The notes below the pieces were generated by a model. That model searched no databases and had not been told where the DNA came from. It was given only the letters and a program-made list of their open reading frames with translations. Source: Mumia flava (GTDB lineage: Bacteria; Actinomycetota; Actinomycetes; Propionibacteriales; Nocardioidaceae). From it: a stretch of 64,000 nucleotides of DNA. The DNA is taken from assembly GCF_002797495.1 (NCBI RefSeq), contig NZ_PGEZ01000001.1:2170001-2234000 (forward strand), in the 5' to 3' direction. The translations under genes were made by a program, and so were the position numbers. Positions 1 through 64,000 of this stretch are shown piece by piece. The number at the start of each line of letters is the position of its first letter. Position 1 is the first letter of the stretch.

Positions 1-1
1 G

Positions 2-850
2 AACGAGAAGACGAACGACATGCACGCCGGCGTCTGGAACAAGTCGGCCCAGGGCAGCCACGAGATCCGTGGCCGCAAGCTCGGCATCGTCGGCTACGGC
101 AACATCGGCAGCCAGCTCTCGGTCATCGCCGAGGCGCTCGGCATGCAGGTCTTCTACTTCGACGTCGCCGACAAGCTCGCGCTCGGCAACGCGAGGCGCT
201 GCGCGACCATCGACGAGCTGCTCGAGACGGTGGACGTCGTCACGCTGCACGTCGACGGGCGACCGGGCAACGCCGGGCTGTTCGGCGCCGAGCAGTTCGC
301 GCGGATGAAGCCGCGAGCGCTGTTCCTCAACCTCTCGCGCGGCATCCTCGTCGACACGTTGGCACTGCGCCAGCACATCGAGTCCGGCCACATCGCCGGC
401 GCGGCCGTCGACGTGTTCCCGGTGGAGCCGAAGAAGCAGGGCGACCCGTTCGAGTCGGACCTGCGCGGCCTCCCGAACGTCATCCTCACCCCCCACGTCG
501 GCGGATCGACGATGGAGGCGCAGCAGGACATCGGCCGGTTCGTCTCGGGCAAGCTGCACAGCTACCTCGCCGAGGGCAGCACGGACCTGTCACCGAACCT
601 GCCGCACCTCCAGCTGCCCTCGTACCACCAGGGCCACCGGCTCGTGCACATCCATCACAACGTCCCCGGGGTGCTGTCGGCGATCAACTCGGTGCTCGGC
701 GAGCACGAGGTCAACATCGCAGGACAGACGCTGGGGACCCGCGGCGAGATCGGCTACGTCATCACCGACATCGACAAGGAGCTGGCCCCGCAGACGCTGA
801 GCGCTCTCGGCAACCTGCCGGAGACCGTACGCCTGCGCCAGCTCAGCTGA
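2..850 (+). CDS. serA: D-3-phosphoglycerate dehydrogenase, 5' end outside window
   Basis: The reading frame is open from the first bases, so this is the last 282 codons of a longer gene. The enzyme oxidises 3-phosphoglycerate to 3-phosphohydroxypyruvate, the first step of serine synthesis, in the cytoplasm. Seen in order: the NAD-binding glycine motif (GIVGYGNIGS), the NLSRGILVD segment that holds the substrate/NAD arginine, the LTPHVGGST segment with the catalytic histidine, and a C-terminal ACT domain (HNVPGVLSAINSVLGEHEVN) that binds serine as feedback inhibitor in this family. Only one ACT domain and no intervening domain follow the catalytic part, which matches the short Escherichia coli type rather than the long mycobacterial type. 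The stop codon runs straight into a tandem repeat array. Confidence 0.95.
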   Translation, partial: NEKTNDMHAGVWNKSAQGSHEIRGRKLGIVGYGNIGSQLSVIAEALGMQVFYFDVADKLALGNARRCATIDELLETVDVVTLHVDGRPGNAGLFGAEQFARMKPRALFLNLSRGILVDTLALRQHIESGHIAGAAVDVFPVEPKKQGDPFESDLRGLPNVILTPHVGGSTMEAQQDIGRFVSGKLHSYLAEGSTDLSPNLPHLQLPSYHQGHRLVHIHHNVPGVLSAINSVLGEHEVNIAGQTLGTRGEIGYVITDIDKELAPQTLSALGNLPETVRLRQLS

Positions 851-852
851 CA

Positions 853-988
853 CCCTCCCCGTTCGTCGAGGCCGAGCGCAGCCTCTCCCCGTTCGTCGAG
901 GCCGAGCGCAGCCTCTCCCCGTTCGTCGAGGCCGAGCGCAGCCTCTCCCCGTTCGTCGAGGCCGAGCGCAGCGAGGATCGAGACGCGC
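853..988. repeat. Four tandem copies of a 30-bp interspersed repeat
   Basis: A 30-bp unit with core TTCGTCGAGGCCGAGCGCAG is repeated four times without spacers, and the last copy continues into GAGGATCGAGAC. The array starts 3 bp after the serA stop and ends just before the DUF1697 stop, so it lies between two convergent genes. Related copies occur near 3.4, 20.1, 26.9, 32.1 and 63.9 kb. The sequence is rich in TCGAG palindromes and could fold as a bidirectional transcription stop, which is inference. Confidence 0.9.
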
Positions 989-994
989 CCGCGC

Positions 995-1537
995 TCAGAT
1001 CGCCTGGAGGCGCTCGGCGAGGGTCTCGACCGTACGGAGGTTGCGGCCCGTCCCCGGGATCCCGCCGGTGAGCTTGAGCAGCCGTGGCGCGGTCACCTTG
1101 CTCCGCGCGACCCCGTCCTCGTACCGGATGTGCAGCAGGTCCCCGTCCACCGTCACCTGCTCCGGCGCGAAGTCGAACGCCTCCAGCGTCCGTACGGCGT
1201 CGGCATCCGGTGCGGACGCGAGGAACCAGACGTGCCGCAATTTCGGGACCTCGAGGTCGTACGGGTAGGCGTCGAGCGCGGCACGCAGCTGCGGTCCGGT
1301 CCGGGCGATCGCATCGGTGGTGACGCCCATCCGGTCGGCGATCCCTGCCTCCAGCTCCGTCCCGAACGCTGCGGCATCGCCCGGGGGGACGCACAGGAGG
1401 TTGCCGCTGTTCACGTAGCTCGAGACGGCGTCCGCGCCGAGATCGCTCGCGAGCTCACGCAGCTCGGCCATCGGGACCTTGTTGCCGCCGACGTTGACGG
1501 CACGCAGCAGATAGACGACCGGCGTCGAGGAAGCCAT
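995..1537 (-). CDS. DUF1697 family protein
   Basis: This 180-aa protein shows the features of the DUF1697 family: the N-terminal YLLRAVNVGG(N) segment, the SSYVNSGNLL strand with its small-residue turn, and the C-terminal LLKLTGGIPGTGRNLRTVETL segment. No reaction is established for the family, so no function is given. No signal peptide or membrane segment is visible and it should be cytoplasmic. Its ATG lies 5 bp after the stop of the upstream membrane protein gene, so the two are probably cotranscribed. It ends facing serA, with the repeat array in between. Confidence 0.85.
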   Translation of the reverse strand: MASSTPVVYLLRAVNVGGNKVPMAELRELASDLGADAVSSYVNSGNLLCVPPGDAAAFGTELEAGIADRMGVTTDAIARTGPQLRAALDAYPYDLEVPKLRHVWFLASAPDADAVRTLEAFDFAPEQVTVDGDLLHIRYEDGVARSKVTAPRLLKLTGGIPGTGRNLRTVETLAERLQAI

Positions 1538-1542
1538 CAGGG

Positions 1543-2370
1543 TCAGAAGTCGCCGAAGCCGCCGAAGTCGAAGCCGCCTCCGCCGTCGCCGCCGAACTCA
1601 CCCCCGCCGGCGTCGCCACCGGCGTCCCCGCCGGCATCGCCTCCACCGGCGTCACCGCCGCCGGACGGGTCGCCGTAGGCACCCGGATCGAGGCCTGCGT
1701 CGGCGGCGAACATCCCGCCCATCATCGTCCCCATGAACAGGGCCGGCATGAACGCGTAGGCGGAGAAGTATCCGGCGGCGTACGGCCCGAACGCCGGCCC
1801 GGCCTGGTAGTACGGGGTGCGCTGCGAACCGATCATCACCTGACGGGTGTCGGGGTCCGCCCCGGCGTTCACCCGCTCGGCATCGAGCGCGCAGGCGGGG
1901 ACGTCGCGGACCACACCGCCCGGGGGCGCGTACTGGACGTCGGTGACGGACAGCCCGTGGCGAGGATCGAAGAAGCACGGCGGCCGCTTCGCCGGCAGAG
2001 GCTCTCCGGCCGTACGGGCCTGGACGCACGCGATCGCGTATCGGCCGTCCTCGACGATCTCGGTGACGTGCCGGACGTTCTCGGGGTCGTCGAGTGCGTC
2101 GACCGCGGTCTTCGCGGACTCGTACGCGTCGAGCGCCCGCTGGTAGTCGGCGCGGCCGCCCTCGTCCAGGGCGACACCGGACACCTCCAGGTCGAGGTCC
2201 TGCAGCTGCTCGCCGAGAGCGGTGACGTCCTCGTTGACCGTGCGCTTCACGGCCGCCAGCTCGTCAGCGTGCCGCTGCTGCTCGAGGGCCTTGGACTTGC
2301 GCTGCTCACGGACGAGATAGAACGCCACGGCAGCGATGCCGAGGATGATGACGATGGTCACGAGGTCCAT
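1543..2370 (-). CDS. Membrane-anchored protein with glycine/aspartate-rich tail
   Basis: I do not recognise a family with confidence. The 275-aa product starts with one hydrophobic helix (about residues 3-19), followed by a charged, probably coiled-coil stretch (about 25-75) and a central region with two separated cysteines (ACVQ and PPCFF). Next is a hydrophobic aromatic patch with several Met, Ala and Tyr (about 195-220). The last 45 residues are almost only Gly, Asp, Ala and Phe (GGGDAGGGDAGGDAGG). The layout suggests a single-pass membrane protein with a flexible low-complexity tail that may mediate weak interactions. A TAGTGT box ends 6 nt before the ATG, so the transcript is probably leaderless. 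It heads a two-gene unit with the DUF1697 gene. Confidence 0.75.
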   Translation of the reverse strand: MDLVTIVIILGIAAVAFYLVREQRKSKALEQQRHADELAAVKRTVNEDVTALGEQLQDLDLEVSGVALDEGGRADYQRALDAYESAKTAVDALDDPENVRHVTEIVEDGRYAIACVQARTAGEPLPAKRPPCFFDPRHGLSVTDVQYAPPGGVVRDVPACALDAERVNAGADPDTRQVMIGSQRTPYYQAGPAFGPYAAGYFSAYAFMPALFMGTMMGGMFAADAGLDPGAYGDPSGGGDAGGGDAGGDAGGDAGGGEFGGDGGGGFDFGGFGDF

Positions 2371-2376
2371 GGACCA

Positions 2377-2382
2377 ACACTA
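2377..2382 (-). promoter_or_regulatory. -10 box of a leaderless promoter
   Basis: TAGTGT on the minus strand, 6 nt before the ATG of the membrane protein gene. The TAnnnT pattern at this distance is the usual mark of leaderless transcription in actinobacteria. No clear -35 box is seen; the terminator hairpin of the upstream gene lies just behind it. Confidence 0.6.
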
Positions 2383-2395
2383 CGTCCCCGGACGG

Positions 2396-2422
2396 GCCGG
2401 GTGGCCTGCGCGGCCACCCGGC
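2396..2422 (-). terminator. Perfect 11-bp stem hairpin
   Basis: The arms at 2396-2406 and 2412-2422 are perfect reverse complements (GCCGGGTGGCC / GGCCACCCGGC) around a 5-nt loop. It begins 8 bp after the stop of the 47-aa membrane protein gene and precedes the next promoter on the same strand. There is no T tract, which is common for high-GC actinobacterial terminators. Confidence 0.65.
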
Positions 2423-2429
2423 ACCCGGC

Positions 2430-2573
2430 TCAGGTGAAGATGCTGACGCCGCCCGGTCCGACGAGCAGACCGACGATGATCAGGACGATGCCCCACAGCA
2501 GCTGCTTGCGGACGATCGCGACGATGCCGGCCACCACCAGGATGACGGCGAGGATCCACAGCAGAAACTCCAT
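2430..2573 (-). CDS. Small membrane protein with GPGG motif (47 aa)
   Basis: The short frame reads MEFLLWILAVILVVAGIVAI, then a basic pair (RK), a second hydrophobic helix (LLWGIVLIIVGLLV) and the ending GPGGVSIFT. The two helices separated by a positive turn and the GPGG ending match the actinobacterial 'GPGG-motif small membrane protein' type as I remember it; no function is known to me. An AAGAGGAG ribosome binding site lies 7-8 nt before the ATG, which strongly supports translation. A perfect hairpin follows the stop codon, so it is a self-contained transcription unit. Confidence 0.8.
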   Translation of the reverse strand: MEFLLWILAVILVVAGIVAIVRKQLLWGIVLIIVGLLVGPGGVSIFT

Positions 2574-2725
2574 GACGTTCCTCTCCTCTTTCGGGGGCCC
2601 GGGCACGGTGCCCGGGGTATGCCGTCCGCATCTCGGGCGGCATCTGGCAACGTACCCACGGGCGGCGGGGTCTACACGTCGCCATGACGAGGGTCCGACG
2701 GAATCGATGCCATTTAGGCTCGATT

Positions 2726-2741
2726 GTCCGAAGATTCGGAC
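2726..2741 (-). terminator. Short hairpin after the L,D-transpeptidase gene
   Basis: GTCCGAAGATTCGGAC forms a 6-bp stem with a 4-nt loop, 13 bp beyond the stop codon of the minus-strand gene. There is no U tract in that direction. It could be a weak terminator or an operator for the small membrane protein gene downstream. Confidence 0.35.
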
Positions 2742-2754
2742 GAAAAGGGTCGGT

Positions 2755-3603
2755 TCAACGCCCGATTGCGATGACCGGAACCTTCCGAGGGGCGAGGTGA
2801 TTCATCGTCCAGCGAATGAATCGGCGGCGTGCGGAGACGCAGCCGGCGGTGGCGCCGTCGCCGTTGACGTGCAGGAAGATCCCGGAGCCCCGCCGGCGGA
2901 CCGCGTTCGGCGGCCGGTTGAAGTCGATCACGACCGACCACCGGTACTGCCGGCCGTAGTCCCGAAGGCGCTCGGAGGAGTTGGGCACGGACGGTGCGAG
3001 CCACCAGCGGAACCCGCCCGCGCGCTTGTTCCGCAACGTGTTGTAGTACGCCGAGCGGTTGTCCTGGACCCAGTAGTCGCCCGCGCGGACGCGATGGAAC
3101 GGCATCCGTGCCCGGGGCGTACGGCGGTGGTTCCCGAACGTCTCCGTCATCGTGAACGACCCGATCGGCGTTGTCCCGGTCCACTGCTTGCGCTGCGACG
3201 CCTTCACCAGCCCGCCGTACCCGATCCGGCCCGAGGACGTGCGCCGGCGCTTCACCCACTGGCCGTCGCGTCGGACCCAGTACGTGACGGTGGCGCGATA
3301 GCCCGAGCGTCGGTTGACCGTGATCACCTGGCGGGTGCCCGCCCGAAGACCGACCCTCACGCCGCCGAGACGGATCCGCTCGACGACCCGGGCGCCGGCG
3401 GTGGACGGCACTCGATCACTCGCTGCGCTCGCGCCTCGAGCACCGGAGGCTCCTTCGATGGTCGAGGCGGAGCGGAGGGCGGTTCCTTCGATGGTCGAGG
3501 CGGAGCGGAGCGACGATCGAGACCCCTCCGCCGCCGCAGGCCCGACCGGAACGACCAGCGCCCCGCACGCCATCACCATCACCGCCGTACGCAGAGGTCT
3601 CAA
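2755..3603 (-). CDS. Secreted L,D-transpeptidase-like protein (YkuD fold)
   Basis: The C-terminal 200 residues end in an L,D-transpeptidase active-site block: GIFLHVNGDGATAGCVSARR, with the conserved histidine and the nucleophilic cysteine in the TxGCVS pattern. The family links or anchors peptidoglycan stem peptides outside the membrane. I choose a TTG start whose TTGA overlaps the stop of the upstream reductase gene: GAGGGGAG lies about 8 nt before it, and it gives a clean signal peptide (basic RPLR, hydrophobic core, then AAAEG). A GTG farther upstream at 3645 would overlap the reductase gene more. Right after the signal peptide, two in-frame copies of LRSASTIEG come from an interspersed DNA repeat, probably a surface-exposed linker. 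The protein is at the short end for this group and lacks a recognisable Ig-like domain. Confidence 0.8.
   Translation of the reverse strand: MRPLRTAVMVMACGALVVPVGPAAAEGSRSSLRSASTIEGTALRSASTIEGASGARGASAASDRVPSTAGARVVERIRLGGVRVGLRAGTRQVITVNRRSGYRATVTYWVRRDGQWVKRRRTSSGRIGYGGLVKASQRKQWTGTTPIGSFTMTETFGNHRRTPRARMPFHRVRAGDYWVQDNRSAYYNTLRNKRAGGFRWWLAPSVPNSSERLRDYGRQYRWSVVIDFNRPPNAVRRRGSGIFLHVNGDGATAGCVSARRRFIRWTMNHLAPRKVPVIAIGR
3410..3535. repeat. Interspersed repeat copies inside the L,D-transpeptidase gene
   Basis: Two direct copies of TCCTTCGATGGTCGAGGCGG (3452-3471 and 3484-3503), the last followed by CGATCGAGACC, plus a copy in the other orientation at about 3411-3440. They belong to the same family as the arrays at 0.9, 20.1 and 63.9 kb. 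They are translated as the LRSASTIEG repeats behind the signal peptide. Confidence 0.8.
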
Positions 3604-4541
3604 GGAACCGGCTCCCCTCGCGCCGTCGTCCACAGCGACCACCACTGCTCGCGGCTCATCGCGGCTGCGACGTGCTCGGCGTCCCCGCAGGCGCGGATCC
3701 GCTCCGGTGAGGTCGTCCCCACGACGGCGACGATCATCGCGGGATGGCGCAGCAGCCAGCCGACGACCACGGACTCAGGGGTGGTCCCGAGCTCGGCGGC
3801 GTACTTGCCGACGAGGCCCGCGGTCGCGCGGTCGGCGTCGGAGGTGGGCCGTGCTCCCGTGTAGCGGCCCTGGGCGAGCGAGCCGTACGCCTGGATCGTG
3901 ATCGCCTCGGACACGCAGTGCTCCAGCGTCCCGAGCGACCCGACGGACGTGCTCGCCCCGGCATGGTTGACCAGGACCCCCGCCTCGATCAGGTCGCGGT
4001 GCGCGAGACTCAGCTCGACCTGGTCGACCTCGATCGGGCGCCGGAGGGCACGGGCCAGATGGGCCATCTGCGCCGCCCCCATGTTGGAGACGCCGAACCC
4101 CACGACCCGGCCGTCGCGGTACAGGGTGTCGAACGCGTCGGCGACCTCCTCGGCCACCATGAGGGGATCCGGTCGGTGGAGGAGCAGCCGGTCCACGTGG
4201 TCGATGCCGAGGCGCTCGAGCGAGCCTGCGACGGCGGTGAGGATCGCCTCGTGCGACAGGTCGTACGCATTGCCGCCGTGCGGCTCGGCGTCGGGCGCGC
4301 CGCCCAGGACGATCCCGCACTTCGTCTGGATCGTGAGGGTCTCCCGGAGCCCGGGGTGACGCTTCAGGACGCGGCCGAACACGGTCTCGGCAGACCCGGC
4401 GCCGTAGTTGTCGGCGTGGTCGAACTGCCGGATCCCCAGCTCGTACGCGGCCAGCACGGCCTGCTCGGCCCGGTCGACGTCCTCCTCGGTCGGGTGGGGG
4501 GAGCCGGAGCCGAGACCCATGCAGCCGTACGCGAGCCTCAC
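3600..4541 (-). CDS. Aldo/keto reductase
   Basis: A 313-aa NADPH-dependent oxidoreductase of the aldo/keto reductase TIM-barrel family. The family tetrad is visible: the Asp of GIRQFDHADNYGAGSAE together with its Tyr, the Lys of TIQTKCG, and the His of LLLHRPDP. The C-terminal VVGTTSPERIRAC segment is the usual cofactor phosphate-binding region. The substrate cannot be told from sequence. A longer open frame extends upstream, but it is arginine/proline-rich non-family sequence, so I start at GTG (MRLAYGCMGLG), which gives the usual length. Its stop overlaps the TTG start of the L,D-transpeptidase gene by 4 nt. Confidence 0.88.
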   Translation of the reverse strand: MRLAYGCMGLGSGSPHPTEEDVDRAEQAVLAAYELGIRQFDHADNYGAGSAETVFGRVLKRHPGLRETLTIQTKCGIVLGGAPDAEPHGGNAYDLSHEAILTAVAGSLERLGIDHVDRLLLHRPDPLMVAEEVADAFDTLYRDGRVVGFGVSNMGAAQMAHLARALRRPIEVDQVELSLAHRDLIEAGVLVNHAGASTSVGSLGTLEHCVSEAITIQAYGSLAQGRYTGARPTSDADRATAGLVGKYAAELGTTPESVVVGWLLRHPAMIVAVVGTTSPERIRACGDAEHVAAAMSREQWWSLWTTARGEPVP

Positions 4542-4581
4542 CCGGCCATCATCACCCCGGCCCTGCCCGGACGCGAATCGC

Positions 4582-5691
4582 TCAGGCGACGGCGGTCCGC
4601 TCGACCTCACGCAGGGCCGAGCGGGCGGCGACCCGTCCCGCGCGGTTGGCGCCGATCGTGGAGGCCGACGGACCGTACCCCACGAGCTGGACCCGGTGGT
4701 CGCGTGCCGCGGTGGTCGGCGTGTGGGCATCCTCGCGCGCCACGAGCCGAACGCCGCCGCTCGTCTCGCGCAGCCGCAGGGGCGCCAGGTGGTCGAGCAC
4801 GGCGCGGAACCCGGTCGCCCACACGATCGCGTCGGCGCGACGGAACGTGCCGTCGGCCATCCGCACGCCCTCGGGCTCGATCGCGGTGAACATCGGGTGG
4901 CGCTCGTACGCGCCGAGCGCGGCTGCGCGCTGCTCCTGCGGGCGGAGTGCGAGCCCGGTCACGCTCACGACGCTCTGCGGTGGCAGTCCTCGGCGTACGC
5001 GGTCCTCGACGAGCGCGACGGCATCGCGCCCGGCGGCGGGGTCGAAGTCGTCGGTCCGCCAGACGGGTTCGCGGCGGGTCACCCAGGTCGTCGACGCCGC
5101 GCCCCCGGCGAGCTCGCCGAGGATCTGCACGGCCGACGCGCCACCGCCGACGACGACCACGTCGAGCCCCGCCAGCTCGTCCGGGCCGGTGTAGTCGTGG
5201 GTGTGCAGCTGGCGTCCGCGGAACGTCGCCGCACCGGGGTAGCTCGGCCAGAACGGGCGCTCCCAGGTGCCGGTCGCGTTGATCAGGGCGCGGGTCCGCC
5301 ACGTGCCGGCGTCGGTGTGGACCAGCAGATCGCCGGTCGGCTCCGCTGGGTCGGCGTTCGCGACCCTCCGTACGCGGACGGGCCGGACGACGGGGAGGCC
5401 GAAGCGGTCCTCGTAGTCCGCGTAGTAGGCCGGGACGGTGTCACGCGCAGCGGTGTCGCCGTCGGCGTGCGGGGCGTCGAGCCCGGGGAGCTTCGCGATC
5501 CCGTGGACATCGGCCATCGTGAGCGTCCGCCACCGGTGCTGCCACGCGCCGCCTGGGGCTGGGTTCGCGTCGAGCACGACGAAGCGCGCCCCCAGTCGGC
5601 GCAGGTGGTACGCAGCGGACAGCCCGGCCTGGCCGGCACCGATCACGACGACGTCGACGACATCGCGTACGGCGTCGGCGGGGGAACTCAC
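4582..5691 (-). CDS. Flavin-dependent NAD(P)-binding monooxygenase
   Basis: The 369-aa protein opens with a FAD-binding Rossmann motif (VVVIGAGQAGLSAAYHLRRLG), then the GGAWQHRW segment typical of this group, a second dinucleotide motif (VVVVGGGASAVQILGEL) for NADPH, and the ATGF motif (IVWATGFRAVLDHL) found in flavin monooxygenases such as ArsO-type and Baeyer-Villiger-like enzymes. The substrate is unknown. I start at GTG 5691, just before the FAD motif. The open frame continues upstream through a 22-bp tandem repeat and a palindromic element, whose translation looks unrelated. The gene follows fadH on the same strand after about 200 bp of repeat DNA, so it probably has its own promoter. 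Confidence 0.82.
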   Translation of the reverse strand: MSSPADAVRDVVDVVVIGAGQAGLSAAYHLRRLGARFVVLDANPAPGGAWQHRWRTLTMADVHGIAKLPGLDAPHADGDTAARDTVPAYYADYEDRFGLPVVRPVRVRRVANADPAEPTGDLLVHTDAGTWRTRALINATGTWERPFWPSYPGAATFRGRQLHTHDYTGPDELAGLDVVVVGGGASAVQILGELAGGAASTTWVTRREPVWRTDDFDPAAGRDAVALVEDRVRRGLPPQSVVSVTGLALRPQEQRAAALGAYERHPMFTAIEPEGVRMADGTFRRADAIVWATGFRAVLDHLAPLRLRETSGGVRLVAREDAHTPTTAARDHRVQLVGYGPSASTIGANRAGRVAARSALREVERTAVA

Positions 5692-5720
5692 ATCCAGTCC
5701 AACCCGGAACCGGGCAGGGA

Positions 5721-5782
5721 TGTTCCGGCGCTCGCAGTCCGTTGTTCCGGCGCTCGCCGTCCGTTGTTCGGCGCCTGCAGTC
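5721..5782. repeat. Three imperfect 22-bp tandem repeats
   Basis: Units starting TGTTCCGGCGCTCGCAGTCC at 5721, 5743 and 5765; the third is shortened and diverged. They lie just upstream of the chosen start of the monooxygenase and abut the palindromic element at 5779. They could be part of that gene's control region or simple repeat expansion. Confidence 0.75.
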
Positions 5783-5870
5783 TCCGTAGCCAACTGGGGA
5801 GATCCCCACTCGGCGCGGGAAACCTTCCGTGCCAGGTGACGGTCTCCGTAGCCGGCTACGCAGACCGTCA
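5779..5870. repeat. Palindromic repeat element, copy 1
   Basis: An element of about 90 bp with a conserved core (GGCGCGGGAAACC, then CCAGGTG) between outer inverted segments that both begin GTCTCCGTAGCC. The right end (5842-5865) is itself nearly palindromic. The core matches the element at 45892-45977. Within it, GGCGC pairs with GTGCC here and with GCGCC in the other copy, a compensated change that keeps the hairpin. Confidence 0.75.
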
Positions 5871-5897
5871 GGCCCGCAAGGCCCGCCGCGGGACGGT

Positions 5898-7934
5898 TCA
5901 GAGGCGGGCTGCGAGCTCCGTCGCCTGGCGGATCGCGCGCTTCGCGTCGAGCTCCGCAGCCACGTCCGCCCCACCGATCACGTGCACCGTCGTGCCGCCG
6001 GACTCCAGCGGCTCGACGAGATCACGCACCGACTCCTGGCCGGCGCAGACGACGACGGTATCGACGTCGAGCACGTGAGGCGTCCCGTCCTCGTCGAGGA
6101 TGTGCAGGCCCGCATCGTCGACGAACTCGTACGTCACGCCGCCCATCATGTGCACCCCGGAGTCCTTGAGCGTGGTGCGGTGCACCCAGCCGGACGTCTT
6201 CGCGAGGCCCTTGCCGAGCGGTGCGGGCTTGCGCTGCAGCAGCCAGACCTCGCGAGCCGGCGTCGTGCGGACCTTCGTGCCGAGACCGCCGCGCTCGGTC
6301 GCCGGGTCGGCCACGCCCCAGCGTGCCATCCAGTGCTCGAGCGACTCGTCCGGCTCGTGCAGCAGGAACTCCGCCACGTCGAACCCGATCCCGCCGGCCC
6401 CGATGATCGCGACCTTCGCGCCGACCTCGGCCCGGCCGTCGATCACGTCCGGGTAGGACACGACCGAGGCGTGGTCGAGGCCCTTGATCTCGGGGTTGCG
6501 CGGCGCGACACCCGACGCGACCACCACCTCGTCGTACGCAGCGAGGTCGTCCGCACCGGCACGCGTCCCGAGCCGCACGTCGACGCCGGTCACCTCGAGC
6601 CGCTTCGCGTAGTAGCGCAGCGTCTCCGCGAACTCCTCCTTGCCGGGGATCCGACGCGCGAGTCGGAACTGCCCGCCGATCTCGAGGTCCGCCTCGTACA
6701 GCGTCACGGCGTGGCCGCGCCCGGCGAGCTCGGTGGCGGCCGCGAGGCCCGCGGGTCCGCCGCCGACGACGGCGATCGCCTTGCGGCGCGGTTTCGGCAC
6801 GGGGAGCAGCCGCAGCTCGGTCTCGTAGCCGGCCCGCGGGTTGACCAGGCAGGTCGCGCGCTGGTTCCTGAACGTGTGGTCGAGGCAGGCCTGGTTGCAG
6901 CCGATGCACACGTTGATCTCGTCTCGGCGGCCGGCCGCGGCCTTGTTCACGAAGTCCGGGTCCGCGAGCAGCGGGCGTGCCATCGAGATCAGGTCCGCCT
7001 GGCCCGAGGCGATGATCTGCTCGCCGACCTCGGGGGTGTTGATCCGGTTCGAGGCGATCACCGGGATGCCGACCTCGGGTCGCAGCTTGCCGGTCACCCA
7101 GGCGAAGGCGCCGCGCGGGACCGACGTCACGATCGTGGGGATGCGGGCCTCGTGCCAGCCGATGCCGGTGTTCAGGATCGACGCCCCGGCGGCCTCGATC
7201 CGGTGCGCGAGCTCGACGGTCTCGGACCAGTCCTGGGCGTCGTCGACCAGGTCGAGCAGGGAGATCCGGTACTGGATCAGGAAGTCGTCGCCGAGCGCCT
7301 CCCGGGTCCGACGCACGACCTCGACGGGGAACCGCATCCGCTTCTCGGCGGTGCCGCCCCACGCGTCCGTACGGTCGTTGGTGCGGGCGGCGAGGAACTG
7401 GTTGATCAGATAGCCCTCCGACCCCATCACCTCGACGCCGTCGTAGCCGGCACGCTTGGCCAGCGTCGCCGCACGGACGAAGTCGTCGACCGTACGCTCG
7501 ACCTCGCGGGTGCTCATCGCGCTCGGCTTGAACGGCGTGATCGGCGACTGCTTCTTCGAGACGCCCTTGGAGAACGGCGAGTAGCCGTAACGCCCCGCGT
7601 GCAGGACCTGCATGAGGATCCGCGAGTCGTACGCGTGCACCGCGTCGGTGACCTGGCGGTGCTGGTCCGCGAGGCGGCGCGAGGCCATCGTCGAGCCGAG
7701 CGGGCTGAGCCAGCCGCGCCAGCTCGGGGCGTACCCGCCGGTGACGAGCAGCGCGGTGCCGCCCTTGGCGCGCTCGGCGAAGTAGGCGGCGAGCTTGCCG
7801 ATGTCACCCGCACGATCCTCGAGCTTGGTGTGCATCGAGCCCATCATCACGCGGTTGCGCAGCGTGACGCCGCCGACGGTGAGCGGCGAGAGGAGGTGCG
7901 GGTACGCGGTGGTCACGGGGGTGTGCTCGGTCAT
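5898..7934 (-). CDS. fadH: NADPH-dependent 2,4-dienoyl-CoA reductase
   Basis: A 678-aa three-domain flavoprotein matching bacterial FadH in length and order. Residues 1-370 form the Old-Yellow-Enzyme-type FMN barrel, with GSEGYLINQFLAARTNDRTD and a conserved Arg-rich RTREALG segment. Next is the 4Fe-4S cysteine cluster (CIGCNQACLDHTF...TCLVNP, four cysteines). The C-terminal half has a FAD-binding AVVGGGPAGLAAATEL motif and an NADPH-binding VAIIGAGGIGFDVAEFL motif. The enzyme removes the 2,4-diene that arises when unsaturated fatty acids undergo beta-oxidation. The ATG of MTEHTP is preceded by AGAGGGA. It is divergent from the SCO4848-type gene with only 27 bp between the two starts. Confidence 0.95.
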   Translation of the reverse strand: MTEHTPVTTAYPHLLSPLTVGGVTLRNRVMMGSMHTKLEDRAGDIGKLAAYFAERAKGGTALLVTGGYAPSWRGWLSPLGSTMASRRLADQHRQVTDAVHAYDSRILMQVLHAGRYGYSPFSKGVSKKQSPITPFKPSAMSTREVERTVDDFVRAATLAKRAGYDGVEVMGSEGYLINQFLAARTNDRTDAWGGTAEKRMRFPVEVVRRTREALGDDFLIQYRISLLDLVDDAQDWSETVELAHRIEAAGASILNTGIGWHEARIPTIVTSVPRGAFAWVTGKLRPEVGIPVIASNRINTPEVGEQIIASGQADLISMARPLLADPDFVNKAAAGRRDEINVCIGCNQACLDHTFRNQRATCLVNPRAGYETELRLLPVPKPRRKAIAVVGGGPAGLAAATELAGRGHAVTLYEADLEIGGQFRLARRIPGKEEFAETLRYYAKRLEVTGVDVRLGTRAGADDLAAYDEVVVASGVAPRNPEIKGLDHASVVSYPDVIDGRAEVGAKVAIIGAGGIGFDVAEFLLHEPDESLEHWMARWGVADPATERGGLGTKVRTTPAREVWLLQRKPAPLGKGLAKTSGWVHRTTLKDSGVHMMGGVTYEFVDDAGLHILDEDGTPHVLDVDTVVVCAGQESVRDLVEPLESGGTTVHVIGGADVAAELDAKRAIRQATELAARL

Positions 7935-7961
7935 CGTGTCCCTCTGGGGTGTACTGGTCGG

Positions 7962-8213
7962 GTGATCTCTCGAGGCGCGGCGTGGTTCCTGGTGGTCGCC
8001 GGGGTGTTCAACGTGGTGATCTGGCCGCGGTTCGGGGTGGCGATCTGGAACGACGAGCGGGCGTGGACCGGCGCGGTCGGCGACAGCTCGCCGACGTCGT
8101 TCCTGTGGGTGCACGTGGTCCTGATCGGCGCAGCGGTCGCGATCGCGCTCGGTGTGCTCTGGGTGGCGTTCACGGCGTTGCGCTCCCGTCGGGGCGCGCG
8201 CTCGGATCACTGA
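7962..8213 (+). CDS. SCO4848-family small membrane protein
   Basis: An 83-aa protein with two hydrophobic helices (about residues 5-25 and 52-74) separated by a polar loop. The pattern WFLVVAGVFNVVIWPRF, then SPTSFLWVHVVLIG matches the SCO4848 family of Streptomyces, whose role is not known. The GTG start is the only one that keeps the first helix whole. Its last 44 bp overlap the 3' end of the convergent PadR gene. It shares a 27-bp divergent control region with fadH. Confidence 0.75.
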   Translation: MISRGAAWFLVVAGVFNVVIWPRFGVAIWNDERAWTGAVGDSSPTSFLWVHVVLIGAAVAIALGVLWVAFTALRSRRGARSDH

Positions 8214-8736
8214 GCAGCGCGAGGATCTCCTCGCACCACGCGAGTCCGGCCTCCTCCAGGAGGATGCCGCCGCGCAGCACCGCGTACTGCGCGGTCTGTG
8301 CCGAGTCGAGCGCCGCCGGGTCGCCGAAGGTGTGGGCCTCGTCCTCGCGGTAGAACGCGAGTGTGGCGAGGTGCTGCTCACGGCGCCGGCGGACGTCGGC
8401 GAGCACCGCGTCGCGGTCGCCGTACGGGAGGCCGCGCACCTTGACCGCGAACGCGCTGCGCAGCGGCTCCATGCTCGTGGGCTCCCGTGACCAGGCGAGC
8501 AGCGTCGCGCGGCCGTCCTCGGTGATCGCGTAGATCTTCTTGTCCGGGCGCCCCTGCTGGGGGACCGCCTTCGACGAGACGAGGCCGTCGGCCTCCATCC
8601 GGCCGAGCACCTTGTAGATCTGCTGGTGGCTCGCCCGCCAGAAGTAGCCGATCGACTTGTCGAAGCGGCGCGTCAGGTCGTACCCGCTCGCCGTGCGCTC
8701 GGCGAGCGAGACGAGGATCGCGTGCTCCAAGGCCAT
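8170..8736 (-). CDS. PadR family transcriptional regulator
   Basis: The 188-aa protein has the PadR winged-helix N-terminus (LEHAILVSLAERTASGYDLTRRFDKSIGYFWRASHQQIYKVLGRMEADGLV) followed by the KKIYAITEDGRATLL wing and a C-terminal helical dimerisation domain (about 95-175, Vir-type). PadR proteins usually repress a nearby gene and themselves. TAGGCT lies 6 nt before the ATG, so the message is probably leaderless, and two tandem ATGCAA/TTGCAT boxes sit directly behind that -10, which points to autoregulation. Its 3' end overlaps the SCO4848-type gene. The neighbouring divergent gene encodes a second, shorter PadR. Confidence 0.92.
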   Translation of the reverse strand: MALEHAILVSLAERTASGYDLTRRFDKSIGYFWRASHQQIYKVLGRMEADGLVSSKAVPQQGRPDKKIYAITEDGRATLLAWSREPTSMEPLRSAFAVKVRGLPYGDRDAVLADVRRRREQHLATLAFYREDEAHTFGDPAALDSAQTAQYAVLRGGILLEEAGLAWCEEILALLSDPSARPDGSATP

Positions 8737-8742
8737 GCAGGG

Positions 8743-8781
8743 AGCCTAGATGCAACTCGATGCATATGCAACTGATTGCAT
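8743..8781 (-). promoter_or_regulatory. Leaderless promoter with two tandem operator boxes
   Basis: TAGGCT (8743-8748, minus strand) ends 6 nt before the PadR ATG. Two adjoining 16-bp boxes, ATGCAACTCGATGCAT (8750-8765) and ATGCAACTGATTGCAT (8766-8781), cover the spacer and -35 region. The second is a good palindrome. ATGCAT-like ends resemble PadR sites, so this is most likely the regulator's own operator. Confidence 0.65.
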
Positions 8782-8840
8782 CTGCGGAGAGCCGGCGGCG
8801 GCGCTCTTTCTCGGGTCGCCCAGTCCGTCATCAATGCGAC

Positions 8841-8869
8841 ACACAATACTGTGTGGCATACGGTATAGT
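8841..8869 (+). promoter_or_regulatory. Promoter/operator of the second padR gene
   Basis: The palindrome ACACAATACTGTGT (8841-8854) overlaps an ATAC...GTAT pair (8846-8866). TATAGT at 8864-8869 is a -10 box ending 7 nt before the ATG, implying a leaderless message under autoregulation. The stretch is AT-rich compared with its surroundings. Confidence 0.65.
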
Positions 8870-8876
8870 GCGAGAC

Positions 8877-9212
8877 ATGGACGAGACCGAGCCGTTCCAG
8901 ACCCACCTGCAGGAGCTGCGCCGCGGCACCGTCGTGCTGGCGTGCCTGCGGCTGCTGCGGGAGCCGGGCTACGGCTACGGGCTGCTCGAGGCCCTGCGGG
9001 GCCGCGGGTTCGACACCGATGCGAACACGCTGTATCCCCTGCTCCGCCGCCTCGAGAAGCAAGGGCACCTGGTCAGCGAGTGGAACACCGACGAGGCGAG
9101 GCCGCGCAAGTTCTACCGCACGAGCCCCGAGGGTTCCGGGCTCGCATCCGCCATGACCGAAGACTTCGAGGCGATCGCCCGTGCGATCGCCGCACTCCCG
9201 GAGGAGAACTGA
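8877..9212 (+). CDS. PadR family regulator (short type)
   Basis: A 111-aa protein with only the winged-helix PadR domain: VVLACLRLLREPGYGYGLLEALRGRGFDTDANTLYPLLRRLEKQGHLVSEW, then RKFYRTSPEG as the wing. I start at the ATG that follows the TATAGT box by 7 nt; an upstream in-frame ATG would translate the operator. The stop is 1 bp before the next ATG, so the HAAS-type membrane protein is co-translated. PadR plus HAAS-domain pairs are common in Gram-positive bacteria, where the regulator controls the membrane protein. Confidence 0.92.
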   Translation: MDETEPFQTHLQELRRGTVVLACLRLLREPGYGYGLLEALRGRGFDTDANTLYPLLRRLEKQGHLVSEWNTDEARPRKFYRTSPEGSGLASAMTEDFEAIARAIAALPEEN

Positions 9213-9213
9213 G

Positions 9214-10197
9214 ATGACGAGCCTGATCGATCGCTATGTCGGCGCCGTGATCGTCGCGGTGCCCGAGAAGCAGCGTGCCGACGTGGCCGCCGAGCTCCGT
9301 GGGTCCATCGCCGACCAGGTCGACGCACGGAGCGGCGAGACCGCGAGCACCGAGGAGGCCGAGCGGGCGGTGCTGACCGAGTTCGGTGATCCCGTCGTCC
9401 TCGCAGCCGCGTACACCGGCCGCCAGCTGTACCTGATCGGGCCCCGCTACTACGTGGCCTGGTGGCGGCTGCTCACGACGCTCCTGTGGATCGTCCCCGC
9501 GTGCGTCGCCGGCGTGGTGGCGCTGGGAGAGATCCTGAGCGGGGCGAGCGCGGGCGAGGTCGCCGCCAGCACGTGGGGCGTCGCCCTGAGCGTGGTGGCG
9601 CACGTGGCGTTCTGGACCACGCTGGTCTTCGCGGTCCTCGACCGCACCACCAACCCCGCCGACGCCGGGATCGAGCCGTGGAACCCGGAGAAGCTCCCGG
9701 AGCGTCAGGGCGGACGTGGTCGTGGGGACCTGATCGCCTCCGTCGTCATGTCAGCGCTGTTCGTCGGCGCGCTCCTGTGGGACGGGCTCCACGGCATCGC
9801 CCGCGTCGACGGCGCAGGGTACGACGGCGAGTGGATGCACGTCCTCGACCCCGGCCTGTGGCCGGGATGGATCCTTGCGCTGATCGCGCTGCAGCTGCTC
9901 GAGGTGGCCGTCGCGGTCGCGGCCTACGCGCGACGCGGCTGGAGTCCGCGGCTCGCCGCGGCGAACGCCCTCCTCGCTGCCGCCTTCGTCGTGGGGACCG
10001 TCTGGTTGATCGTGCGGGATGAGCTCATCAACCCCGAGCTGATCACCGCGCTCACGGAGCTCGGCGGCGAGAACCTCGACGTGGTCGTCCCCGCGGTCAT
10101 CGGCTTCTCGGTCGTCGCGATCGCGACCTGGGACGCGGTCGACGGGATCGTCAAGGCACGTCGCACACGGCTGGAGACGCTCGCTGGAGCCGGCTGA
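9214..10197 (+). CDS. Membrane protein with HAAS/permease-prefix domain
   Basis: The N-terminal 75 residues (LIDRYVGAVIVAVPEKQRADVAAELRGSIADQVDARSG, then AVLTEFGDPVVLAAAYTGR) are the helical HAAS or 'permease prefix' domain that accompanies short PadR regulators. Six or so hydrophobic segments follow (about 92-118, 126-146, 175-195, 220-240, 250-270, 290-310). A GGAGGAG ribosome binding site precedes the ATG and overlaps the end of padR. The role is unknown; such proteins are thought to be membrane sensors or transport accessories, which is inference. Confidence 0.85.
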   Translation: MTSLIDRYVGAVIVAVPEKQRADVAAELRGSIADQVDARSGETASTEEAERAVLTEFGDPVVLAAAYTGRQLYLIGPRYYVAWWRLLTTLLWIVPACVAGVVALGEILSGASAGEVAASTWGVALSVVAHVAFWTTLVFAVLDRTTNPADAGIEPWNPEKLPERQGGRGRGDLIASVVMSALFVGALLWDGLHGIARVDGAGYDGEWMHVLDPGLWPGWILALIALQLLEVAVAVAAYARRGWSPRLAAANALLAAAFVVGTVWLIVRDELINPELITALTELGGENLDVVVPAVIGFSVVAIATWDAVDGIVKARRTRLETLAGAG

Positions 10198-10207
10198 GTT
10201 GACACCA

Positions 10208-10783
10208 CTACTGCGCCGGCCTCCCCTCCGCTGCGAGCCTCGCCGTCTCTTCCACCCGCCGGGCCCGGGTCTCGTCCCGCTTCGCCACGACGATCCACTG
10301 CAGGATCTGCTTGCGTGTGCTGGGTGCGAAGCCGTCGTAGGCCTCGCGCGCCCCGGGGTGCTCCGCCAGGGCTGCGGCGAGATCGTCCGGGACGACCAAC
10401 GCCTCGACCGCGTCGCCCCGTGACCACGATCCGTCCGCCTTGGCGGCCTCGATCACGGCACGGCCGGCGTCGGTCATCCGCCCTTCGGACTCGGCGCGCG
10501 CCACGCGCTCCTTGCTCAGTCGTGACCACCAGCTGTCGCGGCGGCGCCGTGTTACCCACAGCATCGACCACTCCGTGTCGATGCTCTTGGCGTGACCGTC
10601 GATCCACCCGAACGACAGCGCCTCCATGGCGACCTCGTCGTAGTCGAGTGCCTCGGGATGGCTCGTGCGACGGCGCCACTCCAGCCAGACGCCTGGATCG
10701 GCGTCCGCATGATGCTCCGCGAGCCAGGCCCGCCACTGGGCGATGGACTCGATCCGCAGGTGAGGTGCGTCGGCCGGCTTCAT
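10208..10783 (-). CDS. YdeI/OmpD-associated family protein
   Basis: A 191-aa cytoplasmic protein of the YdeI family: WRAWLAEHHADADPGVWLEWRRR near the N-terminus, the hallmark DEVAMEALSFGWIDG, WWSRLSKERV, and the C-terminal YDGFAPSTRKQILQWIVVAKRDETRARRVEETA. The biochemical role is not settled in the family. Its ATG shares one base with the stop of the dienelactone hydrolase gene (TGATG), so the two are translationally coupled and transcribed together. Confidence 0.9.
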   Translation of the reverse strand: MKPADAPHLRIESIAQWRAWLAEHHADADPGVWLEWRRRTSHPEALDYDEVAMEALSFGWIDGHAKSIDTEWSMLWVTRRRRDSWWSRLSKERVARAESEGRMTDAGRAVIEAAKADGSWSRGDAVEALVVPDDLAAALAEHPGAREAYDGFAPSTRKQILQWIVVAKRDETRARRVEETARLAAEGRPAQ

Positions 10784-11352
10784 CAGTCGATCCGTGCCAG
10801 GAAGGCGTGCACCCGCTCACGCAGCAGCGCGGTGGCGTCGGCGTCGTAGTCGACGGAGTCGGTCTCGGCGAACAGGTGGCCGCTGCCCGGGTACGAGAAG
10901 ACTTCGGCCTCGTCCAGCGCCCGCACCGGGGCGACCTCGCCCTCCCAGTCGACCCACGGGTCGTCGGCCATCGCGTGGACCTGCACACCCACACCGGACG
11001 GCCACGGCGTGCCGAACACCTCCGGAGGCAGCGCCCCGTACAGCAGGACGGCGCCGCGCGCGCCCCGCCGGGTCTGCGCGTACTTCTGCGCGAACAGGCT
11101 CCCCAGCGACATCCCCACCCACACGACCTCGGCCGGCAGCGTCGCCGCTGCCTCCTCGACCCGGCGCACCAGCTCGTCGCGTCCGGCCTCCTCCTCGGCG
11201 TACGCGACGCCGGCATCGACGGTCGGGAAGGTCCGTCCGTCGTAGTAGTCGGGCGCGTGCACGGTGTGCCCGGCGGAACGGAGGTCGTCGACGAACGCGA
11301 GGAACCCGCCCGTCTGACCCTGCGCGTGGTGGAACACGACGATCTCAGCCAT
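10783..11352 (-). CDS. Dienelactone hydrolase family protein
   Basis: A 189-aa alpha/beta hydrolase. The nucleophile motif is GMSLGS with Ser near residue 82, so it has serine rather than the cysteine of true dienelactone hydrolases. The candidate acid is in MADDPWVD and the histidine in GSGHLFAE. The opening IVVFHHAQGQTGGF and HAPDYYDG are typical of the DLH fold. The substrate is unknown. The ATG lies 10 bp after the ABC-F stop on the same strand, so it could be read from the ABC-F promoter or from a TAGCGT box that includes that stop codon. It is coupled to the YdeI-like gene. Confidence 0.85.
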   Translation of the reverse strand: MAEIVVFHHAQGQTGGFLAFVDDLRSAGHTVHAPDYYDGRTFPTVDAGVAYAEEEAGRDELVRRVEEAAATLPAEVVWVGMSLGSLFAQKYAQTRRGARGAVLLYGALPPEVFGTPWPSGVGVQVHAMADDPWVDWEGEVAPVRALDEAEVFSYPGSGHLFAETDSVDYDADATALLRERVHAFLARID

Positions 11353-11359
11353 GCTGCCG

Positions 11360-11365
11360 ACGCTA
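11360..11365 (-). promoter_or_regulatory. Possible -10 box at the ABC-F stop codon
   Basis: TAGCGT on the minus strand, 7 nt before the ATG of the dienelactone hydrolase. The TAG of the ABC-F gene supplies its first bases, so the match may be accidental. Confidence 0.3.
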
Positions 11366-13063
11366 CCGCTGACCACGGACATCGCCCGCCAACCGCAGCT
11401 CGGCCCCGTCCCAGCCGCGACGCCACCAGCGGTCGTGGGTGACGAGCACGTACGGGACGGTGCCGCCGGCGAGCGCCTCCTGCAGCTCTTCGACGAGCGC
11501 GACGGAGAGGTGGTTGGTCGGCTCGTCCAGCAGGAGGAGGTCCGGCCGGTCCGCGATCGCCCGCGCCAGTGCGACCCGGCGGCGCTGCCCCACCGAGAGC
11601 TCACCCATCGGCCGATCGAGGTCGCGCGGATGCAGCAGGCCGGTCGTCCGCAGCTCGTCGCGCGCCCGCTGCGGATCACCGCCGCGGCCCACCCCGTACG
11701 CCGTGGCTGCCGTCGCGCCGAGGTCACCGGCGGCATCGTGCTGGGGAAGGTAGCCGATCCTAAGCCGCCCCCGGTGCTGGACGGTGCCGTGCGCCGTCGT
11801 CAGCTCCCCGGCGAGCACGGCCAGCAGGGTCGACTTCCCGGCCCCGTTGGGGCCGGTCACCAGCAGGCGGGTCGTTGCCGTCACGTCGAGCGCATCGAGC
11901 TGCAGCCGTCCCGGGATCTCGATGTCGCGCGCCGCGACCAGCACCCCGTCTGCTGGTCGTGCGGCACCCAGACCCGCGAACGCCCGCTCCTCCGGCGGCC
12001 GCGGGACCGGGTTCGCCTCCAGCCTCGCGAGGCGGTTCTCGGCGTCGCGGACCCGGCGGGCCACCGCCGCGTCGACCTTCTGGCCGAGGAAGTGCGGCAC
12101 GAACTTGTCGTTGTCACGAGGCGCCCGCGGACCGTGCCCGACCTGGCGGCTCGCACCGCTCAGCGCGGCCCGGGCCTCGTCGTGCGCGGTCTCCCACGCG
12201 TCGCGAGCCTGCGCCCAGCGGACCCGGCCCGCGGCCTTCGCCGCCAGGTAGTCGGTGTAGGCGCCGGACGAGCGCTCCGGCCCGACCCGGGTGGTGCCGT
12301 CCGGCTCGACCTGCAGCGACGGATCCAGGTCGAGGACCGACGTGCACACGGCGTCGAGGAACGCGCGGTCGTGGGACACGACCACGACGACGCCCGGGTG
12401 CTCACGCAAGGCGGACTCCAGGTAGTCGAGCGCGTCGTCGTCCAGGTGGTTCGTCGGCTCGTCGAGCAGCAGCAGGTCGTCGGCGGAGACGAGTGCGAGC
12501 GCGAGCGCCAACCGGGCCCGCTGCCCCCCGGACAACGTGCTGAGGTCCCGGTCGACAGCCACGGCGCCCAGACCGAGGCCGGCGACACTGCGCTCGGCCC
12601 GGGCGTCCGCGGACCAGCCGTCGCGGCGCTCGTACTCCTCGAGCACGTCGCCGTACTCCTCGAGCGCTTCCGCGTCGCCTGCGCTCATCGCGTCCTCGAG
12701 CTCGCGCATCCGCGACTCGAGCCCGCGGTACGAGGCGAGCGCGCCGTCGACGGCATCACGGACCGTGCCGCCGTCGGGGAGGTCGGGAACCTGGCCGAGC
12801 AGCGTCACGCGCGCGGGTCGGCGCACCGTCCCGGAGTCCGGGGCCTGCCGCCCGCCCAGGACCCGCAGCAGCGTCGACTTGCCGGCACCGTTCTCGCCGA
12901 CGACGCCGAGACGGTCACCGGGTGACGCGGTCACGTCGACGTCGGACAGCACCACACGCACCCCGTACGCGACGGTGAGCCGGCGAGCGACGACAGCACG
13001 CGACGTACCCGCCGGCGCGGTCGCGGGAGAGGAGGAAGGAGAGGAAGGAGAGGAAGGAGACAC
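11363..13063 (-). CDS. ABC-F family ATPase (possible ribosome-protection type)
   Basis: A 566-aa soluble protein with two ABC ATPase domains and no membrane segment, the ABC-F layout. Domain 1: Walker A GENGAGKST, signature LSGGQRARLALA, Walker B LLLLDEPTNHLDD, H-loop VVSHDRAFL. Domain 2: Walker A GPNGAGKST, signature LSVGQRRRVALARA, Walker B LLLLDEPTNHLS, H-loop VTHDRWW. Between them is the long interdomain linker (about 245-330) that in this family reaches the ribosomal peptidyl-transferase centre. Actinobacterial members of this shape include self-resistance proteins (TlrC, OleB type), but antibiotic resistance cannot be told from sequence. The GTG start opens on a serine/proline run encoded by a 9-bp repeat (about 13028-13062). 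Confidence 0.88.
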   Translation of the reverse strand: MSPSSPSSPSSSPATAPAGTSRAVVARRLTVAYGVRVVLSDVDVTASPGDRLGVVGENGAGKSTLLRVLGGRQAPDSGTVRRPARVTLLGQVPDLPDGGTVRDAVDGALASYRGLESRMRELEDAMSAGDAEALEEYGDVLEEYERRDGWSADARAERSVAGLGLGAVAVDRDLSTLSGGQRARLALALALVSADDLLLLDEPTNHLDDDALDYLESALREHPGVVVVVSHDRAFLDAVCTSVLDLDPSLQVEPDGTTRVGPERSSGAYTDYLAAKAAGRVRWAQARDAWETAHDEARAALSGASRQVGHGPRAPRDNDKFVPHFLGQKVDAAVARRVRDAENRLARLEANPVPRPPEERAFAGLGAARPADGVLVAARDIEIPGRLQLDALDVTATTRLLVTGPNGAGKSTLLAVLAGELTTAHGTVQHRGRLRIGYLPQHDAAGDLGATAATAYGVGRGGDPQRARDELRTTGLLHPRDLDRPMGELSVGQRRRVALARAIADRPDLLLLDEPTNHLSVALVEELQEALAGGTVPYVLVTHDRWWRRGWDGAELRLAGDVRGQR

Positions 13064-13289
13064 CGGAAGACCTCGCAGGGTCGCAGGGGCTCACCGGGCA
13101 CGATGCCTCGGACGCGAGCGCGGTCGGTGTCAGTTCTTCATCGCCCGTCCAGTCTCCCACGGCCGCGCAACCTGTTTTCGGGTGTGGCCGAGAACTAGTC
13201 ATTGCGTACAGGCCCCGGGCGCCGACCCTCGCCTTGACTGGTGGTGGGGCCCGACAGCCGGGCTCGACCATTCAGCAGGGGGAGACATC

Positions 13290-14519
13290 ATGAGACTCGG
13301 AAACTCCGGGCACCGCGTCATCGACGAGGGGTTCTTCAGCGACGGCGACCTGGACTTCGCGACGCGGGGCGTCCTCGGGCGCGCGGTGCACGGCGCGAGC
13401 GAGGTGGGCGAGGTCCTCGCCACGGTGGCGCGCGTGCGGCACGCGTCGGACTGGTCGGCCCAGTGGGCCCTGACCGCGCAGGCCGTGGAGAAGGCGGCCG
13501 ACGATGCGCGCGCCGGCGGGCACCTCGCCAGCGCGCGCTCAGGATTCCTGCGGGCCGCGACGTACTGGTCCTGCGTGGTGGACGGGCTCGCGACGGCGTC
13601 GGACTCCGACGGCCTGCTCGACGCCTTCCGGGCGCACCGCTCGGCCTGGGACTCCTTCGTCGACTGCTCCGAGGGCGCTCACGTCCGGGTCGCCGTGCCG
13701 TACGACGGCGGGACGCTGCCCGGCTACCTGCTGCGACCGGACCCCAGCGGTGAGCCGCGGCCCACCGTGATCGTGACGAACGGAAGCGACGGCTCGATCA
13801 GCGACCTGTGGGTGCCTGCGGCGGCGGGCGCGCTGGCGCGGGGCTGGAACGCGTTCGTCTACGACGGCCCTGGCCAGCAGTCGATGCTCTTCGAGCAGCA
13901 GACCTGCTTCCGGCCCGACTGGGAGGCGGTGCTCGGACCGGTCGTGGACGCGCTCGTGGCGCGAACGGACGTCGACGCCCAGCGCCTGCTCGGATACGGG
14001 GTCAGCCAGGCCGGGTTCTGGCTCTCGCGGGCCCTCGCCTTCGAGGACCGCCTCGTGGCCGCCGTCGTCGACCCCGGCGTCGTGGACGTGTCGGAGTCGT
14101 GGACGCGTCCGCTGAGCAAGAAGATGGTCGCGATGCTCGACGACGACGGAGAACGCCACGCGTTCGACCGCGACATGGGCCTCGCCACCAAGCTTCCCTC
14201 TCTCGGCCGTACGCTCGCGTGGCGCAGCCGCCCCTACGAGCACAGCGACTGGTTCGACCTGTACCGGGAGGTCCGGCAGTACCGTCTCGATCCGGCGGAC
14301 GCGGCCCGGATCACCACGCCGCTCCTGATCACCGAACCCGAGCACGAGCAGTTCTGGCCCGGTCAGTCCCAACGTCTCGCCGAGCTCGTGCCGCACGCCG
14401 ACGTCGTCCGGTTCAGCGCGGCCGAGGGGGCGGACCGGCACTGCCAGCCGCTCGGGCGGCTCGTGACGGAGGATCGGGTCTTCGCCTGGTTCGAGGACCG
14501 GCTGAGCGGGATCGCCTGA
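13290..14519 (+). CDS. Alpha/beta hydrolase (FrsA/dipeptidyl-peptidase-like esterase)
   Basis: A 409-aa enzyme with an N-terminal helical cap of about 150 residues and a C-terminal alpha/beta hydrolase domain (YDGGTLPGYLLRPDPSGEPRPTVIVTNGSDGS). The nucleophile elbow is GYGVSQAGFW (Ser near 239); the acid is likely in TEPEHEQFWP and the histidine in ADRHCQPLG. The helical cap plus this core resembles 2,6-dihydroxypseudooxynicotine hydrolase and FrsA-like enzymes. The substrate is unknown. AGGGGGAG lies 5-6 nt before the ATG. It converges on the LuxR gene with 5 bp between the stops. Confidence 0.85.
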   Translation: MRLGNSGHRVIDEGFFSDGDLDFATRGVLGRAVHGASEVGEVLATVARVRHASDWSAQWALTAQAVEKAADDARAGGHLASARSGFLRAATYWSCVVDGLATASDSDGLLDAFRAHRSAWDSFVDCSEGAHVRVAVPYDGGTLPGYLLRPDPSGEPRPTVIVTNGSDGSISDLWVPAAAGALARGWNAFVYDGPGQQSMLFEQQTCFRPDWEAVLGPVVDALVARTDVDAQRLLGYGVSQAGFWLSRALAFEDRLVAAVVDPGVVDVSESWTRPLSKKMVAMLDDDGERHAFDRDMGLATKLPSLGRTLAWRSRPYEHSDWFDLYREVRQYRLDPADAARITTPLLITEPEHEQFWPGQSQRLAELVPHADVVRFSAAEGADRHCQPLGRLVTEDRVFAWFEDRLSGIA

Positions 14520-14524
14520 GGCCC

Positions 14525-17233
14525 TCACCCCGTCAGCACCGACGGATGGTCCAGCACGTAGGCGGTCAGGTCGTGCCGCGAGTGCACGTCGAACTTCGCG
14601 TACGTGTTGGACAGGTGGAACGCGACTGCGCTGCGGGTCACGAACAGCCGCGTCGCGATCTGGGCGTAGCTCAGGCCCTGGACGAGCAGTGCGACGACGT
14701 CCCGTTCACGATCGGTCAGCGGCGGGAGGTAGTCGTCCGGGTCCGGCGACGGGTCGGTGACGTCGCGCCGGACCCGGGTCTGCGCGAGGCGCTCCACGTA
14801 CGGGACGGCGTCGAGCCTGCGGTAGATCGACCGCGCGAGGCTCCGAGCGCGCGTGGCGTCGTCGCGGTGGTCCGGCTCGAGCACGTCGGCCAGGTCGGCC
14901 AGCATGTGCGCGCGGTACAGCGGCAGCTCGTTCTGCTCGTCGCCGGCCGCCGCCCGGAGCAGGGAGACCGCACGTCCGCGGTCGCCGAGGTGCCCGGCCA
15001 GCTGCCCCGAGAGCCAGGCGATCACCGCCCGGTCCGACCGGGACGGCTCCCGCGCCCGTTCGAGCAGCGCGAGGGCCGTCTCCGTTGCGCCGGTCTGCCC
15101 CGTCCAGAGCCCCGTGAGGCCGGCGTGCAGCAGCAGGAGCCCGTCCGCGGGCGACGCGACCGCGAGCAACGATTCGAGGTCCGGGTAGTCCGCGGCGAGG
15201 CGCGCCACGGCGTCCGGAGCAACGCCACCGGCGTGGGTGCGCACGGCGCGGGCGACGAGCAGCATCAGGCGCCCCTCGGGCCACGGCGCGCGGCGGGCGA
15301 GAGTGATCGCCTGCTCGAGGCGCGCATCGGCCGCGTCGAAGCGACCTCGCGTCGCGTCGAGCGCAGCGCCACCCGCCTCGACGCTCCACAGGGACAGGGG
15401 TCCTCCGCGGTTCGGGGAGAGCTGCGCGGAGACGGCCGCGAGCGCCCAGTCACCGCTCAACCAGCGCGCGAGCGCGAGCTGTTCGTGCAGGGCGGAGGGA
15501 TCGCGGGTTCGGCCGGAGGCGTCGACCAGCACCTCGAGGTCCCGCGCGGCCGTGCGCACGTGCAGCGCGTAGACCCGGTAGATCGCCCGCCAGGCGAGCA
15601 GGTCGCGGCCGCCCGCCGGGACCGCCGCGGGATCCTCGGGCAGCTCGCCCAGGATCACGGCCATCTGGGGGCCGTCGCCGAGGCGGCGTGCGGTCGCGAA
15701 TCCCCGCACCGGTGACGCGATCTGGGCGAGGGCGGGATCGGTCACGCCGGCCGCGTCCGCAGCGGCCAGCCGCGCGTCGACGCGGTCGACCGCAGCCCCG
15801 GTGAGCAGCAGGAGGTAGGCCGCGAGCAGGTGGGCGCGGTAGCGCACCAGCGGCTCGGCCCGGTCGAGCACCGACCCGGGGAGCGTCTCGAGCAGATCGA
15901 GCGCGTGGCGTGGGTCGCGAGCGGCGGTCGCCTCGAGCGCGGCGGTGGCCACGGCGTCGGCGTCGTCTGCTGCGTGCGGCTCGTCGGGATGAGGCCGTGG
16001 CCCGATCCCCGCGAGCACGTCGTCCCACCCGGCTCGAGCCGTGAGCGTGCGCCGCCGGGAGGGTTCCGACGTCAGCGCGCAGGCACTGCGGAAGTAGTGG
16101 CCCGCCCGTCGGTACGCGCCGGCGCGGTGCGCGGCCGCAGCGTACTGCTCGACCTCGGCTGCGAGCGCTTCGTCGTAGGACGCAGCCGCGGCGATCCGGT
16201 GGTCCAGGACGTCGGACCGACCGGTGAGTGTGGCAGCGCGTGCGTGCAGGGACCGGCGGCGGGGGACCCCGATGACCTGCTGCGCGGCCGCGCGGACGAG
16301 CGCGTGCGAGCAGCGAAGCGACAGCGGTCCGGACTGGCGGACGTCGACGAGGCCGGCATCGACCAGCTCCTGGACGGCACCGAACGGCTCGGCACGCCCC
16401 GAGACCGCGGCCACGTCGAGCACGGTCGACCATCCCGAGCTGAGAACGACGGTCGCCTCGAGCACGTCACGTGCCGGTTCATCGAGTCGTGCCAGCCGGC
16501 GCCCCAGCGCGTCGGCGAAGGCGCGTGGGGCGGGGAGCGCACGGGGCAGGTCGTCGAGCTGTTCGGGGTCGAGCTCGCGCAGCAACGAGGTCAGGAACAA
16601 CGGGTTGCCTTCGGTGTGCCGCCACAGCTCCACGGCGGTCATCGGCGAGACGGTGGGCCGCTCGCGTGCGACCAGCGCCACGGCGGCATCGGAAGTGAGG
16701 CCCGACAGCGTCATCCGCGTGAGCCGCGACTCGGCACGGACGAGGCCGTCGACCCGTGGCGCGGTCGATCCGGACGGGACCCGGCAGAAGACCGCGACGA
16801 GCAGAGGCGTGCCGTCGAGCTGGCGCAGCAGCGTCCGTACCGAGTCGACGGACTCGTGGTCGGTCCATTGCACGTCGTCGACGACGAGGAGCAGAGGCCG
16901 GTCGACGGTCAGCTCGTCGACGTGCGCGGCGAGCGCACCGACCGATGTGACGGCGAGGTCGTCTGGAGTCCCCGGCGGGAGTGCGACGCCCCACGCGCGG
17001 AGCAGATCGAACGGCTCGGGAGCGGAGTCCGACTCGAGGCCCTCCGCGGTGGTGATCCGGAAGTCGGCGGCGCGCTCGAGCAGCTCCGCCATCAGGCTCG
17101 TCTTGCCCTCGCCGGGCCCGCCCTCGACGACCAGGGCGGACGGAGTGGCGCGGCGCGCTCGCTCGAGCGCGTCGGTCAACGCGCCGAGCTGTTCGTCCGA
17201 CCACAGCAGCATCGGCGCTCGTCCCCCGGTCAC
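14525..17233 (-). CDS. Large LuxR-family regulator with AAA ATPase domain
   Basis: A 902-aa LAL-type regulator. The N-terminal ATPase (about 20-300) has Walker A GGPGEGKTS and Walker B LLLVVDDVQW. A long helical, TPR-like middle follows, rich in Ala-Leu-Arg repeats. The last 65 residues form the LuxR helix-turn-helix (TDRERDVVALLVQGLSYAQIATRLFVTRSAVAFHLSNTYAKF). Such proteins are usually ATP-dependent activators responding to a small molecule bound by the middle region; the target is unknown. GGAGG lies about 7 nt before the GTG start. It is divergent to nothing and follows the MFS gene on the same strand by 83 bp, so the two may be linked. Confidence 0.92.
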   Translation of the reverse strand: MTGGRAPMLLWSDEQLGALTDALERARRATPSALVVEGGPGEGKTSLMAELLERAADFRITTAEGLESDSAPEPFDLLRAWGVALPPGTPDDLAVTSVGALAAHVDELTVDRPLLLVVDDVQWTDHESVDSVRTLLRQLDGTPLLVAVFCRVPSGSTAPRVDGLVRAESRLTRMTLSGLTSDAAVALVARERPTVSPMTAVELWRHTEGNPLFLTSLLRELDPEQLDDLPRALPAPRAFADALGRRLARLDEPARDVLEATVVLSSGWSTVLDVAAVSGRAEPFGAVQELVDAGLVDVRQSGPLSLRCSHALVRAAAQQVIGVPRRRSLHARAATLTGRSDVLDHRIAAAASYDEALAAEVEQYAAAAHRAGAYRRAGHYFRSACALTSEPSRRRTLTARAGWDDVLAGIGPRPHPDEPHAADDADAVATAALEATAARDPRHALDLLETLPGSVLDRAEPLVRYRAHLLAAYLLLLTGAAVDRVDARLAAADAAGVTDPALAQIASPVRGFATARRLGDGPQMAVILGELPEDPAAVPAGGRDLLAWRAIYRVYALHVRTAARDLEVLVDASGRTRDPSALHEQLALARWLSGDWALAAVSAQLSPNRGGPLSLWSVEAGGAALDATRGRFDAADARLEQAITLARRAPWPEGRLMLLVARAVRTHAGGVAPDAVARLAADYPDLESLLAVASPADGLLLLHAGLTGLWTGQTGATETALALLERAREPSRSDRAVIAWLSGQLAGHLGDRGRAVSLLRAAAGDEQNELPLYRAHMLADLADVLEPDHRDDATRARSLARSIYRRLDAVPYVERLAQTRVRRDVTDPSPDPDDYLPPLTDRERDVVALLVQGLSYAQIATRLFVTRSAVAFHLSNTYAKFDVHSRHDLTAYVLDHPSVLTG

Positions 17234-17316
17234 CCGAACCTCCGCTCGAGCCTGGGGTCAGTCTGCACCGGCGGTCGACGTGCCGCCATCGCGTTGCCGG
17301 AGCAGGGCCGGGCCGC

Positions 17317-18696
17317 TCACACGTCGCGGGCGCGCCGCCGACCACCCAGCGCGAGCAGCCCGACTGCACCGCAGACCATCGCGAAGGTGAGAGCGGCGCC
17401 GCGGAACCCCGCGCCGCCCCCGCCGTACACGTCGATCAGGGCCACGCTCGCGGCCGACCCGACGGAGAACCCGAGATAGCGCAGCAGCTGGTTGAACGCC
17501 ATCGCGCTCCCCGTCTCCGACGGCGGCACGTGCGGCACGATCAGGAACGCCATCGAGGAGAAGGAGAACCCGCTGCCGAGCCCGCCGAGCGCCATCGCAG
17601 CGAGCACCTGCCACAGCGAGTCGTGCCCGAACGCCAGCAGCACCATCGCGGACGCGAAGACCGTCGCCCCGATCGGCAGCAGGGCGCCCCGTCCGAACGT
17701 GCGCGCCACCACGAGCGCCACCCGGCTGCCGCCGACACTCATCAGCGAGTACGGCACCAGCAGCAGCCCCGCGACGCCGACGCCGTGACCGAGCCCGAAC
17801 CCGTCCGAACCGTCCGCCTGCGCGAGGATCACCGCCAGCGTCAGCAACCCGTACATCCCGGCCCCGAGCCCGAACGCGACCACGTTCGGTCCGACGACGC
17901 CGGGGCGTGCGGCGAGACGGAGGTCGACCAGCGGCTGTCTCCCGCGACGGACCCGCAGCGCGCTCCACCCCACCCACGCCGAGACCAGCAGCAGCCCGCC
18001 GCCGGTCAGCCCGACCGTGAGCGGGGCGGCCCAGCCCCAGGTCTCGCCGCGGCTGATCGCGATCAGGACGGTGACGGTGCCCGACGACAGAAGCGCGGCT
18101 CCGACCAGGTCGACGGGCTGCGGTTCGCCGTCCGGGCTGGACGGCACGAAGAGCACCGCGAGCAGGAGCGTGAACGCGACGAGCGCGGCACCGAACCAGT
18201 ACGCGCCGGCGATCCCGAGGTGCTCGGCCACGAACGCGGTCACCGGATACCCGAGGCCGGCGCCGGCCACCGTCGCCACCGACAGCCAGCTCAGCCGTGA
18301 GGCCAGTCGTGGTCCGGTCCACAGGTCGCGCGCCACGGCGAGCGCCAGCGGCACGAGGGCGAGCCCCACGCCCTGGAGCGCCCGTCCGGCGACCAGGGCG
18401 GCGACCCCGACCGGCAGCGCGGAGAGCACGGTGCCGAGCAGCACCACGACCAGGCCGCCGATCAGCACCGGGCGGCGCAGCCTCCCGCTGGCCCAGCGGC
18501 CGATCACCGGCGTCGTCACCGCGCCCGCGACCAGGGTGGCGGTCAGCGCCCACTGCGCGGTCCCGAGGCCGACGCCGTACGCACGGGCGATGCTTGGCAC
18601 GAGCGGTGCGCCGAGGCTGCTGACGACTGCGGTGACCGTCGCGATCGCGCCCAGCGCTGCGAGCCGCCAGCCGTCGGTACGAGGGGGTGGCGTCAC
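17317..18696 (-). CDS. MFS transporter (drug/metabolite export type)
   Basis: A 459-aa major facilitator protein with about 14 hydrophobic segments, starting SSLGAPLVPSIARAYGVGLGTAQWALTATLVAGAVTTPVIGRWASGRLRRPVLIGG, which contains the family motif A between helices 2 and 3 (GRWASGRLRRP). The pattern of 14 helices and the GRALQGVGLALVPLALA motif fit the DHA2 proton-linked exporters. The substrate is unknown. A TAGACT box ends 6 nt before the GTG start, so the transcript is likely leaderless. It is divergent from the threonine ammonia-lyase gene. Confidence 0.9.
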   Translation of the reverse strand: MTPPPRTDGWRLAALGAIATVTAVVSSLGAPLVPSIARAYGVGLGTAQWALTATLVAGAVTTPVIGRWASGRLRRPVLIGGLVVVLLGTVLSALPVGVAALVAGRALQGVGLALVPLALAVARDLWTGPRLASRLSWLSVATVAGAGLGYPVTAFVAEHLGIAGAYWFGAALVAFTLLLAVLFVPSSPDGEPQPVDLVGAALLSSGTVTVLIAISRGETWGWAAPLTVGLTGGGLLLVSAWVGWSALRVRRGRQPLVDLRLAARPGVVGPNVVAFGLGAGMYGLLTLAVILAQADGSDGFGLGHGVGVAGLLLVPYSLMSVGGSRVALVVARTFGRGALLPIGATVFASAMVLLAFGHDSLWQVLAAMALGGLGSGFSFSSMAFLIVPHVPPSETGSAMAFNQLLRYLGFSVGSAASVALIDVYGGGGAGFRGAALTFAMVCGAVGLLALGGRRRARDV

Positions 18697-18702
18697 GCGC
18701 GA

Positions 18703-18777
18703 AGTCTAGGTGGGCGCGGCACCGGCATCTCACGGTGCCGTGACGAGAGCAGCCGAGCGGGCGAAGCGCCTTAGGCT
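18703..18777. promoter_or_regulatory. Divergent leaderless promoters
   Basis: In this 87-bp gap two outward TAnnnT boxes are seen: TAGACT (18703-18708, minus) 6 nt before the MFS GTG, and TAGGCT (18772-18777, plus) 6 nt before the ilvA GTG. Neither gene has a Shine-Dalgarno sequence at the right distance, so both messages probably start at the start codon. Confidence 0.65.
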
Positions 18778-18783
18778 GGACCG

Positions 18784-20043
18784 GTGCCTCCCCTCCCACC
18801 CGTGTCCGCTGCCGACGTCGACGCGGCGGCGGACGTCGTCGCGAAGGTCGTCGACCGGACCGCGTTGCAGCCCGACGCACGGTTGTCCGACCGCACCGGC
18901 GCGCAGGTGTGGCTCAAGCGCGAGGACCTCCAGGTGGTCCGCTCGTACAAGCTGCGCGGCGCCTTCCACATGATCGCCCGCCTCGGCGACGGCGAACGGG
19001 ACCGCCCGATCGTCGCCGCGAGCGCCGGGAACCACGCCCAGGGCGTCGCGTACGCTGCACGCTCCCTGGGGATGCACGCGCGGATCTACCTGCCACGCAC
19101 GACCCCGAAGCAGAAGCGTGACCGGATCGCCTCGCTCGGTGGCGACGCGGTCGAGGTGATCGTCGGGGGAGAGACGTACGACGCGGCGTCCGCGTCCGCG
19201 TCGGACGACGCCGCGCGTACGGGCGCGCTCGTGGTGCCCGCCTTCGACCACCCGGACGTGATCGCGGGCCAGGGCACGGTCGCGCGCGAGATCGTCGAGC
19301 AGCTCGGTGAGGCCCCGGACGTCGTGGTCGTGCCGGTCGGCGGTGGCGGACTGATCGCCGGCATGACCGCCTGGCTGGCCGACCGGCACCCCCGCACCCG
19401 GGTGGTCGGCGTCGAGCCCGCGGGCGCGGCGAGCATGGCGGCCGCGTTCGAGCACGGCGGTCCGGTGGAGCTGACGGAGGTGGACGCGTTCGTCGACGGC
19501 GCAGCCGTCCGCCGTGTGGGCGACCACCCGTACGCCGTGCTGCACGCCCACCGGATGCCCCAGCTCGTCCAGGTCGACGCGGGACTCGTCAGCGAGGAGA
19601 TGCTCGACCTGTTCGAGGTCGACGGCGTGATCGCCGAGCCCGCCGGAGCGCTGGCTGCGTCGGCGCTCCGCCTCGACGGCCTGGTCGGGGACGGCGAGCG
19701 GGTCGCGGTGGTGCTGTCCGGGGGCAACCACGACGTGAGCCGGTACGCCGAGGTGATCGAGCGCGCGCTGGTCTCTCGTGGTGTGAAGCACTACTGGCTC
19801 GTCGAGTTCCCGCAGGAGCCGGGGGCGTTGCGCAGGTTCCTCGACGAGGTGCTCGGGCCGGACGACGACATCACGCTCTTCGAGTACGTCAAGCGCCACA
19901 ACCGCGAGCGCGGGCCCGCCCTGGTCGGGATCGAGCTGGGGTCGCCGGCCGACCTGGTGGGGCTCATCGAGCGCCTCGAGCGATCGCCGGTGCACGCCCG
20001 CAAGCTGTCGCCCGACGACCCGGCGTTCCAGTTCCTGGTGTGA
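18784..20043 (+). CDS. ilvA: Threonine ammonia-lyase
   Basis: A 419-aa PLP enzyme that converts threonine to 2-oxobutyrate and ammonia, the entry to isoleucine synthesis. Seen: the PLP lysine in VRSYKLRGAF, the SAGNHAQGVAYAA motif, the phosphate-binding GGGGLIAG loop, and VLSGGNHD near the end of the catalytic domain. A single ACT-like regulatory domain (about 335-419, KHYWLVEFPQEPGALRRFLDEVLGPDDDITLFEYVKR) is present, as in the Corynebacterium-type short enzymes, so feedback by isoleucine/valine is likely. No other branched-chain genes are nearby. The GTG start follows TAGGCT by 6 nt. Confidence 0.93.
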   Translation: MPPLPPVSAADVDAAADVVAKVVDRTALQPDARLSDRTGAQVWLKREDLQVVRSYKLRGAFHMIARLGDGERDRPIVAASAGNHAQGVAYAARSLGMHARIYLPRTTPKQKRDRIASLGGDAVEVIVGGETYDAASASASDDAARTGALVVPAFDHPDVIAGQGTVAREIVEQLGEAPDVVVVPVGGGGLIAGMTAWLADRHPRTRVVGVEPAGAASMAAAFEHGGPVELTEVDAFVDGAAVRRVGDHPYAVLHAHRMPQLVQVDAGLVSEEMLDLFEVDGVIAEPAGALAASALRLDGLVGDGERVAVVLSGGNHDVSRYAEVIERALVSRGVKHYWLVEFPQEPGALRRFLDEVLGPDDDITLFEYVKRHNRERGPALVGIELGSPADLVGLIERLERSPVHARKLSPDDPAFQFLV

Positions 20044-20051
20044 CACGGAGG

Positions 20052-20157
20052 GGTCTCGATCGCTCGCTCCGCTCGCGCCTCGACCAGCGGGGGTGCCGCT
20101 CCGCTCGCGCGCCTCGACCAGCGGGGGTGCGGCTCCGCTCGCGCCTCGACCAGCGGG
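20052..20157. repeat. Three tandem copies of the interspersed repeat
   Basis: Copies of CTCCGCTCGCGCCTCGACCA begin at 20067, 20099 (with a 2-bp insertion) and 20133, preceded by GGTCTCGATCGCTCG. This is the same family as the 0.9-kb array, read from the other strand. It sits between the convergent ilvA and cupin genes. Confidence 0.85.
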
Positions 20158-20162
20158 AGGGC

Positions 20163-20483
20163 TCAGATGTCGGTGACGGCGGTGAGCAGGAACACCGAGT
20201 CGACCTCCGCCTTGACGGAGTGCCGCTCGTGCGGGATCTCCGCGAGCATCCCGGTCTCGAGCACGGTCGTGCCGGACTCGGCCACGACGTCGATCGCGCC
20301 CCTGAGCACGAGGATGCTGGCCGCCGGCGGCGCGTCGTGCTCCGAGAGCTCGGCGCCCTCGGCGAGCGCGAGCACGCTCTGACGGAGCGGCCCGTCCTGC
20401 ACCACGAGCTCGGCGCTGCGCCCGTGCTCTGCCGTCGACGCCTTCTCCAGGTGGGTCTGGGTCTGTGCTTCGAGGTCGACCAT
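20163..20483 (-). CDS. Small cupin-like protein
   Basis: A 106-aa single-domain protein with beta-barrel features of the cupin fold: ELSEHDAPPAASILVLRGAIDVVAESGTTVLETGMLAEIPHERHSVKAEVDSVFLLTAV, which holds a glycine turn and one histidine pair (ERHSV) but not the full set of metal ligands. The function is unknown; such small cupins often bind a metal or small ligand. I use the ATG (MVDLEAQ) because AAGGGGG lies about 8 nt before it, while the GTG three codons upstream would touch the ribosome binding site. It ends against the repeat array. Confidence 0.75.
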   Translation of the reverse strand: MVDLEAQTQTHLEKASTAEHGRSAELVVQDGPLRQSVLALAEGAELSEHDAPPAASILVLRGAIDVVAESGTTVLETGMLAEIPHERHSVKAEVDSVFLLTAVTDI

Positions 20484-20625
20484 CACCGACACCCCCTTCG
20501 GATCACCCGAGCATAGCGAGGGACGGCGGTGGTCGCGCGCTGGTGCAGCCCGGCTGTGGACGGGCCCGGCGCCCTGGGCCCGATCCTCACCCAGATCGAG
20601 GGATCCGAGGGGGCGGGAATCGCCC

Positions 20626-20631
20626 TAGCGT
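20626..20631 (+). promoter_or_regulatory. -10 box of a leaderless cydA promoter
   Basis: TAGCGT ends 6 nt before the cydA ATG. The purine run GAGGGG directly touches the ATG and is too close to act as a ribosome binding site, which supports a leaderless message. Confidence 0.55.
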
Positions 20632-20637
20632 GAGGGG

Positions 20638-22059
20638 ATGGACACCGTCTCGCAGCTGGATCTGTCGCGGATCCAGTTCGCGATGACCACGATCTACCAC
20701 TTCCTGTTCGTGCCGATCACGATCGGGCTGGCGTTCCTGGTCGCTCTCCTGCACACCTGGTGGTACCGCTCGAACGACCCCGACCTGCGGCGACTCACCC
20801 GGTTCTTCGGGACGCTGCTCCTGATCAACGTCGCGATCGGTGTCGTGACGGGTCTGGTGCAGGAGTTCCAGTTCGGGATGAACTGGTCGGAGTACTCGCG
20901 GTTCGTCGGTGACGTCTTCGGTGCGCCGCTGGCGATCGAGGGGCTCGCCGCGTTCTTCCTCGAGTCGACGTTCCTCGGCCTGTGGCTGTTCGGGTGGGGC
21001 GTCCTGCCGCGACGGGTGCACCTCGTCACGGTGTGGATGGTCGCGATCGGCGCGGCGCTGTCCGCTGCCTTCATCATGGCGGCGAACTCCTGGATGCAGA
21101 ACCCCGTCGGGTACGAGATCGACCAGGCCACAGGACGTCCGCGGCTGACGTCGATCACCGCGCTCTTCACGAACCCGGTGTTCGTGTGGGGGTACGCGCA
21201 CGTGATCCTCGCGTCGCTGCTCACGGGCGCGCTGGTGATGCTCGCCGTGTCGGCCTGGCACCTCCGCCGCCGCGGCGACGCCGACGTGTTCGTCCGCTCG
21301 ATGAAGCTGTCGCTGGCCGTGCTCGTTCCGGTCTCGATCCTCGTGCTCGGCGTCGGGAGCCATCTCGGGGTGATCGAGACGAAGTACCAGCCGATGAAGG
21401 TGGCCGCGATGGAGGCCCAGTGGGACACGTGCCAGCCGTGCTCGTTCTCGGCGGCTCAGGTCGGCGGGTTCAGCGAGGACGACCAGGACGCCACGAAGAT
21501 CATCGAGATCCCGCACCTGCTGTCGCTGCTGGCCACCCAGTCGTGGGACGGCAAGGTCGTCGGTCTGAACGAGCTCCAGAAGCAGTACGAGACGAAGTAC
21601 GGTCCGGGCGACTACATCCCGAACCTTGCGATCCAGTACTGGTCGATGCGCACCATGGCCTACCTCGGGGCGCTGATGCCGATCCTCGGTCTGTGGGGGT
21701 TGTGGGTGTGGCGGAGGCGCCGCCTCGCGTCGTCGAAGGTCTTCCTGTGGTGCGCGTCCTGGGCCTTCCTCGCGCCGTTCGCGATGAACACCGCGGGCTG
21801 GCTGCTCACCGAGAGCGGTCGGCAGCCGTGGGTCGTCCAGGGCCTGCTGAAGACCGAGGACGGCAACTCGCCGTCGGTCAGCCGCGGCGAGGTGGTCGCG
21901 AGCATCGGGACGTTCGCGCTCCTGTACGTCGTGCTCGGGGTGGTGTGGGCGTTCCTGATGGTCCGGCACGCGCGGCAGGGCCTCGCGGACGAGCCGTCCG
22001 AGGACGCGCCAGACGACCCGCAGTCCCGTGAACCGACCGCCTCGAGCTTCACGTACTGA
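20638..22059 (+). CDS. cydA: Cytochrome bd oxidase subunit I
   Basis: A 473-aa quinol oxidase subunit with about nine membrane helices. The haem b595 ligand His is in TIYHFLFVPITIG near the N-terminus, a haem b558 ligand in YAHVILASLLTGA, and the diagnostic GRQPW motif is present (LTESGRQPWVVQG). The periplasmic Q-loop is of the short type and carries a CxxC pair (WDTCQPCSF); mycobacterial CydA has a disulfide in this loop, so one is possible here. With CydB the enzyme reduces O2 to water using menaquinol, usually at low oxygen. No cydDC assembly genes follow. Confidence 0.96.
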   Translation: MDTVSQLDLSRIQFAMTTIYHFLFVPITIGLAFLVALLHTWWYRSNDPDLRRLTRFFGTLLLINVAIGVVTGLVQEFQFGMNWSEYSRFVGDVFGAPLAIEGLAAFFLESTFLGLWLFGWGVLPRRVHLVTVWMVAIGAALSAAFIMAANSWMQNPVGYEIDQATGRPRLTSITALFTNPVFVWGYAHVILASLLTGALVMLAVSAWHLRRRGDADVFVRSMKLSLAVLVPVSILVLGVGSHLGVIETKYQPMKVAAMEAQWDTCQPCSFSAAQVGGFSEDDQDATKIIEIPHLLSLLATQSWDGKVVGLNELQKQYETKYGPGDYIPNLAIQYWSMRTMAYLGALMPILGLWGLWVWRRRRLASSKVFLWCASWAFLAPFAMNTAGWLLTESGRQPWVVQGLLKTEDGNSPSVSRGEVVASIGTFALLYVVLGVVWAFLMVRHARQGLADEPSEDAPDDPQSREPTASSFTY

Positions 22060-22068
22060 GGGGGAGCG

Positions 22069-23082
22069 ATGAGTCTGGACGTCGTGTGGTTCGTGATCGT
22101 CGCCGTCTTCTGGACCGGCTTCTTCGTGCTCGAGGGGTTCGACTTCGGGGTCGGGATGCTGCACCAGGTCGTCGGTCGCACGGACACGCAGCGGCGGGTC
22201 GCGATCAACAGCATCGGCCCGGTCTGGGACGGCAACGAGGTGTGGCTCGTCGTGGCCGGCGCCGGGATCTTCGCGGCGTTCCCGTCGTGGTACGCCACCT
22301 GGTTCTCGGCCGGATATCTCGCCCTGCTGCTCGTCCTGGTGGCGCTCATCATCCGCGGGGTGTCGTTCGAGTGGCGGGCGAAGGTCGACCGGGACGGGTG
22401 GCGCGGGACCTGGACCTGGACCCTGACGATCGGCTCCGTGCTCACGCCCTTCCTGCTCGGCGTCGCCCTGGGGGATCTGCTCGCCGGCCTGCCGATCAAC
22501 GGCAACGAGGTGTTCACCGGGTCGTTCGTGGATCTCCTCACGCCGTACGGGCTGTGGCTGGGGTTGACGCTCGTCGTTCTGAGCCTGGCCCACGGGGCGA
22601 CGTTCCTCGGTCTGAAGACCACGGGTCCGGTCGAGGAACGGTCTCGCGCCCTCGCGCGACGGCTCGTCTGGGTGTCGTTGGCGTGCGTCGTCGGCTTCTC
22701 GGCCTGGACCGTCACCCTCTCGGCCGGGGGCACATGGCGGGTGGTCGCGGCGGCCGTTCCTGTCGTGGCCGCGCTGGTGGCGGTGGTGCTCGTTCCCGCC
22801 GGGAGACCGGGGTGGTCGTTCGTCGCGACCGCGCTGACGATCGGTGGCACGGTCGCTGCCCTGTTCGCGAACCTCTACCCGAACGTGATGGTCTCCTCGA
22901 CCTCCGAGGCGCACAACCTCACCGTCTCCTCGACCGCGTCCGGTGACTACGCCCTCACGGTGATGACGGTCGTGGCGGTCGTGATGCTCCCGGTGGTGCT
23001 CGCGTACCAGGGCTGGTCGTTCTGGGTGTTCCGCGCGCGGGTGACCGGACCCGCCGAGCGCGCCGACGCCGCCCGTCCCTGA
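22069..23082 (+). CDS. cydB: Cytochrome bd oxidase subunit II
   Basis: A 337-aa membrane protein with about eight helices: DVVWFVIVAVFWTGFFVLEGFDFGVGMLHQVVGR at the start, then the conserved RVAINSIGPVWDGNEVWLVVAGAG block and the RGVSFEWRAK turn. CydB supports the haem-bearing CydA and has no haem ligands of its own in most bacteria. GGGGGAG precedes the ATG, and the gap to cydA is 9 bp, so the two form one operon. It converges on the alpha/beta hydrolase gene with 19 bp between the stops. Confidence 0.95.
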   Translation: MSLDVVWFVIVAVFWTGFFVLEGFDFGVGMLHQVVGRTDTQRRVAINSIGPVWDGNEVWLVVAGAGIFAAFPSWYATWFSAGYLALLLVLVALIIRGVSFEWRAKVDRDGWRGTWTWTLTIGSVLTPFLLGVALGDLLAGLPINGNEVFTGSFVDLLTPYGLWLGLTLVVLSLAHGATFLGLKTTGPVEERSRALARRLVWVSLACVVGFSAWTVTLSAGGTWRVVAAAVPVVAALVAVVLVPAGRPGWSFVATALTIGGTVAALFANLYPNVMVSSTSEAHNLTVSSTASGDYALTVMTVVAVVMLPVVLAYQGWSFWVFRARVTGPAERADAARP

Positions 23083-23101
23083 CACGCCCTGCGGCCAGCC
23101 G

Positions 23102-23911
23102 TCAGGCGGCCCGTTCCGAGGTCGTCGGCGTCGCGGAGCGGCTCCGGTCGAGCACCACCCGCGCGACCAGGCCGGGGTCGTCGATCATCGGCACGTGCCC
23201 GCAACCGGGGAGCGGGACGTGTGCCGCGTCCACCAGCTGCTGGCGTGCCCGACCGGCCTGGCTCGGCAGCAGGATCCGGTCGGCGGTGCCCCACGCGATC
23301 GTGGCGGGCACGCGGGGCCGACCTCGGTAGCGGTAGCGGGAGCCGGCGCGCAGCACGCGGCCGAAGGCCGTGCAGTCGCGCAGTGCGGCGACGTCGCCGA
23401 GGAACGCCTCCTGCGACAACCGGGTGGGGTGGGCGTGGAGGCTCGCCATCGCCGCTCCGCGTGCCCAACGGTGGGCGCCGACCCAGCGGATCACGCCCGG
23501 CGGCATCAGCGCTGACGCCCGGATGCCGAGGAGGACCGCGAACGCCCACAGTCGGCCTCCCTCGGTCCAGAAGCCGGCGGGGGAGAGCGCCGTGGCGGTG
23601 CGGACGCTGCCACGTGCCGCGAGCTCGAGGGCGATCGCCCCACCGAGGGAGTTGCCGACGACGTGAGGGTGCGACAGGCCGAGGTCGTCGAAGAGGTCCT
23701 CCATCGCCTCGACGTACGCGTGCATGCCGTCGGCACTGCCCTCGTCGAGGGGCGCGGAGGCGCCGAAGCCGGGCAGGTCGACCGCGATCACGTCGTGGTG
23801 CTCGGCGAGCCGGTCGATCACCGGCGCCCAGGCCTCCTTGCGGTGGCCGATCCCGTGGATCAGGACCAGGGGCTCGCCCCGGCCGCGACGGGTGTGCACG
23901 ATTCCGGACAC
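23102..23911 (-). CDS. Alpha/beta hydrolase
   Basis: A 269-aa hydrolase with an intact triad: Ser88 in VVGNSLGGAIA, Asp in AWGTADRILLP and His in LPGCGHVPMID. The oxyanion region is LVLIHGIGHRKEAW. It has no signal peptide. Such proteins include esterases, lipases and ring-cleavage product (C-C bond) hydrolases; the substrate cannot be given. AGGAG lies 7-8 nt before the GTG start. It is divergent from the surface protein gene. Confidence 0.85.
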   Translation of the reverse strand: MSGIVHTRRGRGEPLVLIHGIGHRKEAWAPVIDRLAEHHDVIAVDLPGFGASAPLDEGSADGMHAYVEAMEDLFDDLGLSHPHVVGNSLGGAIALELAARGSVRTATALSPAGFWTEGGRLWAFAVLLGIRASALMPPGVIRWVGAHRWARGAAMASLHAHPTRLSQEAFLGDVAALRDCTAFGRVLRAGSRYRYRGRPRVPATIAWGTADRILLPSQAGRARQQLVDAAHVPLPGCGHVPMIDDPGLVARVVLDRSRSATPTTSERAA

Positions 23912-24059
23912 GCGACTCTCCTGACATCAACGATGGAACAAACGCGATGGCGTGATTCGGATCGTACCCCGTGCCTGCGCCGCTCGGCCAGGCGCCGGCA
24001 AACAGACGAAACGGACAGATCGGACTACGCTGTCGCCAGGTTCGGCTCGGGGGGACGAT

Positions 24060-25619
24060 ATGGCCAGCGCCAGGCGCAGGGCAGCGGCGGTCGCGGCGGG
24101 GGTGCTGCTGGCCGCGCTCACTGCCTCCCCCGGGGCATCCGAGCAGGCCGGCTACGCGCAATGGACCTTCGAGGGCACCCCCGGGGCTTACCAGGGCACC
24201 GTCACACTGCCCGGACTCGGGTTCCCGGCCGCCACGTTCACCTCCGACTCGCGCGGTGGTTCGGGTGTCGGCGTGATCTCCGGAGTCAGCGCGTACGTCA
24301 ACGCTGCGACGCCGGTCGGTCAGGTGTACGGCTCCAGTCAGGGGCAGCCGTACCTCAACCTCCGTCCGCGCGCGGACAACGCCGCCGCGCCGTCGGTCAC
24401 CACGTACGTCTTCGCGTCTCCGACCCCGGCCCAGCAGTGGGGGTTCGGGGTCTCCGACATCGACGCCGACGCGGTCGTGGTGAGCGCGACCGTCGCCGAC
24501 GGGGCGGGTGCGCGCGAGGCGACGGCGGCCGACCTCGGCTTCCAGGGAGGCTTCAACTACTGCTCGTTCGGCTCCCCGCGTCCGGCGGGGTGTGTCGACT
24601 CGCTCGGCGACGTGCCGACCTGGGATCCGTCCACTCTGACCCTGACGGGCAACCCCCAGGCTGCCGACACGGTCGGAGCGGCGGGCTGGTTCCAGCCGCC
24701 GGCACGCCTGCGGTCGTTGACGCTCACCTTCGTGCGGCGGGCAGGCCTCCCGCTGTACGCCACGAGCTTCTTCAACACCACCCACAGCCTCGGCGGCTCG
24801 GTCGTCGACGTGTCGTCCGGGGCGGGCTCGTGCCCGCTCGCGGACGTCCGGGTCCGGCTGCTCGATCAGAACGGCCGCGACCTCGGCACCGTTCCCGTCG
24901 GTGTCGACGGCTCGTACGACTTCGGCGAGGTCGCGTCCCAGGCGGGCTACCGCGTGCTCGTGGAGCCGCCGTCGGGATGCGTGGCCGTCGGCGGCGTGGA
25001 GAAGGTCGTCGACGCGAGCACTGACGTCGTGGCTCCGGACCTGCAGGTCCGCACGATCGTCCCGCAGTCGGTCTCGGGCACCGTGACCGACGACGACGGG
25101 CTCCCGCTCGTCGGCGTCACCGTCACGCTGACCGGTCCGGAGGGAGCGTCCGTCACCACCACCGACGGCCTCGGCCGCTACCTCTTCGACGACAACGCCC
25201 TCGGTGCGGACTACGTCGTCTCGGTGACGCCGCCTGCCGGGTACACCGGGACGCTGACGCTCCCCCCGTTCGACATCGACGACGCGCCGGTCACGGGCCA
25301 GGACTTCGTGCTCAGCGCGGTCGAGCCGACACCGACGCCCACGCCGAGCTCGGCCCCGACCCCGACCATGACGCCGACCCCGGCACCGACCTCGGTGCCG
25401 CCGTCGAGTGCGACGCCGGCTCCGACGTCGGTGCCGCCACCGCCGTCGGAGCCACCGGAACCCGGCCAGCAGCCCGTCTCGGGCGGAGGCCTGCCTGATA
25501 CCGGTGGCCTGGTGCTCGGGCTGATCGGCACCGCACTGGTGCTGGTCGGGGTCGGAGTCGCGACCCTCGTCGCCGGTCGTCGGCGCGACCGGGCGGGTCG
25601 GACCCGCCCGCCCGCTTGA
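24060..25619 (+). CDS. LPXTG-anchored surface protein with SdrD/CNA-B-like domains
   Basis: The 519-aa precursor has a signal peptide (basic ARRR, hydrophobic VAAGVLLAALTASPGASE) and a beta-rich N-terminal domain of about 230 residues with two cysteines. Two carboxypeptidase-regulatory/SdrD-B-like repeats follow (VRVRLLDQNGRDLGTVPVGVDGSYDFGEV and VSGTVTDDDGLPLVGVTVTLTGPEG...TTDGLGRYLF). Then comes a Pro/Thr/Ser stalk (TPTPTPSSAPTPTMTP), the sorting signal LPDTG, a hydrophobic helix and RRRDR. A class E/D-type sortase should attach it to the cell wall; none is in the window. The ATG follows GGGGGGACG. A TACGCT box lies about 35 nt upstream. Confidence 0.88.
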   Translation: MASARRRAAAVAAGVLLAALTASPGASEQAGYAQWTFEGTPGAYQGTVTLPGLGFPAATFTSDSRGGSGVGVISGVSAYVNAATPVGQVYGSSQGQPYLNLRPRADNAAAPSVTTYVFASPTPAQQWGFGVSDIDADAVVVSATVADGAGAREATAADLGFQGGFNYCSFGSPRPAGCVDSLGDVPTWDPSTLTLTGNPQAADTVGAAGWFQPPARLRSLTLTFVRRAGLPLYATSFFNTTHSLGGSVVDVSSGAGSCPLADVRVRLLDQNGRDLGTVPVGVDGSYDFGEVASQAGYRVLVEPPSGCVAVGGVEKVVDASTDVVAPDLQVRTIVPQSVSGTVTDDDGLPLVGVTVTLTGPEGASVTTTDGLGRYLFDDNALGADYVVSVTPPAGYTGTLTLPPFDIDDAPVTGQDFVLSAVEPTPTPTPSSAPTPTMTPTPAPTSVPPSSATPAPTSVPPPPSEPPEPGQQPVSGGGLPDTGGLVLGLIGTALVLVGVGVATLVAGRRRDRAGRTRPPA

Positions 25620-25646
25620 CAACTCTGACAGTCACGCTGTCACAAT
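25616..25646 (+). promoter_or_regulatory. Promoter with TGACAG-N5-CTGTCA operator
   Basis: TTGACA (25616-25621) overlaps the stop of the surface protein gene. The 17-bp palindrome TGACAGTCACGCTGTCA (25626-25642) fills the spacer, and CACAAT (25641-25646) ends 6 nt before the racemase GTG. The same palindrome lies in the fadA promoter at 38399. A TetR-like repressor binding there would block both promoters. Confidence 0.7.
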
Positions 25647-25652
25647 CAGCAG

Positions 25653-26831
25653 GTGACTGAGACACCGAAGGGCTCCGGCCCGCTCGCAGGGCTCCGGGTC
25701 GTCGAGATCGCCGGGATCGGGCCCGGACCGTTCGCGGCGATGCTGCTCGCGGACCTCGGCGCCGAGGTCGTGCGCGTCGACCGGACCAAGGCGGGAGGCC
25801 TGGTCGTCCTGCCGCAGGACCGCGACCTGCTCGCGCGCGGCCGACCGTCCATCGCCGTCGACCTCAAGCAGCCGGCGGGGGTCGAGGTCGTCCTCCGGCT
25901 CGTCGAGAGCGCCGACGTCCTGATCGAGGGGTTCCGGCCCGGCGTCGCCGAGCGCCTCGGCATCGGTCCCGACGTCTGCCTCGAGCGCAACCAGCGCCTG
26001 GTGTACGGCCGGATGACCGGGTGGGGCCAGGACGGCCCGCTCGCCCAGTCGGCCGGCCACGACGTCAACTACATCTCCGTCGCCGGCGCACTCGACCCGA
26101 TCGGCCGCGCGGACGGGCCGCCGCAGATCCCGATGAACCTGCTCGGCGACTTCGCCGGCGGGTCGATGTACCTGGTCGTGGGCATCCTGTCCGCGGTCCT
26201 CGAGGCCCGGTCGTCCGGTCACGGCCAGGTCGTGGACGCGGCGATCGTGGACGGCGCGGCGCACCTGCTGACGATGATCACGAACTTCCAGCAGGTCGGC
26301 GCCTGGAACGACGCGCGCGGCACCAACCTGCTGGACTCGGGGGCCCCGTTCTACGACGTGTACGAGACGGCGGACGGTCGCTGGATGTCCGTGGGGGCGC
26401 TCGAGCCGCAGTTCTACGACGAGCTCGTCAAGCTGCTCGAGCTCGACGCCGGGGAGGCGCCACCACTTCCCGACCGCAACGACCCGTCGCAGTGGCCGCG
26501 GCTGCGTGCGCTGCTCGCCGCCCGATTCGCTGAGCGGACACAGGCCGAGTGGGCCGAGGTGTTCGACGGGACCGACGCGTGCGTCGCGCCCGTCGTCCCG
26601 ATGCGCGAGGCGCCCGAGCACCCGCATCTCGTCGCGCGGGGGACCTACGTCGAGCACGACGACGTCGTGCAGGCCGCGCCCGCACCGCGCTTCTCGCGCA
26701 CGCCCGCGTCGCTGGGCCGCGGTCCCGTCAAGCCCGGCACCGACACGCGCTCGGTCCTCGAGGCGTGGGGAGTCGCCGACGCCGACGCCCTGCTCGAGGC
26801 CGGGGCCGTCGTCCAGCGCGACGACGGCTGA
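25653..26831 (+). CDS. mcr: Alpha-methylacyl-CoA racemase (CaiB/BaiF family)
   Basis: A 392-aa family III CoA-transferase fold. His136 (SAGHDVNY), Asp166 (LLGDFAGG) and Glu251 (GALEPQFY) match the His126-Asp156-Glu241 set of the mycobacterial racemase with exactly the same spacing, so I call the racemase rather than a CoA-transferase. It interconverts 2R- and 2S-methyl acyl-CoA so that methyl-branched chains and sterol side chains can enter beta-oxidation, since the dehydrogenase accepts one isomer. An acyl-CoA dehydrogenase follows on the same strand. The GTG start has no ribosome binding site and appears leaderless. Confidence 0.9.
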   Translation: MTETPKGSGPLAGLRVVEIAGIGPGPFAAMLLADLGAEVVRVDRTKAGGLVVLPQDRDLLARGRPSIAVDLKQPAGVEVVLRLVESADVLIEGFRPGVAERLGIGPDVCLERNQRLVYGRMTGWGQDGPLAQSAGHDVNYISVAGALDPIGRADGPPQIPMNLLGDFAGGSMYLVVGILSAVLEARSSGHGQVVDAAIVDGAAHLLTMITNFQQVGAWNDARGTNLLDSGAPFYDVYETADGRWMSVGALEPQFYDELVKLLELDAGEAPPLPDRNDPSQWPRLRALLAARFAERTQAEWAEVFDGTDACVAPVVPMREAPEHPHLVARGTYVEHDDVVQAAPAPRFSRTPASLGRGPVKPGTDTRSVLEAWGVADADALLEAGAVVQRDDG

Positions 26832-26844
26832 CCCGCCCACCCCC

Positions 26845-26876
26845 CGATCGCCCGCTCGGCTCGCGCCCCGAGGACC
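26845..26876. repeat. Decayed single copy of the interspersed repeat
   Basis: CGATCGCCCGCTCGGCTCGCGCCCCGAGG resembles the unit at 20.1 kb with several changes. It occupies the gap between the racemase and dehydrogenase genes. Confidence 0.45.
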
Positions 26877-26915
26877 GACGGAGCCACCCGCACCGACTCG
26901 TACCGCCGGAGGAAC

Positions 26916-28061
26916 ATGATGGAACGCACGCTCTTCACCCCTGACCACGACGCCTTCCGCGCGTCGTTTCGGACCTTCGTCGAGAAGGAGATCGCGCCGT
27001 ACCACGCCCAGTGGGAGGTCGACGGGATCGTCTCGCGCGACATGTGGCTCGAGGCCGGCAAGCAGGGCTTCCTCGGGTTCATGATGCCGGAGGAGTACGG
27101 AGGAGGCGGCGTCGACGACTTCCGGTTCAACGCGATCGTCGAGGAGGAGCTGGCGCGCGCGGGTGCGTCCGGAGTCGGCTTCGCGCTGCACAACGACCTG
27201 GTGTCCGGCTACCTCCTGTCGTACGCGACCGACGAGCAGAAGGCGCGCTGGCTCCCCGGGTTCTGCAGCGGCGAGACGATCACCGCGATCGCGATGACCG
27301 AGCCGGGCACGGGCTCGGACCTCCAGTCGATCGCGACCACCGCGGTCGACCAGGGCGACCACTACCTGGTCAACGGCCAGAAGACCTTCATCTCCAACGG
27401 CATCCTCTCCGACCTCGTGATCGTGGCCGTGAAGACGAACCCGGACGCCGGCGCGATGGGTGTCTCGCTGCTCGTGCTCGAGCGCGGGATGGAGGGCTTC
27501 GAGCGCGGGCGCAACCTCGACAAGCTCGGCCTCAAGGCGCAGGACACCGCCGAGCTGTTCTTCACCGATGTGCGCGTGCCGAAGGAGAACCTGCTCGGCG
27601 AGGAGGGCAAGGGCTTCATCTATCTGATGGAGAAGCTCCCGCAGGAGCGGCTGACGATCTCGGTCACCGCCGCGGCCGCGTGCCGCCACGTGATCGACAT
27701 GACCCTGGAGTACGTGAAGGAGCGCACCGCGTTCGGGCGTCCGATCGGGTCGTTCCAGAACAGTCGCTTCACCCTCGCCGAGCTGGAGACCGAGCAGCAG
27801 ATCGCGCAGGTCTACGTGGATCGCTCGATCATGGAGCTGAACGCCGGCCGGCTGTCGGTCGCCGACGCGGCGATGGGCAAGTGGTGGACCACCGAGCTGC
27901 AGAAGAAGACCGTGGACAAGTGCCTCCAGCTCTTCGGCGGGTACGGGTTCATGAGCGAGTACCCGATCTCCAAGGCCTACGCCGACACCCGGATCCAGAC
28001 GATCTACGGCGGCACGACCGAGATCATGAAGGAGATCATCGGCCGGTCGATGGGGATCTGA
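26916..28061 (+). CDS. Acyl-CoA dehydrogenase, long-chain type
   Basis: A 381-aa FAD enzyme that introduces the 2,3-trans double bond in acyl-CoA. The FAD/substrate motifs AMTEPGTGSDLQSIATTA, GQKTFISNG and the C-terminal QLFGGYGFMSEYPISKAYADTRIQTIYGGTTEIMKE are clear. At the place where medium-chain enzymes carry the catalytic Glu (YEG), this protein has YGG, as in mammalian long-chain enzymes with IYGGTNEIMK, where the base lies in an earlier helix. AGGAGG precedes the ATG (two adjacent ATGs are possible). It probably forms an operon with the racemase. Confidence 0.93.
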   Translation: MMERTLFTPDHDAFRASFRTFVEKEIAPYHAQWEVDGIVSRDMWLEAGKQGFLGFMMPEEYGGGGVDDFRFNAIVEEELARAGASGVGFALHNDLVSGYLLSYATDEQKARWLPGFCSGETITAIAMTEPGTGSDLQSIATTAVDQGDHYLVNGQKTFISNGILSDLVIVAVKTNPDAGAMGVSLLVLERGMEGFERGRNLDKLGLKAQDTAELFFTDVRVPKENLLGEEGKGFIYLMEKLPQERLTISVTAAAACRHVIDMTLEYVKERTAFGRPIGSFQNSRFTLAELETEQQIAQVYVDRSIMELNAGRLSVADAAMGKWWTTELQKKTVDKCLQLFGGYGFMSEYPISKAYADTRIQTIYGGTTEIMKEIIGRSMGI

Positions 28062-28067
28062 CCCCGC

Positions 28068-28526
28068 TCAGCTGATGACGCTGGTGCCGGCCAGGAGCCA
28101 CAGGAAGAGCAGCCCGCCCACGAGCGCGGCGACCACGCCGACCGCGAGCAGCACGCCGCCGGCGACCAGCTGCAGGCGCCCCCCGTACCCCTCCCTCACC
28201 ACCACCGCGTCGTGGGGGTCGTGGATGCGGACCCAGACGGGGTACGGGGTGCCGATCCCGCGTGGCCGCCCCCGCCACGGCACCGGTGCGGTGACGCGGT
28301 TCGGGGTGCCGTCCGGGAGCGGGTACTCGACGGTGACCGTGCTCGCGTCGAGGGCGCCGGAGCCGTTGTCGACCACGCGCCCGGGGATGCGTGTGCGAGG
28401 GTAGGGGTCGCGATCGCGCAGGCCGGTGGACAGCATGGTGGTCCCGGCGACCACGAGGATCAGCCCGATGGTCCCCATCAGCAGCACGGTCAGGGCGAAG
28501 GCAGCCACCCCGACATGGTGGCGCAC
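28068..28526 (-). CDS. DUF3592-like membrane protein
   Basis: A 152-aa protein with a membrane helix at each end (about 8-32 and 120-148) and a beta-rich middle (RIPGRVVDNGSGALDASTVTVEYPLPDGTPNRVTAPVPWRGRPRGIGTPYPVWVRIHDPHDAVV), the DUF3592 layout of a small extracytoplasmic beta domain between two helices. The function is unknown. The GTG start lacks a strong ribosome binding site. It is convergent with the dehydrogenase (6 bp) and divergent from the TetR gene. Confidence 0.7.
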   Translation of the reverse strand: MRHHVGVAAFALTVLLMGTIGLILVVAGTTMLSTGLRDRDPYPRTRIPGRVVDNGSGALDASTVTVEYPLPDGTPNRVTAPVPWRGRPRGIGTPYPVWVRIHDPHDAVVVREGYGGRLQLVAGGVLLAVGVVAALVGGLLFLWLLAGTSVIS

Positions 28527-28567
28527 GCACCAGCACGGACGGGCGGCGGGCGGCCAGAATGGCGGCC

Positions 28568-29122
28568 ATGCGATCCAAGCCCGCGATCCTCGCCGCGACC
28601 GTGAGCCTGATCGAGGCCGGCGGCTTCGACGCGGTCACGATCTCCGCGGTGGCGAAGGAGGCCGGGGTGACCCGGCAGACCGTCTACTCCAACGTCGGTA
28701 CGCTCGAGGACCTCGTGTCCGAGGCGATGATCGGGGTCGCGACCGAGTCGCTGGCCGAGGTGCGGGAGGTGACGGCCGCGACCCGGACCGCACGGGCCTT
28801 CGTCGTCGAGCTGATCGTCGCGTCGCGGCGCGTCGTGCGTGAGCGGCCGGTGCTGGCGCGTCTCCTCGTGCCGGACGCCGGCAACCCGGTCTTCGACCGC
28901 GACATGATGGCGCGGGCCCTGCCGGTGGCCCGGGCGACCCTGGCGCCGATCACCGAGCGCTCGCCCGGACTCGTACGGCACCTGGACGAGATCGCCGAGG
29001 TCGTCGTACGCCTGGCGCTGTCGGTGCTGATGTTCGACAGCGCTGCGGTCCGCAGCGACGAGGACCTCCGGTCGTTCCTGGAGCGGTGGTTAGGCGAGAG
29101 TGTCACTCTTCTTGACACTTGA
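28568..29122 (+). CDS. TetR/AcrR family regulator
   Basis: A 184-aa repressor with the N-terminal TetR helix-turn-helix (AILAATVSLIEAGGFDAVTISAVAKEAGVTRQTVYSNVGTLEDLVSEAM) and a helical ligand-binding domain. CAGAAT ends 7 nt before the chosen ATG; an in-frame ATG at 28559 is possible. It lies directly upstream of the GMC oxidoreductase on the same strand, and inverted GACACTT half-sites overlap its stop codon, so it may control that gene. It is also a candidate for the TGACAG-N5-CTGTCA sites, which is a guess. Confidence 0.9.
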   Translation: MRSKPAILAATVSLIEAGGFDAVTISAVAKEAGVTRQTVYSNVGTLEDLVSEAMIGVATESLAEVREVTAATRTARAFVVELIVASRRVVRERPVLARLLVPDAGNPVFDRDMMARALPVARATLAPITERSPGLVRHLDEIAEVVVRLALSVLMFDSAAVRSDEDLRSFLERWLGESVTLLDT

Positions 29123-29141
29123 TGTTGAAAGTGTCTAGTTT
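29099..29141 (+). promoter_or_regulatory. GMC oxidoreductase promoter with GACACTT palindrome
   Basis: TTGACA (29112-29117), an 18-bp spacer and TAGTTT (29136-29141). The palindrome GACACTT-N8-AAGTGTC (29114-29135) covers -35 and spacer, with a further AGTGTC half-site at 29099-29104. The placement suggests TetR-type repression. Confidence 0.6.
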
Positions 29142-29189
29142 GAGGCCCGGTCGGTGTGGTGAAGGTCACCTGCCGAGAGGGAGACTCCG

Positions 29190-30785
29190 ATGGATCAACC
29201 AGCCGCACCCCGGTCGCTGTCGCGCCGCACCCTGCTCGGCGCAGGTGCGGCACTCGGAGCAGGCGTCGCGCTCGGGACGGGCGCGTCGTCGGCGGCGGCG
29301 CTCACTCGTGTTCCGGTCACGCGCGAGGAGCGACGGGTCGTGATCATCGGGTCGGGCTTCGGCGGCGGCGTCGCGGCCCTGCGGTTCGCCCAGGCCGGCG
29401 TGCCGGTCACGGTCCTCGAGCGTGGCAAGCGCTGGCCGACCGGCCCGGACGCCGACACGTTCCCCACGCTGTCGAGCCTCGACGAGCGGGCCCTGTGGTA
29501 CGGCTCCGCGAGCCAGGTGCTCGGCCGACCGGTCTCCCTCGCTCCGTACGTCGGACTGCTCGAGGCCGTGGTCGGCCAGAACATGGTCGCGACCTGCGCA
29601 GCCGGCGTGGGCGGCGGCTCGCTGGTCTATCAGGGGATGACGCTCCAGCCGAGCGAGGAGGTCTTCGCACACTGCCTGCCCGAGGAGCTCGACTACGCCC
29701 GCATGGACGCGGTCCACTACCCCCGTGTCGCCCGGATGCTCCAGCTCGAGACCGCGCCCGACGAGCTGGTCGCCAGCCCGACGTACAAGCCGGCTCGCGT
29801 CTTCGCCGACCACGTCCGGCGGGAGGGCTACGCGCTGGAGAAGATCCCGATGCCGATCGACTGGTCGTACGCCCTGCGGGAGCTCGACGGTGAGATGAAG
29901 GCGTCCTACACCAACGGCGACTCCGCGCTCGGCGTCAACAACGGAGGCAAGCACTCCGTCGACGTCACCTACATCAAGCAGGCCGAGGACACCGGACTGG
30001 TCGACCTGCTGATCCAGCACAACGTCGTCGACATCGAGCGTGCGAGCGACGGGCGGTGGACCGTGCACGTCGACCGCACGGACGAGCGCGGCACGATCCT
30101 CGAGAAGAAGATCATCACGACGCGCACGCTCGTGATGGCCGCCGGGAGTCTCAACACCACGAAGCTGCTGGTCCGCTCCGTCGGCCGCGGCCACATCCCC
30201 GCGATCGACGGGCTGGGCACCAACTGGGGGACCAACGGCGACCGGATCTACGTCTGGACCAGCCTCGCCGAGAACTTCGGGTCGGTGCAGGGCGGCCCGG
30301 TCGTCTACGGCACGAAGGACTGGTCGGACCCCGCCCGCGCCAACACCATCATCCAGGCCTCCATCCCCGGACTCGGGATCAACGTCCGGTCCACGATGAT
30401 GGTCGGGTTCGGGGTCAGCGAGGCGCGCGGTCGGTTCACCTACGACGGCTGGAGGGACTCCGCGGAGCTGACCTGGCCGAAGAACGGTGACGCCGAGCTG
30501 TTCGACGCGATCCATCGGCGCGCGAAGAGGATCGCCGCTCCGCTCGGCTTCCTCACCGACACCAACGCCGTCGTCCCGAGCACCTGGCACGGACTCGGCG
30601 GCGTCGCGATGGGGACGTCGTGCGACCTCGAGGGGCGTGTGCACGACATGCCAGGGCTGTACGTGCTGGACGGAGCGCTCATCCCCGGCACGACCGCGGC
30701 CTGCAATCCCTCGATGACCATCGCGGCCGTCGCCGAGCGGGCCATGGACGAGATCGTCGCCCACGACGTCGGCACGCTGATCTGA
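29190..30785 (+). CDS. GMC oxidoreductase, cholesterol oxidase-like
   Basis: A 531-aa flavoprotein with a Tat signal (SRRTLLG, then an alanine-rich core ending SSAAA). The FAD motif is VVIIGSGFGGGVAALRFAQAG. CAAGVGGGSLVYQGM is the second FAD contact. Near the C-terminus WHGLGGVAMG and ACNPSMTIAAVAER match the active-site His and Asn regions of GMC-type cholesterol oxidase. It probably oxidises a 3-beta-hydroxysteroid or related alcohol outside the membrane with O2. The length and secretion signal fit the Streptomyces/Brevibacterium type I enzymes. GAGAGGGAG precedes the ATG. A hairpin follows the stop. Confidence 0.85.
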   Translation: MDQPAAPRSLSRRTLLGAGAALGAGVALGTGASSAAALTRVPVTREERRVVIIGSGFGGGVAALRFAQAGVPVTVLERGKRWPTGPDADTFPTLSSLDERALWYGSASQVLGRPVSLAPYVGLLEAVVGQNMVATCAAGVGGGSLVYQGMTLQPSEEVFAHCLPEELDYARMDAVHYPRVARMLQLETAPDELVASPTYKPARVFADHVRREGYALEKIPMPIDWSYALRELDGEMKASYTNGDSALGVNNGGKHSVDVTYIKQAEDTGLVDLLIQHNVVDIERASDGRWTVHVDRTDERGTILEKKIITTRTLVMAAGSLNTTKLLVRSVGRGHIPAIDGLGTNWGTNGDRIYVWTSLAENFGSVQGGPVVYGTKDWSDPARANTIIQASIPGLGINVRSTMMVGFGVSEARGRFTYDGWRDSAELTWPKNGDAELFDAIHRRAKRIAAPLGFLTDTNAVVPSTWHGLGGVAMGTSCDLEGRVHDMPGLYVLDGALIPGTTAACNPSMTIAAVAERAMDEIVAHDVGTLI

Positions 30786-30803
30786 TCGCCTCCACGCCAG
30801 GGC

Positions 30804-30848
30804 GTGCCTGGGCCGTCACCTGGACCCCCGGGGAGACGGCCCAGGCAC
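30804..30848. terminator. Bidirectional terminator, perfect 14-bp stem
   Basis: The arms at 30804-30817 and 30835-30848 (GTGCCTGGGCCGTC and its exact complement) enclose a 17-nt loop. It lies 18 bp after the GMC gene and 53 bp beyond the stop of the convergent DUF4255 gene, so it can serve both. Confidence 0.75.
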
Positions 30849-30900
30849 CGCCCACCCCCGGGTCGGGACACCGGCGCCGGGGCGGCCGACGCACCGGCGG

Positions 30901-31476
30901 CTACACGTCCGGCCGGAACGGCACGACCGACGCCGTGTAGGCGGCGGACAGCCGGAGCGGGGTGCGCAAGGCACTCCAGAGGTGGGCGAGGTCGTCGATC
31001 GACAGCGGGGTCGGCGCGATCCGTACGGAGTCGAACGGAGGAGTCGCGTCACTCGGCCCGGACCCCGGAACCTCGTCCGCGCCGGAGAGCACGGGCCGGT
31101 CGTGCAGCACCCCCATCGCCGCGCCGAGGATCCGCTGGTCGACGGTGTCGCGGTCGCCCGACGGACCGTACGCCGTGAGCAGGTAGTGGAGGTCGAGCAC
31201 CGGCGGCGCCGCCGACCTGCCGCGGTCACGGCCGAAGACCGGTCCCGGCGGCGGCTGGCCGCCGCCCATGCCCGCGCCGCCGAGGCTCGTGCCGCCCAGG
31301 CTCGTGGCGTAGAGGTAGAGGTCGAGGGACGGCACCCCGATCTGCTGGCGTGCCCGGTCCGGCGGTTGGGTGGTGACGGCGAGGTCGGCGAGCTCGTCGT
31401 CGACGAGCGGGACCTGAGCACGCAGCAGCGAGCGGAGCGCCGCCGTGACGGTCGCGATCGGGAACGACGTGCTCAT
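30901..31476 (-). CDS. DUF4255 (Pvc16 N-terminal-like) protein, orphan
   Basis: The 191-aa protein opens with FPIATVTAALRSLLRAQVPLVDDELADLAVTTQPPDRA, has PSLDLYLYATSL, a glycine/proline-rich middle, then LDLHYLLTAYGPSGDRDTVDQRILGAAMGVLHDRPVL and ends with APTPLSIDDLAHLWSALRTPLRLSAAYTASVV. These are the marks of DUF4255/Pvc16_N, a cap-type subunit found in contractile injection systems. No sheath, tube, baseplate or ATPase gene of such a system is in this window, so it is either a stand-alone member or part of a system elsewhere. AGGGGTG precedes the ATG. It lies 84 bp downstream of the MFS-UspA gene on the same strand. Confidence 0.78.
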   Translation of the reverse strand: MSTSFPIATVTAALRSLLRAQVPLVDDELADLAVTTQPPDRARQQIGVPSLDLYLYATSLGGTSLGGAGMGGGQPPPGPVFGRDRGRSAAPPVLDLHYLLTAYGPSGDRDTVDQRILGAAMGVLHDRPVLSGADEVPGSGPSDATPPFDSVRIAPTPLSIDDLAHLWSALRTPLRLSAAYTASVVPFRPDV

Positions 31477-31560
31477 CGGACACCCCTGTCGGGTCGGACC
31501 GGGCCGATCTCGACCCCGGTGCGACGCTACTCCGGGCGACGGGCGGACGGCATCTCGGAG

Positions 31561-33342
31561 TCAGACGGCGACAGGGTCGCGCTCGGGGTTCACGATCACG
31601 ATGCTGCTGCGGGCGTGGCGCCACAGCTCCGCGCTCGCCGACTCCTCCATCAGAGCGGCGAGGCCGCCGTGCTCGGGCACGCCGATCACGAGGGCGTGGG
31701 CGTGGTGGGCGTTGGCGTACTCGGCGACCGTCCGCCCCGCGGCGCCGTGGCCGCGAACGTGCCGCAGGACGTGCCCGACCGCGGGGACGCCCGCATCGGC
31801 GAGGGCGACCAGGTGCGTACGGACCAGCGCCTGCGCAGCCGCGAAGGCCTCGGTCTCGACGGCGCCGTCCGGCGTGATCGCACTCTCCTGCGCGTGGACG
31901 ACGTGCACGGTGCGTCCGTAGCGGGCCGCGAGCCGTCCCGCCGCCGCGACCACCTCGGCCGCCTGCGAGGACGCGTCGATCGCAGCCACGGTGATGCCGT
32001 CGGTCTCCGCGTCCACCCGCACGGGCTGCCGTACGACGTGGTCGACCGGGACCGCGGCAGGGTCTCGATCCCCGCTCCGCCCGGCCTCGACCGGCGGGGC
32101 CTCGGCCGGCGGGGCCTCGGCCGGCACCTCGACGGACTCGGCCTGCGCGAGCTCGGCCTCACCGAGCTGCCGGTGCGCCGTCGCGAGGATCGCGATCGCG
32201 ACGACGAGCGCGGCGGAGGCGATGTAGAAGGGCACGCGGATGTTCCACGCCTCGACCATCTTCCCGGCCGCGAACGGCGCGAGCCCGCCTCCGATGAACC
32301 GCACGAACCCGTACGCTGCCGAGGCGATCGGTCGATCCACGGGCGAGATCGTCATGACGGCCTGCGTCGTCACCGTGTTGTTGATGCCGATGAAGACGCC
32401 GGCGGTGATCACGGCGCCGATGAGCACGGCTCGGTCCTCGACGAAGATCGCGATCACCAGCACGACGACCGCGAACAGCGCGAGGTTCGCGTACAGGGTG
32501 CGGGCGAGACCGAAGCGCGCCTGGAGCCGGGGAGCGCCGACGACCGAGAACAGCGCCACGAGCAGCCCCCACGCGAAGAACACGAACCCGAGCTGGATCG
32601 CGCCCAGGTCCATCGGGAACGGCGTGTAGCCGAGGACGGTGAAGAACGCCCAGTTGTAGAAGAGCGCGGTGAGCGAGAGCGTGAGCAGGCCGCGGTGCCG
32701 CAGCGCCCGGATCGGGTCGAGGACCGACACCTTCCTCTCGGGGATCGGCATCGGCTCGACCAGCACGAGCGTCGCGATCAGCGCGATCGACATCAGGGCG
32801 GCGACCCCGAAGAACGGCCCGCGCCAGCTCAGCTCGCCGAGCAGGCCGCCGAGCAGCGGCCCCACGGCGATCCCGAGCCCGAGCGCGGCCTCGTACAGGA
32901 TGATCGCGCCCACGAACCCGCCCGACGCCGACGCCACGATGACGGCGAGCGAGGTCGCGATGAACAGCGCGTTCCCGACGCCCCACCCGGCACGGAATCC
33001 GACGATCTGCCCGATGCTGTCCGACGCGCCGGCGAGCGCGGCGAACACGACGATGACGGCGAGGCCCGCGATCAGGGTGCGCTTGGCGCCGATCCGGCTG
33101 GACACCCACCCCGTGACGAGCATCGCGACCGCGGTCACGACCAGATAGCTCGTGAACAGCAGGGTCACCTGGCTCGGCGACGCGTCCAGGTCGGAGGCGA
33201 TCGCCGGCAGGATCGGGTCCACGAGGCCGATGCCCATGAACGAGACGACGCAGGCGAACGCGACCGCCCACACCGCCTTGGGCTGGCTGAACGGGCTCGC
33301 CGCGGGGGCGTGGAGGTGCGACGAGGTCGCAGGTGAGGTCAC
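31561..33342 (-). CDS. MFS transporter fused to a universal stress (UspA) domain
   Basis: A 593-aa fusion. Residues 1-405 are a 12-helix MFS transporter (WAVAFACVVSFMGIGLVDPILPAIASDLDASPSQVTLLFTSYLVVTAVAMLVTGWVSSRIGAKRTLIAG, with the GWVSSRIGAKR motif). Residues 410-440 form a Glu/Ala/Pro linker that ends in VEAGRSGDRDPAA, encoded by a copy of the interspersed DNA repeat. Residues 440-593 are a UspA fold (ITVAAIDASSQAAEVVAAAGRLAARYGRTVHVVHA...HALVIGVPEHGG) with a weak nucleotide-binding glycine pattern. The UspA part should be cytoplasmic and may adjust transport to energy state. Its ATG overlaps the marR stop by 4 nt, so it is regulated by MarR in one operon. Confidence 0.9.
   Translation of the reverse strand: MTSPATSSHLHAPAASPFSQPKAVWAVAFACVVSFMGIGLVDPILPAIASDLDASPSQVTLLFTSYLVVTAVAMLVTGWVSSRIGAKRTLIAGLAVIVVFAALAGASDSIGQIVGFRAGWGVGNALFIATSLAVIVASASGGFVGAIILYEAALGLGIAVGPLLGGLLGELSWRGPFFGVAALMSIALIATLVLVEPMPIPERKVSVLDPIRALRHRGLLTLSLTALFYNWAFFTVLGYTPFPMDLGAIQLGFVFFAWGLLVALFSVVGAPRLQARFGLARTLYANLALFAVVVLVIAIFVEDRAVLIGAVITAGVFIGINNTVTTQAVMTISPVDRPIASAAYGFVRFIGGGLAPFAAGKMVEAWNIRVPFYIASAALVVAIAILATAHRQLGEAELAQAESVEVPAEAPPAEAPPVEAGRSGDRDPAAVPVDHVVRQPVRVDAETDGITVAAIDASSQAAEVVAAAGRLAARYGRTVHVVHAQESAITPDGAVETEAFAAAQALVRTHLVALADAGVPAVGHVLRHVRGHGAAGRTVAEYANAHHAHALVIGVPEHGGLAALMEESASAELWRHARSSIVIVNPERDPVAV
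32059..32125. repeat. Interspersed repeat inside the MFS-UspA linker
   Basis: GGTCTCGATCCCCGCTCCGC followed by GGCCTCGACCGGCGG and two more GGCCTCGGCCGG(CGG) units. It matches the unit order of the 20.1-kb array and is translated as the linker between the transporter and the UspA domain. Confidence 0.75.
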
Positions 33343-33782
33343 GAGGGATCTCCTTCCGTACGGGGGTCGACGAGCCTGATCAGTGCGTCGAACGCAGGCC
33401 GGGCGTCGGCGAGAGCCTGCTGGTCGGCCGGGGACAGGTGGGCGAGCATCTCGGCCAGCCGCTCGGTGCGGGTCGCTCGACGACTCGCCAGCTCGGCCTC
33501 GCCGTCGGACGTGAGTGCGACGAGCACGGCCCGGCGGTCGCCGGGGTCGGACGACCGCGCGACCAGGCCCGTGCGCTCGAGGCGGGTGACCAGCTGGGTC
33601 ATCGCGGGCTGGGAGACGCCTTCGATCGCGGCGAGCTGCGTGAGCCGGATCGGGCCGGAGCGCGACAGCGTGGCCAGCGTCGCCGCCGCGGTCAGCGAGA
33701 GGCCGGCCGGGCTGAGGTGACGCAGCAGCGTGCTGAGGCGCTCGATCGCGCCGGCGAGCTCGGGGGCCTGGGCAGAATGCAT
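33339..33782 (-). CDS. MarR family regulator
   Basis: A 147-aa winged-helix repressor: LSLTAAATLATLSRSGPIRLTQLAAIEGVSQPAMTQLVTRLERTGLVARSSDPGDRRAVLVALTSDGEAEL contains the recognition helix (QPAMTQLVTRLE) and the wing with the DRRA pattern. Overlap of 4 nt with the MFS-UspA start shows an operon, so it most likely represses this transporter until a toxic or phenolic ligand is bound. The start codon lies inside an AT-rich block with an inverted repeat, consistent with autoregulation. Confidence 0.93.
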   Translation of the reverse strand: MHSAQAPELAGAIERLSTLLRHLSPAGLSLTAAATLATLSRSGPIRLTQLAAIEGVSQPAMTQLVTRLERTGLVARSSDPGDRRAVLVALTSDGEAELASRRATRTERLAEMLAHLSPADQQALADARPAFDALIRLVDPRTEGDPS

Positions 33783-33813
33783 AACGTATTTATATTATGT
33801 GCTTATACATATC
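33779..33813 (-). promoter_or_regulatory. AT-rich promoter/operator of marR
   Basis: An exceptionally AT-rich block for this DNA, with inverted repeat GCATAA-N10-TTATGT (33779-33800) that includes the marR start codon, and TATAAA on the minus strand 6 nt before that ATG. Binding of MarR here would block both transcription and the start. The divergent uspA begins 80 bp away. Confidence 0.65.
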
Positions 33814-33862
33814 TCAAGGTGCGTGGGTCGCTTCCTCGGCCCGGAACCGACAGGATGACGGC

Positions 33863-34282
33863 ATGGCTGACACACCGGAACGGATCGGGACGATCGTGGT
33901 GGGCACGGACGGCTCCGCCGGGGCGGAGCGGGCGCTGCACTGGGCGATCGAGGAAGCGTCACTGCGCGGGACGGCGCTCCAGGTCGTCGTCGCGGTCGAC
34001 CCGTCCGGGTCCTCGGTGACGAGCGCGGACGACGGCGAGACCGTGGCAGAGACCGTACGAGCGCAGGCGCGCCGCATCGATCCCGAGGCCGAGGTCAGTG
34101 TCGGTGTGCACGAAGGGGCGCCGGTCGACGTCCTGCTGTCGGTGGCGGCCGGGGCGCAGCTGCTCGTCGTCGGGAGCCACGGGACGTCGTCGATCCGGCA
34201 CAACGCGCTCGGCTCCGTCAGCGACGTGCTGGCACGCGTGTCGCCGTGCCCGGTCGTGATCCTGCCCATGGGCGCCGCCTGA
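33863..34282 (+). CDS. Universal stress protein, single domain
   Basis: A 139-aa UspA protein with the ATP-binding pattern G-2x-G-9x-GS in VVGSHGTSSIRHNALGSVSD and the N-terminal IVVGTDGSAGAERALHWAIEEA strand-helix with its conserved Asp. It should be a cytoplasmic, ATP-binding dimer linked to stasis or low-oxygen survival in actinobacteria. AGGATG lies before the ATG. It is divergent from the marR operon and may share its control region. Confidence 0.92.
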   Translation: MADTPERIGTIVVGTDGSAGAERALHWAIEEASLRGTALQVVVAVDPSGSSVTSADDGETVAETVRAQARRIDPEAEVSVGVHEGAPVDVLLSVAAGAQLLVVGSHGTSSIRHNALGSVSDVLARVSPCPVVILPMGAA

Positions 34283-34284
34283 CA

Positions 34285-34388
34285 CCGCGAGTCGTTCCTA
34301 GCGGGGCCGCGAGTCGTTCCTGGCGGGGTGAGGAGTCACTCGCGGCGCCGCAGGCGACTCGTGACCGCGCCGCAGGCGACTCGCGACT
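34285..34388. repeat. Direct and inverted repeat cluster between convergent genes
   Basis: Two tandem 22-bp copies with core CGCGAGTCGTTCCT(A/G)GCGGGG at 34285-34328 are followed by two copies of GCGCCGCAGGCGACTCG (34345 and 34368) in inverted sense. The two halves can pair through CGAGTCG/CGACTCG. It lies between uspA and the CoA-transferase gene and may stop transcription from both sides. Confidence 0.7.
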
Positions 34389-34408
34389 GCGCGGAGGGTG
34401 ACGCGCCG

Positions 34409-35635
34409 TCAGGCGAGGCCGAGCGCCGCGGCCTCCTCCCAGAGATCTTCACGCGCGTCGGGATGGGCCGCCTGTTCGATCAGGTGCCGGGCCTGGGCCC
34501 GCTCGTCGTACCCGAACAGCTCGGCGACCCCGTGCTCGGTGACGACCGCGGACATCTGCGACGAGGTGGTCGCCTCGTCGATCATCGGCACGATCGTCGA
34601 CACGTCGGCGCGCGGGTGCCAGGACTGGAGGGCGAGCAGGGCCTGGCCGCCCGGCGAGTGCAGCGCGCCGACGATGAAGTCGGTCTGCCCGCCGATCCCG
34701 GAGTAGATCCGGTGTCCGATCCGGGTGGCGTTCGCCTGGGCGTACAGGTCGACCTGGAGCGCGGTGTTCACGCTGGTCATCGCCGGCTTCGCGGCGATCA
34801 GCGCCGGGTTGTTGGTCTTCTCGACGCGCAGCACGTGGACGCGGTCGTTCTCGTGCACCCAGTCGTACAGCCGGCGTGAGCCGAAGAGGAAGGACGCGGT
34901 CAGCGGCTCGTCGTGCCGGAGGACCCCGGCGTGCTCGAGGTCGAGCACGCCGTCGGAGAACATCTCGGTCCACACCCCGAGCTCGCGGCGGTCGCGCAGC
35001 CCCGCGATGACCGCGTCGGGGATCGCGCCGATCCCTGCCTGGAGCGTCGCCCCGTCGCTGACCCGGTGCGCGACGCGCTCGCCGATCGCGGCGGCAGCCG
35101 GCGACGGACGGACCGGGTCGGGCGAGGGCAGCCGCGCGTCGACCTCGAACCCGTAGTCGATCACGTCGAGCGGGACCACGGCGTCGCCGAAGGTGAACGG
35201 CATCCGCGGGTTCATCTGCGCGATCACGATGCCGCCGCGACGGCGTACGGCCTCGATCGCCGCGGGCAGGATGTTCACCTCGATCCCGAGGGAGACAGCA
35301 CCGCGCCGCGGCGTCGAGGTGTGCAGCAGCACGACGTCCGGCGGAAGCGTCCGCTGGAGCAGGTCGGGCACCACGGAGAGCCGGCACGGGAAGTAGCGGA
35401 GCCGGGGGCTGTTGCGCATGCCCGGACCCACGAACGCCGTCTCGAGCACGATGCCGTCGCGGTCCGGGATCGGCGCCTGCGCGTTCAGCATGTGCAGTGC
35501 GAAGCTCTCGATCTGGGCGTCCGCGAGCTCCAGGAGGGTGTACGGCGTGGCGAAGTTGCCGGACGCCACGAGCCGCGGCGTCCCGGGCAGCGCCGACAGC
35601 AGGACGGCGAGGGTCTTCTCGTCGATCGGCGTCAC
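34409..35635 (-). CDS. Acetyl-CoA hydrolase/CoA-transferase family protein
   Basis: A 408-aa class I CoA-transferase-like enzyme. Seen: GATLQAGIGAIPDAVIAGL, the CoA-binding loop; VWTEMFSDGVLDL with the Glu (near 223) that forms the CoA thioester in this family; and SGIGGQTDFIVGALHSPGGQALLAL near the C-terminus. It may move CoA between acetate/propionate/succinate or 4-hydroxybutyrate-like acids. AAGG lies about 7 nt before the GTG start. The open frame runs upstream through the MerR gene on the other strand, which I treat as spurious. It is divergent from merR by 72 bp. Confidence 0.88.
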   Translation of the reverse strand: MTPIDEKTLAVLLSALPGTPRLVASGNFATPYTLLELADAQIESFALHMLNAQAPIPDRDGIVLETAFVGPGMRNSPRLRYFPCRLSVVPDLLQRTLPPDVVLLHTSTPRRGAVSLGIEVNILPAAIEAVRRRGGIVIAQMNPRMPFTFGDAVVPLDVIDYGFEVDARLPSPDPVRPSPAAAAIGERVAHRVSDGATLQAGIGAIPDAVIAGLRDRRELGVWTEMFSDGVLDLEHAGVLRHDEPLTASFLFGSRRLYDWVHENDRVHVLRVEKTNNPALIAAKPAMTSVNTALQVDLYAQANATRIGHRIYSGIGGQTDFIVGALHSPGGQALLALQSWHPRADVSTIVPMIDEATTSSQMSAVVTEHGVAELFGYDERAQARHLIEQAAHPDAREDLWEEAAALGLA

Positions 35636-35695
35636 CTCGTCACCTTGGCACGGAACGCGGGTGACTGCGCGATGCGCGCGCACGTCGCCGCGGTC

Positions 35696-35701
35696 TATCG
35701 T
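35696..35701 (+). promoter_or_regulatory. -10 box of the leaderless merR promoter
   Basis: TATCGT ends 6 nt before the merR ATG; there is no ribosome binding site between them. Confidence 0.55.
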
Positions 35702-35707
35702 GCGGGC

Positions 35708-36421
35708 ATGGCGAACGGGTCCGACCGGATGTCGGTGGAGCAGCTCGCGGAGCGCGTCGGGATGACCGTCCGCACGATCCGGTTCTACGCGGGCCGGGGT
35801 CTGATCCCGCCCCCGGTGCGCGAGGGCCGCAACGGCTACTACGGCCTCGACCACCTCGCCCGGCTGGAGCTGGTGCGCGAGCTCCAGGCGCACGGGTTCA
35901 CCCTGTCGGCGATCGAGGGCTATCTCGAACGTCTCCCGGCCGACGCGACGCCGCAGGACGTCGCCCTCCAGCGGACGATGCTCGCACCGTGGCTGCCCGA
36001 CCTGCCGGAGACGGTGTCGCGCGCCGATCTGGAGAGCCGCACGGGGCGCACGCTCTCCGACGACGACCTCGAGGTGCTCGTCGCGCTCCGCGTGGTCGAG
36101 CCGACGCCCGACGAGGACGTCTTCAGGGTGGCTCCGGCCCACCTGTCCGTGGGTGTCGCGCTGGTCGACCTGGGGCTGCCGCTCGACGCCGCCGTCGCGG
36201 CCGAGCGGGTCTTCGAGACCCACGCGCGCCAGATCGCCGAGGAGCTGACCGAGGTGTTCCGCGACCAGGTCTGGCCGCACTACCGCGAGAGCGGGGAGCG
36301 CCCCGAGGCGATGACCGCGATGGTCGAGCAGTTCAAGCCGCTCACGGTCCAGGCGCTGGTCACGGCGTACGAGTCCGCGGTGGACGAGACCAAGCGCGCC
36401 ATCGTGCGCCGTCGGACCTGA
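35708..36421 (+). CDS. MerR family regulator
   Basis: A 237-aa protein with the MerR winged helix at the N-terminus (MSVEQLAERVGMTVRTIRFYAGRGLIPPPVREGRNGYYGLDHLARLELVRELQAHGFTLSAIEGYLERLP). The effector domain is long (about 160 residues), all-helical and lacks metal-binding cysteines, so a small organic ligand is more likely than a metal. It is followed after 10 bp by an MDR oxidoreductase and is divergent from the CoA-transferase gene, either of which may be its target. Confidence 0.92.
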   Translation: MANGSDRMSVEQLAERVGMTVRTIRFYAGRGLIPPPVREGRNGYYGLDHLARLELVRELQAHGFTLSAIEGYLERLPADATPQDVALQRTMLAPWLPDLPETVSRADLESRTGRTLSDDDLEVLVALRVVEPTPDEDVFRVAPAHLSVGVALVDLGLPLDAAVAAERVFETHARQIAEELTEVFRDQVWPHYRESGERPEAMTAMVEQFKPLTVQALVTAYESAVDETKRAIVRRRT

Positions 36422-36431
36422 GGGGGCCGGG

Positions 36432-37397
36432 ATGCGCGCAGCGGTGCGGGACGGGTACGGCGGGCCGGAGGTGGTCCGGGTCGTCGACGTTCCCGATCCC
36501 GTGCCCGGCCCGAGGGAGGTGCTCGTCCGCGTTCGCGCCACCACCGTGAACAGGACCGACGCGGCCTACCGGGCCGGGTTGCCCAGGCCGGCACGAGCCG
36601 TGTACGGCTGGCCGCGTCCGAAGGCGAAGGTGCTCGGGTGCGAGCTCGCCGGTGACGTCGTCGGTGTCGGCGAGGAGGTGTCGGTGTTCGCGGTCGGCGA
36701 CCGGGTCTACGGATACGTCGAGGGCCGGTTCGGGGCGCACGCGGAGCTCGTCGCCGTGCCCGAGGACGGGTGGCTCGAGCCCGTCCCCGACGGCCTGACC
36801 CACGCGGACGCGGTCGCGGCGACCGAAGGTCCGCACTACGCCCTCGCATTCCTGGTGCGCACGCACGTACGGCCGGGTCAGTCCGTGCTCGTGATCGGCG
36901 CGACCGGTGCGATCGGGTCGGCGTGCGTCCAGCTCGCGGCGCACCGCGGAGCGCGCGTGACGGCGCTGTGCGACGCGGAGCACGCCGACGTCGTCGCACG
37001 CCTCGGTGCTGGGGAGGTCGTGGACCGCGCGCGCGGCCTCGACGCGCTCACCGGTCCGTACGACGTGGTCCTCGACGCGGTCGGCAAGGCGTCGTTCGCG
37101 TCGTGCCGGCGGCTGCTCCGCCCCGGTGGTGCGTACTCCTCGTCCGAGCCGGGGCGTGGTGGGGTCAACTTCGCGCTCGCCGCGATCGGTCCGCTGGTCC
37201 GGCGGAGGCGTCATGTCGTGTTCCCGCTCCCGAGCGAGGACGCGGCGACCCGCCGTACGCTCCACGCCGCGCTCGCCGCCGGGGACCTGGTGCCGCTGAT
37301 CGATCCCCACCGGTTCGGCCTGGAGGAGATCGTCGAGGCGTACCGCTACGTCGACACCGGCACCAAGCTGGGCAGCGTGGTCGTCGACGTGCCGTGA
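36432..37397 (+). CDS. Quinone oxidoreductase-like MDR protein
   Basis: A 321-aa medium-chain dehydrogenase/reductase: GPREVLVRVRATTVNRTDAAYRAGLP, LGCELAGDVVGVGEEVSVFAVGDRVYGY, and the NADPH-binding VLVIGATGAIGSACVQLAAHRGARVTALC (near residue 155). The structural and catalytic zinc cysteines of alcohol dehydrogenases are absent, which places it with quinone/enone reductases. GGGGCCGGG precedes the ATG. It is 10 bp downstream of merR and probably co-transcribed. Confidence 0.9.
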   Translation: MRAAVRDGYGGPEVVRVVDVPDPVPGPREVLVRVRATTVNRTDAAYRAGLPRPARAVYGWPRPKAKVLGCELAGDVVGVGEEVSVFAVGDRVYGYVEGRFGAHAELVAVPEDGWLEPVPDGLTHADAVAATEGPHYALAFLVRTHVRPGQSVLVIGATGAIGSACVQLAAHRGARVTALCDAEHADVVARLGAGEVVDRARGLDALTGPYDVVLDAVGKASFASCRRLLRPGGAYSSSEPGRGGVNFALAAIGPLVRRRRHVVFPLPSEDAATRRTLHAALAAGDLVPLIDPHRFGLEEIVEAYRYVDTGTKLGSVVVDVP

Positions 37398-37468
37398 GGC
37401 GTGCGACGGACCCGCGCATAGGATGCGGACGGAAACCGTCAGCACTGTCGGCACGTGAGGTGAAGGTC

Positions 37469-38371
37469 GTGGAGACCCCCCGGTGGTTCACTGAGGCGAT
37501 CGGCCACCAGCCCGAGCACCACACGGTGGAGTCGGGCGGCGCCACGATCACGTACCGGGTCTGGGGCCGGCCCGACGCCCCGCTGGTCGTGCTCGTGCAC
37601 GGCGGTGCCGCCCACGCCGGCTGGTGGGACCACGTCGGTCCGCACCTGGCGGCCGACCACCGGGTCGCCGCGCTCGACCTGTCGGGTCATGGCGACTCGT
37701 CGTGGCGTGATGCCTACGGGCTCACGACCTTCGCCGCGGAGGTGATGGCGGTCGCCGATGCCGAGAGCGTGCGGCGGCCCGCGATCGTGGGTCACAGCAT
37801 GGGCGGATTCGTCGCGCTGACGGCGGCACGGGAGTACGGTGCGCGGCTCGCCGGCGTGTGCGCCATCGACTCGCCGGTGCGGCAGCCGTCTCCGGAGGCC
37901 CGTGCGTGGCAGGCCGAGAACCGGCGGCTTCCGGGCAACAAGATCTACCCGACGCGCGACGACGCCCTCGCTCGGTTCCGTACGATCCCGGCGGACGACG
38001 CCGGCCCGCCGTACGTCCGCCGGCACATCGCGGCCACCTCCGTACGGGAGGTCGAGGGCGGCTGGACGTGGAAGTTCGACCCGCAGGTCTTCTTCAGCGC
38101 CCGGATGGAGCCCGAGGAGATCGCCGCGGCGACGTGCCCCGTGGCGCTGGTCCGCGGTGAGCGCGGTCTGGCGACGAGCGACATCACGGCGACCGTGGCC
38201 GAGCGGCTCGGCGGCGCTGCCCCGGTGACCGTGATCCCGGACGCCGGGCACCACGTGATGATCGACCAGCCGGTCGCCCTGATCGCGGCGATGCAGACCC
38301 TGCTCGGACAGTGGCAGCTGCTCCGCCGGCTCGCCGCCGTACCTGAGGACGAGCCGCCACGCGGCGTGTGA
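37469..38371 (+). CDS. Alpha/beta hydrolase
   Basis: A 300-aa hydrolase: VVLVHGGAAHAGWWDHVGPHLAADHRVAALDLSGHGDS, nucleophile elbow IVGHSMGGFVAL (Ser near 111), and the histidine in PDAGHHVMIDQP. The acid is less obvious (the expected loop reads VRGERGLATSD). I start at the second of two close GTGs because GAGG lies 8 nt before it; GTG 37460 is the alternative. A TAGGAT box at 37417 may drive it separately from the MDR gene 71 bp upstream. The substrate is unknown. Confidence 0.83.
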   Translation: METPRWFTEAIGHQPEHHTVESGGATITYRVWGRPDAPLVVLVHGGAAHAGWWDHVGPHLAADHRVAALDLSGHGDSSWRDAYGLTTFAAEVMAVADAESVRRPAIVGHSMGGFVALTAAREYGARLAGVCAIDSPVRQPSPEARAWQAENRRLPGNKIYPTRDDALARFRTIPADDAGPPYVRRHIAATSVREVEGGWTWKFDPQVFFSARMEPEEIAAATCPVALVRGERGLATSDITATVAERLGGAAPVTVIPDAGHHVMIDQPVALIAAMQTLLGQWQLLRRLAAVPEDEPPRGV

Positions 38372-38389
38372 CGGGCCCGGCGGCCTGAA

Positions 38390-38419
38390 TTGAAACAATG
38401 ACAGTGTTGCTGTCATAGT
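38390..38419 (+). promoter_or_regulatory. Distal fadA promoter with TGACAG-N5-CTGTCA operator
   Basis: TTGAAA (38390-38395), an 18-bp spacer and CATAGT (38414-38419). The 17-bp palindrome TGACAGTGTTGCTGTCA (38399-38415) fills the spacer, as at 25626. The spacing to the core boxes is closely alike at both sites. Confidence 0.7.
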
Positions 38420-38433
38420 GGTGCGCGTTACCA

Positions 38434-38465
38434 TTGACACTGCCGTTACTCGCAAGTAACTTTTT
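38434..38465 (+). promoter_or_regulatory. Second fadA promoter with GTTACT/AGTAAC palindrome
   Basis: TTGACA (38434-38439), a 17-bp spacer and TAACTT (38457-38462) form a good sigma-70 promoter. GTTACTCGCAAGTAAC (38445-38460) is a perfect inverted repeat with a 4-nt centre, overlapping the spacer and -10, and is followed by TTTTT. It can be read as an operator or, on a transcript from the distal promoter, as a small terminator-like hairpin. Confidence 0.6.
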
Positions 38466-38517
38466 GAGGGTCGAGCGAGTCTCTTCCACGTCGCTGTCAC
38501 ACGAACGAAGGAACGCC

Positions 38518-39729
38518 ATGTCTGAGGCATTCATCTACGACGCGATCCGCACCCCGCGCGGCCGCGGCAAGAAGTCCGGATCCCTGCACGAGGTCAAGCC
38601 GATCAGCCTCGTGACCGGGCTGATGCGCGAGGTGCTCGAGCGCAACCCGGGCCTCGACCCCGCGACCATCGAGGACGTCGTCCTCGGCTGCGTCTCGCCG
38701 ATCGGCGACCAGGGCGCCGACATCGCGAAGACCGCCGCCCTCGCCGCCGGGCTGCCCGACACGGTCGCCGGCGTCCAGCTCAACCGCTTCTGCGCCTCCG
38801 GCCTCGAGGCGGTCAACCAGGCGGCGCAGCGCATCCGCTCCGGCTGGGAGGACCTCATCCTCGCCGGCGGGGTCGAGTCGATGAGCCGCGTCCCGATGGG
38901 CAGCGACGGCGGTGCGATGGTCCTCGACCCGCAGACCGCCTTCGACACCGACTTCGTCCCGCAGGGCATCGGCGCCGACCTGATCGCGACCGTCGAGGGC
39001 TTCTCCCGCACCGACGTCGACACGTACGCCGCGGAGTCCCAGGCGCGCGCCGCGAAGGCGATCGCGAACGGCTACTTCACCAAGTCCGTGATCCCGGTCC
39101 AGGACCGCAACGGCCTGACCGTGCTCGACCACGACGAGTTCGTCCGGCCCGGCACCACCGCCGAGTCCCTGGCGAGCCTCCCCCCGTCGTTCGCCGGGAT
39201 CGGCGACTTCGGCGGCTTCGACTCGGTCGCGCTGGAGAAGTACCGCACGGTCGAGCGGATCGACCACGTCCACCACGCGGGCAACTCCTCGGGCATCGTC
39301 GACGGCGCCGCGATCGTCGCGATCGGCTCCGAGGCCGCCGGCGCGGCCAACGGCCTCACCCCGCGGGCGCGCATCCTCGCCACCGCGGTGTCCGGCTCCG
39401 AGCCGACCATCATGCTGACCGGCCCCGCGCCGGCGACCCGCAAGGCGCTCGCCAAGGCGGGCCTCGAGGCGAGCGACATCGACCTGTACGAGATGAACGA
39501 GGCGTTCGCCGCCGTCGTCCTGCGGTTCATGAAGGACATGTCCGTCCCGCACGACATCGTGAACGTCAACGGCGGCGCGATCGCCCTGGGCCACCCGCTC
39601 GGCGCGACCGGCGCGATGATCCTCGGCACCCTCGTCGACGAGCTCGAGCGTCGCGACCAGCGCTACGGCGTCGCCACCCTGTGCGTCGGCGGCGGCATGG
39701 GCATCGCGACCGTCGTCGAGCGCATCTGA
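38518..39729 (+). CDS. fadA: Acetyl-CoA C-acyltransferase (thiolase)
   Basis: A 403-aa thiolase that releases acetyl-CoA from 3-ketoacyl-CoA in the last step of beta-oxidation. The acyl-accepting Cys92 is in [10 protein letters not shown], the catalytic His in [16 protein letters not shown] and the second Cys in [18 protein letters not shown] is also present. It begins at the ATG of MSEAFIYDA, preceded by GAAGGA. fadB follows after 44 bp, so they form the trifunctional beta-oxidation pair. Two regulated promoters precede it. Confidence 0.95.
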
Positions 39730-39773
39730 CCTCGCCCCCGACTCACCTCTCACTTCCACGGAGCAGAACACCC

Positions 39774-41972
39774 ATGACGGAGAACACGACGGCTGAGGCC
39801 GTGCGGTACGAGCGCGGCGAGGACGGCATCGTCACCCTGGTCCTCGACGACCCGACCCAGTCCGCGAACACGATGAACGAGGCCTACCAGGCGTCGATGG
39901 CCAAGGCCGTCGAGCGGCTCGAGGCCGAGAAGGACGACGTCGTCGGCGTCGTCGTCACCAGCGCGAAGAGCACGTTCTTCGCCGGCGGCGACCTCAAGCT
40001 GATGACGCAGATGAAGCCGCAGGACGCCGAGGAGGTCTTCGCGGGCGTCGAGTCGATGAAGGCGGTCCTGCGCCGGCTCGAGACGATCGGCAAGCCGGTC
40101 GTCGCCGCGATCAACGGCGCTGCGCTCGGCGGCGGTCTCGAGATCGCCCTCGCCTGCCACCACCGCGTGGCGGTCGACGGCCGCTACGAGATCGGTCTGC
40201 CCGAGGTCACCCTCGGTCTGCTGCCGGCGGGCGGCGGCGTCACCCGTACGGTCCGGATGTTCGGCCTCCAGAAGGCCCTGATGGAGATCCTGCTCCAGGG
40301 CCAGCGGCGCAAGCCGGCCGCGGCGCTCGAGGCGGGCCTCGTCGACGAGGTCGTCGCGACCCGCGAGGAGCTCGTGCCGGCAGCGAAGGCCTGGATCGAG
40401 GCGCACAAGGACGACGCCGATGCTGCGACCCAGCCGTGGGACCGCAAGGGCTACCGGATGCCCGGCGGCACGCCGAGCTCGCCGAAGCTCGCGCAGTTCC
40501 TGCCGGCGTTCCCCTCGAACCTGCGCAAGCAGCTCAAGGGTGCGCCGATGAAGGCGCCGCGCAACATCATGTCCGCGGCCGTCGAGGGCGCGCAGGTCGA
40601 CGTCGACACCGCGTCGCGGATCGAGTCGCGCTACTTCGTGGACCTGGTCACGGGCCAGCAGTTCAAGAACATGACGCAGGCCTTCTTCTTCGACCTCGGC
40701 GCGATCAACGCCGGCGGGTCGCGTCCGGACGGCGTCGAGAAGACCAGGGCGACGAAGCTCGCCGTGCTCGGCGCGGGCATGATGGGCGCCGGCATCGCGT
40801 ACGTCTCGGCGCGCGCGGGGATCGAGGTCGTGCTCAAGGACGTCTCGCTCGAGGCGGCCGAGAAGGGCAAGGCCTACAGCCAGAAGCTCCTCGACAAGCA
40901 GGTCGACAAGGGCCGCATGACGCCCGAGAAGCGGGACGAGGTCCTCGCCCTCATCACCCCCACCGACGACTACGCCGTCCTCGAGGGCTGCGACTTCGTG
41001 GTCGAGGCCGTCTTCGAGTCCGTCGACCTGAAGAAGCAGGTCTTCGGTGACCTGGAGAAGGTCGTGAACGCCGACGCGCTGCTCGGCTCCAACACCTCCA
41101 CCCTGCCGATCACCACGCTGGCCGAGGGCGTCACGCGTCCCGAGGACTTCGTGGGCGTCCACTTCTTCAGCCCGGTCGACAAGATGCCGCTGGTCGAGCT
41201 GATCGTCGGCGAGAAGACCTCCGACGAGGCGCTCGCCCGCGCGATCGACTACACCCAGCAGATCAAGAAGACCCCGATCGTCGTGAACGACAGCCGCGGC
41301 TTCTTCACCAGCCGGGTGATCGGCACGTTCGTGAACGAGGGCCTGGCGATGCTCGCCGAGGGCGTCCACCCGGTCACGATCGAGCGCGCGACCACCCAGG
41401 CCGGCTTCCCGGCCCCGGTCCTGCAGCTGTCCGACGAGCTCAACCTCGAGCTGATGTCGAAGATCCGCAACGAGACGAAGGCCGCGATCGAGGCCGCCGG
41501 CCAGACGTACGTGCCGCACCCGGCCGAGGCCGTCATCGACACGATGATCGCCGCGGATCGCTCGGGCCGGCTCAAGGGCGCGGGCTTCTACGAGTACGCC
41601 GACGGCAAGCGGACCGGTCTGTGGGAGGGCCTCGGCGAGACCTTCCCGACGTCCGAGACCGAGGCGCCGTTCGCGGACCTCAAGGAGCGGCTCACCTTCG
41701 TGATGAGCCTCGAGACCGTCAAGTGCTTCGACGAGGGCGTCCTGCGCACCGTCGCCGACGCGAACATCGGCTCGATCTTCGGGATCGGCTTCCCGCCGCA
41801 CACCGGTGGCGTGATCCAGTACATCAACGGCTACGAGTCCGAGCAGGGCGTGATCGGCGTGCAGGCGTTCGTCGACCGCGCGCACGAGCTGGCCAAGGTG
41901 TACGGCGAGCGCTTCACCCCGCCGGCGTCGCTGCTCGAGGCGGCATCGAAGAACGAGCCGTTCACGGCCTGA
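39774..41972 (+). CDS. fadB: Fatty oxidation complex alpha subunit (enoyl-CoA hydratase/3-hydroxyacyl-CoA dehydrogenase)
   Basis: A 732-aa bifunctional enzyme. Residues 1-200 are the enoyl-CoA hydratase (VVVTSAKSTFFAGGDLKLM, INGAALGGGLEIALACHHRVA, PEVTLGLLPAGGGVTRT with its catalytic Glu). Residues 325-510 are the NAD domain (KLAVLGAGMMGAGIAYVSA, GSNTSTLPITTLA, GVHFFSPVDKMPLVE with the catalytic His). Residues 510-725 are the paired C-terminal dehydrogenase domains (DSRGFFTSRV, FGIGFPPHTGGVIQYIN). It carries out the two middle steps of beta-oxidation and pairs with FadA. The gene is followed by a strongly palindromic region. Confidence 0.95.
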   Translation: MTENTTAEAVRYERGEDGIVTLVLDDPTQSANTMNEAYQASMAKAVERLEAEKDDVVGVVVTSAKSTFFAGGDLKLMTQMKPQDAEEVFAGVESMKAVLRRLETIGKPVVAAINGAALGGGLEIALACHHRVAVDGRYEIGLPEVTLGLLPAGGGVTRTVRMFGLQKALMEILLQGQRRKPAAALEAGLVDEVVATREELVPAAKAWIEAHKDDADAATQPWDRKGYRMPGGTPSSPKLAQFLPAFPSNLRKQLKGAPMKAPRNIMSAAVEGAQVDVDTASRIESRYFVDLVTGQQFKNMTQAFFFDLGAINAGGSRPDGVEKTRATKLAVLGAGMMGAGIAYVSARAGIEVVLKDVSLEAAEKGKAYSQKLLDKQVDKGRMTPEKRDEVLALITPTDDYAVLEGCDFVVEAVFESVDLKKQVFGDLEKVVNADALLGSNTSTLPITTLAEGVTRPEDFVGVHFFSPVDKMPLVELIVGEKTSDEALARAIDYTQQIKKTPIVVNDSRGFFTSRVIGTFVNEGLAMLAEGVHPVTIERATTQAGFPAPVLQLSDELNLELMSKIRNETKAAIEAAGQTYVPHPAEAVIDTMIAADRSGRLKGAGFYEYADGKRTGLWEGLGETFPTSETEAPFADLKERLTFVMSLETVKCFDEGVLRTVADANIGSIFGIGFPPHTGGVIQYINGYESEQGVIGVQAFVDRAHELAKVYGERFTPPASLLEAASKNEPFTA

Positions 41973-42033
41973 CGGACCACCCCGTACGGCTGGTCGGGCC
42001 GGTCGAGACCACGCCGTACGGGCCGCCGGTCCT

Positions 42034-42124
42034 CGTTGCCGGCAACGCAACCCGGATCCGGGCACCGCAGAATCACGTGATTCCGCGGTGCCCGGTTCGC
42101 GTTTCCGTTGCCGGCAACGGAAAC
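42034..42124. repeat. Palindrome cluster after fadB
   Basis: Three palindromes in 91 bp: CGTTGCCGGCAACG (42034-42047); a 34-bp inverted repeat centred on GAATCACGTGATTC with one mismatched pair (42060-42093); and a perfect 24-bp palindrome (42101-42124) whose centre repeats CGTTGCCGGCAACG. The middle hairpin may end fadAB transcription. The two flanking copies of the same 14-bp palindrome suggest a mobile or processed repeat rather than a simple terminator. Confidence 0.75.
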
Positions 42125-42178
42125 GTGCACCCCTGAACTCGGGTTGCGGGTCCGCGCAAGCGGTGCGTTGGATGGTTC

Positions 42179-43603
42179 ATGGCTCCTGAAGCGAGCACGT
42201 CCGTCTTCCGTCGCATGCCGGTGGGTCGAGAGCCCCACGAGGAAGAGGGGCTGAAGCGCACGATCGGACTGTGGCAGCTGACCGCCTTCGGTGTCGGCGC
42301 CACCGTCGGCACCGGCATCTTCTTCGTCCTCACCGAGGCCGCCCCGGAGGCCGGGCCCGCCGTGGTGATCTCGTTCGTCATCGCCGCGGTCACCGCCGGT
42401 CTGACCGCGCTCTGCTACGCGGAGCTCGCCGGCAGCGTCCCGGTCTCGGGGTCGTCCTACTCCTACGCGTACGCGACGATGGGCGAGGTGGTCGCGATGG
42501 GGGTCGCGGCCTGCTTGCTGCTGGAGTACGGCGTGTCGGCGTCGGCGGTCGCGGTCGGCTGGTCGGAGTACCTCAACCAGCTGCTCGACAACCTGTTCGG
42601 CTGGGAGATCCCGAAGGCCCTCGCGGCGGCGCCCGAAGCCGGCGGTGTCGTGAACCTTCCCTCGATGATCCTGGTCGCGATGTGCGCGCTGCTGCTGATC
42701 AGGGGCGCCAGCGAGTCCGCGACGATCAACGCGATCATGGTGCTGATCAAGGTCGGCGTCCTCGTGATGTTCATCGCGATCGCCGCGACCGGCTGGAACT
42801 CCGACAACCTCGCCGAGTTCGCGCCGTTCGGAGTCGCGGGAATCCAGGCCGCGTCGGCGACGATCTTCTTCTCCTACATCGGGCTCGACGCGGTCTCGAC
42901 GGCGGGTGACGAGGTGAAGGACCCGGAGAAGACGATGCCGCGCGCGATCATCATGGCGCTGATCATCGTCTCCACGCTGTACGTGCTCGTCGCCCTCACC
43001 GCGGTCGCGGCGCAGCCGTGGGAGGACTTCGAGGGTCAGGAGGCCGGTCTCGCCCAGATCCTCGAGAACGTCACCGGCTCCACGTGGCCGAGCACGGTGC
43101 TCGCGGCCGGCGCGGTGATCTCGATCTTCTCGATCACGCTCGTGGTGATCTACGGCCAGACCCGGATCCTCTTCACGATGTCCCGCGACGGGATGATCCC
43201 GCCGGTGTTCTCGAAGGTGAATCCCCGCACCCTCACCCCGATCCCGAACACGATCATCGTGTCGACCGTGGTCGCGATCGTCGCCGGGTTCGTCCCGCTG
43301 AACTGGCTGCTCGACACCGTCAGCATCGGCACGCTGGTCGCCTTCATGACGGTGTCGGCCGGGGTGATCATCCTGCGGCGGCGCGCTCCCGATCTCGAGC
43401 GGTCCTTCAAGGTGCCGTTCTACCCCGTGCTGCCGATCCTCTCGATCGCCGCCTGCATCTACGTGCTGATCGGCCTGCACTGGTACACGTACGTGGTCTT
43501 CCTCGTCTGGGTCGCGATCGTGCTGATCTACTACCGCTTCTACGGCTACCGGCACTCGCGGATCGGGCGGAACCCACCGGCCGACGAGGAGGTCCTGCCG
43601 TGA
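42179..43603 (+). CDS. APC family amino acid permease
   Basis: A 474-aa membrane protein with about 12 helices. LKRTIGLWQLTAFGVGATVGTGIFFVLTEAAPEAGPAVVISFVIAAVTAGLTALCYAELAGSVPVSGSSYSYAYATMGE holds the two hallmark motifs of the family (GATVGTGIF and CYAELAGSVPVSGS). The substrate is probably a cationic or neutral amino acid, by likeness to CAT-type permeases. The next gene starts inside the stop codon (GTGA), encoding two UspA domains; fusion of these parts is known in other bacteria, so the coupling is functionally suggestive. Confidence 0.92.
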   Translation: MAPEASTSVFRRMPVGREPHEEEGLKRTIGLWQLTAFGVGATVGTGIFFVLTEAAPEAGPAVVISFVIAAVTAGLTALCYAELAGSVPVSGSSYSYAYATMGEVVAMGVAACLLLEYGVSASAVAVGWSEYLNQLLDNLFGWEIPKALAAAPEAGGVVNLPSMILVAMCALLLIRGASESATINAIMVLIKVGVLVMFIAIAATGWNSDNLAEFAPFGVAGIQAASATIFFSYIGLDAVSTAGDEVKDPEKTMPRAIIMALIIVSTLYVLVALTAVAAQPWEDFEGQEAGLAQILENVTGSTWPSTVLAAGAVISIFSITLVVIYGQTRILFTMSRDGMIPPVFSKVNPRTLTPIPNTIIVSTVVAIVAGFVPLNWLLDTVSIGTLVAFMTVSAGVIILRRRAPDLERSFKVPFYPVLPILSIAACIYVLIGLHWYTYVVFLVWVAIVLIYYRFYGYRHSRIGRNPPADEEVLP

Positions 43604-44484
43604 CGATCCTCGCGGCGATCGGCCCGGACGGGCGTGGGCTGAGTGCGGCCCACCTCGCCGGCCGGGTCGCCGCGACGGCGTCCGACGACGTGGTGCTGTG
43701 CTGCGTGGTCCCCGACGCGTGGGGCGGCCGGACGATCGCGCACGGCACCGACGCGGAGTGGCGCCAGTACCTCGAGGGCCTCGCCGTGCAGGCGCTGCGG
43801 GACGCGGTCGCGGTCGTCCCCGCCGAGATCGAGAGCAGGACCGTGATCCGGGTCGGCCGCTCCGTCCCGCGCTCCATCCTGTCGATCGCGCAGGAGGTCG
43901 AAGCACGGGGGATCGTCCTCGGATCGAGCGACGACGCGCACCGCGGGCAGGTCGCCTTCGGTGCGATCGCGAACCGGCTCGTCCACAGCTCGCCGCTCCC
44001 GATCGGCGTCGCGCCGCGCTCGTTCTGGTCCGACGCGGGGGACCGGGTCGAGCGACTGGTCCTGGGCCTGGACGCCGAACCGTCGGACGAGGGTGCCGTC
44101 GAGGGCGCGCTGGCGCTCGCTCGCTGGCTCGGCGCATCGATCGCGCTCGTCACATTCGGTGTACGGCGGCTCCCGGCGCTCCCGTTCGGCGGCGGGCGCC
44201 GGGCGGACGCGGAGGTGTTCGCGGTGTGGCGCGAGGACGTCGAGCGCGTCCATGCCGAGGCCGCCGAGCGGATCGCAGCGGCCGGTGTCGAGGTCGGGGA
44301 GCAGGTCGTCGCCGTCGCGGACTCGTGGCGGCGGGTCGCTGAGCGGTTCCGGTGGGAGGAAGGTGACCTCCTGGTGCTCGGCTCGAGCCACGAGGGCCCG
44401 GTCGAGCGGGTCTTCCTCGGGTCCACCGCGGCCCGGATCGCCGGACACGTGCCGGTCGGGGTCGTGGCGCTGCCCCGGCGATGA
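43600..44484 (+). CDS. Tandem universal stress domain protein
   Basis: A 294-aa protein with two UspA folds (about 1-145 and 146-294). Domain 1 ends GIVLGSSDDAHRGQVAFGAIANRLVHSSPLPIGVAP and domain 2 ends LLVLGSSHEGPVERVFLGSTAARIAGHVPVGVVALP; both have only part of the G-2x-G-9x-G(S/T) nucleotide pattern. The GTG start overlaps the permease stop by 4 nt, so the proteins are made together, and it may modulate the permease in the cytoplasm. Confidence 0.88.
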   Translation: MTILAAIGPDGRGLSAAHLAGRVAATASDDVVLCCVVPDAWGGRTIAHGTDAEWRQYLEGLAVQALRDAVAVVPAEIESRTVIRVGRSVPRSILSIAQEVEARGIVLGSSDDAHRGQVAFGAIANRLVHSSPLPIGVAPRSFWSDAGDRVERLVLGLDAEPSDEGAVEGALALARWLGASIALVTFGVRRLPALPFGGGRRADAEVFAVWREDVERVHAEAAERIAAAGVEVGEQVVAVADSWRRVAERFRWEEGDLLVLGSSHEGPVERVFLGSTAARIAGHVPVGVVALPRR

Positions 44485-44502
44485 CGGGCTCGACCGCTTG
44501 AA

Positions 44503-44520
44503 TTAGCGGTATACCGTTAA
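44503..44520 (+). promoter_or_regulatory. 18-bp palindromic operator over a leaderless -10
   Basis: TTAGCGGTATACCGTTAA is palindromic except for one pair. TACCGT within it (44512-44517) serves as -10, ending 6 nt before the ankyrin lipoprotein ATG. A repressor bound here would occlude the promoter. No regulator gene adjoins it. Confidence 0.65.
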
Positions 44521-44523
44521 ATC

Positions 44524-45879
44524 ATGACTGTGTCGGCTCTCCGGTCCGGACGTTCGTGGGCGACCGCCCTGGCGGCGGGGATCGCGGTGCTGCTCGCCGG
44601 GTGCGCTCCCGACCGTACGGACGACGGCGACCGCGGAGCCGGCTCCGATCCCGCGAGCACGGCCTCGAGCACCGCGCCCTCGCCGACCCCGAGTCCCTCG
44701 GCGGACGCGAGTCCGACCGTGTCGCCGCAGACGGCCACGCCGCGCACGCCTCGTCGATCGCTGAGCCAGGCCCAGCTCGACCGACGCCTGCGGGCCGCGG
44801 CATGGGACGACGACGTCGCCCGTGCCCGACGGCTCATCGCCGAGGGCGCCGACGTGAACGCGAAGGACGAGACGGAGCAGAGCGCCTACCTCATCACCAC
44901 CAGCGAGGGCTACCTGCGCCTGCTCGATCTGACGCTGAAGAACGGAGGCAAGGTGACCAGTCTCGACTCCTTCGACGGCATCGGACTGATCCGCGCGGCC
45001 GAGCGCGGTCACGCCGACGTCGCCGGGCGCCTCGTGCAGGCCGGCGTCGACGTCGACCACGTGAACAACCTCGGATGGACGGCGCTCCACGAAGCGTTGG
45101 TCTTCGCCGACGCCGACGACCACCGCTACGTCGACACCGTGCGAGTGCTGGTCGCGGCGGGTGCCGACGTCACGCTCGCGTCGCAGCGCGACGGCGTCAG
45201 CCCGCTCGCTCACGCTCGTACGCGTGGGCTCGAGCGCCAGGCGAGCCTGCTGCGACGTGCCGCGGACCGCCCGGAGGTCGATCGGCAGATCGCCGGCCGG
45301 CGGCTGCTGCGCGCGGCGGAGGAAGGCGATGCCGACGCTGCGGCCCTCGCTCTGCGCGACGGTGCCCGGCTCGAGGTCCGCGACGAGGCCGGGCGGACCC
45401 CGCTGCTGCGTGCCGCTGCCGCGGACCGGACCGCGGTCGCCCGCCTGCTCGTCCACCTCGGCGCGGATCCGGACGCGCTCGACGACCGCCACGACACCCC
45501 GTGGCTGGTCACGGGCGTGACCGGCAGCGTCGCCATGCTCGAGATCCTGCTGCCGGCGGACCCGGACCTGTCGATCCGCAACCGGTTCGGTGGGCTGTCG
45601 CCGATCCCCGCCTCCGAGCGCGGGCACGTCGACTACGTACGCCGGGTCGTACGGACCGCGGTGGATCTCGACCACGTGAACGACCTGGGGTGGACGGCGC
45701 TGCTGGAGGCGGTGATCCTGGGCGACGGCACCCGCCCGTACCAGCGGATCGTGCAGATCCTCGTCGACGCGGGTGTCGACGTCACGATCGCCGATCACGA
45801 CGGCGTGACGGCGCTCGAGCACGCGCAGGCGCGCGGGTACGACGCGATCGCACGAACCCTGCGCGCCGCCCGGGCCTGA
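44524..45879 (+). CDS. Ankyrin-repeat lipoprotein with duplicated domain
   Basis: A 451-aa lipoprotein: signal peptide with lipobox LLAGC (Cys near 26), a Ser/Thr/Pro linker (about 35-75), then two homologous ankyrin blocks. Block 1 (about 82-253) includes DVDHVNNLGWTALHEALVFADADDHRYVDTVRVLVAAGADVTLA; block 2 (about 255-450) includes DLDHVNDLGWTALLEAVILGDGTRPYQRIVQILVDAGVDVTIA. Both contain an ERGH(A/V)D segment in the same relative place. Ankyrin proteins bind partner proteins; on the outer membrane face this could be adhesion or scaffolding. The ligand is unknown. Confidence 0.88.
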   Translation: MTVSALRSGRSWATALAAGIAVLLAGCAPDRTDDGDRGAGSDPASTASSTAPSPTPSPSADASPTVSPQTATPRTPRRSLSQAQLDRRLRAAAWDDDVARARRLIAEGADVNAKDETEQSAYLITTSEGYLRLLDLTLKNGGKVTSLDSFDGIGLIRAAERGHADVAGRLVQAGVDVDHVNNLGWTALHEALVFADADDHRYVDTVRVLVAAGADVTLASQRDGVSPLAHARTRGLERQASLLRRAADRPEVDRQIAGRRLLRAAEEGDADAAALALRDGARLEVRDEAGRTPLLRAAAADRTAVARLLVHLGADPDALDDRHDTPWLVTGVTGSVAMLEILLPADPDLSIRNRFGGLSPIPASERGHVDYVRRVVRTAVDLDHVNDLGWTALLEAVILGDGTRPYQRIVQILVDAGVDVTIADHDGVTALEHAQARGYDAIARTLRAARA

Positions 45880-45891
45880 GCGGCGTCGGCA

Positions 45892-45977
45892 GACTCCCCA
45901 GCCAACTGGGGAGACCCGCAGCTGGCGCGGGAAACCATCGGCGCCAGGTGCCGGGTTCCCCAGTTGGCTGGGGAGTC
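45892..45977. repeat. Palindromic repeat element, copy 2, with 21-bp terminal inverted repeats
   Basis: The 21-bp ends at 45892-45912 and 45957-45977 are perfect reverse complements (outer bases GACTCCCCAGCC and GGCTGGGGAGTC). The core GGCGCGGGAAACC, then GCCAGGTG is shared with 5779-5870. There is no coding capacity, so it is MITE-like or a REP-type element. It lies between the convergent ankyrin and cebR genes. Confidence 0.8.
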
Positions 45978-46049
45978 CGCCAAGGCGAGTTGGCTGGGGA
46001 GTCCGCCACGGCAGGAGGCCGCCTGGGGAGTCCGCCACGGCGGGAGGCC
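45978..46049. repeat. Partial copies of the element's right end
   Basis: Two further truncated copies of the right terminal segment: GTTGGCTGGGGAGTCCGCCA at about 45989 and TGGGGAGTCCGCCACGGC at about 46024, each followed by GGAGGCC. They are direct repeats of the full element's end and lie just after the cebR stop. Confidence 0.7.
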
Positions 46050-46060
46050 GCGCCGACGAC

Positions 46061-47101
46061 TCAGGTGGACTCGCGGATCACCAGTGTCGTGGGGAGCTCG
46101 ACCATCGGGGCGGGCGTTGCGTCGCCGGGTGCGATCCGCGACAGCAGCATCGCGACGAGCTCGTGCCCGATCCGGTCGACCGGCTGCGCGATCGTCGTGA
46201 GCGGCGGGTCGGTCATCGCCGCCATCGTCGAGTCGTCGAACCCGATCACCGCCACGTCCTGGGGGACTCTGCGCCCGGCCTCGCGGAGCGCGCGGATCGC
46301 CCCGACCGCCATCGGGTCGGAGGCCGCGAAGACCGCGTCGAGGTCCGGGACCTGCTCCAGCAGGCGCCGCGTCGCGACCAGGCCCCCCTGCTCGGTGAAG
46401 TCGCCCTCGGCGACGTCGGAGTCGTGCACCTGCAGTCCGGCGTCGGCCAGAGTGGTGCGGTAGCCGGCGAGGCGGTCCTCGGCTGCGGTCATGTCCTGCG
46501 GCCCCGCGACCGTGACGATCCGGCGGCGACCGCGCTGGAGCAGGTGCTCGACGGCGGTCCGGGCCCCACCGGTGTTGTCGACGTCGACGTACGGCAGCCC
46601 GTCCGGGTCCGCGGGCCGACCGCCGAGCACGAGCTCGAGACCCCGCTCGCGGAGCACCCCCGGGAGCGGGTCGCCGGCGTGCTGGGACAGCAGCAGGACG
46701 CCGTCGACGTGCTGCGGACTGAGGTACGTCGCGGGCTCGGCCGTACGACCGGATCCGCGGGCGAGCACCAGCACGAGCTGCCGACCGGCCTCGTCGGCGG
46801 CCTCGGAGATGCCGCGGACCACGCCGGCGAAGAACGGTTCGCTGAACAACCGCTCCTCCGGCTCCGCGATCACCAGCGCGATCGCACCGGTGCGTCGGGT
46901 CACGAGCGAGCGGGCAGCCTGGTTCGGCACGTACCCGAGCTCGTCGACCGCCTGCATCACGGCCTCGCGGGTGCGCGCGGACACGCTCGGCGAGCCGTTG
47001 ATCACCCGCGACGCTGTGCCGCGACCGACTCCGGCGCGGGCGGCGACCTGCTCGAGCGTGGGTCTCGGTGCGCCCGGTCGCACCGGAGACTCGTCGCTCA
47101 T
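46061..47101 (-). CDS. cebR: LacI family repressor of the cellobiose operon
   Basis: A 346-aa LacI-type protein with the N-terminal helix-turn-helix (PTLEQVAARAGVGRGTASRVINGSPSVSARTREAVMQAVDELGYVPNQAARSL) and a periplasmic-binding-protein-like sugar domain. It is the last gene of the operon, its ATG overlapping the bglC stop by 4 nt. The operators before cebE (GGGAGCGCTCCC) are those known for CebR/CelR, which release DNA on binding cellobiose, hence the name. In Streptomyces cebR is placed upstream and apart; here it is autoregulated as part of the operon. Confidence 0.87.
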   Translation of the reverse strand: MSDESPVRPGAPRPTLEQVAARAGVGRGTASRVINGSPSVSARTREAVMQAVDELGYVPNQAARSLVTRRTGAIALVIAEPEERLFSEPFFAGVVRGISEAADEAGRQLVLVLARGSGRTAEPATYLSPQHVDGVLLLSQHAGDPLPGVLRERGLELVLGGRPADPDGLPYVDVDNTGGARTAVEHLLQRGRRRIVTVAGPQDMTAAEDRLAGYRTTLADAGLQVHDSDVAEGDFTEQGGLVATRRLLEQVPDLDAVFAASDPMAVGAIRALREAGRRVPQDVAVIGFDDSTMAAMTDPPLTTIAQPVDRIGHELVAMLLSRIAPGDATPAPMVELPTTLVIREST

Positions 47102-48492
47102 GTCCCCAGTATCCCGCCCGCGTGCTCGCGCAGCAGCGCCGCGTACCACAGGGCGCTGGACTTGGGGGTACGGCGCTGCGTCGCGTAGTCGACGTGGACG
47201 ATGCCGAACCGCTTCGCATAGCCCTCGGCCCACTCGAAGTTGTCCATCAGGGACCACGCGAAGTAGCCGCGCAGATCGACACCGTCCTTCAGCAGCCGAG
47301 CCGCGGCCTGGAGGTGCTCCCGCAGGAACGCCACCCGGTCGGGATCGTGCACCGAGCCGTCGTCGGCGACCTCGTCGTCGAACGCGGCGCCGTTCTCGGT
47401 CAGGACGATCGGGATCGACGGGTAGTCGTCACGCACCCGCGAGACCACGTCGTACAGCCCGTCCGGGTCGATCTCCCACCCGGTCGCGGTCGTCGGGTAG
47501 CCGCGGAAGCGGAAGTCGACGGCGTTCGTGCCCGGGTACGCGGACGGCGCGACCACGTGACGGGTGTAGTAGTTCACGCCGAGGAAGTCCAGGGGCGCGG
47601 CGATCCGGTCGGTGTCGCCGTCGTGGACGAACGCGAGGTCGGTGACGTGCGCGACGTCGGCGACGACGTCGGCGGGGTAGCCGCGGCCGAAGACCGGGTC
47701 GAGGAACCAGCGGTTCGACAGCCCGTCGATCCGCCGGACCGCGTCGGCGTACCCCTCGCCCTCGCCCGCGGGGTCGGTCGGATACAGGTTCAGGGTGATG
47801 CCGACCTGGGCGTCCGGTGCGGCCGCACGGATGGCCTCGACCGCCATGCCGTGCCCGAGCAGCAGGTGGTGCGAGGCCGCGAGGGCGGCGGCGGGGTCTC
47901 GACGTCCGGGGGCGTGGATGCCGGAGGCGTAGCCGAGGAACGCCGAGCACCACGGTTCGTTCAGCGTGATCAGGTGGCGGAGCCGGTCGCCGAGCGCCTC
48001 GGCGACGATCCCGGCGTACTCCGCGAACCGCTCGGCGGTCTCGCGCACCGGCCACCCGCCGGCCTGCTCGAGCTCGACCGGAAGGTCCCAGTGGTAGAGC
48101 GTCGCCCACGGCGTGATCCCGGCGGCGAGCAGCTCGTCGACGAGTCGGTCGTAGAAGCCGATCCCGGCCGCGTTGCCAGGCCCGGTGCCGTGCGGCTGGA
48201 CGCGCGGCCAGGAGATCGAGAAGCGGTACGCCCCCATCCCGAGCTCGCGCATCAGCTCGACGTCGCCGGGCATCCGGCGGTAGTGGTCGACCGCGACCTC
48301 GCCGGTGTCGCCGTCGATCACGCGGCCCGGCTCCGCGCAGAAGCTGTCCCAGATGGACGGGGTCTTGCCGTCGGCGTCGACGGCCCCCTCGATCTGGAAC
48401 GACGACGTCGCGACGCCGAAGGTGAAGTCCGCCGGGAACGAGCCGGCGAGGCCGTTGGTGGGGGTGCTGTCGTGGGTCGGGTTCGGGCTCAT
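47098..48492 (-). CDS. bglC: Beta-glucosidase, glycoside hydrolase family 1
   Basis: A 464-aa GH1 enzyme: FTFGVATSSFQIEGA at the start, acid/base Glu in ITLNEPWC (near 177), nucleophile Glu in VLTENGA (near 366), and WSLMDNFEWAEGYAKRFGIVHVDY at the end. No signal peptide, so it splits cellobiose and other cello-oligosaccharides in the cytoplasm after import by CebEFG. Both ends overlap the neighbouring genes by 4 nt, which indicates tight translational coupling. Confidence 0.94.
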   Translation of the reverse strand: MSPNPTHDSTPTNGLAGSFPADFTFGVATSSFQIEGAVDADGKTPSIWDSFCAEPGRVIDGDTGEVAVDHYRRMPGDVELMRELGMGAYRFSISWPRVQPHGTGPGNAAGIGFYDRLVDELLAAGITPWATLYHWDLPVELEQAGGWPVRETAERFAEYAGIVAEALGDRLRHLITLNEPWCSAFLGYASGIHAPGRRDPAAALAASHHLLLGHGMAVEAIRAAAPDAQVGITLNLYPTDPAGEGEGYADAVRRIDGLSNRWFLDPVFGRGYPADVVADVAHVTDLAFVHDGDTDRIAAPLDFLGVNYYTRHVVAPSAYPGTNAVDFRFRGYPTTATGWEIDPDGLYDVVSRVRDDYPSIPIVLTENGAAFDDEVADDGSVHDPDRVAFLREHLQAAARLLKDGVDLRGYFAWSLMDNFEWAEGYAKRFGIVHVDYATQRRTPKSSALWYAALLREHAGGILGT

Positions 48493-49427
48493 GCCTTGAC
48501 GCCGCCTTCCATGATTCCGCTGACGATCTGGCGACCGAAGACCACGAACACGAGCACCAGCGGGATGGTCCCGAGAAGCGTGCCGGCCATCACGAGGGCC
48601 TGGTCGGTGTAGTAGCCGCTCGAGAGCCGCTGCAGGGCCACCTGCACGGTCGGGTTCTCGGGCGAGAGGGTGAGGTAGGGCCACATGAAGTCGTTCCACC
48701 GCTCCATGAACGTGAGCAGGCCGAGCACGGCGGCGGCGGGACGCAGGGCAGGGAAGATCACCTGCCAGAAGATCCGCAGCGTCGAGGCCCCGTCCACGCG
48801 CGCGGCCTCGATCAGCTCGTCGGGGATCGCGGTCACGATGTACTGGCGCATGAAGAACACGCCGAACCCGGTGACGAGGAACGGCAGCACCGCGGACCAC
48901 AGGCTGCCGGCCAGACCGAGCCAGCCCATCAGCATGTAGAGCGGGACCAGGGCGAGCTGGACCGGCACCATCATCGTGCCGATCACCGCGAGCAGGAAGA
49001 TGTTGCGGCCCTTGAAGCGCAGCTTCGCGAACGCGAACCCGGCGAGCGACGAGAGCGTGACCACCGTGATGGTCGCGACCGCCGAGACGAGGAACGAGTT
49101 GATCAGCGCCTGGACGAAGGCGACGTCCGGGCTGTTGAGGACCCGGTCGGCGTTCGTTCCGAGCTCGCCGCCAGGCGTGAGCGGCGGCGGCACGGACGTG
49201 ATGTCGCTGTTGGGGCGCGAGGCCATCACGACCATGTAGTAGAGCGGGCCGGCCGAGATCAGCACGACGAACGTCAGCACGAGGTAGGTCATCGGCGACG
49301 CGCTGCGCAGGCTGCGGCGGCGCCGCTTGACCGGTGTCGGCAGCTCGGGGTCGTGCGGGATCGGGATCAGCCGGCCGGTCGAGGTCGCGGCGGGGTCGGA
49401 CGGCGGGGCGTCGGGTCGAATGGTCAT
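48489..49427 (-). CDS. cebG: Cellobiose ABC transporter permease (MalG-like)
   Basis: A 312-aa permease with six helices and the ABC interaction loop EAARVDGASTLRIFWQVIFPALRPA (EAA motif). The N-terminal tail of about 50 residues is polar and Pro-rich. It pairs with CebF; the ATPase is not in the window, as in Streptomyces where the shared MsiK serves several sugar importers. It starts at the ATG 9 bp after the cebF stop and overlaps bglC by 4 nt. Confidence 0.9.
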   Translation of the reverse strand: MTIRPDAPPSDPAATSTGRLIPIPHDPELPTPVKRRRRSLRSASPMTYLVLTFVVLISAGPLYYMVVMASRPNSDITSVPPPLTPGGELGTNADRVLNSPDVAFVQALINSFLVSAVATITVVTLSSLAGFAFAKLRFKGRNIFLLAVIGTMMVPVQLALVPLYMLMGWLGLAGSLWSAVLPFLVTGFGVFFMRQYIVTAIPDELIEAARVDGASTLRIFWQVIFPALRPAAAVLGLLTFMERWNDFMWPYLTLSPENPTVQVALQRLSSGYYTDQALVMAGTLLGTIPLVLVFVVFGRQIVSGIMEGGVKA

Positions 49428-49435
49428 GGCGCTCC

Positions 49436-50347
49436 TCAGTCCACGGAACGGATCCGCCGGACGATGACGGAGTTGATGAGGGAGACGAGCACGATGACGA
49501 TGAAGAGGGCCCACGCGATCGTGGACGCGTAGCCGAACCGCTGCCCGGTGAACGCCTCCTCGACGAGGTACATCGTGCTGGTCTGGAACTGGCGCAGCTC
49601 GCCGCCGGTGATGGCGTTGGCCCCGGGGTTGAACAGCAGCGGCTCGGTGAAGAGCTGGATGCCGCCGATCGTCGCGACGGTGACCACGAACACGAGCGTC
49701 GGCCGCAGCATCGGGATCGTGATCGACCACCACTGACGGACCGCGCCGGCGCCGTCGAGCCGCGCCGACTCGTACAGCTCCTTCGGTACGGCCTGGAGCG
49801 CCGCGAGCAGGATCAGCGCGTTGTAGCCGGTCCAGCGCCAGTCCACCATCGTCGCGATCGCGATCCACGACGGCAGCCGCTCCTGGTTCCACGCGATCGG
49901 GTCGACACCGACCAGGCTGAGCAGCCAGTTCGCGAGCCCGAAGTCGCGGGCGAAGATCATCGAGAAGATGATCCCGACGGCAGCGACCGACGTGACGATC
50001 GGGAGCACGACCCCCATCCGCCAGAACGTGATCGCCCGCAGGCTGGTGTTGAGCACCTGGGCCAGGCCGAGGGCCATGAGGATCTGCGGGATCGTCGCGA
50101 TCAGGAAGATCGCGAACGTGTTGAGCAGGCTGTTCCAGAAGTAGTCGTCGCCGAGGAGCTCGGAGTAGTTCGCGAGCCCGACGAAGCCCTGGTCACCGGC
50201 CAGCAGGCTCCAGTCGTGCAGGGACACCCACAGCGTGTAGCCGAGCGGGAAGAGCCCGAAGATCCCGAACAGGATGAAGAACGGGGCGATGAACAGGTAC
50301 GGGGCTCCGGCGATGTCGAGGCGTGCGAGCCGGTCGCGCAGCGTCAT
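49436..50347 (-). CDS. cebF: Cellobiose ABC transporter permease (MalF-like)
   Basis: A 303-aa permease with six helices: PYLFIAPFFILFGIFGLFPLGYTLWVSLHDWSLL opens it and the EAA loop is ELYESARLDGAGAVRQWWSITIPMLRP. It forms the membrane channel with CebG. AGAAGGTGAG precedes the ATG. The 98-bp gap from cebE holds a strong hairpin that probably lowers expression of this and later genes relative to the binding protein. Confidence 0.9.
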   Translation of the reverse strand: MTLRDRLARLDIAGAPYLFIAPFFILFGIFGLFPLGYTLWVSLHDWSLLAGDQGFVGLANYSELLGDDYFWNSLLNTFAIFLIATIPQILMALGLAQVLNTSLRAITFWRMGVVLPIVTSVAAVGIIFSMIFARDFGLANWLLSLVGVDPIAWNQERLPSWIAIATMVDWRWTGYNALILLAALQAVPKELYESARLDGAGAVRQWWSITIPMLRPTLVFVVTVATIGGIQLFTEPLLFNPGANAITGGELRQFQTSTMYLVEEAFTGQRFGYASTIAWALFIVIVLVSLINSVIVRRIRSVD

Positions 50348-50390
50348 GTCTCACCTTCTTGGTCGAGGGTCCGGGCGGACCCCTGGTGAC

Positions 50391-50433
50391 GTGGCGCCCG
50401 CACCGCCGCAGGGGGCTGCGGTGCGAGCGCCAC
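50391..50433 (-). terminator. cebE-cebF intergenic hairpin (partial terminator or stabiliser)
   Basis: The 16-bp arms at 50391-50406 and 50418-50433 pair with one mismatch around an 11-nt loop. It lies 12 bp after the cebE stop. Such hairpins behind binding-protein genes protect the upstream message or stop part of the transcripts, giving excess binding protein over permease. Confidence 0.65.
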
Positions 50434-50445
50434 GCGTCTGGTGGG

Positions 50446-51744
50446 TCAGGACTGCGCTGCCTTCTCGGCGTCGCTGACCGCGGTGTCCCAGGCCTCCTCC
50501 GAGCTGCGCTGCCCGTTCTCCACGCTGCGAAGCGCGTTCTCCACGGCGTCGCGGACCGGCTGGTTCTGCGCGCCGAGGTAGACCGGCTCGAGCGCGGCGG
50601 CGCCCTCGACGAAGATCTGGCCGACCGGGGCGTCGCTGAAGTACTCGTTCGTCGCACCCTGGAGGGCCGGGTCGTCGTACAGGGTCGGGTTCGAGGGGAG
50701 GTTGCCCTCGGCCTCGAACGCGGCGAGCTGGCCGTCGGCGCTGGTGAGGAACTTGATCAGCTCGATCGCCTCCTCCTGGTGCTCCGACTGGGTCGGGACC
50801 GCGAGCCAGGAGCCGCCCCAGTTGCCGGAGCCGCCGGGGACCGTCGTGATGTCCCAGTTGCCGGCGTTCTCCTCACCGGACTGGTCCTTGATGTAGCCGG
50901 TCATCCACGCGGGGCACGCGATCGTCGCGAAGTCGCCGTTCTTGAAGCCGGCGTTCCACTCCGGCGAGAACGCCTTGAGCTTTGCGGTCAGACCGTCGTC
51001 GGAGATCGCCACGGCGGTGTCCCAGGCGTCCTTGACGGCCGGGTTGGAGTCGATCACGAGGGTGTCGTCACGGTCGAAGTACGTGTACTCCGCGTTCTGC
51101 ATGAGGATCGAGTTGTAGGTGTTCGTGGAGCTGTCCATGAACGCCGACTCGTCGCCCATCGCGGCCTTGTACTTCTCGCCGGTGGCGATGTAGTCGTCCC
51201 ACGTGGGCCACAGCGCGGCCACCTGCTCGCGGTCGGTCGGGAGCCCGGCCTCCTCGAAGAGGTCGCGGCGGTAGCACATCGCCATGCCGCCGACGTCGGT
51301 CCCGAGGCCGATGGTGGTCGAGCCGTCGGCCGTCGTCGCACCCTCGAACTTCCAGGGCAGGAACTGGTCCTTCAGGTCGTTGGCGCCGTGGTCCTGCAGG
51401 TTCACGAACTGGTCGGCGGCCTGCAGGAAGTTGACGGCCTGTCCCTCCTCGATCGCGACGATGTCGCCGGCGCCGGTGCCGGCCGCGATCCGCTGCTGGA
51501 GCTGCGTGTTGTACGCGCCCAGGTCGCCCTCGGCGGTCTCCACGATGGTGATGTTGGGGTTCTCGTCCTCGTACTGCTTGTAGAGGTCTGCGTAGCCGAA
51601 CTTGCCGAAGAGGTTCACCCGCAGGGTGATCTCCTCGTCGTCGGAACCGGATGCACTGTCGTCGCTGCCGCACGCTGTTGCGAACGCGGTCATCGCGACG
51701 AGCGCGGCTGCTGAGGCCAGCCAGCGCGAACGACGTGTAGTCAC
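50446..51744 (-). CDS. cebE: Cellobiose-binding lipoprotein of the ABC importer
   Basis: A 432-aa family 1 solute-binding protein. Signal peptide with lipobox FATAC (Cys near 22) and GSDDSASGSDD linker; then ITLRVNLFGKFGYADLYKQYEDENPNITIVE and the FLTSADGQLAAFEAEGNLPSNPTLY block near the C-terminus. The first gene of the operon; GGAGGAGAG precedes the GTG start by about 7 nt. The CebR-type operators and the coupled GH1 enzyme support cellobiose/cellotriose as ligand, by context not by residues. Confidence 0.88.
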   Translation of the reverse strand: MTTRRSRWLASAAALVAMTAFATACGSDDSASGSDDEEITLRVNLFGKFGYADLYKQYEDENPNITIVETAEGDLGAYNTQLQQRIAAGTGAGDIVAIEEGQAVNFLQAADQFVNLQDHGANDLKDQFLPWKFEGATTADGSTTIGLGTDVGGMAMCYRRDLFEEAGLPTDREQVAALWPTWDDYIATGEKYKAAMGDESAFMDSSTNTYNSILMQNAEYTYFDRDDTLVIDSNPAVKDAWDTAVAISDDGLTAKLKAFSPEWNAGFKNGDFATIACPAWMTGYIKDQSGEENAGNWDITTVPGGSGNWGGSWLAVPTQSEHQEEAIELIKFLTSADGQLAAFEAEGNLPSNPTLYDDPALQGATNEYFSDAPVGQIFVEGAAALEPVYLGAQNQPVRDAVENALRSVENGQRSSEEAWDTAVSDAEKAAQS

Positions 51745-51773
51745 TTGGAATCTCTCCTCCGCCGCCCCCACGG

Positions 51774-51843
51774 TGGGAGCGCTCCCATGCACTGTGGCGT
51801 GAGTCACAGGGCCAGGTCAACCCCAGATTGGGAGCGCTCCCAA
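51774..51843 (-). promoter_or_regulatory. ceb promoter flanked by two CebR-type operators
   Basis: O1 TGGGAGCGCTCCCA (51774-51787) and O2 TTGGGAGCGCTCCCAA (51828-51843) are perfect palindromes with the CebR/CelR sequence. Between them on the minus strand lie TTGACC (51815-51820) and CACAGT (51791-51796), 18 bp apart. O1 would cover the start point, O2 is just behind the -35. Centres are 55 bp apart, near five helical turns, so looping is possible. Confidence 0.85.
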
Positions 51844-51900
51844 GTCTGTTACCCAACCGTGATCTGAAGGCCGCGGGCGTACGGACGGGGGCCGCGTCGA

Positions 51901-51906
51901 TAAGGT
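51901..51906 (+). promoter_or_regulatory. -10 box of a leaderless promoter
   Basis: TAAGGT ends 7 nt before the ATG of the short-chain dehydrogenase. O2 of the ceb promoter lies 57 bp upstream and is unlikely to affect it. Confidence 0.55.
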
Positions 51907-51913
51907 CGCGGCC

Positions 51914-52774
51914 ATGACCGTACGTACGGGCGACCGTGTCCTCGTGACCGGAGCGGCCTCGGGCTTCGGCCTCGCGCTCACCACCGCGCTGCTGGATCGG
52001 GGGTGCCGGGTCCTCGCGACGGACGTCCACGCGCCCACCCCGCCCACGCTCGACGCGCTCGGGGCGGGAGCCGGTGGCACCCTCGCGTACCGGCGCCTCG
52101 ACGTCACCAGCGAGGCCGACTGGGCGGCCGCGCTGGACGACGCCGAGCAGCGCTGGAGCGGCCTCGACGTCCTGGTGAACAACGCCGGGGTCGCCGCCGG
52201 CGGCCCGATCGACGCCACGACCGAGGACGGCTGGGACCGGATCACCGGGATCAACCTGCTCGGCGTCGCTCGCGGGTGCCGGACGGTCGCACCGCTGATG
52301 AAGAAGAGGCGCGCAGGCCTGATCGTCAACGTCGCCTCGGCCGCCGGCCTCGTGCACCCGCCGCGCATGAGCGAGTACAACGCGGTCAAGGCCGGCGTCG
52401 TCGCGCTGAGCGAGACGCTGCGCTGGGAGCTCGAGCCGTACGGCGTGGGGGTCGCCGTCGTCTGTCCGTCGTTCTTCCGGACCAACCTGGCCGACTCGAT
52501 CCACGGGCCCGACCCCTCGGCCGCCGACTCGGCCCGCGCGCTGATCGAGGGGTCGTCACGCAGCGCCGCGGACGTCGCCGGTGAGACCCTGCGTCAGCTC
52601 GACGCGGGCCGACACCTCGTGCTGCCCGACCGCGACGCGCGGCTCGCCTACCTCGCCAAGCGCTTCCTGCCGGCGCTCTACCGCGCCGCGATGCGTCGGG
52701 CCGCCACCAAGGCCGCCGCCGAGGAGCAGAGCGCCACCGGCGCGCGGACCGACGGGGCGAAGGTCGTCGGGTGA
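51914..52774 (+). CDS. Short-chain dehydrogenase/reductase
   Basis: A 286-aa classical SDR: cofactor motif VTGAASGFGLA, DV at the strand 3 end, VNNAG, catalytic Ser in NVASAAG and YxxxK in SEYNAVKAG. The C-terminal tail is long and basic/alanine-rich, which is usual for SDRs annotated with acyl-chain or aromatic metabolism. The substrate is unknown. Its TGA overlaps the next GTG (GTGA), starting a three-gene unit with the histidine phosphatase and a second SDR. Confidence 0.9.
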   Translation: MTVRTGDRVLVTGAASGFGLALTTALLDRGCRVLATDVHAPTPPTLDALGAGAGGTLAYRRLDVTSEADWAAALDDAEQRWSGLDVLVNNAGVAAGGPIDATTEDGWDRITGINLLGVARGCRTVAPLMKKRRAGLIVNVASAAGLVHPPRMSEYNAVKAGVVALSETLRWELEPYGVGVAVVCPSFFRTNLADSIHGPDPSAADSARALIEGSSRSAADVAGETLRQLDAGRHLVLPDRDARLAYLAKRFLPALYRAAMRRAATKAAAEEQSATGARTDGAKVVG

Positions 52775-53442
52775 GCGCCGTCTACCTCGTACGCCACGGT
52801 CAGGCGTCGTTCGGCACCGACGACTACGACCGGCTGTCCGATCGTGGGCGCGCCCAGGCGACGGCGCTCGGCCAGGCGTGGGAAGCCTCGGGCTTCCTGC
52901 CCACCCAGGCGTACGCCGGGTCGATGAAGCGGCACGCCCAGACCGCGATCGCCGCGCTCGACGCCGCCGGACCGTCGGACGGCTACGACGTCGACGGCGG
53001 GTGGGACGAGTTCCCGCACGAGTCGGTCGTCGAGGCGTACGCCCCGGGGTACGCGACGACCGACGCGCGCGCCTTCCAGGCGACCTTCGTCGCCGCGGTC
53101 GCGCGGTGGGCCTCCGGCGAGCACGATGCGGACTACCCCGAGTCGTACGCGTCGTTCACGTCCCGGGTCCTCGCCGCCTTCGACCGTGTGACCTCGGCGC
53201 TCGGCAAGGGCGAGACGGCCGTCGTGTTCACCTCCGGCGGACCGCTCGCCGTGGTGGCCGCCCACCTGCTCGCCGGTGACGCCGCGACCTGGAGCGCCGA
53301 CGCGCACATGCTCTGGCCCCGCCTGAACACGGTCGCGATCAACGCCGGCGTGACCACGGTCGTGACCGGCGCGTCCGGCCGTACGCTGCTCGCGTTCAAC
53401 GAGCACACCCACCTGCCGACGGATCTGCTCACCTACCGCTGA
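52771..53442 (+). CDS. Histidine phosphatase family protein lacking the second histidine
   Basis: A 223-aa phosphoglycerate-mutase-like fold with the catalytic VRHGQAS motif (phospho-accepting His near residue 9). The second hallmark, normally (T/S)HGG, reads VVFTSGGPL, so Ser replaces the conserved second His. Phosphatase activity is therefore doubtful or altered. The acid residue is probably in WDEFPHESV. The GTG start overlaps the SDR stop by 4 nt. No substrate is suggested. Confidence 0.85.
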   Translation: MSAVYLVRHGQASFGTDDYDRLSDRGRAQATALGQAWEASGFLPTQAYAGSMKRHAQTAIAALDAAGPSDGYDVDGGWDEFPHESVVEAYAPGYATTDARAFQATFVAAVARWASGEHDADYPESYASFTSRVLAAFDRVTSALGKGETAVVFTSGGPLAVVAAHLLAGDAATWSADAHMLWPRLNTVAINAGVTTVVTGASGRTLLAFNEHTHLPTDLLTYR

Positions 53443-53454
53443 CGGAGGACACCC

Positions 53455-54213
53455 GTGCGTACGAACATCCTGATCACCGGAGCCTCGTCGGGGATCGGCG
53501 AGGGCATGGCCCGGGTCTGGGCGGAGAAGGGTCACAACCTCGCCCTCACCGCCCGCCGCCTGGACCGGCTCGAGGCGCTCCAGGCCGAGCTCACCGCGGC
53601 CCACCCCGGCATCCGCGTCGTCGTCCACGCGCTCGACGTGACCGACGCCGACCGGGTCTTCGAGGTCGTGCAGAAGGCCGGCGCCGAGCTCGGTGGGCTC
53701 GACCGCGTCGTCGTCAACGCCGGTCTGGGGAAGGGAGGGCGGATCGGTACGGGCAGGTTCGAGGCCAACCGGCAGACGGCCGAGACGAACTTCGTCGCCG
53801 CGCTCGCGCAGTGCGAGGCGGCCATGGCGCACTTCTACGAGCGACGCTCCGGCCACCTCGTCGTCGTGTCCTCGGTCTCGGCGATGCGGGGGATGCCGGG
53901 CTCGATGACGACCTACGCGGCCACCAAGGCCGGGCTCGCTCACCTCGCCGAGGGGATCCGCTCGGACCTGGTGAACCGCAAGGGCCACGACATCGCGGTC
54001 ACCACCGTCTACCCCGGCTACATCGCCTCGGAGATGAACGCGCAGGTCGAGCAGAAGCCGAAGGGCATGGTCGACACCGAGACCGGCTCGCGAGCCCTGG
54101 TCGCCGCGATCGACGCCGAGAAGCCCGAGGCGATCGTGCCGCCGTGGCCGTGGCGTCCGCTCTCGTTCGTGCTCCGGCACGCACCGCTGGGTCTCGTGCG
54201 GCGGATGGTCTGA
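53455..54213 (+). CDS. Short-chain dehydrogenase/reductase
   Basis: A 252-aa SDR with ITGASSGIGEGMA, VNAGLG, catalytic Ser in VVSSVSAM and Tyr/Lys in TTYAATKAG. The C-terminus ends in IVPPWPWRPLSFVLRHAPLGLVRRMV, a hydrophobic basic tail that may touch the membrane. The GTG start is 12 bp after the phosphatase stop, with GGAGGA just before it. It converges with the response regulator gene (13 bp between stops). Confidence 0.9.
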   Translation: MRTNILITGASSGIGEGMARVWAEKGHNLALTARRLDRLEALQAELTAAHPGIRVVVHALDVTDADRVFEVVQKAGAELGGLDRVVVNAGLGKGGRIGTGRFEANRQTAETNFVAALAQCEAAMAHFYERRSGHLVVVSSVSAMRGMPGSMTTYAATKAGLAHLAEGIRSDLVNRKGHDIAVTTVYPGYIASEMNAQVEQKPKGMVDTETGSRALVAAIDAEKPEAIVPPWPWRPLSFVLRHAPLGLVRRMV

Positions 54214-54226
54214 GGGCGACCCGACC

Positions 54227-54889
54227 TCACCGCCCCGGGGGCGGCGCCAGGTAGCCGGACTCGTAGGCGAGCACCACGACCTGGACCCGGTCGCGGACAC
54301 CGAGCTTGTCGAGGACCCGGGTGACGTGCGTCTTCACGGTCGGCTCGCCGAGCACCAGCGTCTCGGCGATCTCGGCGTTCGAGCGTCCTCGCGCCAGCAG
54401 GTCGAAGACGTCGCGCTCCCGCGCGGTCAGCGGCGCCAGGACGTCGTCGGAGCGGTCCCGGCGTTCGGCCGCGCCGAGGTAGGTCTCGACCAGGCGGTGC
54501 GTGATGCCGGGGTCGAACAGCATCGCTCCCGCGTGCACCTGGCGGACCGCGAGCGCGATCTGGTCGGCCGGTGCGGTCTTCAGGAGGAACCCGCTCGCAC
54601 CTGCACGCAGCGCCGCCACGACGTACTCGTCGAGGTCGAAGGTCGTCACCACCAGCACCCGGGCCTGCGGTCGGGCCTGCGCGACCATGCGTGTCCCGTC
54701 GACGCCGCCGGTGCCGGGCATCTCGAGGTCGAGGAGGACCACGTCGGCCTCGTGCTCGCGCGCCGCCGCCGCGGCGTCGCGTCCGTCCTCGGCCTGCGCG
54801 ACCACGGTCATGTCCGGCTCGGCCGCGAGCAGGGCCGCCAGTCCGGTGCGGGCGAGCGGGTGGTCGTCCGCCACGACCACGCGGATCAT
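54227..54889 (-). CDS. NarL/LuxR-type response regulator
   Basis: A 220-aa regulator: receiver domain with acidic pocket (VVADDHPLAR), phospho-Asp in VVLLDLEMPG (near 54) and Lys in FLLKTAPADQ. The C-terminal LuxR helix-turn-helix is LTARERDVFDLLARGRSNAEIAETLVLGEPTVKTHVTRVLDKLGVRDRVQ. The ATG overlaps the kinase stop by 4 nt, so this is the partner of the kinase. Regulated genes are unknown; the adjacent genes on the other strand are not obvious targets. Confidence 0.94.
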   Translation of the reverse strand: MIRVVVADDHPLARTGLAALLAAEPDMTVVAQAEDGRDAAAAAREHEADVVLLDLEMPGTGGVDGTRMVAQARPQARVLVVTTFDLDEYVVAALRAGASGFLLKTAPADQIALAVRQVHAGAMLFDPGITHRLVETYLGAAERRDRSDDVLAPLTARERDVFDLLARGRSNAEIAETLVLGEPTVKTHVTRVLDKLGVRDRVQVVVLAYESGYLAPPPGR

Positions 54890-56838
54890 CGGGGACCCAC
54901 CGCGGACCCTGGCGCGGATGCCGCGTCGCGCGGCGTCCCCGGCGTGGACGCGCCGCCGGGCGGCGCCAGCGGGACCTCGGCGACGAGCCGGAAGGAACCG
55001 TCGTCGACGACGGCCCGCATCCGTCCCCCGAGCGCGCTGACGCGCTCGGCCAGTCCGTCGAGCCCGTGCCCCGTCCCGGGGTACGCGGCGGTGGCGTCCC
55101 CGCTGGGGTTGTCGACGTCGACGGCGACCTGGTCGTCGCGGGCCGCGAGCACGACGCGGACCCGGGTCCCCGGGGCGTGCCGTGCGGCGTTGGTCAGCGC
55201 CTCACGCACGATCAGCGACACCGTGGACGCGGCCGGCTGCGGCCAGCCGGCACTCGGCGGGGCGGCACTCGGCGGGGAGGCTGCGCCGGCCGGGGTCGCG
55301 GCGGGACCGGGGACGAGGTCGACCCGCCAGTCGACGTCGATCCCCAGGGCCTCGGCACGGCGCCGCAGGTCGGCGACGACGTGATCCGGCGCGACGCGTA
55401 CGAGGGGGTCGGGCGCGACCACCGCGGCGAGCGAGGCGAGGTCGACCAGCGCCTGGTCCACGACGGCGCACAGCTCGGTCCGGGTCGTCGCGGTGCGGTC
55501 CACCCCTGCCGCGAGCTGCCGCGCGGCGGCCGCCGCCTGGAGGGTCGCGACCGCGAGGGAGTGGCTGACCACGTCGTGCAGGTCGCGCGCCAGCCGGAGG
55601 CGTTCCGCGGCGGTCCCGCGGTCGGCGGACACCTTGACGGCCTCGCGGTGGGCGTCCTCGCGAACCTGCCACGACGTACGCTCGCGCGCGGCGACGCTCC
55701 ACGCCAGCCCGGCCACACAGCCGAGGAGTGCGCTGGCCGCGACCACCGCCACGTGCGAGGCAGCACTCCGCTCGGCCAGCCCCGAGGACACGAGCAGGAC
55801 CACCAGCACCGGCCAGCCGCGGCGCCAGTGCGGCGCGGCGGACCAGGCCACGACGATCAGGACCGCGATCTCGACGGCGCTCGTCGGCAGCGTCGCGCCC
55901 GTCGCCAGCCCGACGACCGGGACGGCCGCGGCCGCGGCGCACGCCTGGACCGGTGCGGTCCGCACGAGCAGCGCGGCTGCTCCGAGCGCGAGCGCGATCG
56001 CCACCGCGAGCGCGGGAGCCACCCGTTCGCCGACCACGGCGTGCTCGAGGAGCACGAGGCCGACGACCGCGACCGCACGAGCCACGTCGCGGCCTCGCAG
56101 GCTCGGGCGGGCGCCGCCCGGCGCCGGTGCCGCTGCGCCGTCACGGTTCGCTGCGCTCGGTCGGCGCAGGGTACGGAGCACCGAGCGCAGCTCCTCGACC
56201 GCCTCGCGCGCGATGCTCTCGATCCCCGCGAGACGATCCGCCGACAGCGGGCCCGCCTGCTCGCCCAGCTCCGCGCGCATCCGCAGCAGGGCGGTCTCGC
56301 TCCCGAGCACGGCCGCGACGGCGTGCCGTTGGGTCTGCTCCTCCACCAGGTGCCGCGCCGTGGCCGCGACGTCGCGCTCCTCGGCGCGCAGCGCCCGTTG
56401 CCGTGCGTCCTCGGACGCGCGGAACGCACGCCGCGTCGCGGTGCCGAGCGCCCAGGTCGCCGCGAAGAGCCCGATCCCGAGCAGGTGCCGACCGGTCGGC
56501 AGGTCGGTCGCGACGATGATGGCGCAGAAGAGCACGAGGGCCGGCAGTCCGGCGACCGGGCGCGCGCGCCGACCCAGCAGGAACAGCGCGGCGAGCCCCG
56601 CCGCCAGGCCGGACGCGTTGTCCTCCGGCGCGCCGAGCACCAGCCCGACCGCCTGCCCTGCGCCGACGACGAGGGCGCCGACGAGCGGTCGGCGCTGAGC
56701 GGCGAGAAGGCCGGTCGCGAACAGGGTCGGGACCAGCACGAGGACTCCGGTGGGCGCATCCCGGAGGAGGACGGCGGCCCAGACCGCGCAGCCGGCGGCC
56801 AGCAGCACCGCCGCCGGTCTCCGGAGTGCGCGGTCCAT
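54886..56838 (-). CDS. Sensor histidine kinase with a duplicated membrane/DHp module
   Basis: A 650-aa HisKA_3-type kinase, long for its family. Residues 1-130 hold a first set of membrane helices, followed by a DHp-like helical pair (about 130-225, ending IAREAVEELRSVLRTLRRP) without a phospho-accepting His. Residues 245-380 are a second membrane set. Then comes a real DHp (RDLHDVVSHSLAVATLQ, His near 421) and an ATPase domain with N-box REALTNAARHAPG and G-box GTGHGLDGLAERV. The first module looks like a decayed copy and may serve as sensor. TAGCAT ends 6 nt before the ATG. Confidence 0.92.
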   Translation of the reverse strand: MDRALRRPAAVLLAAGCAVWAAVLLRDAPTGVLVLVPTLFATGLLAAQRRPLVGALVVGAGQAVGLVLGAPEDNASGLAAGLAALFLLGRRARPVAGLPALVLFCAIIVATDLPTGRHLLGIGLFAATWALGTATRRAFRASEDARQRALRAEERDVAATARHLVEEQTQRHAVAAVLGSETALLRMRAELGEQAGPLSADRLAGIESIAREAVEELRSVLRTLRRPSAANRDGAAAPAPGGARPSLRGRDVARAVAVVGLVLLEHAVVGERVAPALAVAIALALGAAALLVRTAPVQACAAAAAVPVVGLATGATLPTSAVEIAVLIVVAWSAAPHWRRGWPVLVVLLVSSGLAERSAASHVAVVAASALLGCVAGLAWSVAARERTSWQVREDAHREAVKVSADRGTAAERLRLARDLHDVVSHSLAVATLQAAAAARQLAAGVDRTATTRTELCAVVDQALVDLASLAAVVAPDPLVRVAPDHVVADLRRRAEALGIDVDWRVDLVPGPAATPAGAASPPSAAPPSAGWPQPAASTVSLIVREALTNAARHAPGTRVRVVLAARDDQVAVDVDNPSGDATAAYPGTGHGLDGLAERVSALGGRMRAVVDDGSFRLVAEVPLAPPGGASTPGTPRDAASAPGSAVGPR

Positions 56839-56844
56839 GAGCCG

Positions 56845-56850
56845 ATGCTA
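56845..56850 (-). promoter_or_regulatory. -10 box of the leaderless kinase promoter
   Basis: TAGCAT on the minus strand ends 6 nt before the kinase ATG. The divergent deacylase gene starts 81 bp away and has TTCGAT 6 nt before its ATG. Confidence 0.55.
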
Positions 56851-56919
56851 GAAGCGCCGAGCCCCGCCGGCTCGTGATTCGCCGAACATCGCTCGCCGGT
56901 CGCGTGGTTCGATGGAGCG

Positions 56920-57411
56920 ATGGCACCCGACGCATCCACCGACCACGCCGACCGCTCGGACCGCGCGATCGCGGCCGCCGAGTCGCTCGGCCTCGCGTAC
57001 GAGGTGACCCGGCACGGCCGCGTCGGATCGCTGGAGGAGGCCGCCGCCGCACGCGGGATCGAGCCGCGGGCGCTGGTGAAGACGCTCGTGGTCCGGGTCC
57101 GCGAGGGCGACTACCGCTTCGTCATGGTGCCCGGGGACCGCGGGTTCTCCTGGCCGAAGCTGCGCGAGCTGCTCGACGTGAGCCGGGTCTCGATGCCCGA
57201 CGCGGACCGGGCGCGCGAGGTCACGGGGTACGAGCGCGGGACGATCACGCCGCTGGGGAGCACGACGGCCTGGCCGGTCGTGATGGACGGGGCGATCGCC
57301 GGCCCGATCTCGATCGGAGGAGGCGGCCACGGCGTGGGCCTGACGGTCGACGCCGATGCGCTGGCGTCGGCACTCGACGCGACCCGCGCCGACATCAGCG
57401 CGGACGCCTGA
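56920..57411 (+). CDS. YbaK/EbsC-type aminoacyl-tRNA deacylase
   Basis: A 163-aa protein of the YbaK/prolyl-tRNA-synthetase-associated domain family: AAAARGIEPRALVKTLVVRVREGDYRFVMVPGDRGFSWPKLRELL, with the conserved Lys in ALVKTL, and YERGTITPLGS and SIGGGGHGVGLTVDADAL that line the pocket. Family members hydrolyse misacylated tRNA (Cys-tRNAPro for YbaK itself). The exact tRNA cannot be told. It is divergent from the kinase gene. Confidence 0.92.
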   Translation: MAPDASTDHADRSDRAIAAAESLGLAYEVTRHGRVGSLEEAAAARGIEPRALVKTLVVRVREGDYRFVMVPGDRGFSWPKLRELLDVSRVSMPDADRAREVTGYERGTITPLGSTTAWPVVMDGAIAGPISIGGGGHGVGLTVDADALASALDATRADISADA

Positions 57412-57542
57412 GGCCTCCGACTCGCGGTGTGTGAAGTCATGAGTTAACGGCGGCGATACCTGGCGCGCGTCGACGGTGACACCGGCGAAACGTCGGCTGC
57501 CTAGGCTCACCGGCGATTCCCCGAGAACCGCCAGGAGCCTTC

Positions 57543-58613
57543 ATGAACCGTCGCCCCCTCACGACCGCTGCCGCCCCGATGGGCCGGCGCCGCTTCCTCC
57601 AGCTCACGGGCCTCGCCGGCCTCGCCGTCGGAGCCGCCCCGATCCTCTCGGCCTGCGGCAGCGACGACTCCGAGGCCAGCGCCGACGGCACCAAGCAGGT
57701 CGCGATGCAGCTGTCGTGGATCAAGAACGTCGAGTTCGCCGGAGAGTACTTCGCGATCGAGAACGGCTACTGGGCCGATGCCGGCCTCGAGGTCGAGCTG
57801 ATCGCGGGCGGCGCCGCCGGCACCGGGACGGAGGCCGGGCTCGACACCGGGAAGGTCTGGGTCGGCACCTCGACCCCGGACTTCGCAGCCCCCGCGATCC
57901 TCCAGGGTCTCGAGGCGAAGACGATCGCGGCGACGTACCAGCGCAGCCCGTTCTGCATCACCTCCGGCGTGGACAACCCGATCAGCACGCCGCAGGACAT
58001 GGTCGGCAAGAAGATCGGCGTGCAGGACACGAACACGCTGGTGTTCGACGCGCTGCTCGCCTCGAACGGCCTGACCCGCGACGACATGGAGATCGTCTCC
58101 GTGCAGTTCGACCCGACCCCGCTGTCCAAGGGCGAGGTCGACGGCTGGGTCTCGTACGTGACGAACGAGCCGCTGTCGCTCGCCGCCAACGGCTTCCCGA
58201 ACACCACGATGCTGTTCGCCGACAACGGCCTGCCGCTCGTCGGCGAGTCGATCCTGATCAGCCAGCAGGCGATCGACGAGGAGCGTGACCTGGTCAAGGG
58301 CTACCTGCTCGGCCTGATCAAGGGCTGGAAGGACGCGATCTCCGACCACGAGGGCGCAGCGAAGCTCGCGGTCGAGAAGTACGGCAAGGACCTCAACCTC
58401 GACCTGCAGAACCAGATCGACTACAACACCGCGCAGTCGAAGCTGATCCAGAGCGACGAGACCGCCGAGAACGGCATCCTCACGATCAGCGACGAGAAGA
58501 TCGCCCAGAACATCGAGGCGCTCGCGACCGCCGACATCGAGATCGCCGCCGAGGACCTGTTCGACATGTCGCTGATCACGGAGGTCTACGAGGAGAACCC
58601 GGACCTGATCTGA
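57543..58613 (+). CDS. NMT1/THI5-like ABC transporter substrate-binding lipoprotein (Tat)
   Basis: A 356-aa binding protein. The signal has a twin-arginine start ([10 protein letters not shown]) and also a lipobox (LSAC, Cys near 37), so it should be a folded, Tat-exported lipoprotein. [38 protein letters not shown] is typical of NMT1/THI5-like binders of pyrimidines, thiamine precursors, riboflavin, sulfonates or formylaminopyrimidine. I looked for TPP or FMN riboswitch sequence in the leader and found none. CAGGAG lies before the ATG. Three transporter genes follow. Confidence 0.88.
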
Positions 58614-58659
58614 CGACCGCACGCATCCGTACGCCTTCCTTCGACCCTCAGGAGCGGCC

Positions 58660-59466
58660 ATGTCGACGGCCACCACCAGCACCTCGCCCGCCCTCGGGAC
58701 CGGCGTCAACCTCCAGGGTCTGAGCAAGACGTTCCGGATGGGCAGGCGCACCGTCACGGCGCTGTCCGACGTCGACCTCAAGACCGACGACGGGCAGTTC
58801 CTGTCCGTCCTGGGACCGTCGGGGTGCGGGAAGTCGACGATCCTGCGGATCCTCGCCGGGCTCGAGACGCCGAGCGAGGGGACGGCGTTGGTCAACGGAC
58901 GGTCACCGCGCGAGCTGGTGCGCGAGCACGAGCTCGGGATCGCGTTCCAGGACGCCGCGCTGCTGCCCTGGCGCTCGGTGGCCGCGAACATCCGCCTCCC
59001 CCTCCAGGTCGCGGGCATCAAGCCCGACGACGAGCTGGTCGCGGACCTGATCCGGCTCGTCGGGCTGGACGGGTTCGAGAAGGCGCGGCCCGGTCAGCTG
59101 TCCGGCGGCATGCGGCAACGGGTCTCGATCGCTCGCGCGCTGGTGGTGAAGCCGTCGGTCCTGCTGCTCGACGAGCCCTTCGGGGCACTCGACGACATGA
59201 CGCGCCAGCGTCTCAACATCGAGCTCCTGCGGATCTGGACGGAGAAGCCGGCGACCACGCTGATGGTGACCCACGGGATCGCCGAGGCGGTGTTCCTGTC
59301 GGACGTGGTCGCGGTGATGAGCCCGCGTCCGGGTCGGATCGTGGAGCTCGTGCCGATCGACCTGCCCCGGCCGCGGACCCCGGACCTGCTGCGCTCACCG
59401 GAGTTCCACGCGTACACCGACCGGCTCTCGGCCCTGCTGTTCGGGGCCGAGGGGCAGGAGGGCTGA
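58660..59466 (+). CDS. ABC transporter ATP-binding protein (SsuB/TauB/ThiZ type)
   Basis: A 268-aa ATPase: Walker [11 protein letters not shown]-loop [11 protein letters not shown], signature [15 protein letters not shown], Walker [16 protein letters not shown]-loop VTHGIAEA. The Q-loop sequence is that of the nitrate/sulfonate/taurine and thiamine-precursor importers. CAGGAG precedes the ATG. Its stop shares a base with the following permease ATG (TGATG), so translation is coupled. Confidence 0.94.
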
Positions 59467-60242
59467 TGCGCCGACTGCCCGCGCCCGTCACCGGCGCGAT
59501 CGGGATCGCCGTCGTCCTCGGACTGTGGACGCTCGCCGGGGTCCTCGGTCTCGCCGGCGGCGCGATCCCGACCCCGTGGACCGTGCTGCAGTCGATGGTC
59601 ACCGACGGCTGGGACGTGTACGGCCCGAACTTCACGGTCACGGCCCGGAGCGCGCTGGAGGGGTTCCTCTGGGGCAACGTCCTCGCGATCGGCCTCGCGG
59701 TGCTGGTGGTGCTGATCCCGCCGATCGAGCCGGTCGCGACCCAGCTGGCGATCATCTCGTACTGCACGCCGATCCTCGCGCTCGGCCCGATCGTCCTCGT
59801 CCTCTTCGGCGGCCGGGCGCCGTCGGTCTTCCTCGCGGCGATCTCGGTGTTCTTCACGACGATGGTGGGGACGCTGAGCGGGTTCCGGTCGGCCGAGCGC
59901 GCCTCGCTCGACCTCGTCCGGGCGTACGGCGGAGGCCGGTGGCAGCAGTTCCGGCGGGTCCAGTGGATCGCCGCCCTGCCCGGTGTGTTCGCGTCGCTGA
60001 AGATCGCGGCGCCGGCCGCTGTGCTCGGCACGATCCTCGGCGAGTACCTCGGCGGCATCGACACCGGCGTCGGGGTCGCGCTGACCGCTGCGCAGCAGAA
60101 CTCGAACATCCCGCGGACCTGGGGCTTCGCGATCGGGGCCGGGCTGCTCGCCGGACTCGGCTACCTGATCGTGTCGTTGATCGGGAGGGCGGTGACGCCG
60201 TGGGCGACCGCGGCGCCTCGTACGGCAGGGGGCGTGCGATGA
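59466..60242 (+). CDS. ABC transporter permease 1
   Basis: A 258-aa BPD permease of the SsuC/TauC type, about six helices, with a cytoplasmic EAA-like loop in LDLVRAYGGGRWQQFRRVQWIAALPGVFASLKIAAPAAVLGTILGEYLGG. With two different permease genes the importer forms a heterodimeric channel, which is less usual than the single permease of sulfonate systems and resembles the riboflavin/pyrimidine type. It overlaps the next gene by 4 nt. Confidence 0.92.
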   Translation: MRRLPAPVTGAIGIAVVLGLWTLAGVLGLAGGAIPTPWTVLQSMVTDGWDVYGPNFTVTARSALEGFLWGNVLAIGLAVLVVLIPPIEPVATQLAIISYCTPILALGPIVLVLFGGRAPSVFLAAISVFFTTMVGTLSGFRSAERASLDLVRAYGGGRWQQFRRVQWIAALPGVFASLKIAAPAAVLGTILGEYLGGIDTGVGVALTAAQQNSNIPRTWGFAIGAGLLAGLGYLIVSLIGRAVTPWATAAPRTAGGVR

Positions 60243-61096
60243 GCGCGACCGCGACGACGACCCGCCCGCCCGCGGGGGAGAGCGCCGTGCGGCCGGCGTC
60301 GTACGTGCTGTCGGCGCTGCTCGGCCTGGTCCGGACGCTCGTGCCGATCGCGATCGCCGCGGGCGTCGTGCTCCTGCTGTGGTGGCTGTTCCTCGCTGCG
60401 TTCCCCGAGATCGGGCCACGGGTCGGCAAGACCCCGGCGGACATCTGGGCCTACCTGTTCAGCGGGCCGGAGGCGGCCGAGCACCGCGAGCTCGTGTTCG
60501 GCGACCTGGCGATCACGTTGCGTGACGCCGCCTGGGGCTTCGTCGCCGGCATGCTCGGCGCGATGGTCGCCGCGGCGATGTACGTGCTGCTCCCGGTGGT
60601 CGAGCAGGCGACGATGCCGGTCGCGATGCTGCTGCGGTCCGTGCCGCTCGTCGCGATGACACCGGTGCTCGCGCTCGTCTTCGGGCGCGGCCAGGTCGGC
60701 GTCGCGGTGATCGGTGGGATCGTGGTGTTCTTCCCGGCGCTGGTGACGATCGTGCTGGGGCTGCGCTCCGCCTCCGCGCAGGCGCTCGAGGTGGTGGTCG
60801 CGTACGGCGGTTCGCGCTGGACCGCGCTGCGCATGGTCGCCGTGCCGTCGGCCGTGCCGTCGATCTTCGCGGCAGCGCGGCTGTCGGTGCCGGCGGCGCT
60901 GATCGGTGCGCTCGTCGCCGAGTGGCTGGCGAGCGGCGAGGGGCTCGGGACCAGCATGATTCGTGCCATCCCCGCCTACGCCTACGACCAGCTGTGGGCC
61001 AGCATCGTCGTCGTCACCGGCGCGTCGATCCTGATCTACGCGGTGGTGGCGGCGTTCGAGTCGCTCGCCCTGCTGCGCTTCTCCGACCGCGGCTGA
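60239..61096 (+). CDS. ABC transporter permease 2
   Basis: A 285-aa permease with a similar EAA loop (LEVVVAYGGSRWTALRMVAVPSAVPSIFAAARLSVPAALIGALVAEWLASGEGLG). About six helices and a long cytoplasmic N-terminus. It is the last gene of the importer operon; the ATG lies within the stop of permease 1. It converges with the DUF2804 gene, separated by a 15-bp repeat tract. Confidence 0.92.
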   Translation: MSATATTTRPPAGESAVRPASYVLSALLGLVRTLVPIAIAAGVVLLLWWLFLAAFPEIGPRVGKTPADIWAYLFSGPEAAEHRELVFGDLAITLRDAAWGFVAGMLGAMVAAAMYVLLPVVEQATMPVAMLLRSVPLVAMTPVLALVFGRGQVGVAVIGGIVVFFPALVTIVLGLRSASAQALEVVVAYGGSRWTALRMVAVPSAVPSIFAAARLSVPAALIGALVAEWLASGEGLGTSMIRAIPAYAYDQLWASIVVVTGASILIYAVVAAFESLALLRFSDRG

Positions 61097-61135
61097 GCGG
61101 GCGCTGTCGGCGGGCGCCTCTCGCCGCCAGCACCA

Positions 61136-61180
61136 GCCGTCACCGGCACCGCCGTCGCCAGCGCCGCCGTCACCAGCGTT
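61136..61180. repeat. Three 15-bp tandem repeats
   Basis: GCCGTCACCGGCACC, GCCGTCGCCAGCGCC and GCCGTCACCAGCGTT follow one another from 61136. The last overlaps the end of the DUF2804 gene. Probably slippage-generated; no function is suggested. Confidence 0.6.
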
Positions 61181-62144
61181 GGCGAGCCTCCTCGGCCCAG
61201 CCGACGAGCCCGTCGAGAGCGAGCGTCGCGCCGTCGTCCGCGGTCGCGGTGCCGGACCACGTCCCGAACGCCTGGTGCGTCCGGTTGCCGAGGAGCCCGA
61301 GCTCGGTGCGGTCGACCCGGACGTGCTCGGGGTGGAAGGTCGCGTCGACCCCGCCGCCGGTGACCCGCCACGGCGCGGAGAAGTCGTCGCGGTCGTACGC
61401 CCAGTCGAGGTCCGTGCTGATCTTGTGCAGCGTGCCCTCGATCAGCAGCGCGTTCTCGGTGCTGCCCGTGCCGTCGGTCCACGTCCCGCCGACCTGCACC
61501 GCGTTGCCGCCGGGACCGCTGCCGGCGCCCCAGTTCCAGGTCGCGCGGTACGGCCAGATCCCGCGGCCGTGGTCGAGCACGGCGTACGCGTCGGTGATCG
61601 GCTGCTCGTGCCCGTCGAGCACCAGCGTCCCGACCGCCGGTCGTGCGAGGTCTTTGACGGTGTACTGGAATCGCCGCTTGCTCCACCCGACGACCACGCC
61701 GAGCGACTCGTGGTGCTCCGGCGCGTCGATGCGCAGCGTGAGCGCGATCCGCTCGGTCGTGGCACGGAGCGTGGTGTGGTGCGGCTGCTGGTCGATGTCG
61801 ATCGTGAGGTCGCCCGCGATCGCGGCGACCCGCCCTTGGCCCGCGCGGTCGGGCAGGACGACGTTGCGGGCGAGCGGCACCACGGCATCGCGCCGCCACT
61901 CCGCCCCCGATGCGCGGTGGAGCACGTACAGGCCGTGGACGCCGGCGTAGTCGAGGCTGGACACGACCACGCCGATCACGTGGGTGGGGGAGACGATCCC
62001 CCAGTACTCCCAGCGCTTGCAGCGTCCCCAGCCCTTGAGGTTCGCCTGGTGCACGGGTCGGCGCGACCACCCGACCGCGCGTGGGTCGAGCCGGCCGTTC
62101 GGGCGGCAGAGGGCGACGTCGCCGGTGATCTCACGCTCGCTCAC
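61170..62144 (-). CDS. DUF2804 family protein
   Basis: A 324-aa protein that matches DUF2804: DVALCRPNGRLDPRAVGWSRRPVHQANLKGWGRCKRWEYWGIVSPTHVIGVVVSSLDYAG, then VVGWSKRRFQYTVKDLARPAVGTLV, and GRGIWPYRATWNWGAGSGPG. The family is a lipocalin-like beta fold sometimes linked to carotenoid/hydroxyneurosporene synthase relatives; the activity is unknown. TACCCT ends 6 nt before the GTG start, so the message is probably leaderless, and the longer upstream frame is not used. Confidence 0.88.
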   Translation of the reverse strand: MSEREITGDVALCRPNGRLDPRAVGWSRRPVHQANLKGWGRCKRWEYWGIVSPTHVIGVVVSSLDYAGVHGLYVLHRASGAEWRRDAVVPLARNVVLPDRAGQGRVAAIAGDLTIDIDQQPHHTTLRATTERIALTLRIDAPEHHESLGVVVGWSKRRFQYTVKDLARPAVGTLVLDGHEQPITDAYAVLDHGRGIWPYRATWNWGAGSGPGGNAVQVGGTWTDGTGSTENALLIEGTLHKISTDLDWAYDRDDFSAPWRVTGGGVDATFHPEHVRVDRTELGLLGNRTHQAFGTWSGTATADDGATLALDGLVGWAEEARQRW

Positions 62145-62453
62145 CGCGTGAGGGTATCGACTGGACGGTGTCGAGCGCGCGCAGCGACGCGCCGGTCGGG
62201 GGCGGGGTCCGGCCCGGACGGGCGAGCGCGCTGGTGGAGGGGTGCGCACCCACCCGCCGGCCGGGCGGGTTGCCGTCGGTACCCCCGATCACCCGACGGA
62301 CACCCGACACTCCATTGAAACGCATCGAGGGGTCTGCGCGTTCCCGACATTCCACATGGAGTTGCACTCCGATTCACGGCCGGGGTTCCGGGCCTGATCC
62401 TCGCAGAAAGAAACAGGGTTGACTGTTTGTTGGGGGACTGCGATGCTGGCCAC
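62145..62453. other. Intergenic region between divergent DUF2804 and TetR genes
   Basis: This 309-bp gap holds the DUF2804 -10 box (TACCCT, 62151-62156), an inverted pair ACTCCAT / ATGGAGT (about 62309 and 62355), and the TetR promoter at its right end. A short minus-strand frame inside it has no ribosome binding site and no family likeness. I see no RNA gene. Confidence 0.6.
62419..62447 (+). promoter_or_regulatory. Promoter of the TetR operon
   Basis: TTGACT (62419-62424), a 17-bp spacer and GATGCT (62442-62447), which ends 6 nt before the GTG start. GACTGTTTGTTGGGGGACTG within the spacer is a possible repressor site, without clear symmetry. Confidence 0.55.
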
Positions 62454-63053
62454 GTGACTGCGACCACACGCACACCGCAGGGCGAGCGGACCCGGGCGAT
62501 GCGGCTGCGCCTGATGGAGGCGACGGTGTCCTGCCTGGTCGAGCTCGGCTGGGCCGGGACGAGCACGACCGTCGTCTCCCAGCGCGCCGGTGTGTCGCGC
62601 GGTGCGCAGCTCCACCACTTCCCGAGCAAGCAGGACCTCGTCGTCGCGGCCGTCGAGCACCTGACCGAGCGGCGCCGTGACGACCTGTCCGCCGCGGTGG
62701 CCGAGCTGCCCGAGCAGGGCCGGACCCGGGCGGTGCTCGACGTCCTCGCCGCGCAGTTCGTCTCGCCGGTCTTCTTCGCCGCCCTCGAGCTGTGGGTGGC
62801 TGCGCGGACCGACGAGGACCTGCATGCCGCAGTCGCGCCCCTGGAGCGCCGGGTCGGGCGCGAGACCCACGCGTACGCCGTGGACCTGCTGCGCATCGAC
62901 GAGTCCCGCGGCTCGAACCGCCGCCTCGTGCAGGCCACGCTCGACCTCATGCGCGGCCTCGGCCTGGCCGCGTCGCTGTCCGACGACACCGCCCGACGGA
63001 CCGCGATCCTGGACACGTGGGCGATCACCCTCGACGAGGAGCTGGAGCGCTGA
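62454..63053 (+). CDS. TetR family regulator
   Basis: A 199-aa repressor: TRAMRLRLMEATVSCLVELGWAGTSTTVVSQRAGVSRGAQLHHFPSKQDLVVAAVEHL is the TetR helix-turn-helix with the usual HHF-K pattern. The GTG start follows a -10 box by 6 nt. The stop overlaps the next ATG (TGATG). It should regulate the operon it heads, which encodes TIGR03084 and AtuA-type proteins of acyclic terpene or related acid catabolism. Confidence 0.92.
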   Translation: MTATTRTPQGERTRAMRLRLMEATVSCLVELGWAGTSTTVVSQRAGVSRGAQLHHFPSKQDLVVAAVEHLTERRRDDLSAAVAELPEQGRTRAVLDVLAAQFVSPVFFAALELWVAARTDEDLHAAVAPLERRVGRETHAYAVDLLRIDESRGSNRRLVQATLDLMRGLGLAASLSDDTARRTAILDTWAITLDEELER

Positions 63054-63967
63054 TGACCGACGCCGCCACCGACCCCGACGTGCTGACCCCCCTGCTCGCC
63101 GACCTCGCCGCGGAGGGTGAGCAGCTCGACGCGGTCGTCGCCGGCCTCGACGACGCCGGGTGGTCGTCCCCGACTCCTGCGCCGGGATGGACGGTCGCCC
63201 ACCAGGTCGCGCACCTGCACTGGACCGACGAGGCCTCCCTGGCCGCGATCGAGGGCGGAGAGGCGTTCGGCGACCTGATGAAGCGCGCCGCCTCCGACCC
63301 GACCGGGTTCGTCGACGCCGAGGCCGAGCGCATCGCCGCCGGATCGGCCGAGGAGCTGCTGTCCGCGTGGCGCGACGGGCGGGCCCGGCTCTCCGACGCG
63401 CTGCGCGCCGTCCCCCGTGGGACGAAGATCGCGTGGTTCGGCCCGCCGATGAGTGCCGCGTCGATGGCGACAGCCCGGCTGATGGAGACCTGGGCGCACG
63501 GACGCGACGTGGCCGAGGCGCTCGGCGTCGAGCTCCCGCGCGACCGTCGCGCCGAGCACGTCGCCTACCTCGGCTTCCGGACGCGCGCCTTCGCCTACCT
63601 CGTGCGCGGCCGCGAGATGCCGGACGCGCCCGTACGGGTCGAGCTGCACGGGCCCGGCGGGGAGCGTTGGGCCTGGGGGCCCGAGGACGCGCCGGACCGG
63701 GTCACGGGCGACGGGTACGACTTCGCGCTGCTCGCGACACGTCGCCGGACCCGCGACGACGTGGACGTGGCTGCGCACGGCGCGGCTGCCGACGAGTGGC
63801 TCGACATCGTCCAGGCGTTCGCGGGGCTGCCCGGCCCCGACCCGAAGCCGCGCTCCGGGCGGGTCGACGCCGTGCCCCTCTCGCCGTCGGTCGAGGCCGA
63901 GCCTTTCTCCCCGTCGGTCGAGGCCGAGCGGAGCGAGGATCGAGACCCCGCCGGAGGTGTCTCGTGA
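63053..63967 (+). CDS. TIGR03084 family metal-binding protein (mycothiol-dependent isomerase fold)
   Basis: A 304-aa DinB-like helical protein: APGWTVAHQVAHLHWTDEASLAAI with a metal-binding His pair and LMETWAHGRDVAEALG with the third His, the set used by mycothiol-dependent maleylpyruvate isomerases. The reaction in this locus is unknown. The last 35 residues (LSPSVEAEPFSPSVEAERSEDRDPAGG) are translated from the interspersed DNA repeat and are not part of the family. The stop overlaps the next GTG (GTGA). Confidence 0.88.
   Translation: MTDAATDPDVLTPLLADLAAEGEQLDAVVAGLDDAGWSSPTPAPGWTVAHQVAHLHWTDEASLAAIEGGEAFGDLMKRAASDPTGFVDAEAERIAAGSAEELLSAWRDGRARLSDALRAVPRGTKIAWFGPPMSAASMATARLMETWAHGRDVAEALGVELPRDRRAEHVAYLGFRTRAFAYLVRGREMPDAPVRVELHGPGGERWAWGPEDAPDRVTGDGYDFALLATRRRTRDDVDVAAHGAAADEWLDIVQAFAGLPGPDPKPRSGRVDAVPLSPSVEAEPFSPSVEAERSEDRDPAGGVS
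63878..63950. repeat. Interspersed repeat forming a protein C-terminus
   Basis: Two direct units containing CCGTCGGTCGAGGCCGAGC (about 63884 and 63911); the second continues GGAGCGAGGATCGAGACC, as in the array at 0.9 kb. Both are read in frame as the tail of the TIGR03084 protein. Confidence 0.85.
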
Positions 63968-64000
63968 TCCGGATCGGCAACGCCTCGGGCTTCTACGGCG
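63964..64000 (+). CDS. AtuA-like (DUF1446) protein, 5' end only
   Basis: Only the first 12 codons are in the window (MIRIGNASGFYG). This opening is typical of the acyclic terpene utilisation AtuA/DUF1446 family, and TIGR03084-AtuA gene order is common in actinobacteria, as I recall. The GTG start overlaps the preceding stop by 4 nt. Confidence 0.6.
   Translation, partial: MIRIGNASGFYG

Follow-up and report, generated by a model that had tools for sequence, protein, structure and literature searches.

The window, i.e. the complete 64-kb stretch of Mumia flava DNA that was analysed, carries on its minus strand (31561..33342) a single uninterrupted ORF of 593 aa with a GTG start, encoding an MFS-Usp fusion protein. 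The initial annotation as an MFS-UspA fusion is borne out by Pfam, with hits to MFS_1 (PF07690; E-value 2e-40, 139.2 bits against a gathering score of 33.4) and to Usp (PF00582; residues 452-584, E-value 1e-9, 39.5 bits against a gathering score of 24). The MFS transporter part (residues 22-403; 32134..33279, minus strand) has a DHA1-like fold and is followed by an interdomain linker (residues 404-447; 32002..32133, minus strand) and the Usp domain (residues 451-584; 31591..31992, minus strand). An AlphaFold2 model, built from 25 sequences, has a mean pLDDT of 82. Its long helices extend to residue 403 and strands alternate with helices from residue 451 onwards, while the pLDDT drops below 50 at residues 403-433 and 435-447, almost throughout the linker. 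The solved structures nearest to this model by fold include NorA, VMAT2 and MdfA, and a profile comparison links the first part to NorA and the second part to TB31.7 and other Usp proteins. The fusion thus resembles the DHA1 MFS drug exporters NorA and MdfA in fold and profile matches, but differs from them in its C-terminal Usp domain and in that none of the best 25 of 32 NCBIfam models reached its curated cut-off. Family membership points to a DHA1-type exporter as the most likely identity of the protein. The start of the fusion gene overlaps by 4 nt with a MarR-family regulator gene (33339..33782, minus strand), and both genes probably form one operon. Upstream, a separate, stand-alone Usp gene is encoded divergently (33797..34282, plus strand).

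As read off the alignment, the nucleotide-binding motif of the Usp domain is degenerate (G554-4X-G559-9X-A569-S570) and does not match the ATP-binding motif G-2X-G-9X-G-S/T given in an excerpt of PMC3673472; according to the same excerpt, TeaD still binds ATP despite a degenerate motif. Most of the aligned MFS-Usp fusions likewise have a Usp domain with a degenerate nucleotide motif, an Ala replacing the last Gly. Excerpts of PMC5549992 and PMC3673472 describe Usp proteins that act with or regulate transporters, such as TeaD with TeaABC and Rv2623 with Rv1747. These pairs share with the fusion the combination of a Usp domain and a transporter, but are separate proteins with other transporter types, whereas here Usp is fused to an MFS protein. 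By family membership, the cytosolic Usp domain probably regulates, scaffolds or tethers the fused exporter. Among the matches listed, the titles and abstract openings of open-access PMC articles contained no mention of an MFS-Usp fusion or of a repeat such as the one described below in Nocardioidaceae.

Within the linker, a repeat-derived stretch (32059..32091, minus strand) encodes VEAGRSGDRDP (residues 418-428). Its 31-nt core (32061-32091) is identical to the repeat in 29 of 31 bases, and the neighbouring bases complete the peptide. Both this phrase and its counterpart VEAERSEDRDP at 63.9 kb, pointed out in the initial annotation, are confirmed, the latter being encoded in frame near the C-terminus of its ORF by a perfect core copy (63917..63947, plus strand). 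The claim that the linker DNA matches the repeat also holds: at up to 3 mismatches, the 64-kb window contains 4 core matches, against 0.00 expected from 100 dinucleotide-preserving shuffles. Further copies are a 30-nt tandem array with a repeat core at its end (855..985, plus strand; core 955-985, 2 mismatches), a two-ended copy with inverted ends (3408..3524; B end 3408-3440 on the minus strand, A end 3494-3524 on the plus strand) and a B-end copy (20052..20084, minus strand) that has 0 mismatches and is followed by partial units in tandem. The linker copy consists of the A end only, with no adjoining B end, and the 72-nt linker stretch folds no better than its shuffles (z -0.18); it is therefore a fragment or decayed copy of the repeat element. 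Other inverted repeats, unlike this one in sequence, occur at 42034-42131 and 5837-5870 (palindromes CGTTGCCGGCAACG and CGTAGCCGGCTACG). At 45883-45986 lies a 46-nt inverted repeat with a 12-nt loop, and a 102-nt stretch there is 75% like 5769-5870.

Defined by the 31-nt core GTCGAGGCCGAGCGGAGCGAGGATCGAGACC at up to 3 mismatches, the repeat family occupies 96 places in the 4.4-Mb M. flava genome, compared with 0 for a reversed control pattern. The core was found in none of 57 relatives, 5 congeners among them, leaving M. flava as the only positive of 58 genomes. A looser 21-nt pattern (at most 1 mismatch) gave 107 places in M. flava, compared with 0-2 per genome among the 57 relatives. Across 48 genome stretches plus the window, 109 A-type cores (up to 5 mismatches) and 51 B-type 33-nt cores (up to 6) were counted, some places twice because three of these stretches share sequence with the window. 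Both types occur together in 33 clusters in the stretches, always in opposite orientation and often with tandem partial units in between. An 81-nt copy in the Mfd gene folds into a hairpin whose stem has few unpaired bases (z -10.5), and the 117-nt window copy at 3408-3524 gives a z of -3.8. All six frames of the consensus A and B cores are free of stop codons, which allows them to sit within genes provided that their length preserves the frame.

The position of the copies relative to genes was taken from our own codon-usage predictor, which is crude and sees only genes that are still open; a copy that had disrupted its gene would therefore score as intergenic. It placed 79 of the 96 copies between genes, 16 within a total of 14 predicted genes and 1 across a gene end. 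Of the copies within genes, 11 (in 10 genes) are located well inside. Of the 14 hosts, 11 were matched to NCBIfam/Pfam and 5 were compared with congener orthologues. Besides the fusion, the hosts encode Mfd, a heavy-metal P-type ATPase, CobBC, CobI-CobJ, CobN, the error-prone DNA polymerase DnaE2, PaaA (with the copy close to the C-terminus), CoxG, AtuA and an FMO-like enzyme. The copies in Mfd, DnaE2 and CobN are in frame, while those in CobBC, CobIJ and AtuA sit between two domains, as in MFS-Usp. In the ATPase gene (L168:4408-6750, minus strand), a two-ended element lies downstream of the DKTG motif of this enzyme.

Different repeats are found in the same loop of Mfd (L151:57-3686; L190-L194) in M. 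flava and in the congeners G001 (Mumia xiangluensis), G003 and G005, while at this position G002 has a short stretch of unrelated sequence and G004 no insert. A family member forms the end of the insert in G001; this family was located 87 times in G001 and no more than twice in each of 57 other genomes. The family to which the G003 insert belongs was located 71 times in G003, compared with 0-2 times in the remaining congeners and 1-10 times in six genomes from other genera. Among the places listed for these families, both occur in the respective Mfd genes, and that of G001 also in its DnaE2. The G005 insert, which shares parts of its arms with the M. flava repeat, was found twice more in 80 kb of G005. 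A private or nearly private family is thus backed by counts in three of the six genomes (M. flava, G001 and G003) and partly in G005, and the statement applies to these four. DnaE2 of G002-G005 has short inserts. CobN of G001 contains a repeat-like insert, the end of which is 3 bases off the G001 family, and that of G005 contains none; G002-G004 gave no match to CobN. This shared-site pattern is firm for Mfd and suggestive elsewhere.

Bifunctional CobBC (NCBIfam NF053748) is a known two-domain fusion of other enzymes whose linker in M. flava also holds the repeat, here as two A cores and one B core. This linker (L174:1497-4085, minus strand) is about 70 residues long and consists largely of repeat units, in which the A cores are translated in a different frame (GRGRAERGSRP). 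The CobBC fusion is also present in G001 and G005, as one open frame with 0 stops and without this repeat (G005 has no insert, G001 a different one), so that the repeat did not make the CobBC joint either.

According to an excerpt of PMC10969869, Rickettsia palindromic elements (RPEs) are short palindromic repeats that lie in frame in unrelated conserved genes and are translated with them. The M. flava repeat is alike in this respect, with in-frame insertion in unrelated genes among the 14 predicted hosts, orthologues of five of which were compared. Next to the RPE palindrome of about 150 bp, its two-ended copies are palindromic at 81 and 117 nt, and the linker copy has one end. It differs in its occurrence in an actinobacterium, its inverted 31/33-nt ends with tandem partial units in between, and the different families at one site in Mumia congeners; the likeness drawn here is one of behaviour. 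By this analogy, the repeat appears to behave like RPEs in an actinobacterium.

REP sequences with a RAYT have an associated Y1_Tnp (PF01797) transposase gene. Like REP sequences and, in general terms, BIMEs, the repeat is short, highly similar between copies, palindromic and mostly intergenic. The M. flava genome differs in having no Y1_Tnp match at an E-value of 0.001 or below, in a search that was positive in 5 of 14 control genomes. A further difference is the 16 copies inside predicted genes, since REPs seldom overlap coding regions, as stated in an excerpt of PMC12306157. Neither exact 30-nt matches of the repeat in viral contigs nor matches of one 101-nt repeat stretch in plasmid or phage collections were found, so that these searches, together with that for Y1_Tnp, revealed no mobile source.

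Another possibility, compatible with insertion of the repeat into an older fusion, the reading preferred here, might be that in-gene repeats function as DNA or RNA, for example as a hairpin for a nuclease, a nucleoid protein or recombination, with the peptide as a by-product held in frame by selection. The two-ended elements can form hairpins, as the Mfd copy does, and the recurrence of different families at one Mfd site across congeners is in line with such a role. On the other hand, the single-ended linker copy does not fold into this hairpin, and the mostly intergenic location given by the crude predictor argues against a general in-gene role. We consider this function rather unlikely.

For the origin of the fusion, its distribution is informative. 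Among 146 relatives searched, the congeners M. xiangluensis (G001:C1:370217-371947, also in NZ_WJYO01000001.1) and G005 carry the fusion at 75% identity over nearly the full length, while G002-G004 gave distant MFS matches only, i.e. two of five congeners have it. A scan of public genomes, of which the best 80 of 85 loci were kept, followed by an ORF and Usp-profile search, yielded at least 26 distinct non-window fusion loci (L032, L033, L043 and 23 named ones), namely the two congeners and at least 24 further loci, all without the repeat. L126, which has MFS and Usp pieces in a broken frame, was excluded from this count, and L038 and L086, where tblastn matches run past a stop into the second half with no ORF hit by the Usp profile, were counted as MFS only. 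Hosts include Jiangella, Frankia, Streptomyces, Actinophytocola, Kibdelosporangium and Arthrobacter, as well as a Thermoleophilaceae and an Acetobacteraceae bin. As a protein arrangement, MFS-Usp is old and found mainly in actinobacteria.

An MFS tree of 107 rows (without L031, L061, which is the same place as L032, and the broken-frame loci L126 and L138) groups the window with the two congener fusions at an SH-aLRT of 90. Fusion and non-fusion forms are intermixed in this tree, with at least 7 label changes on starred branches, although the tree is of a quick kind with long-branch warnings and a poorly aligned linker. Given these changes, gain or loss of the fusion may have occurred repeatedly. 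On the sequences compared, the fusion state is labile, yet older than the repeat in this genus.

The initial annotation had suggested that the repeat helped to join or extend two genes. Joining would involve recombination or read-through at a copy between a transporter and a usp gene, and the repeat is indeed located in the joint. Separate MFS and Usp genes with the repeat in between, as envisaged there, were not seen in the loci searched: separate, adjacent genes are known from Paenibacillus, where in 3 of 8 loci (L113, L115 and L125; around 4180-4650) the MFS ORF is followed immediately by a Usp ORF of the same strand, an unfused counterpart found in nature, but these loci are without the repeat. 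The repeat-free fusions in congeners and other genera, against a repeat confined to one of the 58 genomes searched, led us to reject a repeat-made fusion, which the congeners contradict unless they fused independently, and the tree groups them with the window. The same repeat also lies inside Mfd, DnaE2 and CobN, where no gene joining occurred. Joining by the repeat is thus highly improbable, while the second part of the suggestion, extension, stands.

In a structure alignment of the window with 24 named fusions (without L033, L043 and L126; L032 entered as L061), the linker measures 47 aa here compared to 36 in M. xiangluensis, and 6-55 residues (median 26.5) in the other aligned fusions (n = 24). 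Repeat-free fusions with the same linker length in distant genera, named by the initial annotation as counter-evidence, were therefore found as regards the absence of the repeat, but with no common length. The VEAGRSGDRDP phrase, absent from the G001 and G005 linkers, aligns largely to a 9-residue gap in the former and wholly to a longer gap in the latter. This alignment supports the view that the repeat lengthened a linker tolerant of very different lengths. That an Ala/Pro/Glu-rich linker came to resemble the repeat by chance in a 72% GC genome is scarcely credible and was rejected. In favour of chance, many other fusion linkers are likewise rich in Ala, Pro and Glu, the PAEAP units upstream in the linker fall outside the core, and the MFS-only relative L035 (G087) has a similar tail, GSEDRDPG, although this is a peptide likeness with no DNA match at up to 9 mismatches. 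Against it, the 29 of 31 matching bases compare with a shuffle expectation of 0.00, and the 109 non-M. flava loci of L031-L140 match the core with 8 mismatches at best.

We therefore favour, with a probability of about 0.92, an old fusion whose linker gained about 11 residues through the tolerated in-frame entry of one end of a private repeat. A fusion of a DHA1-type MFS and a Usp protein would have existed first; one end of the species-private hairpin repeat would then have entered its linker in frame; and the insert would have been tolerated with the gain in length. The element itself is most likely a short hairpin that spreads by some route through the genome and is carried in genes if the frame is kept. 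Since the fusion came before the repeat, the latter arrived in an existing joint and did not create it. Arrival by insertion is inferred, with the polarity (insertion here versus loss in G001 and G005) resting on three sequences and the absence of the repeat from relatives, and the insert is presumably neutral.

Taken alone, the fusion locus is a neat case of modest reach, and the broader pattern resembles RPEs. We lean towards the view that Mumia species have private hairpin repeat families of common design (ends GGTYTCGA... and ...CTCRACCANCGG) that come to lie, repeatedly and in frame, in the same coding sites of conserved genes (the Mfd loop, perhaps DnaE2 and CobN) and in multidomain linkers, as a fast-changing RPE counterpart in actinobacteria, either through concerted replacement or through recurrent hot-spot insertion. 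The account of a repeat that glued genes together is thereby replaced by a dated case with an older fusion and a younger repeat. In-frame repeat insertion becomes a possible origin of linker and loop sequence in actinobacteria, and the congeners, as replicate insertions at one place, make the spread, turnover and cost of such elements directly testable.
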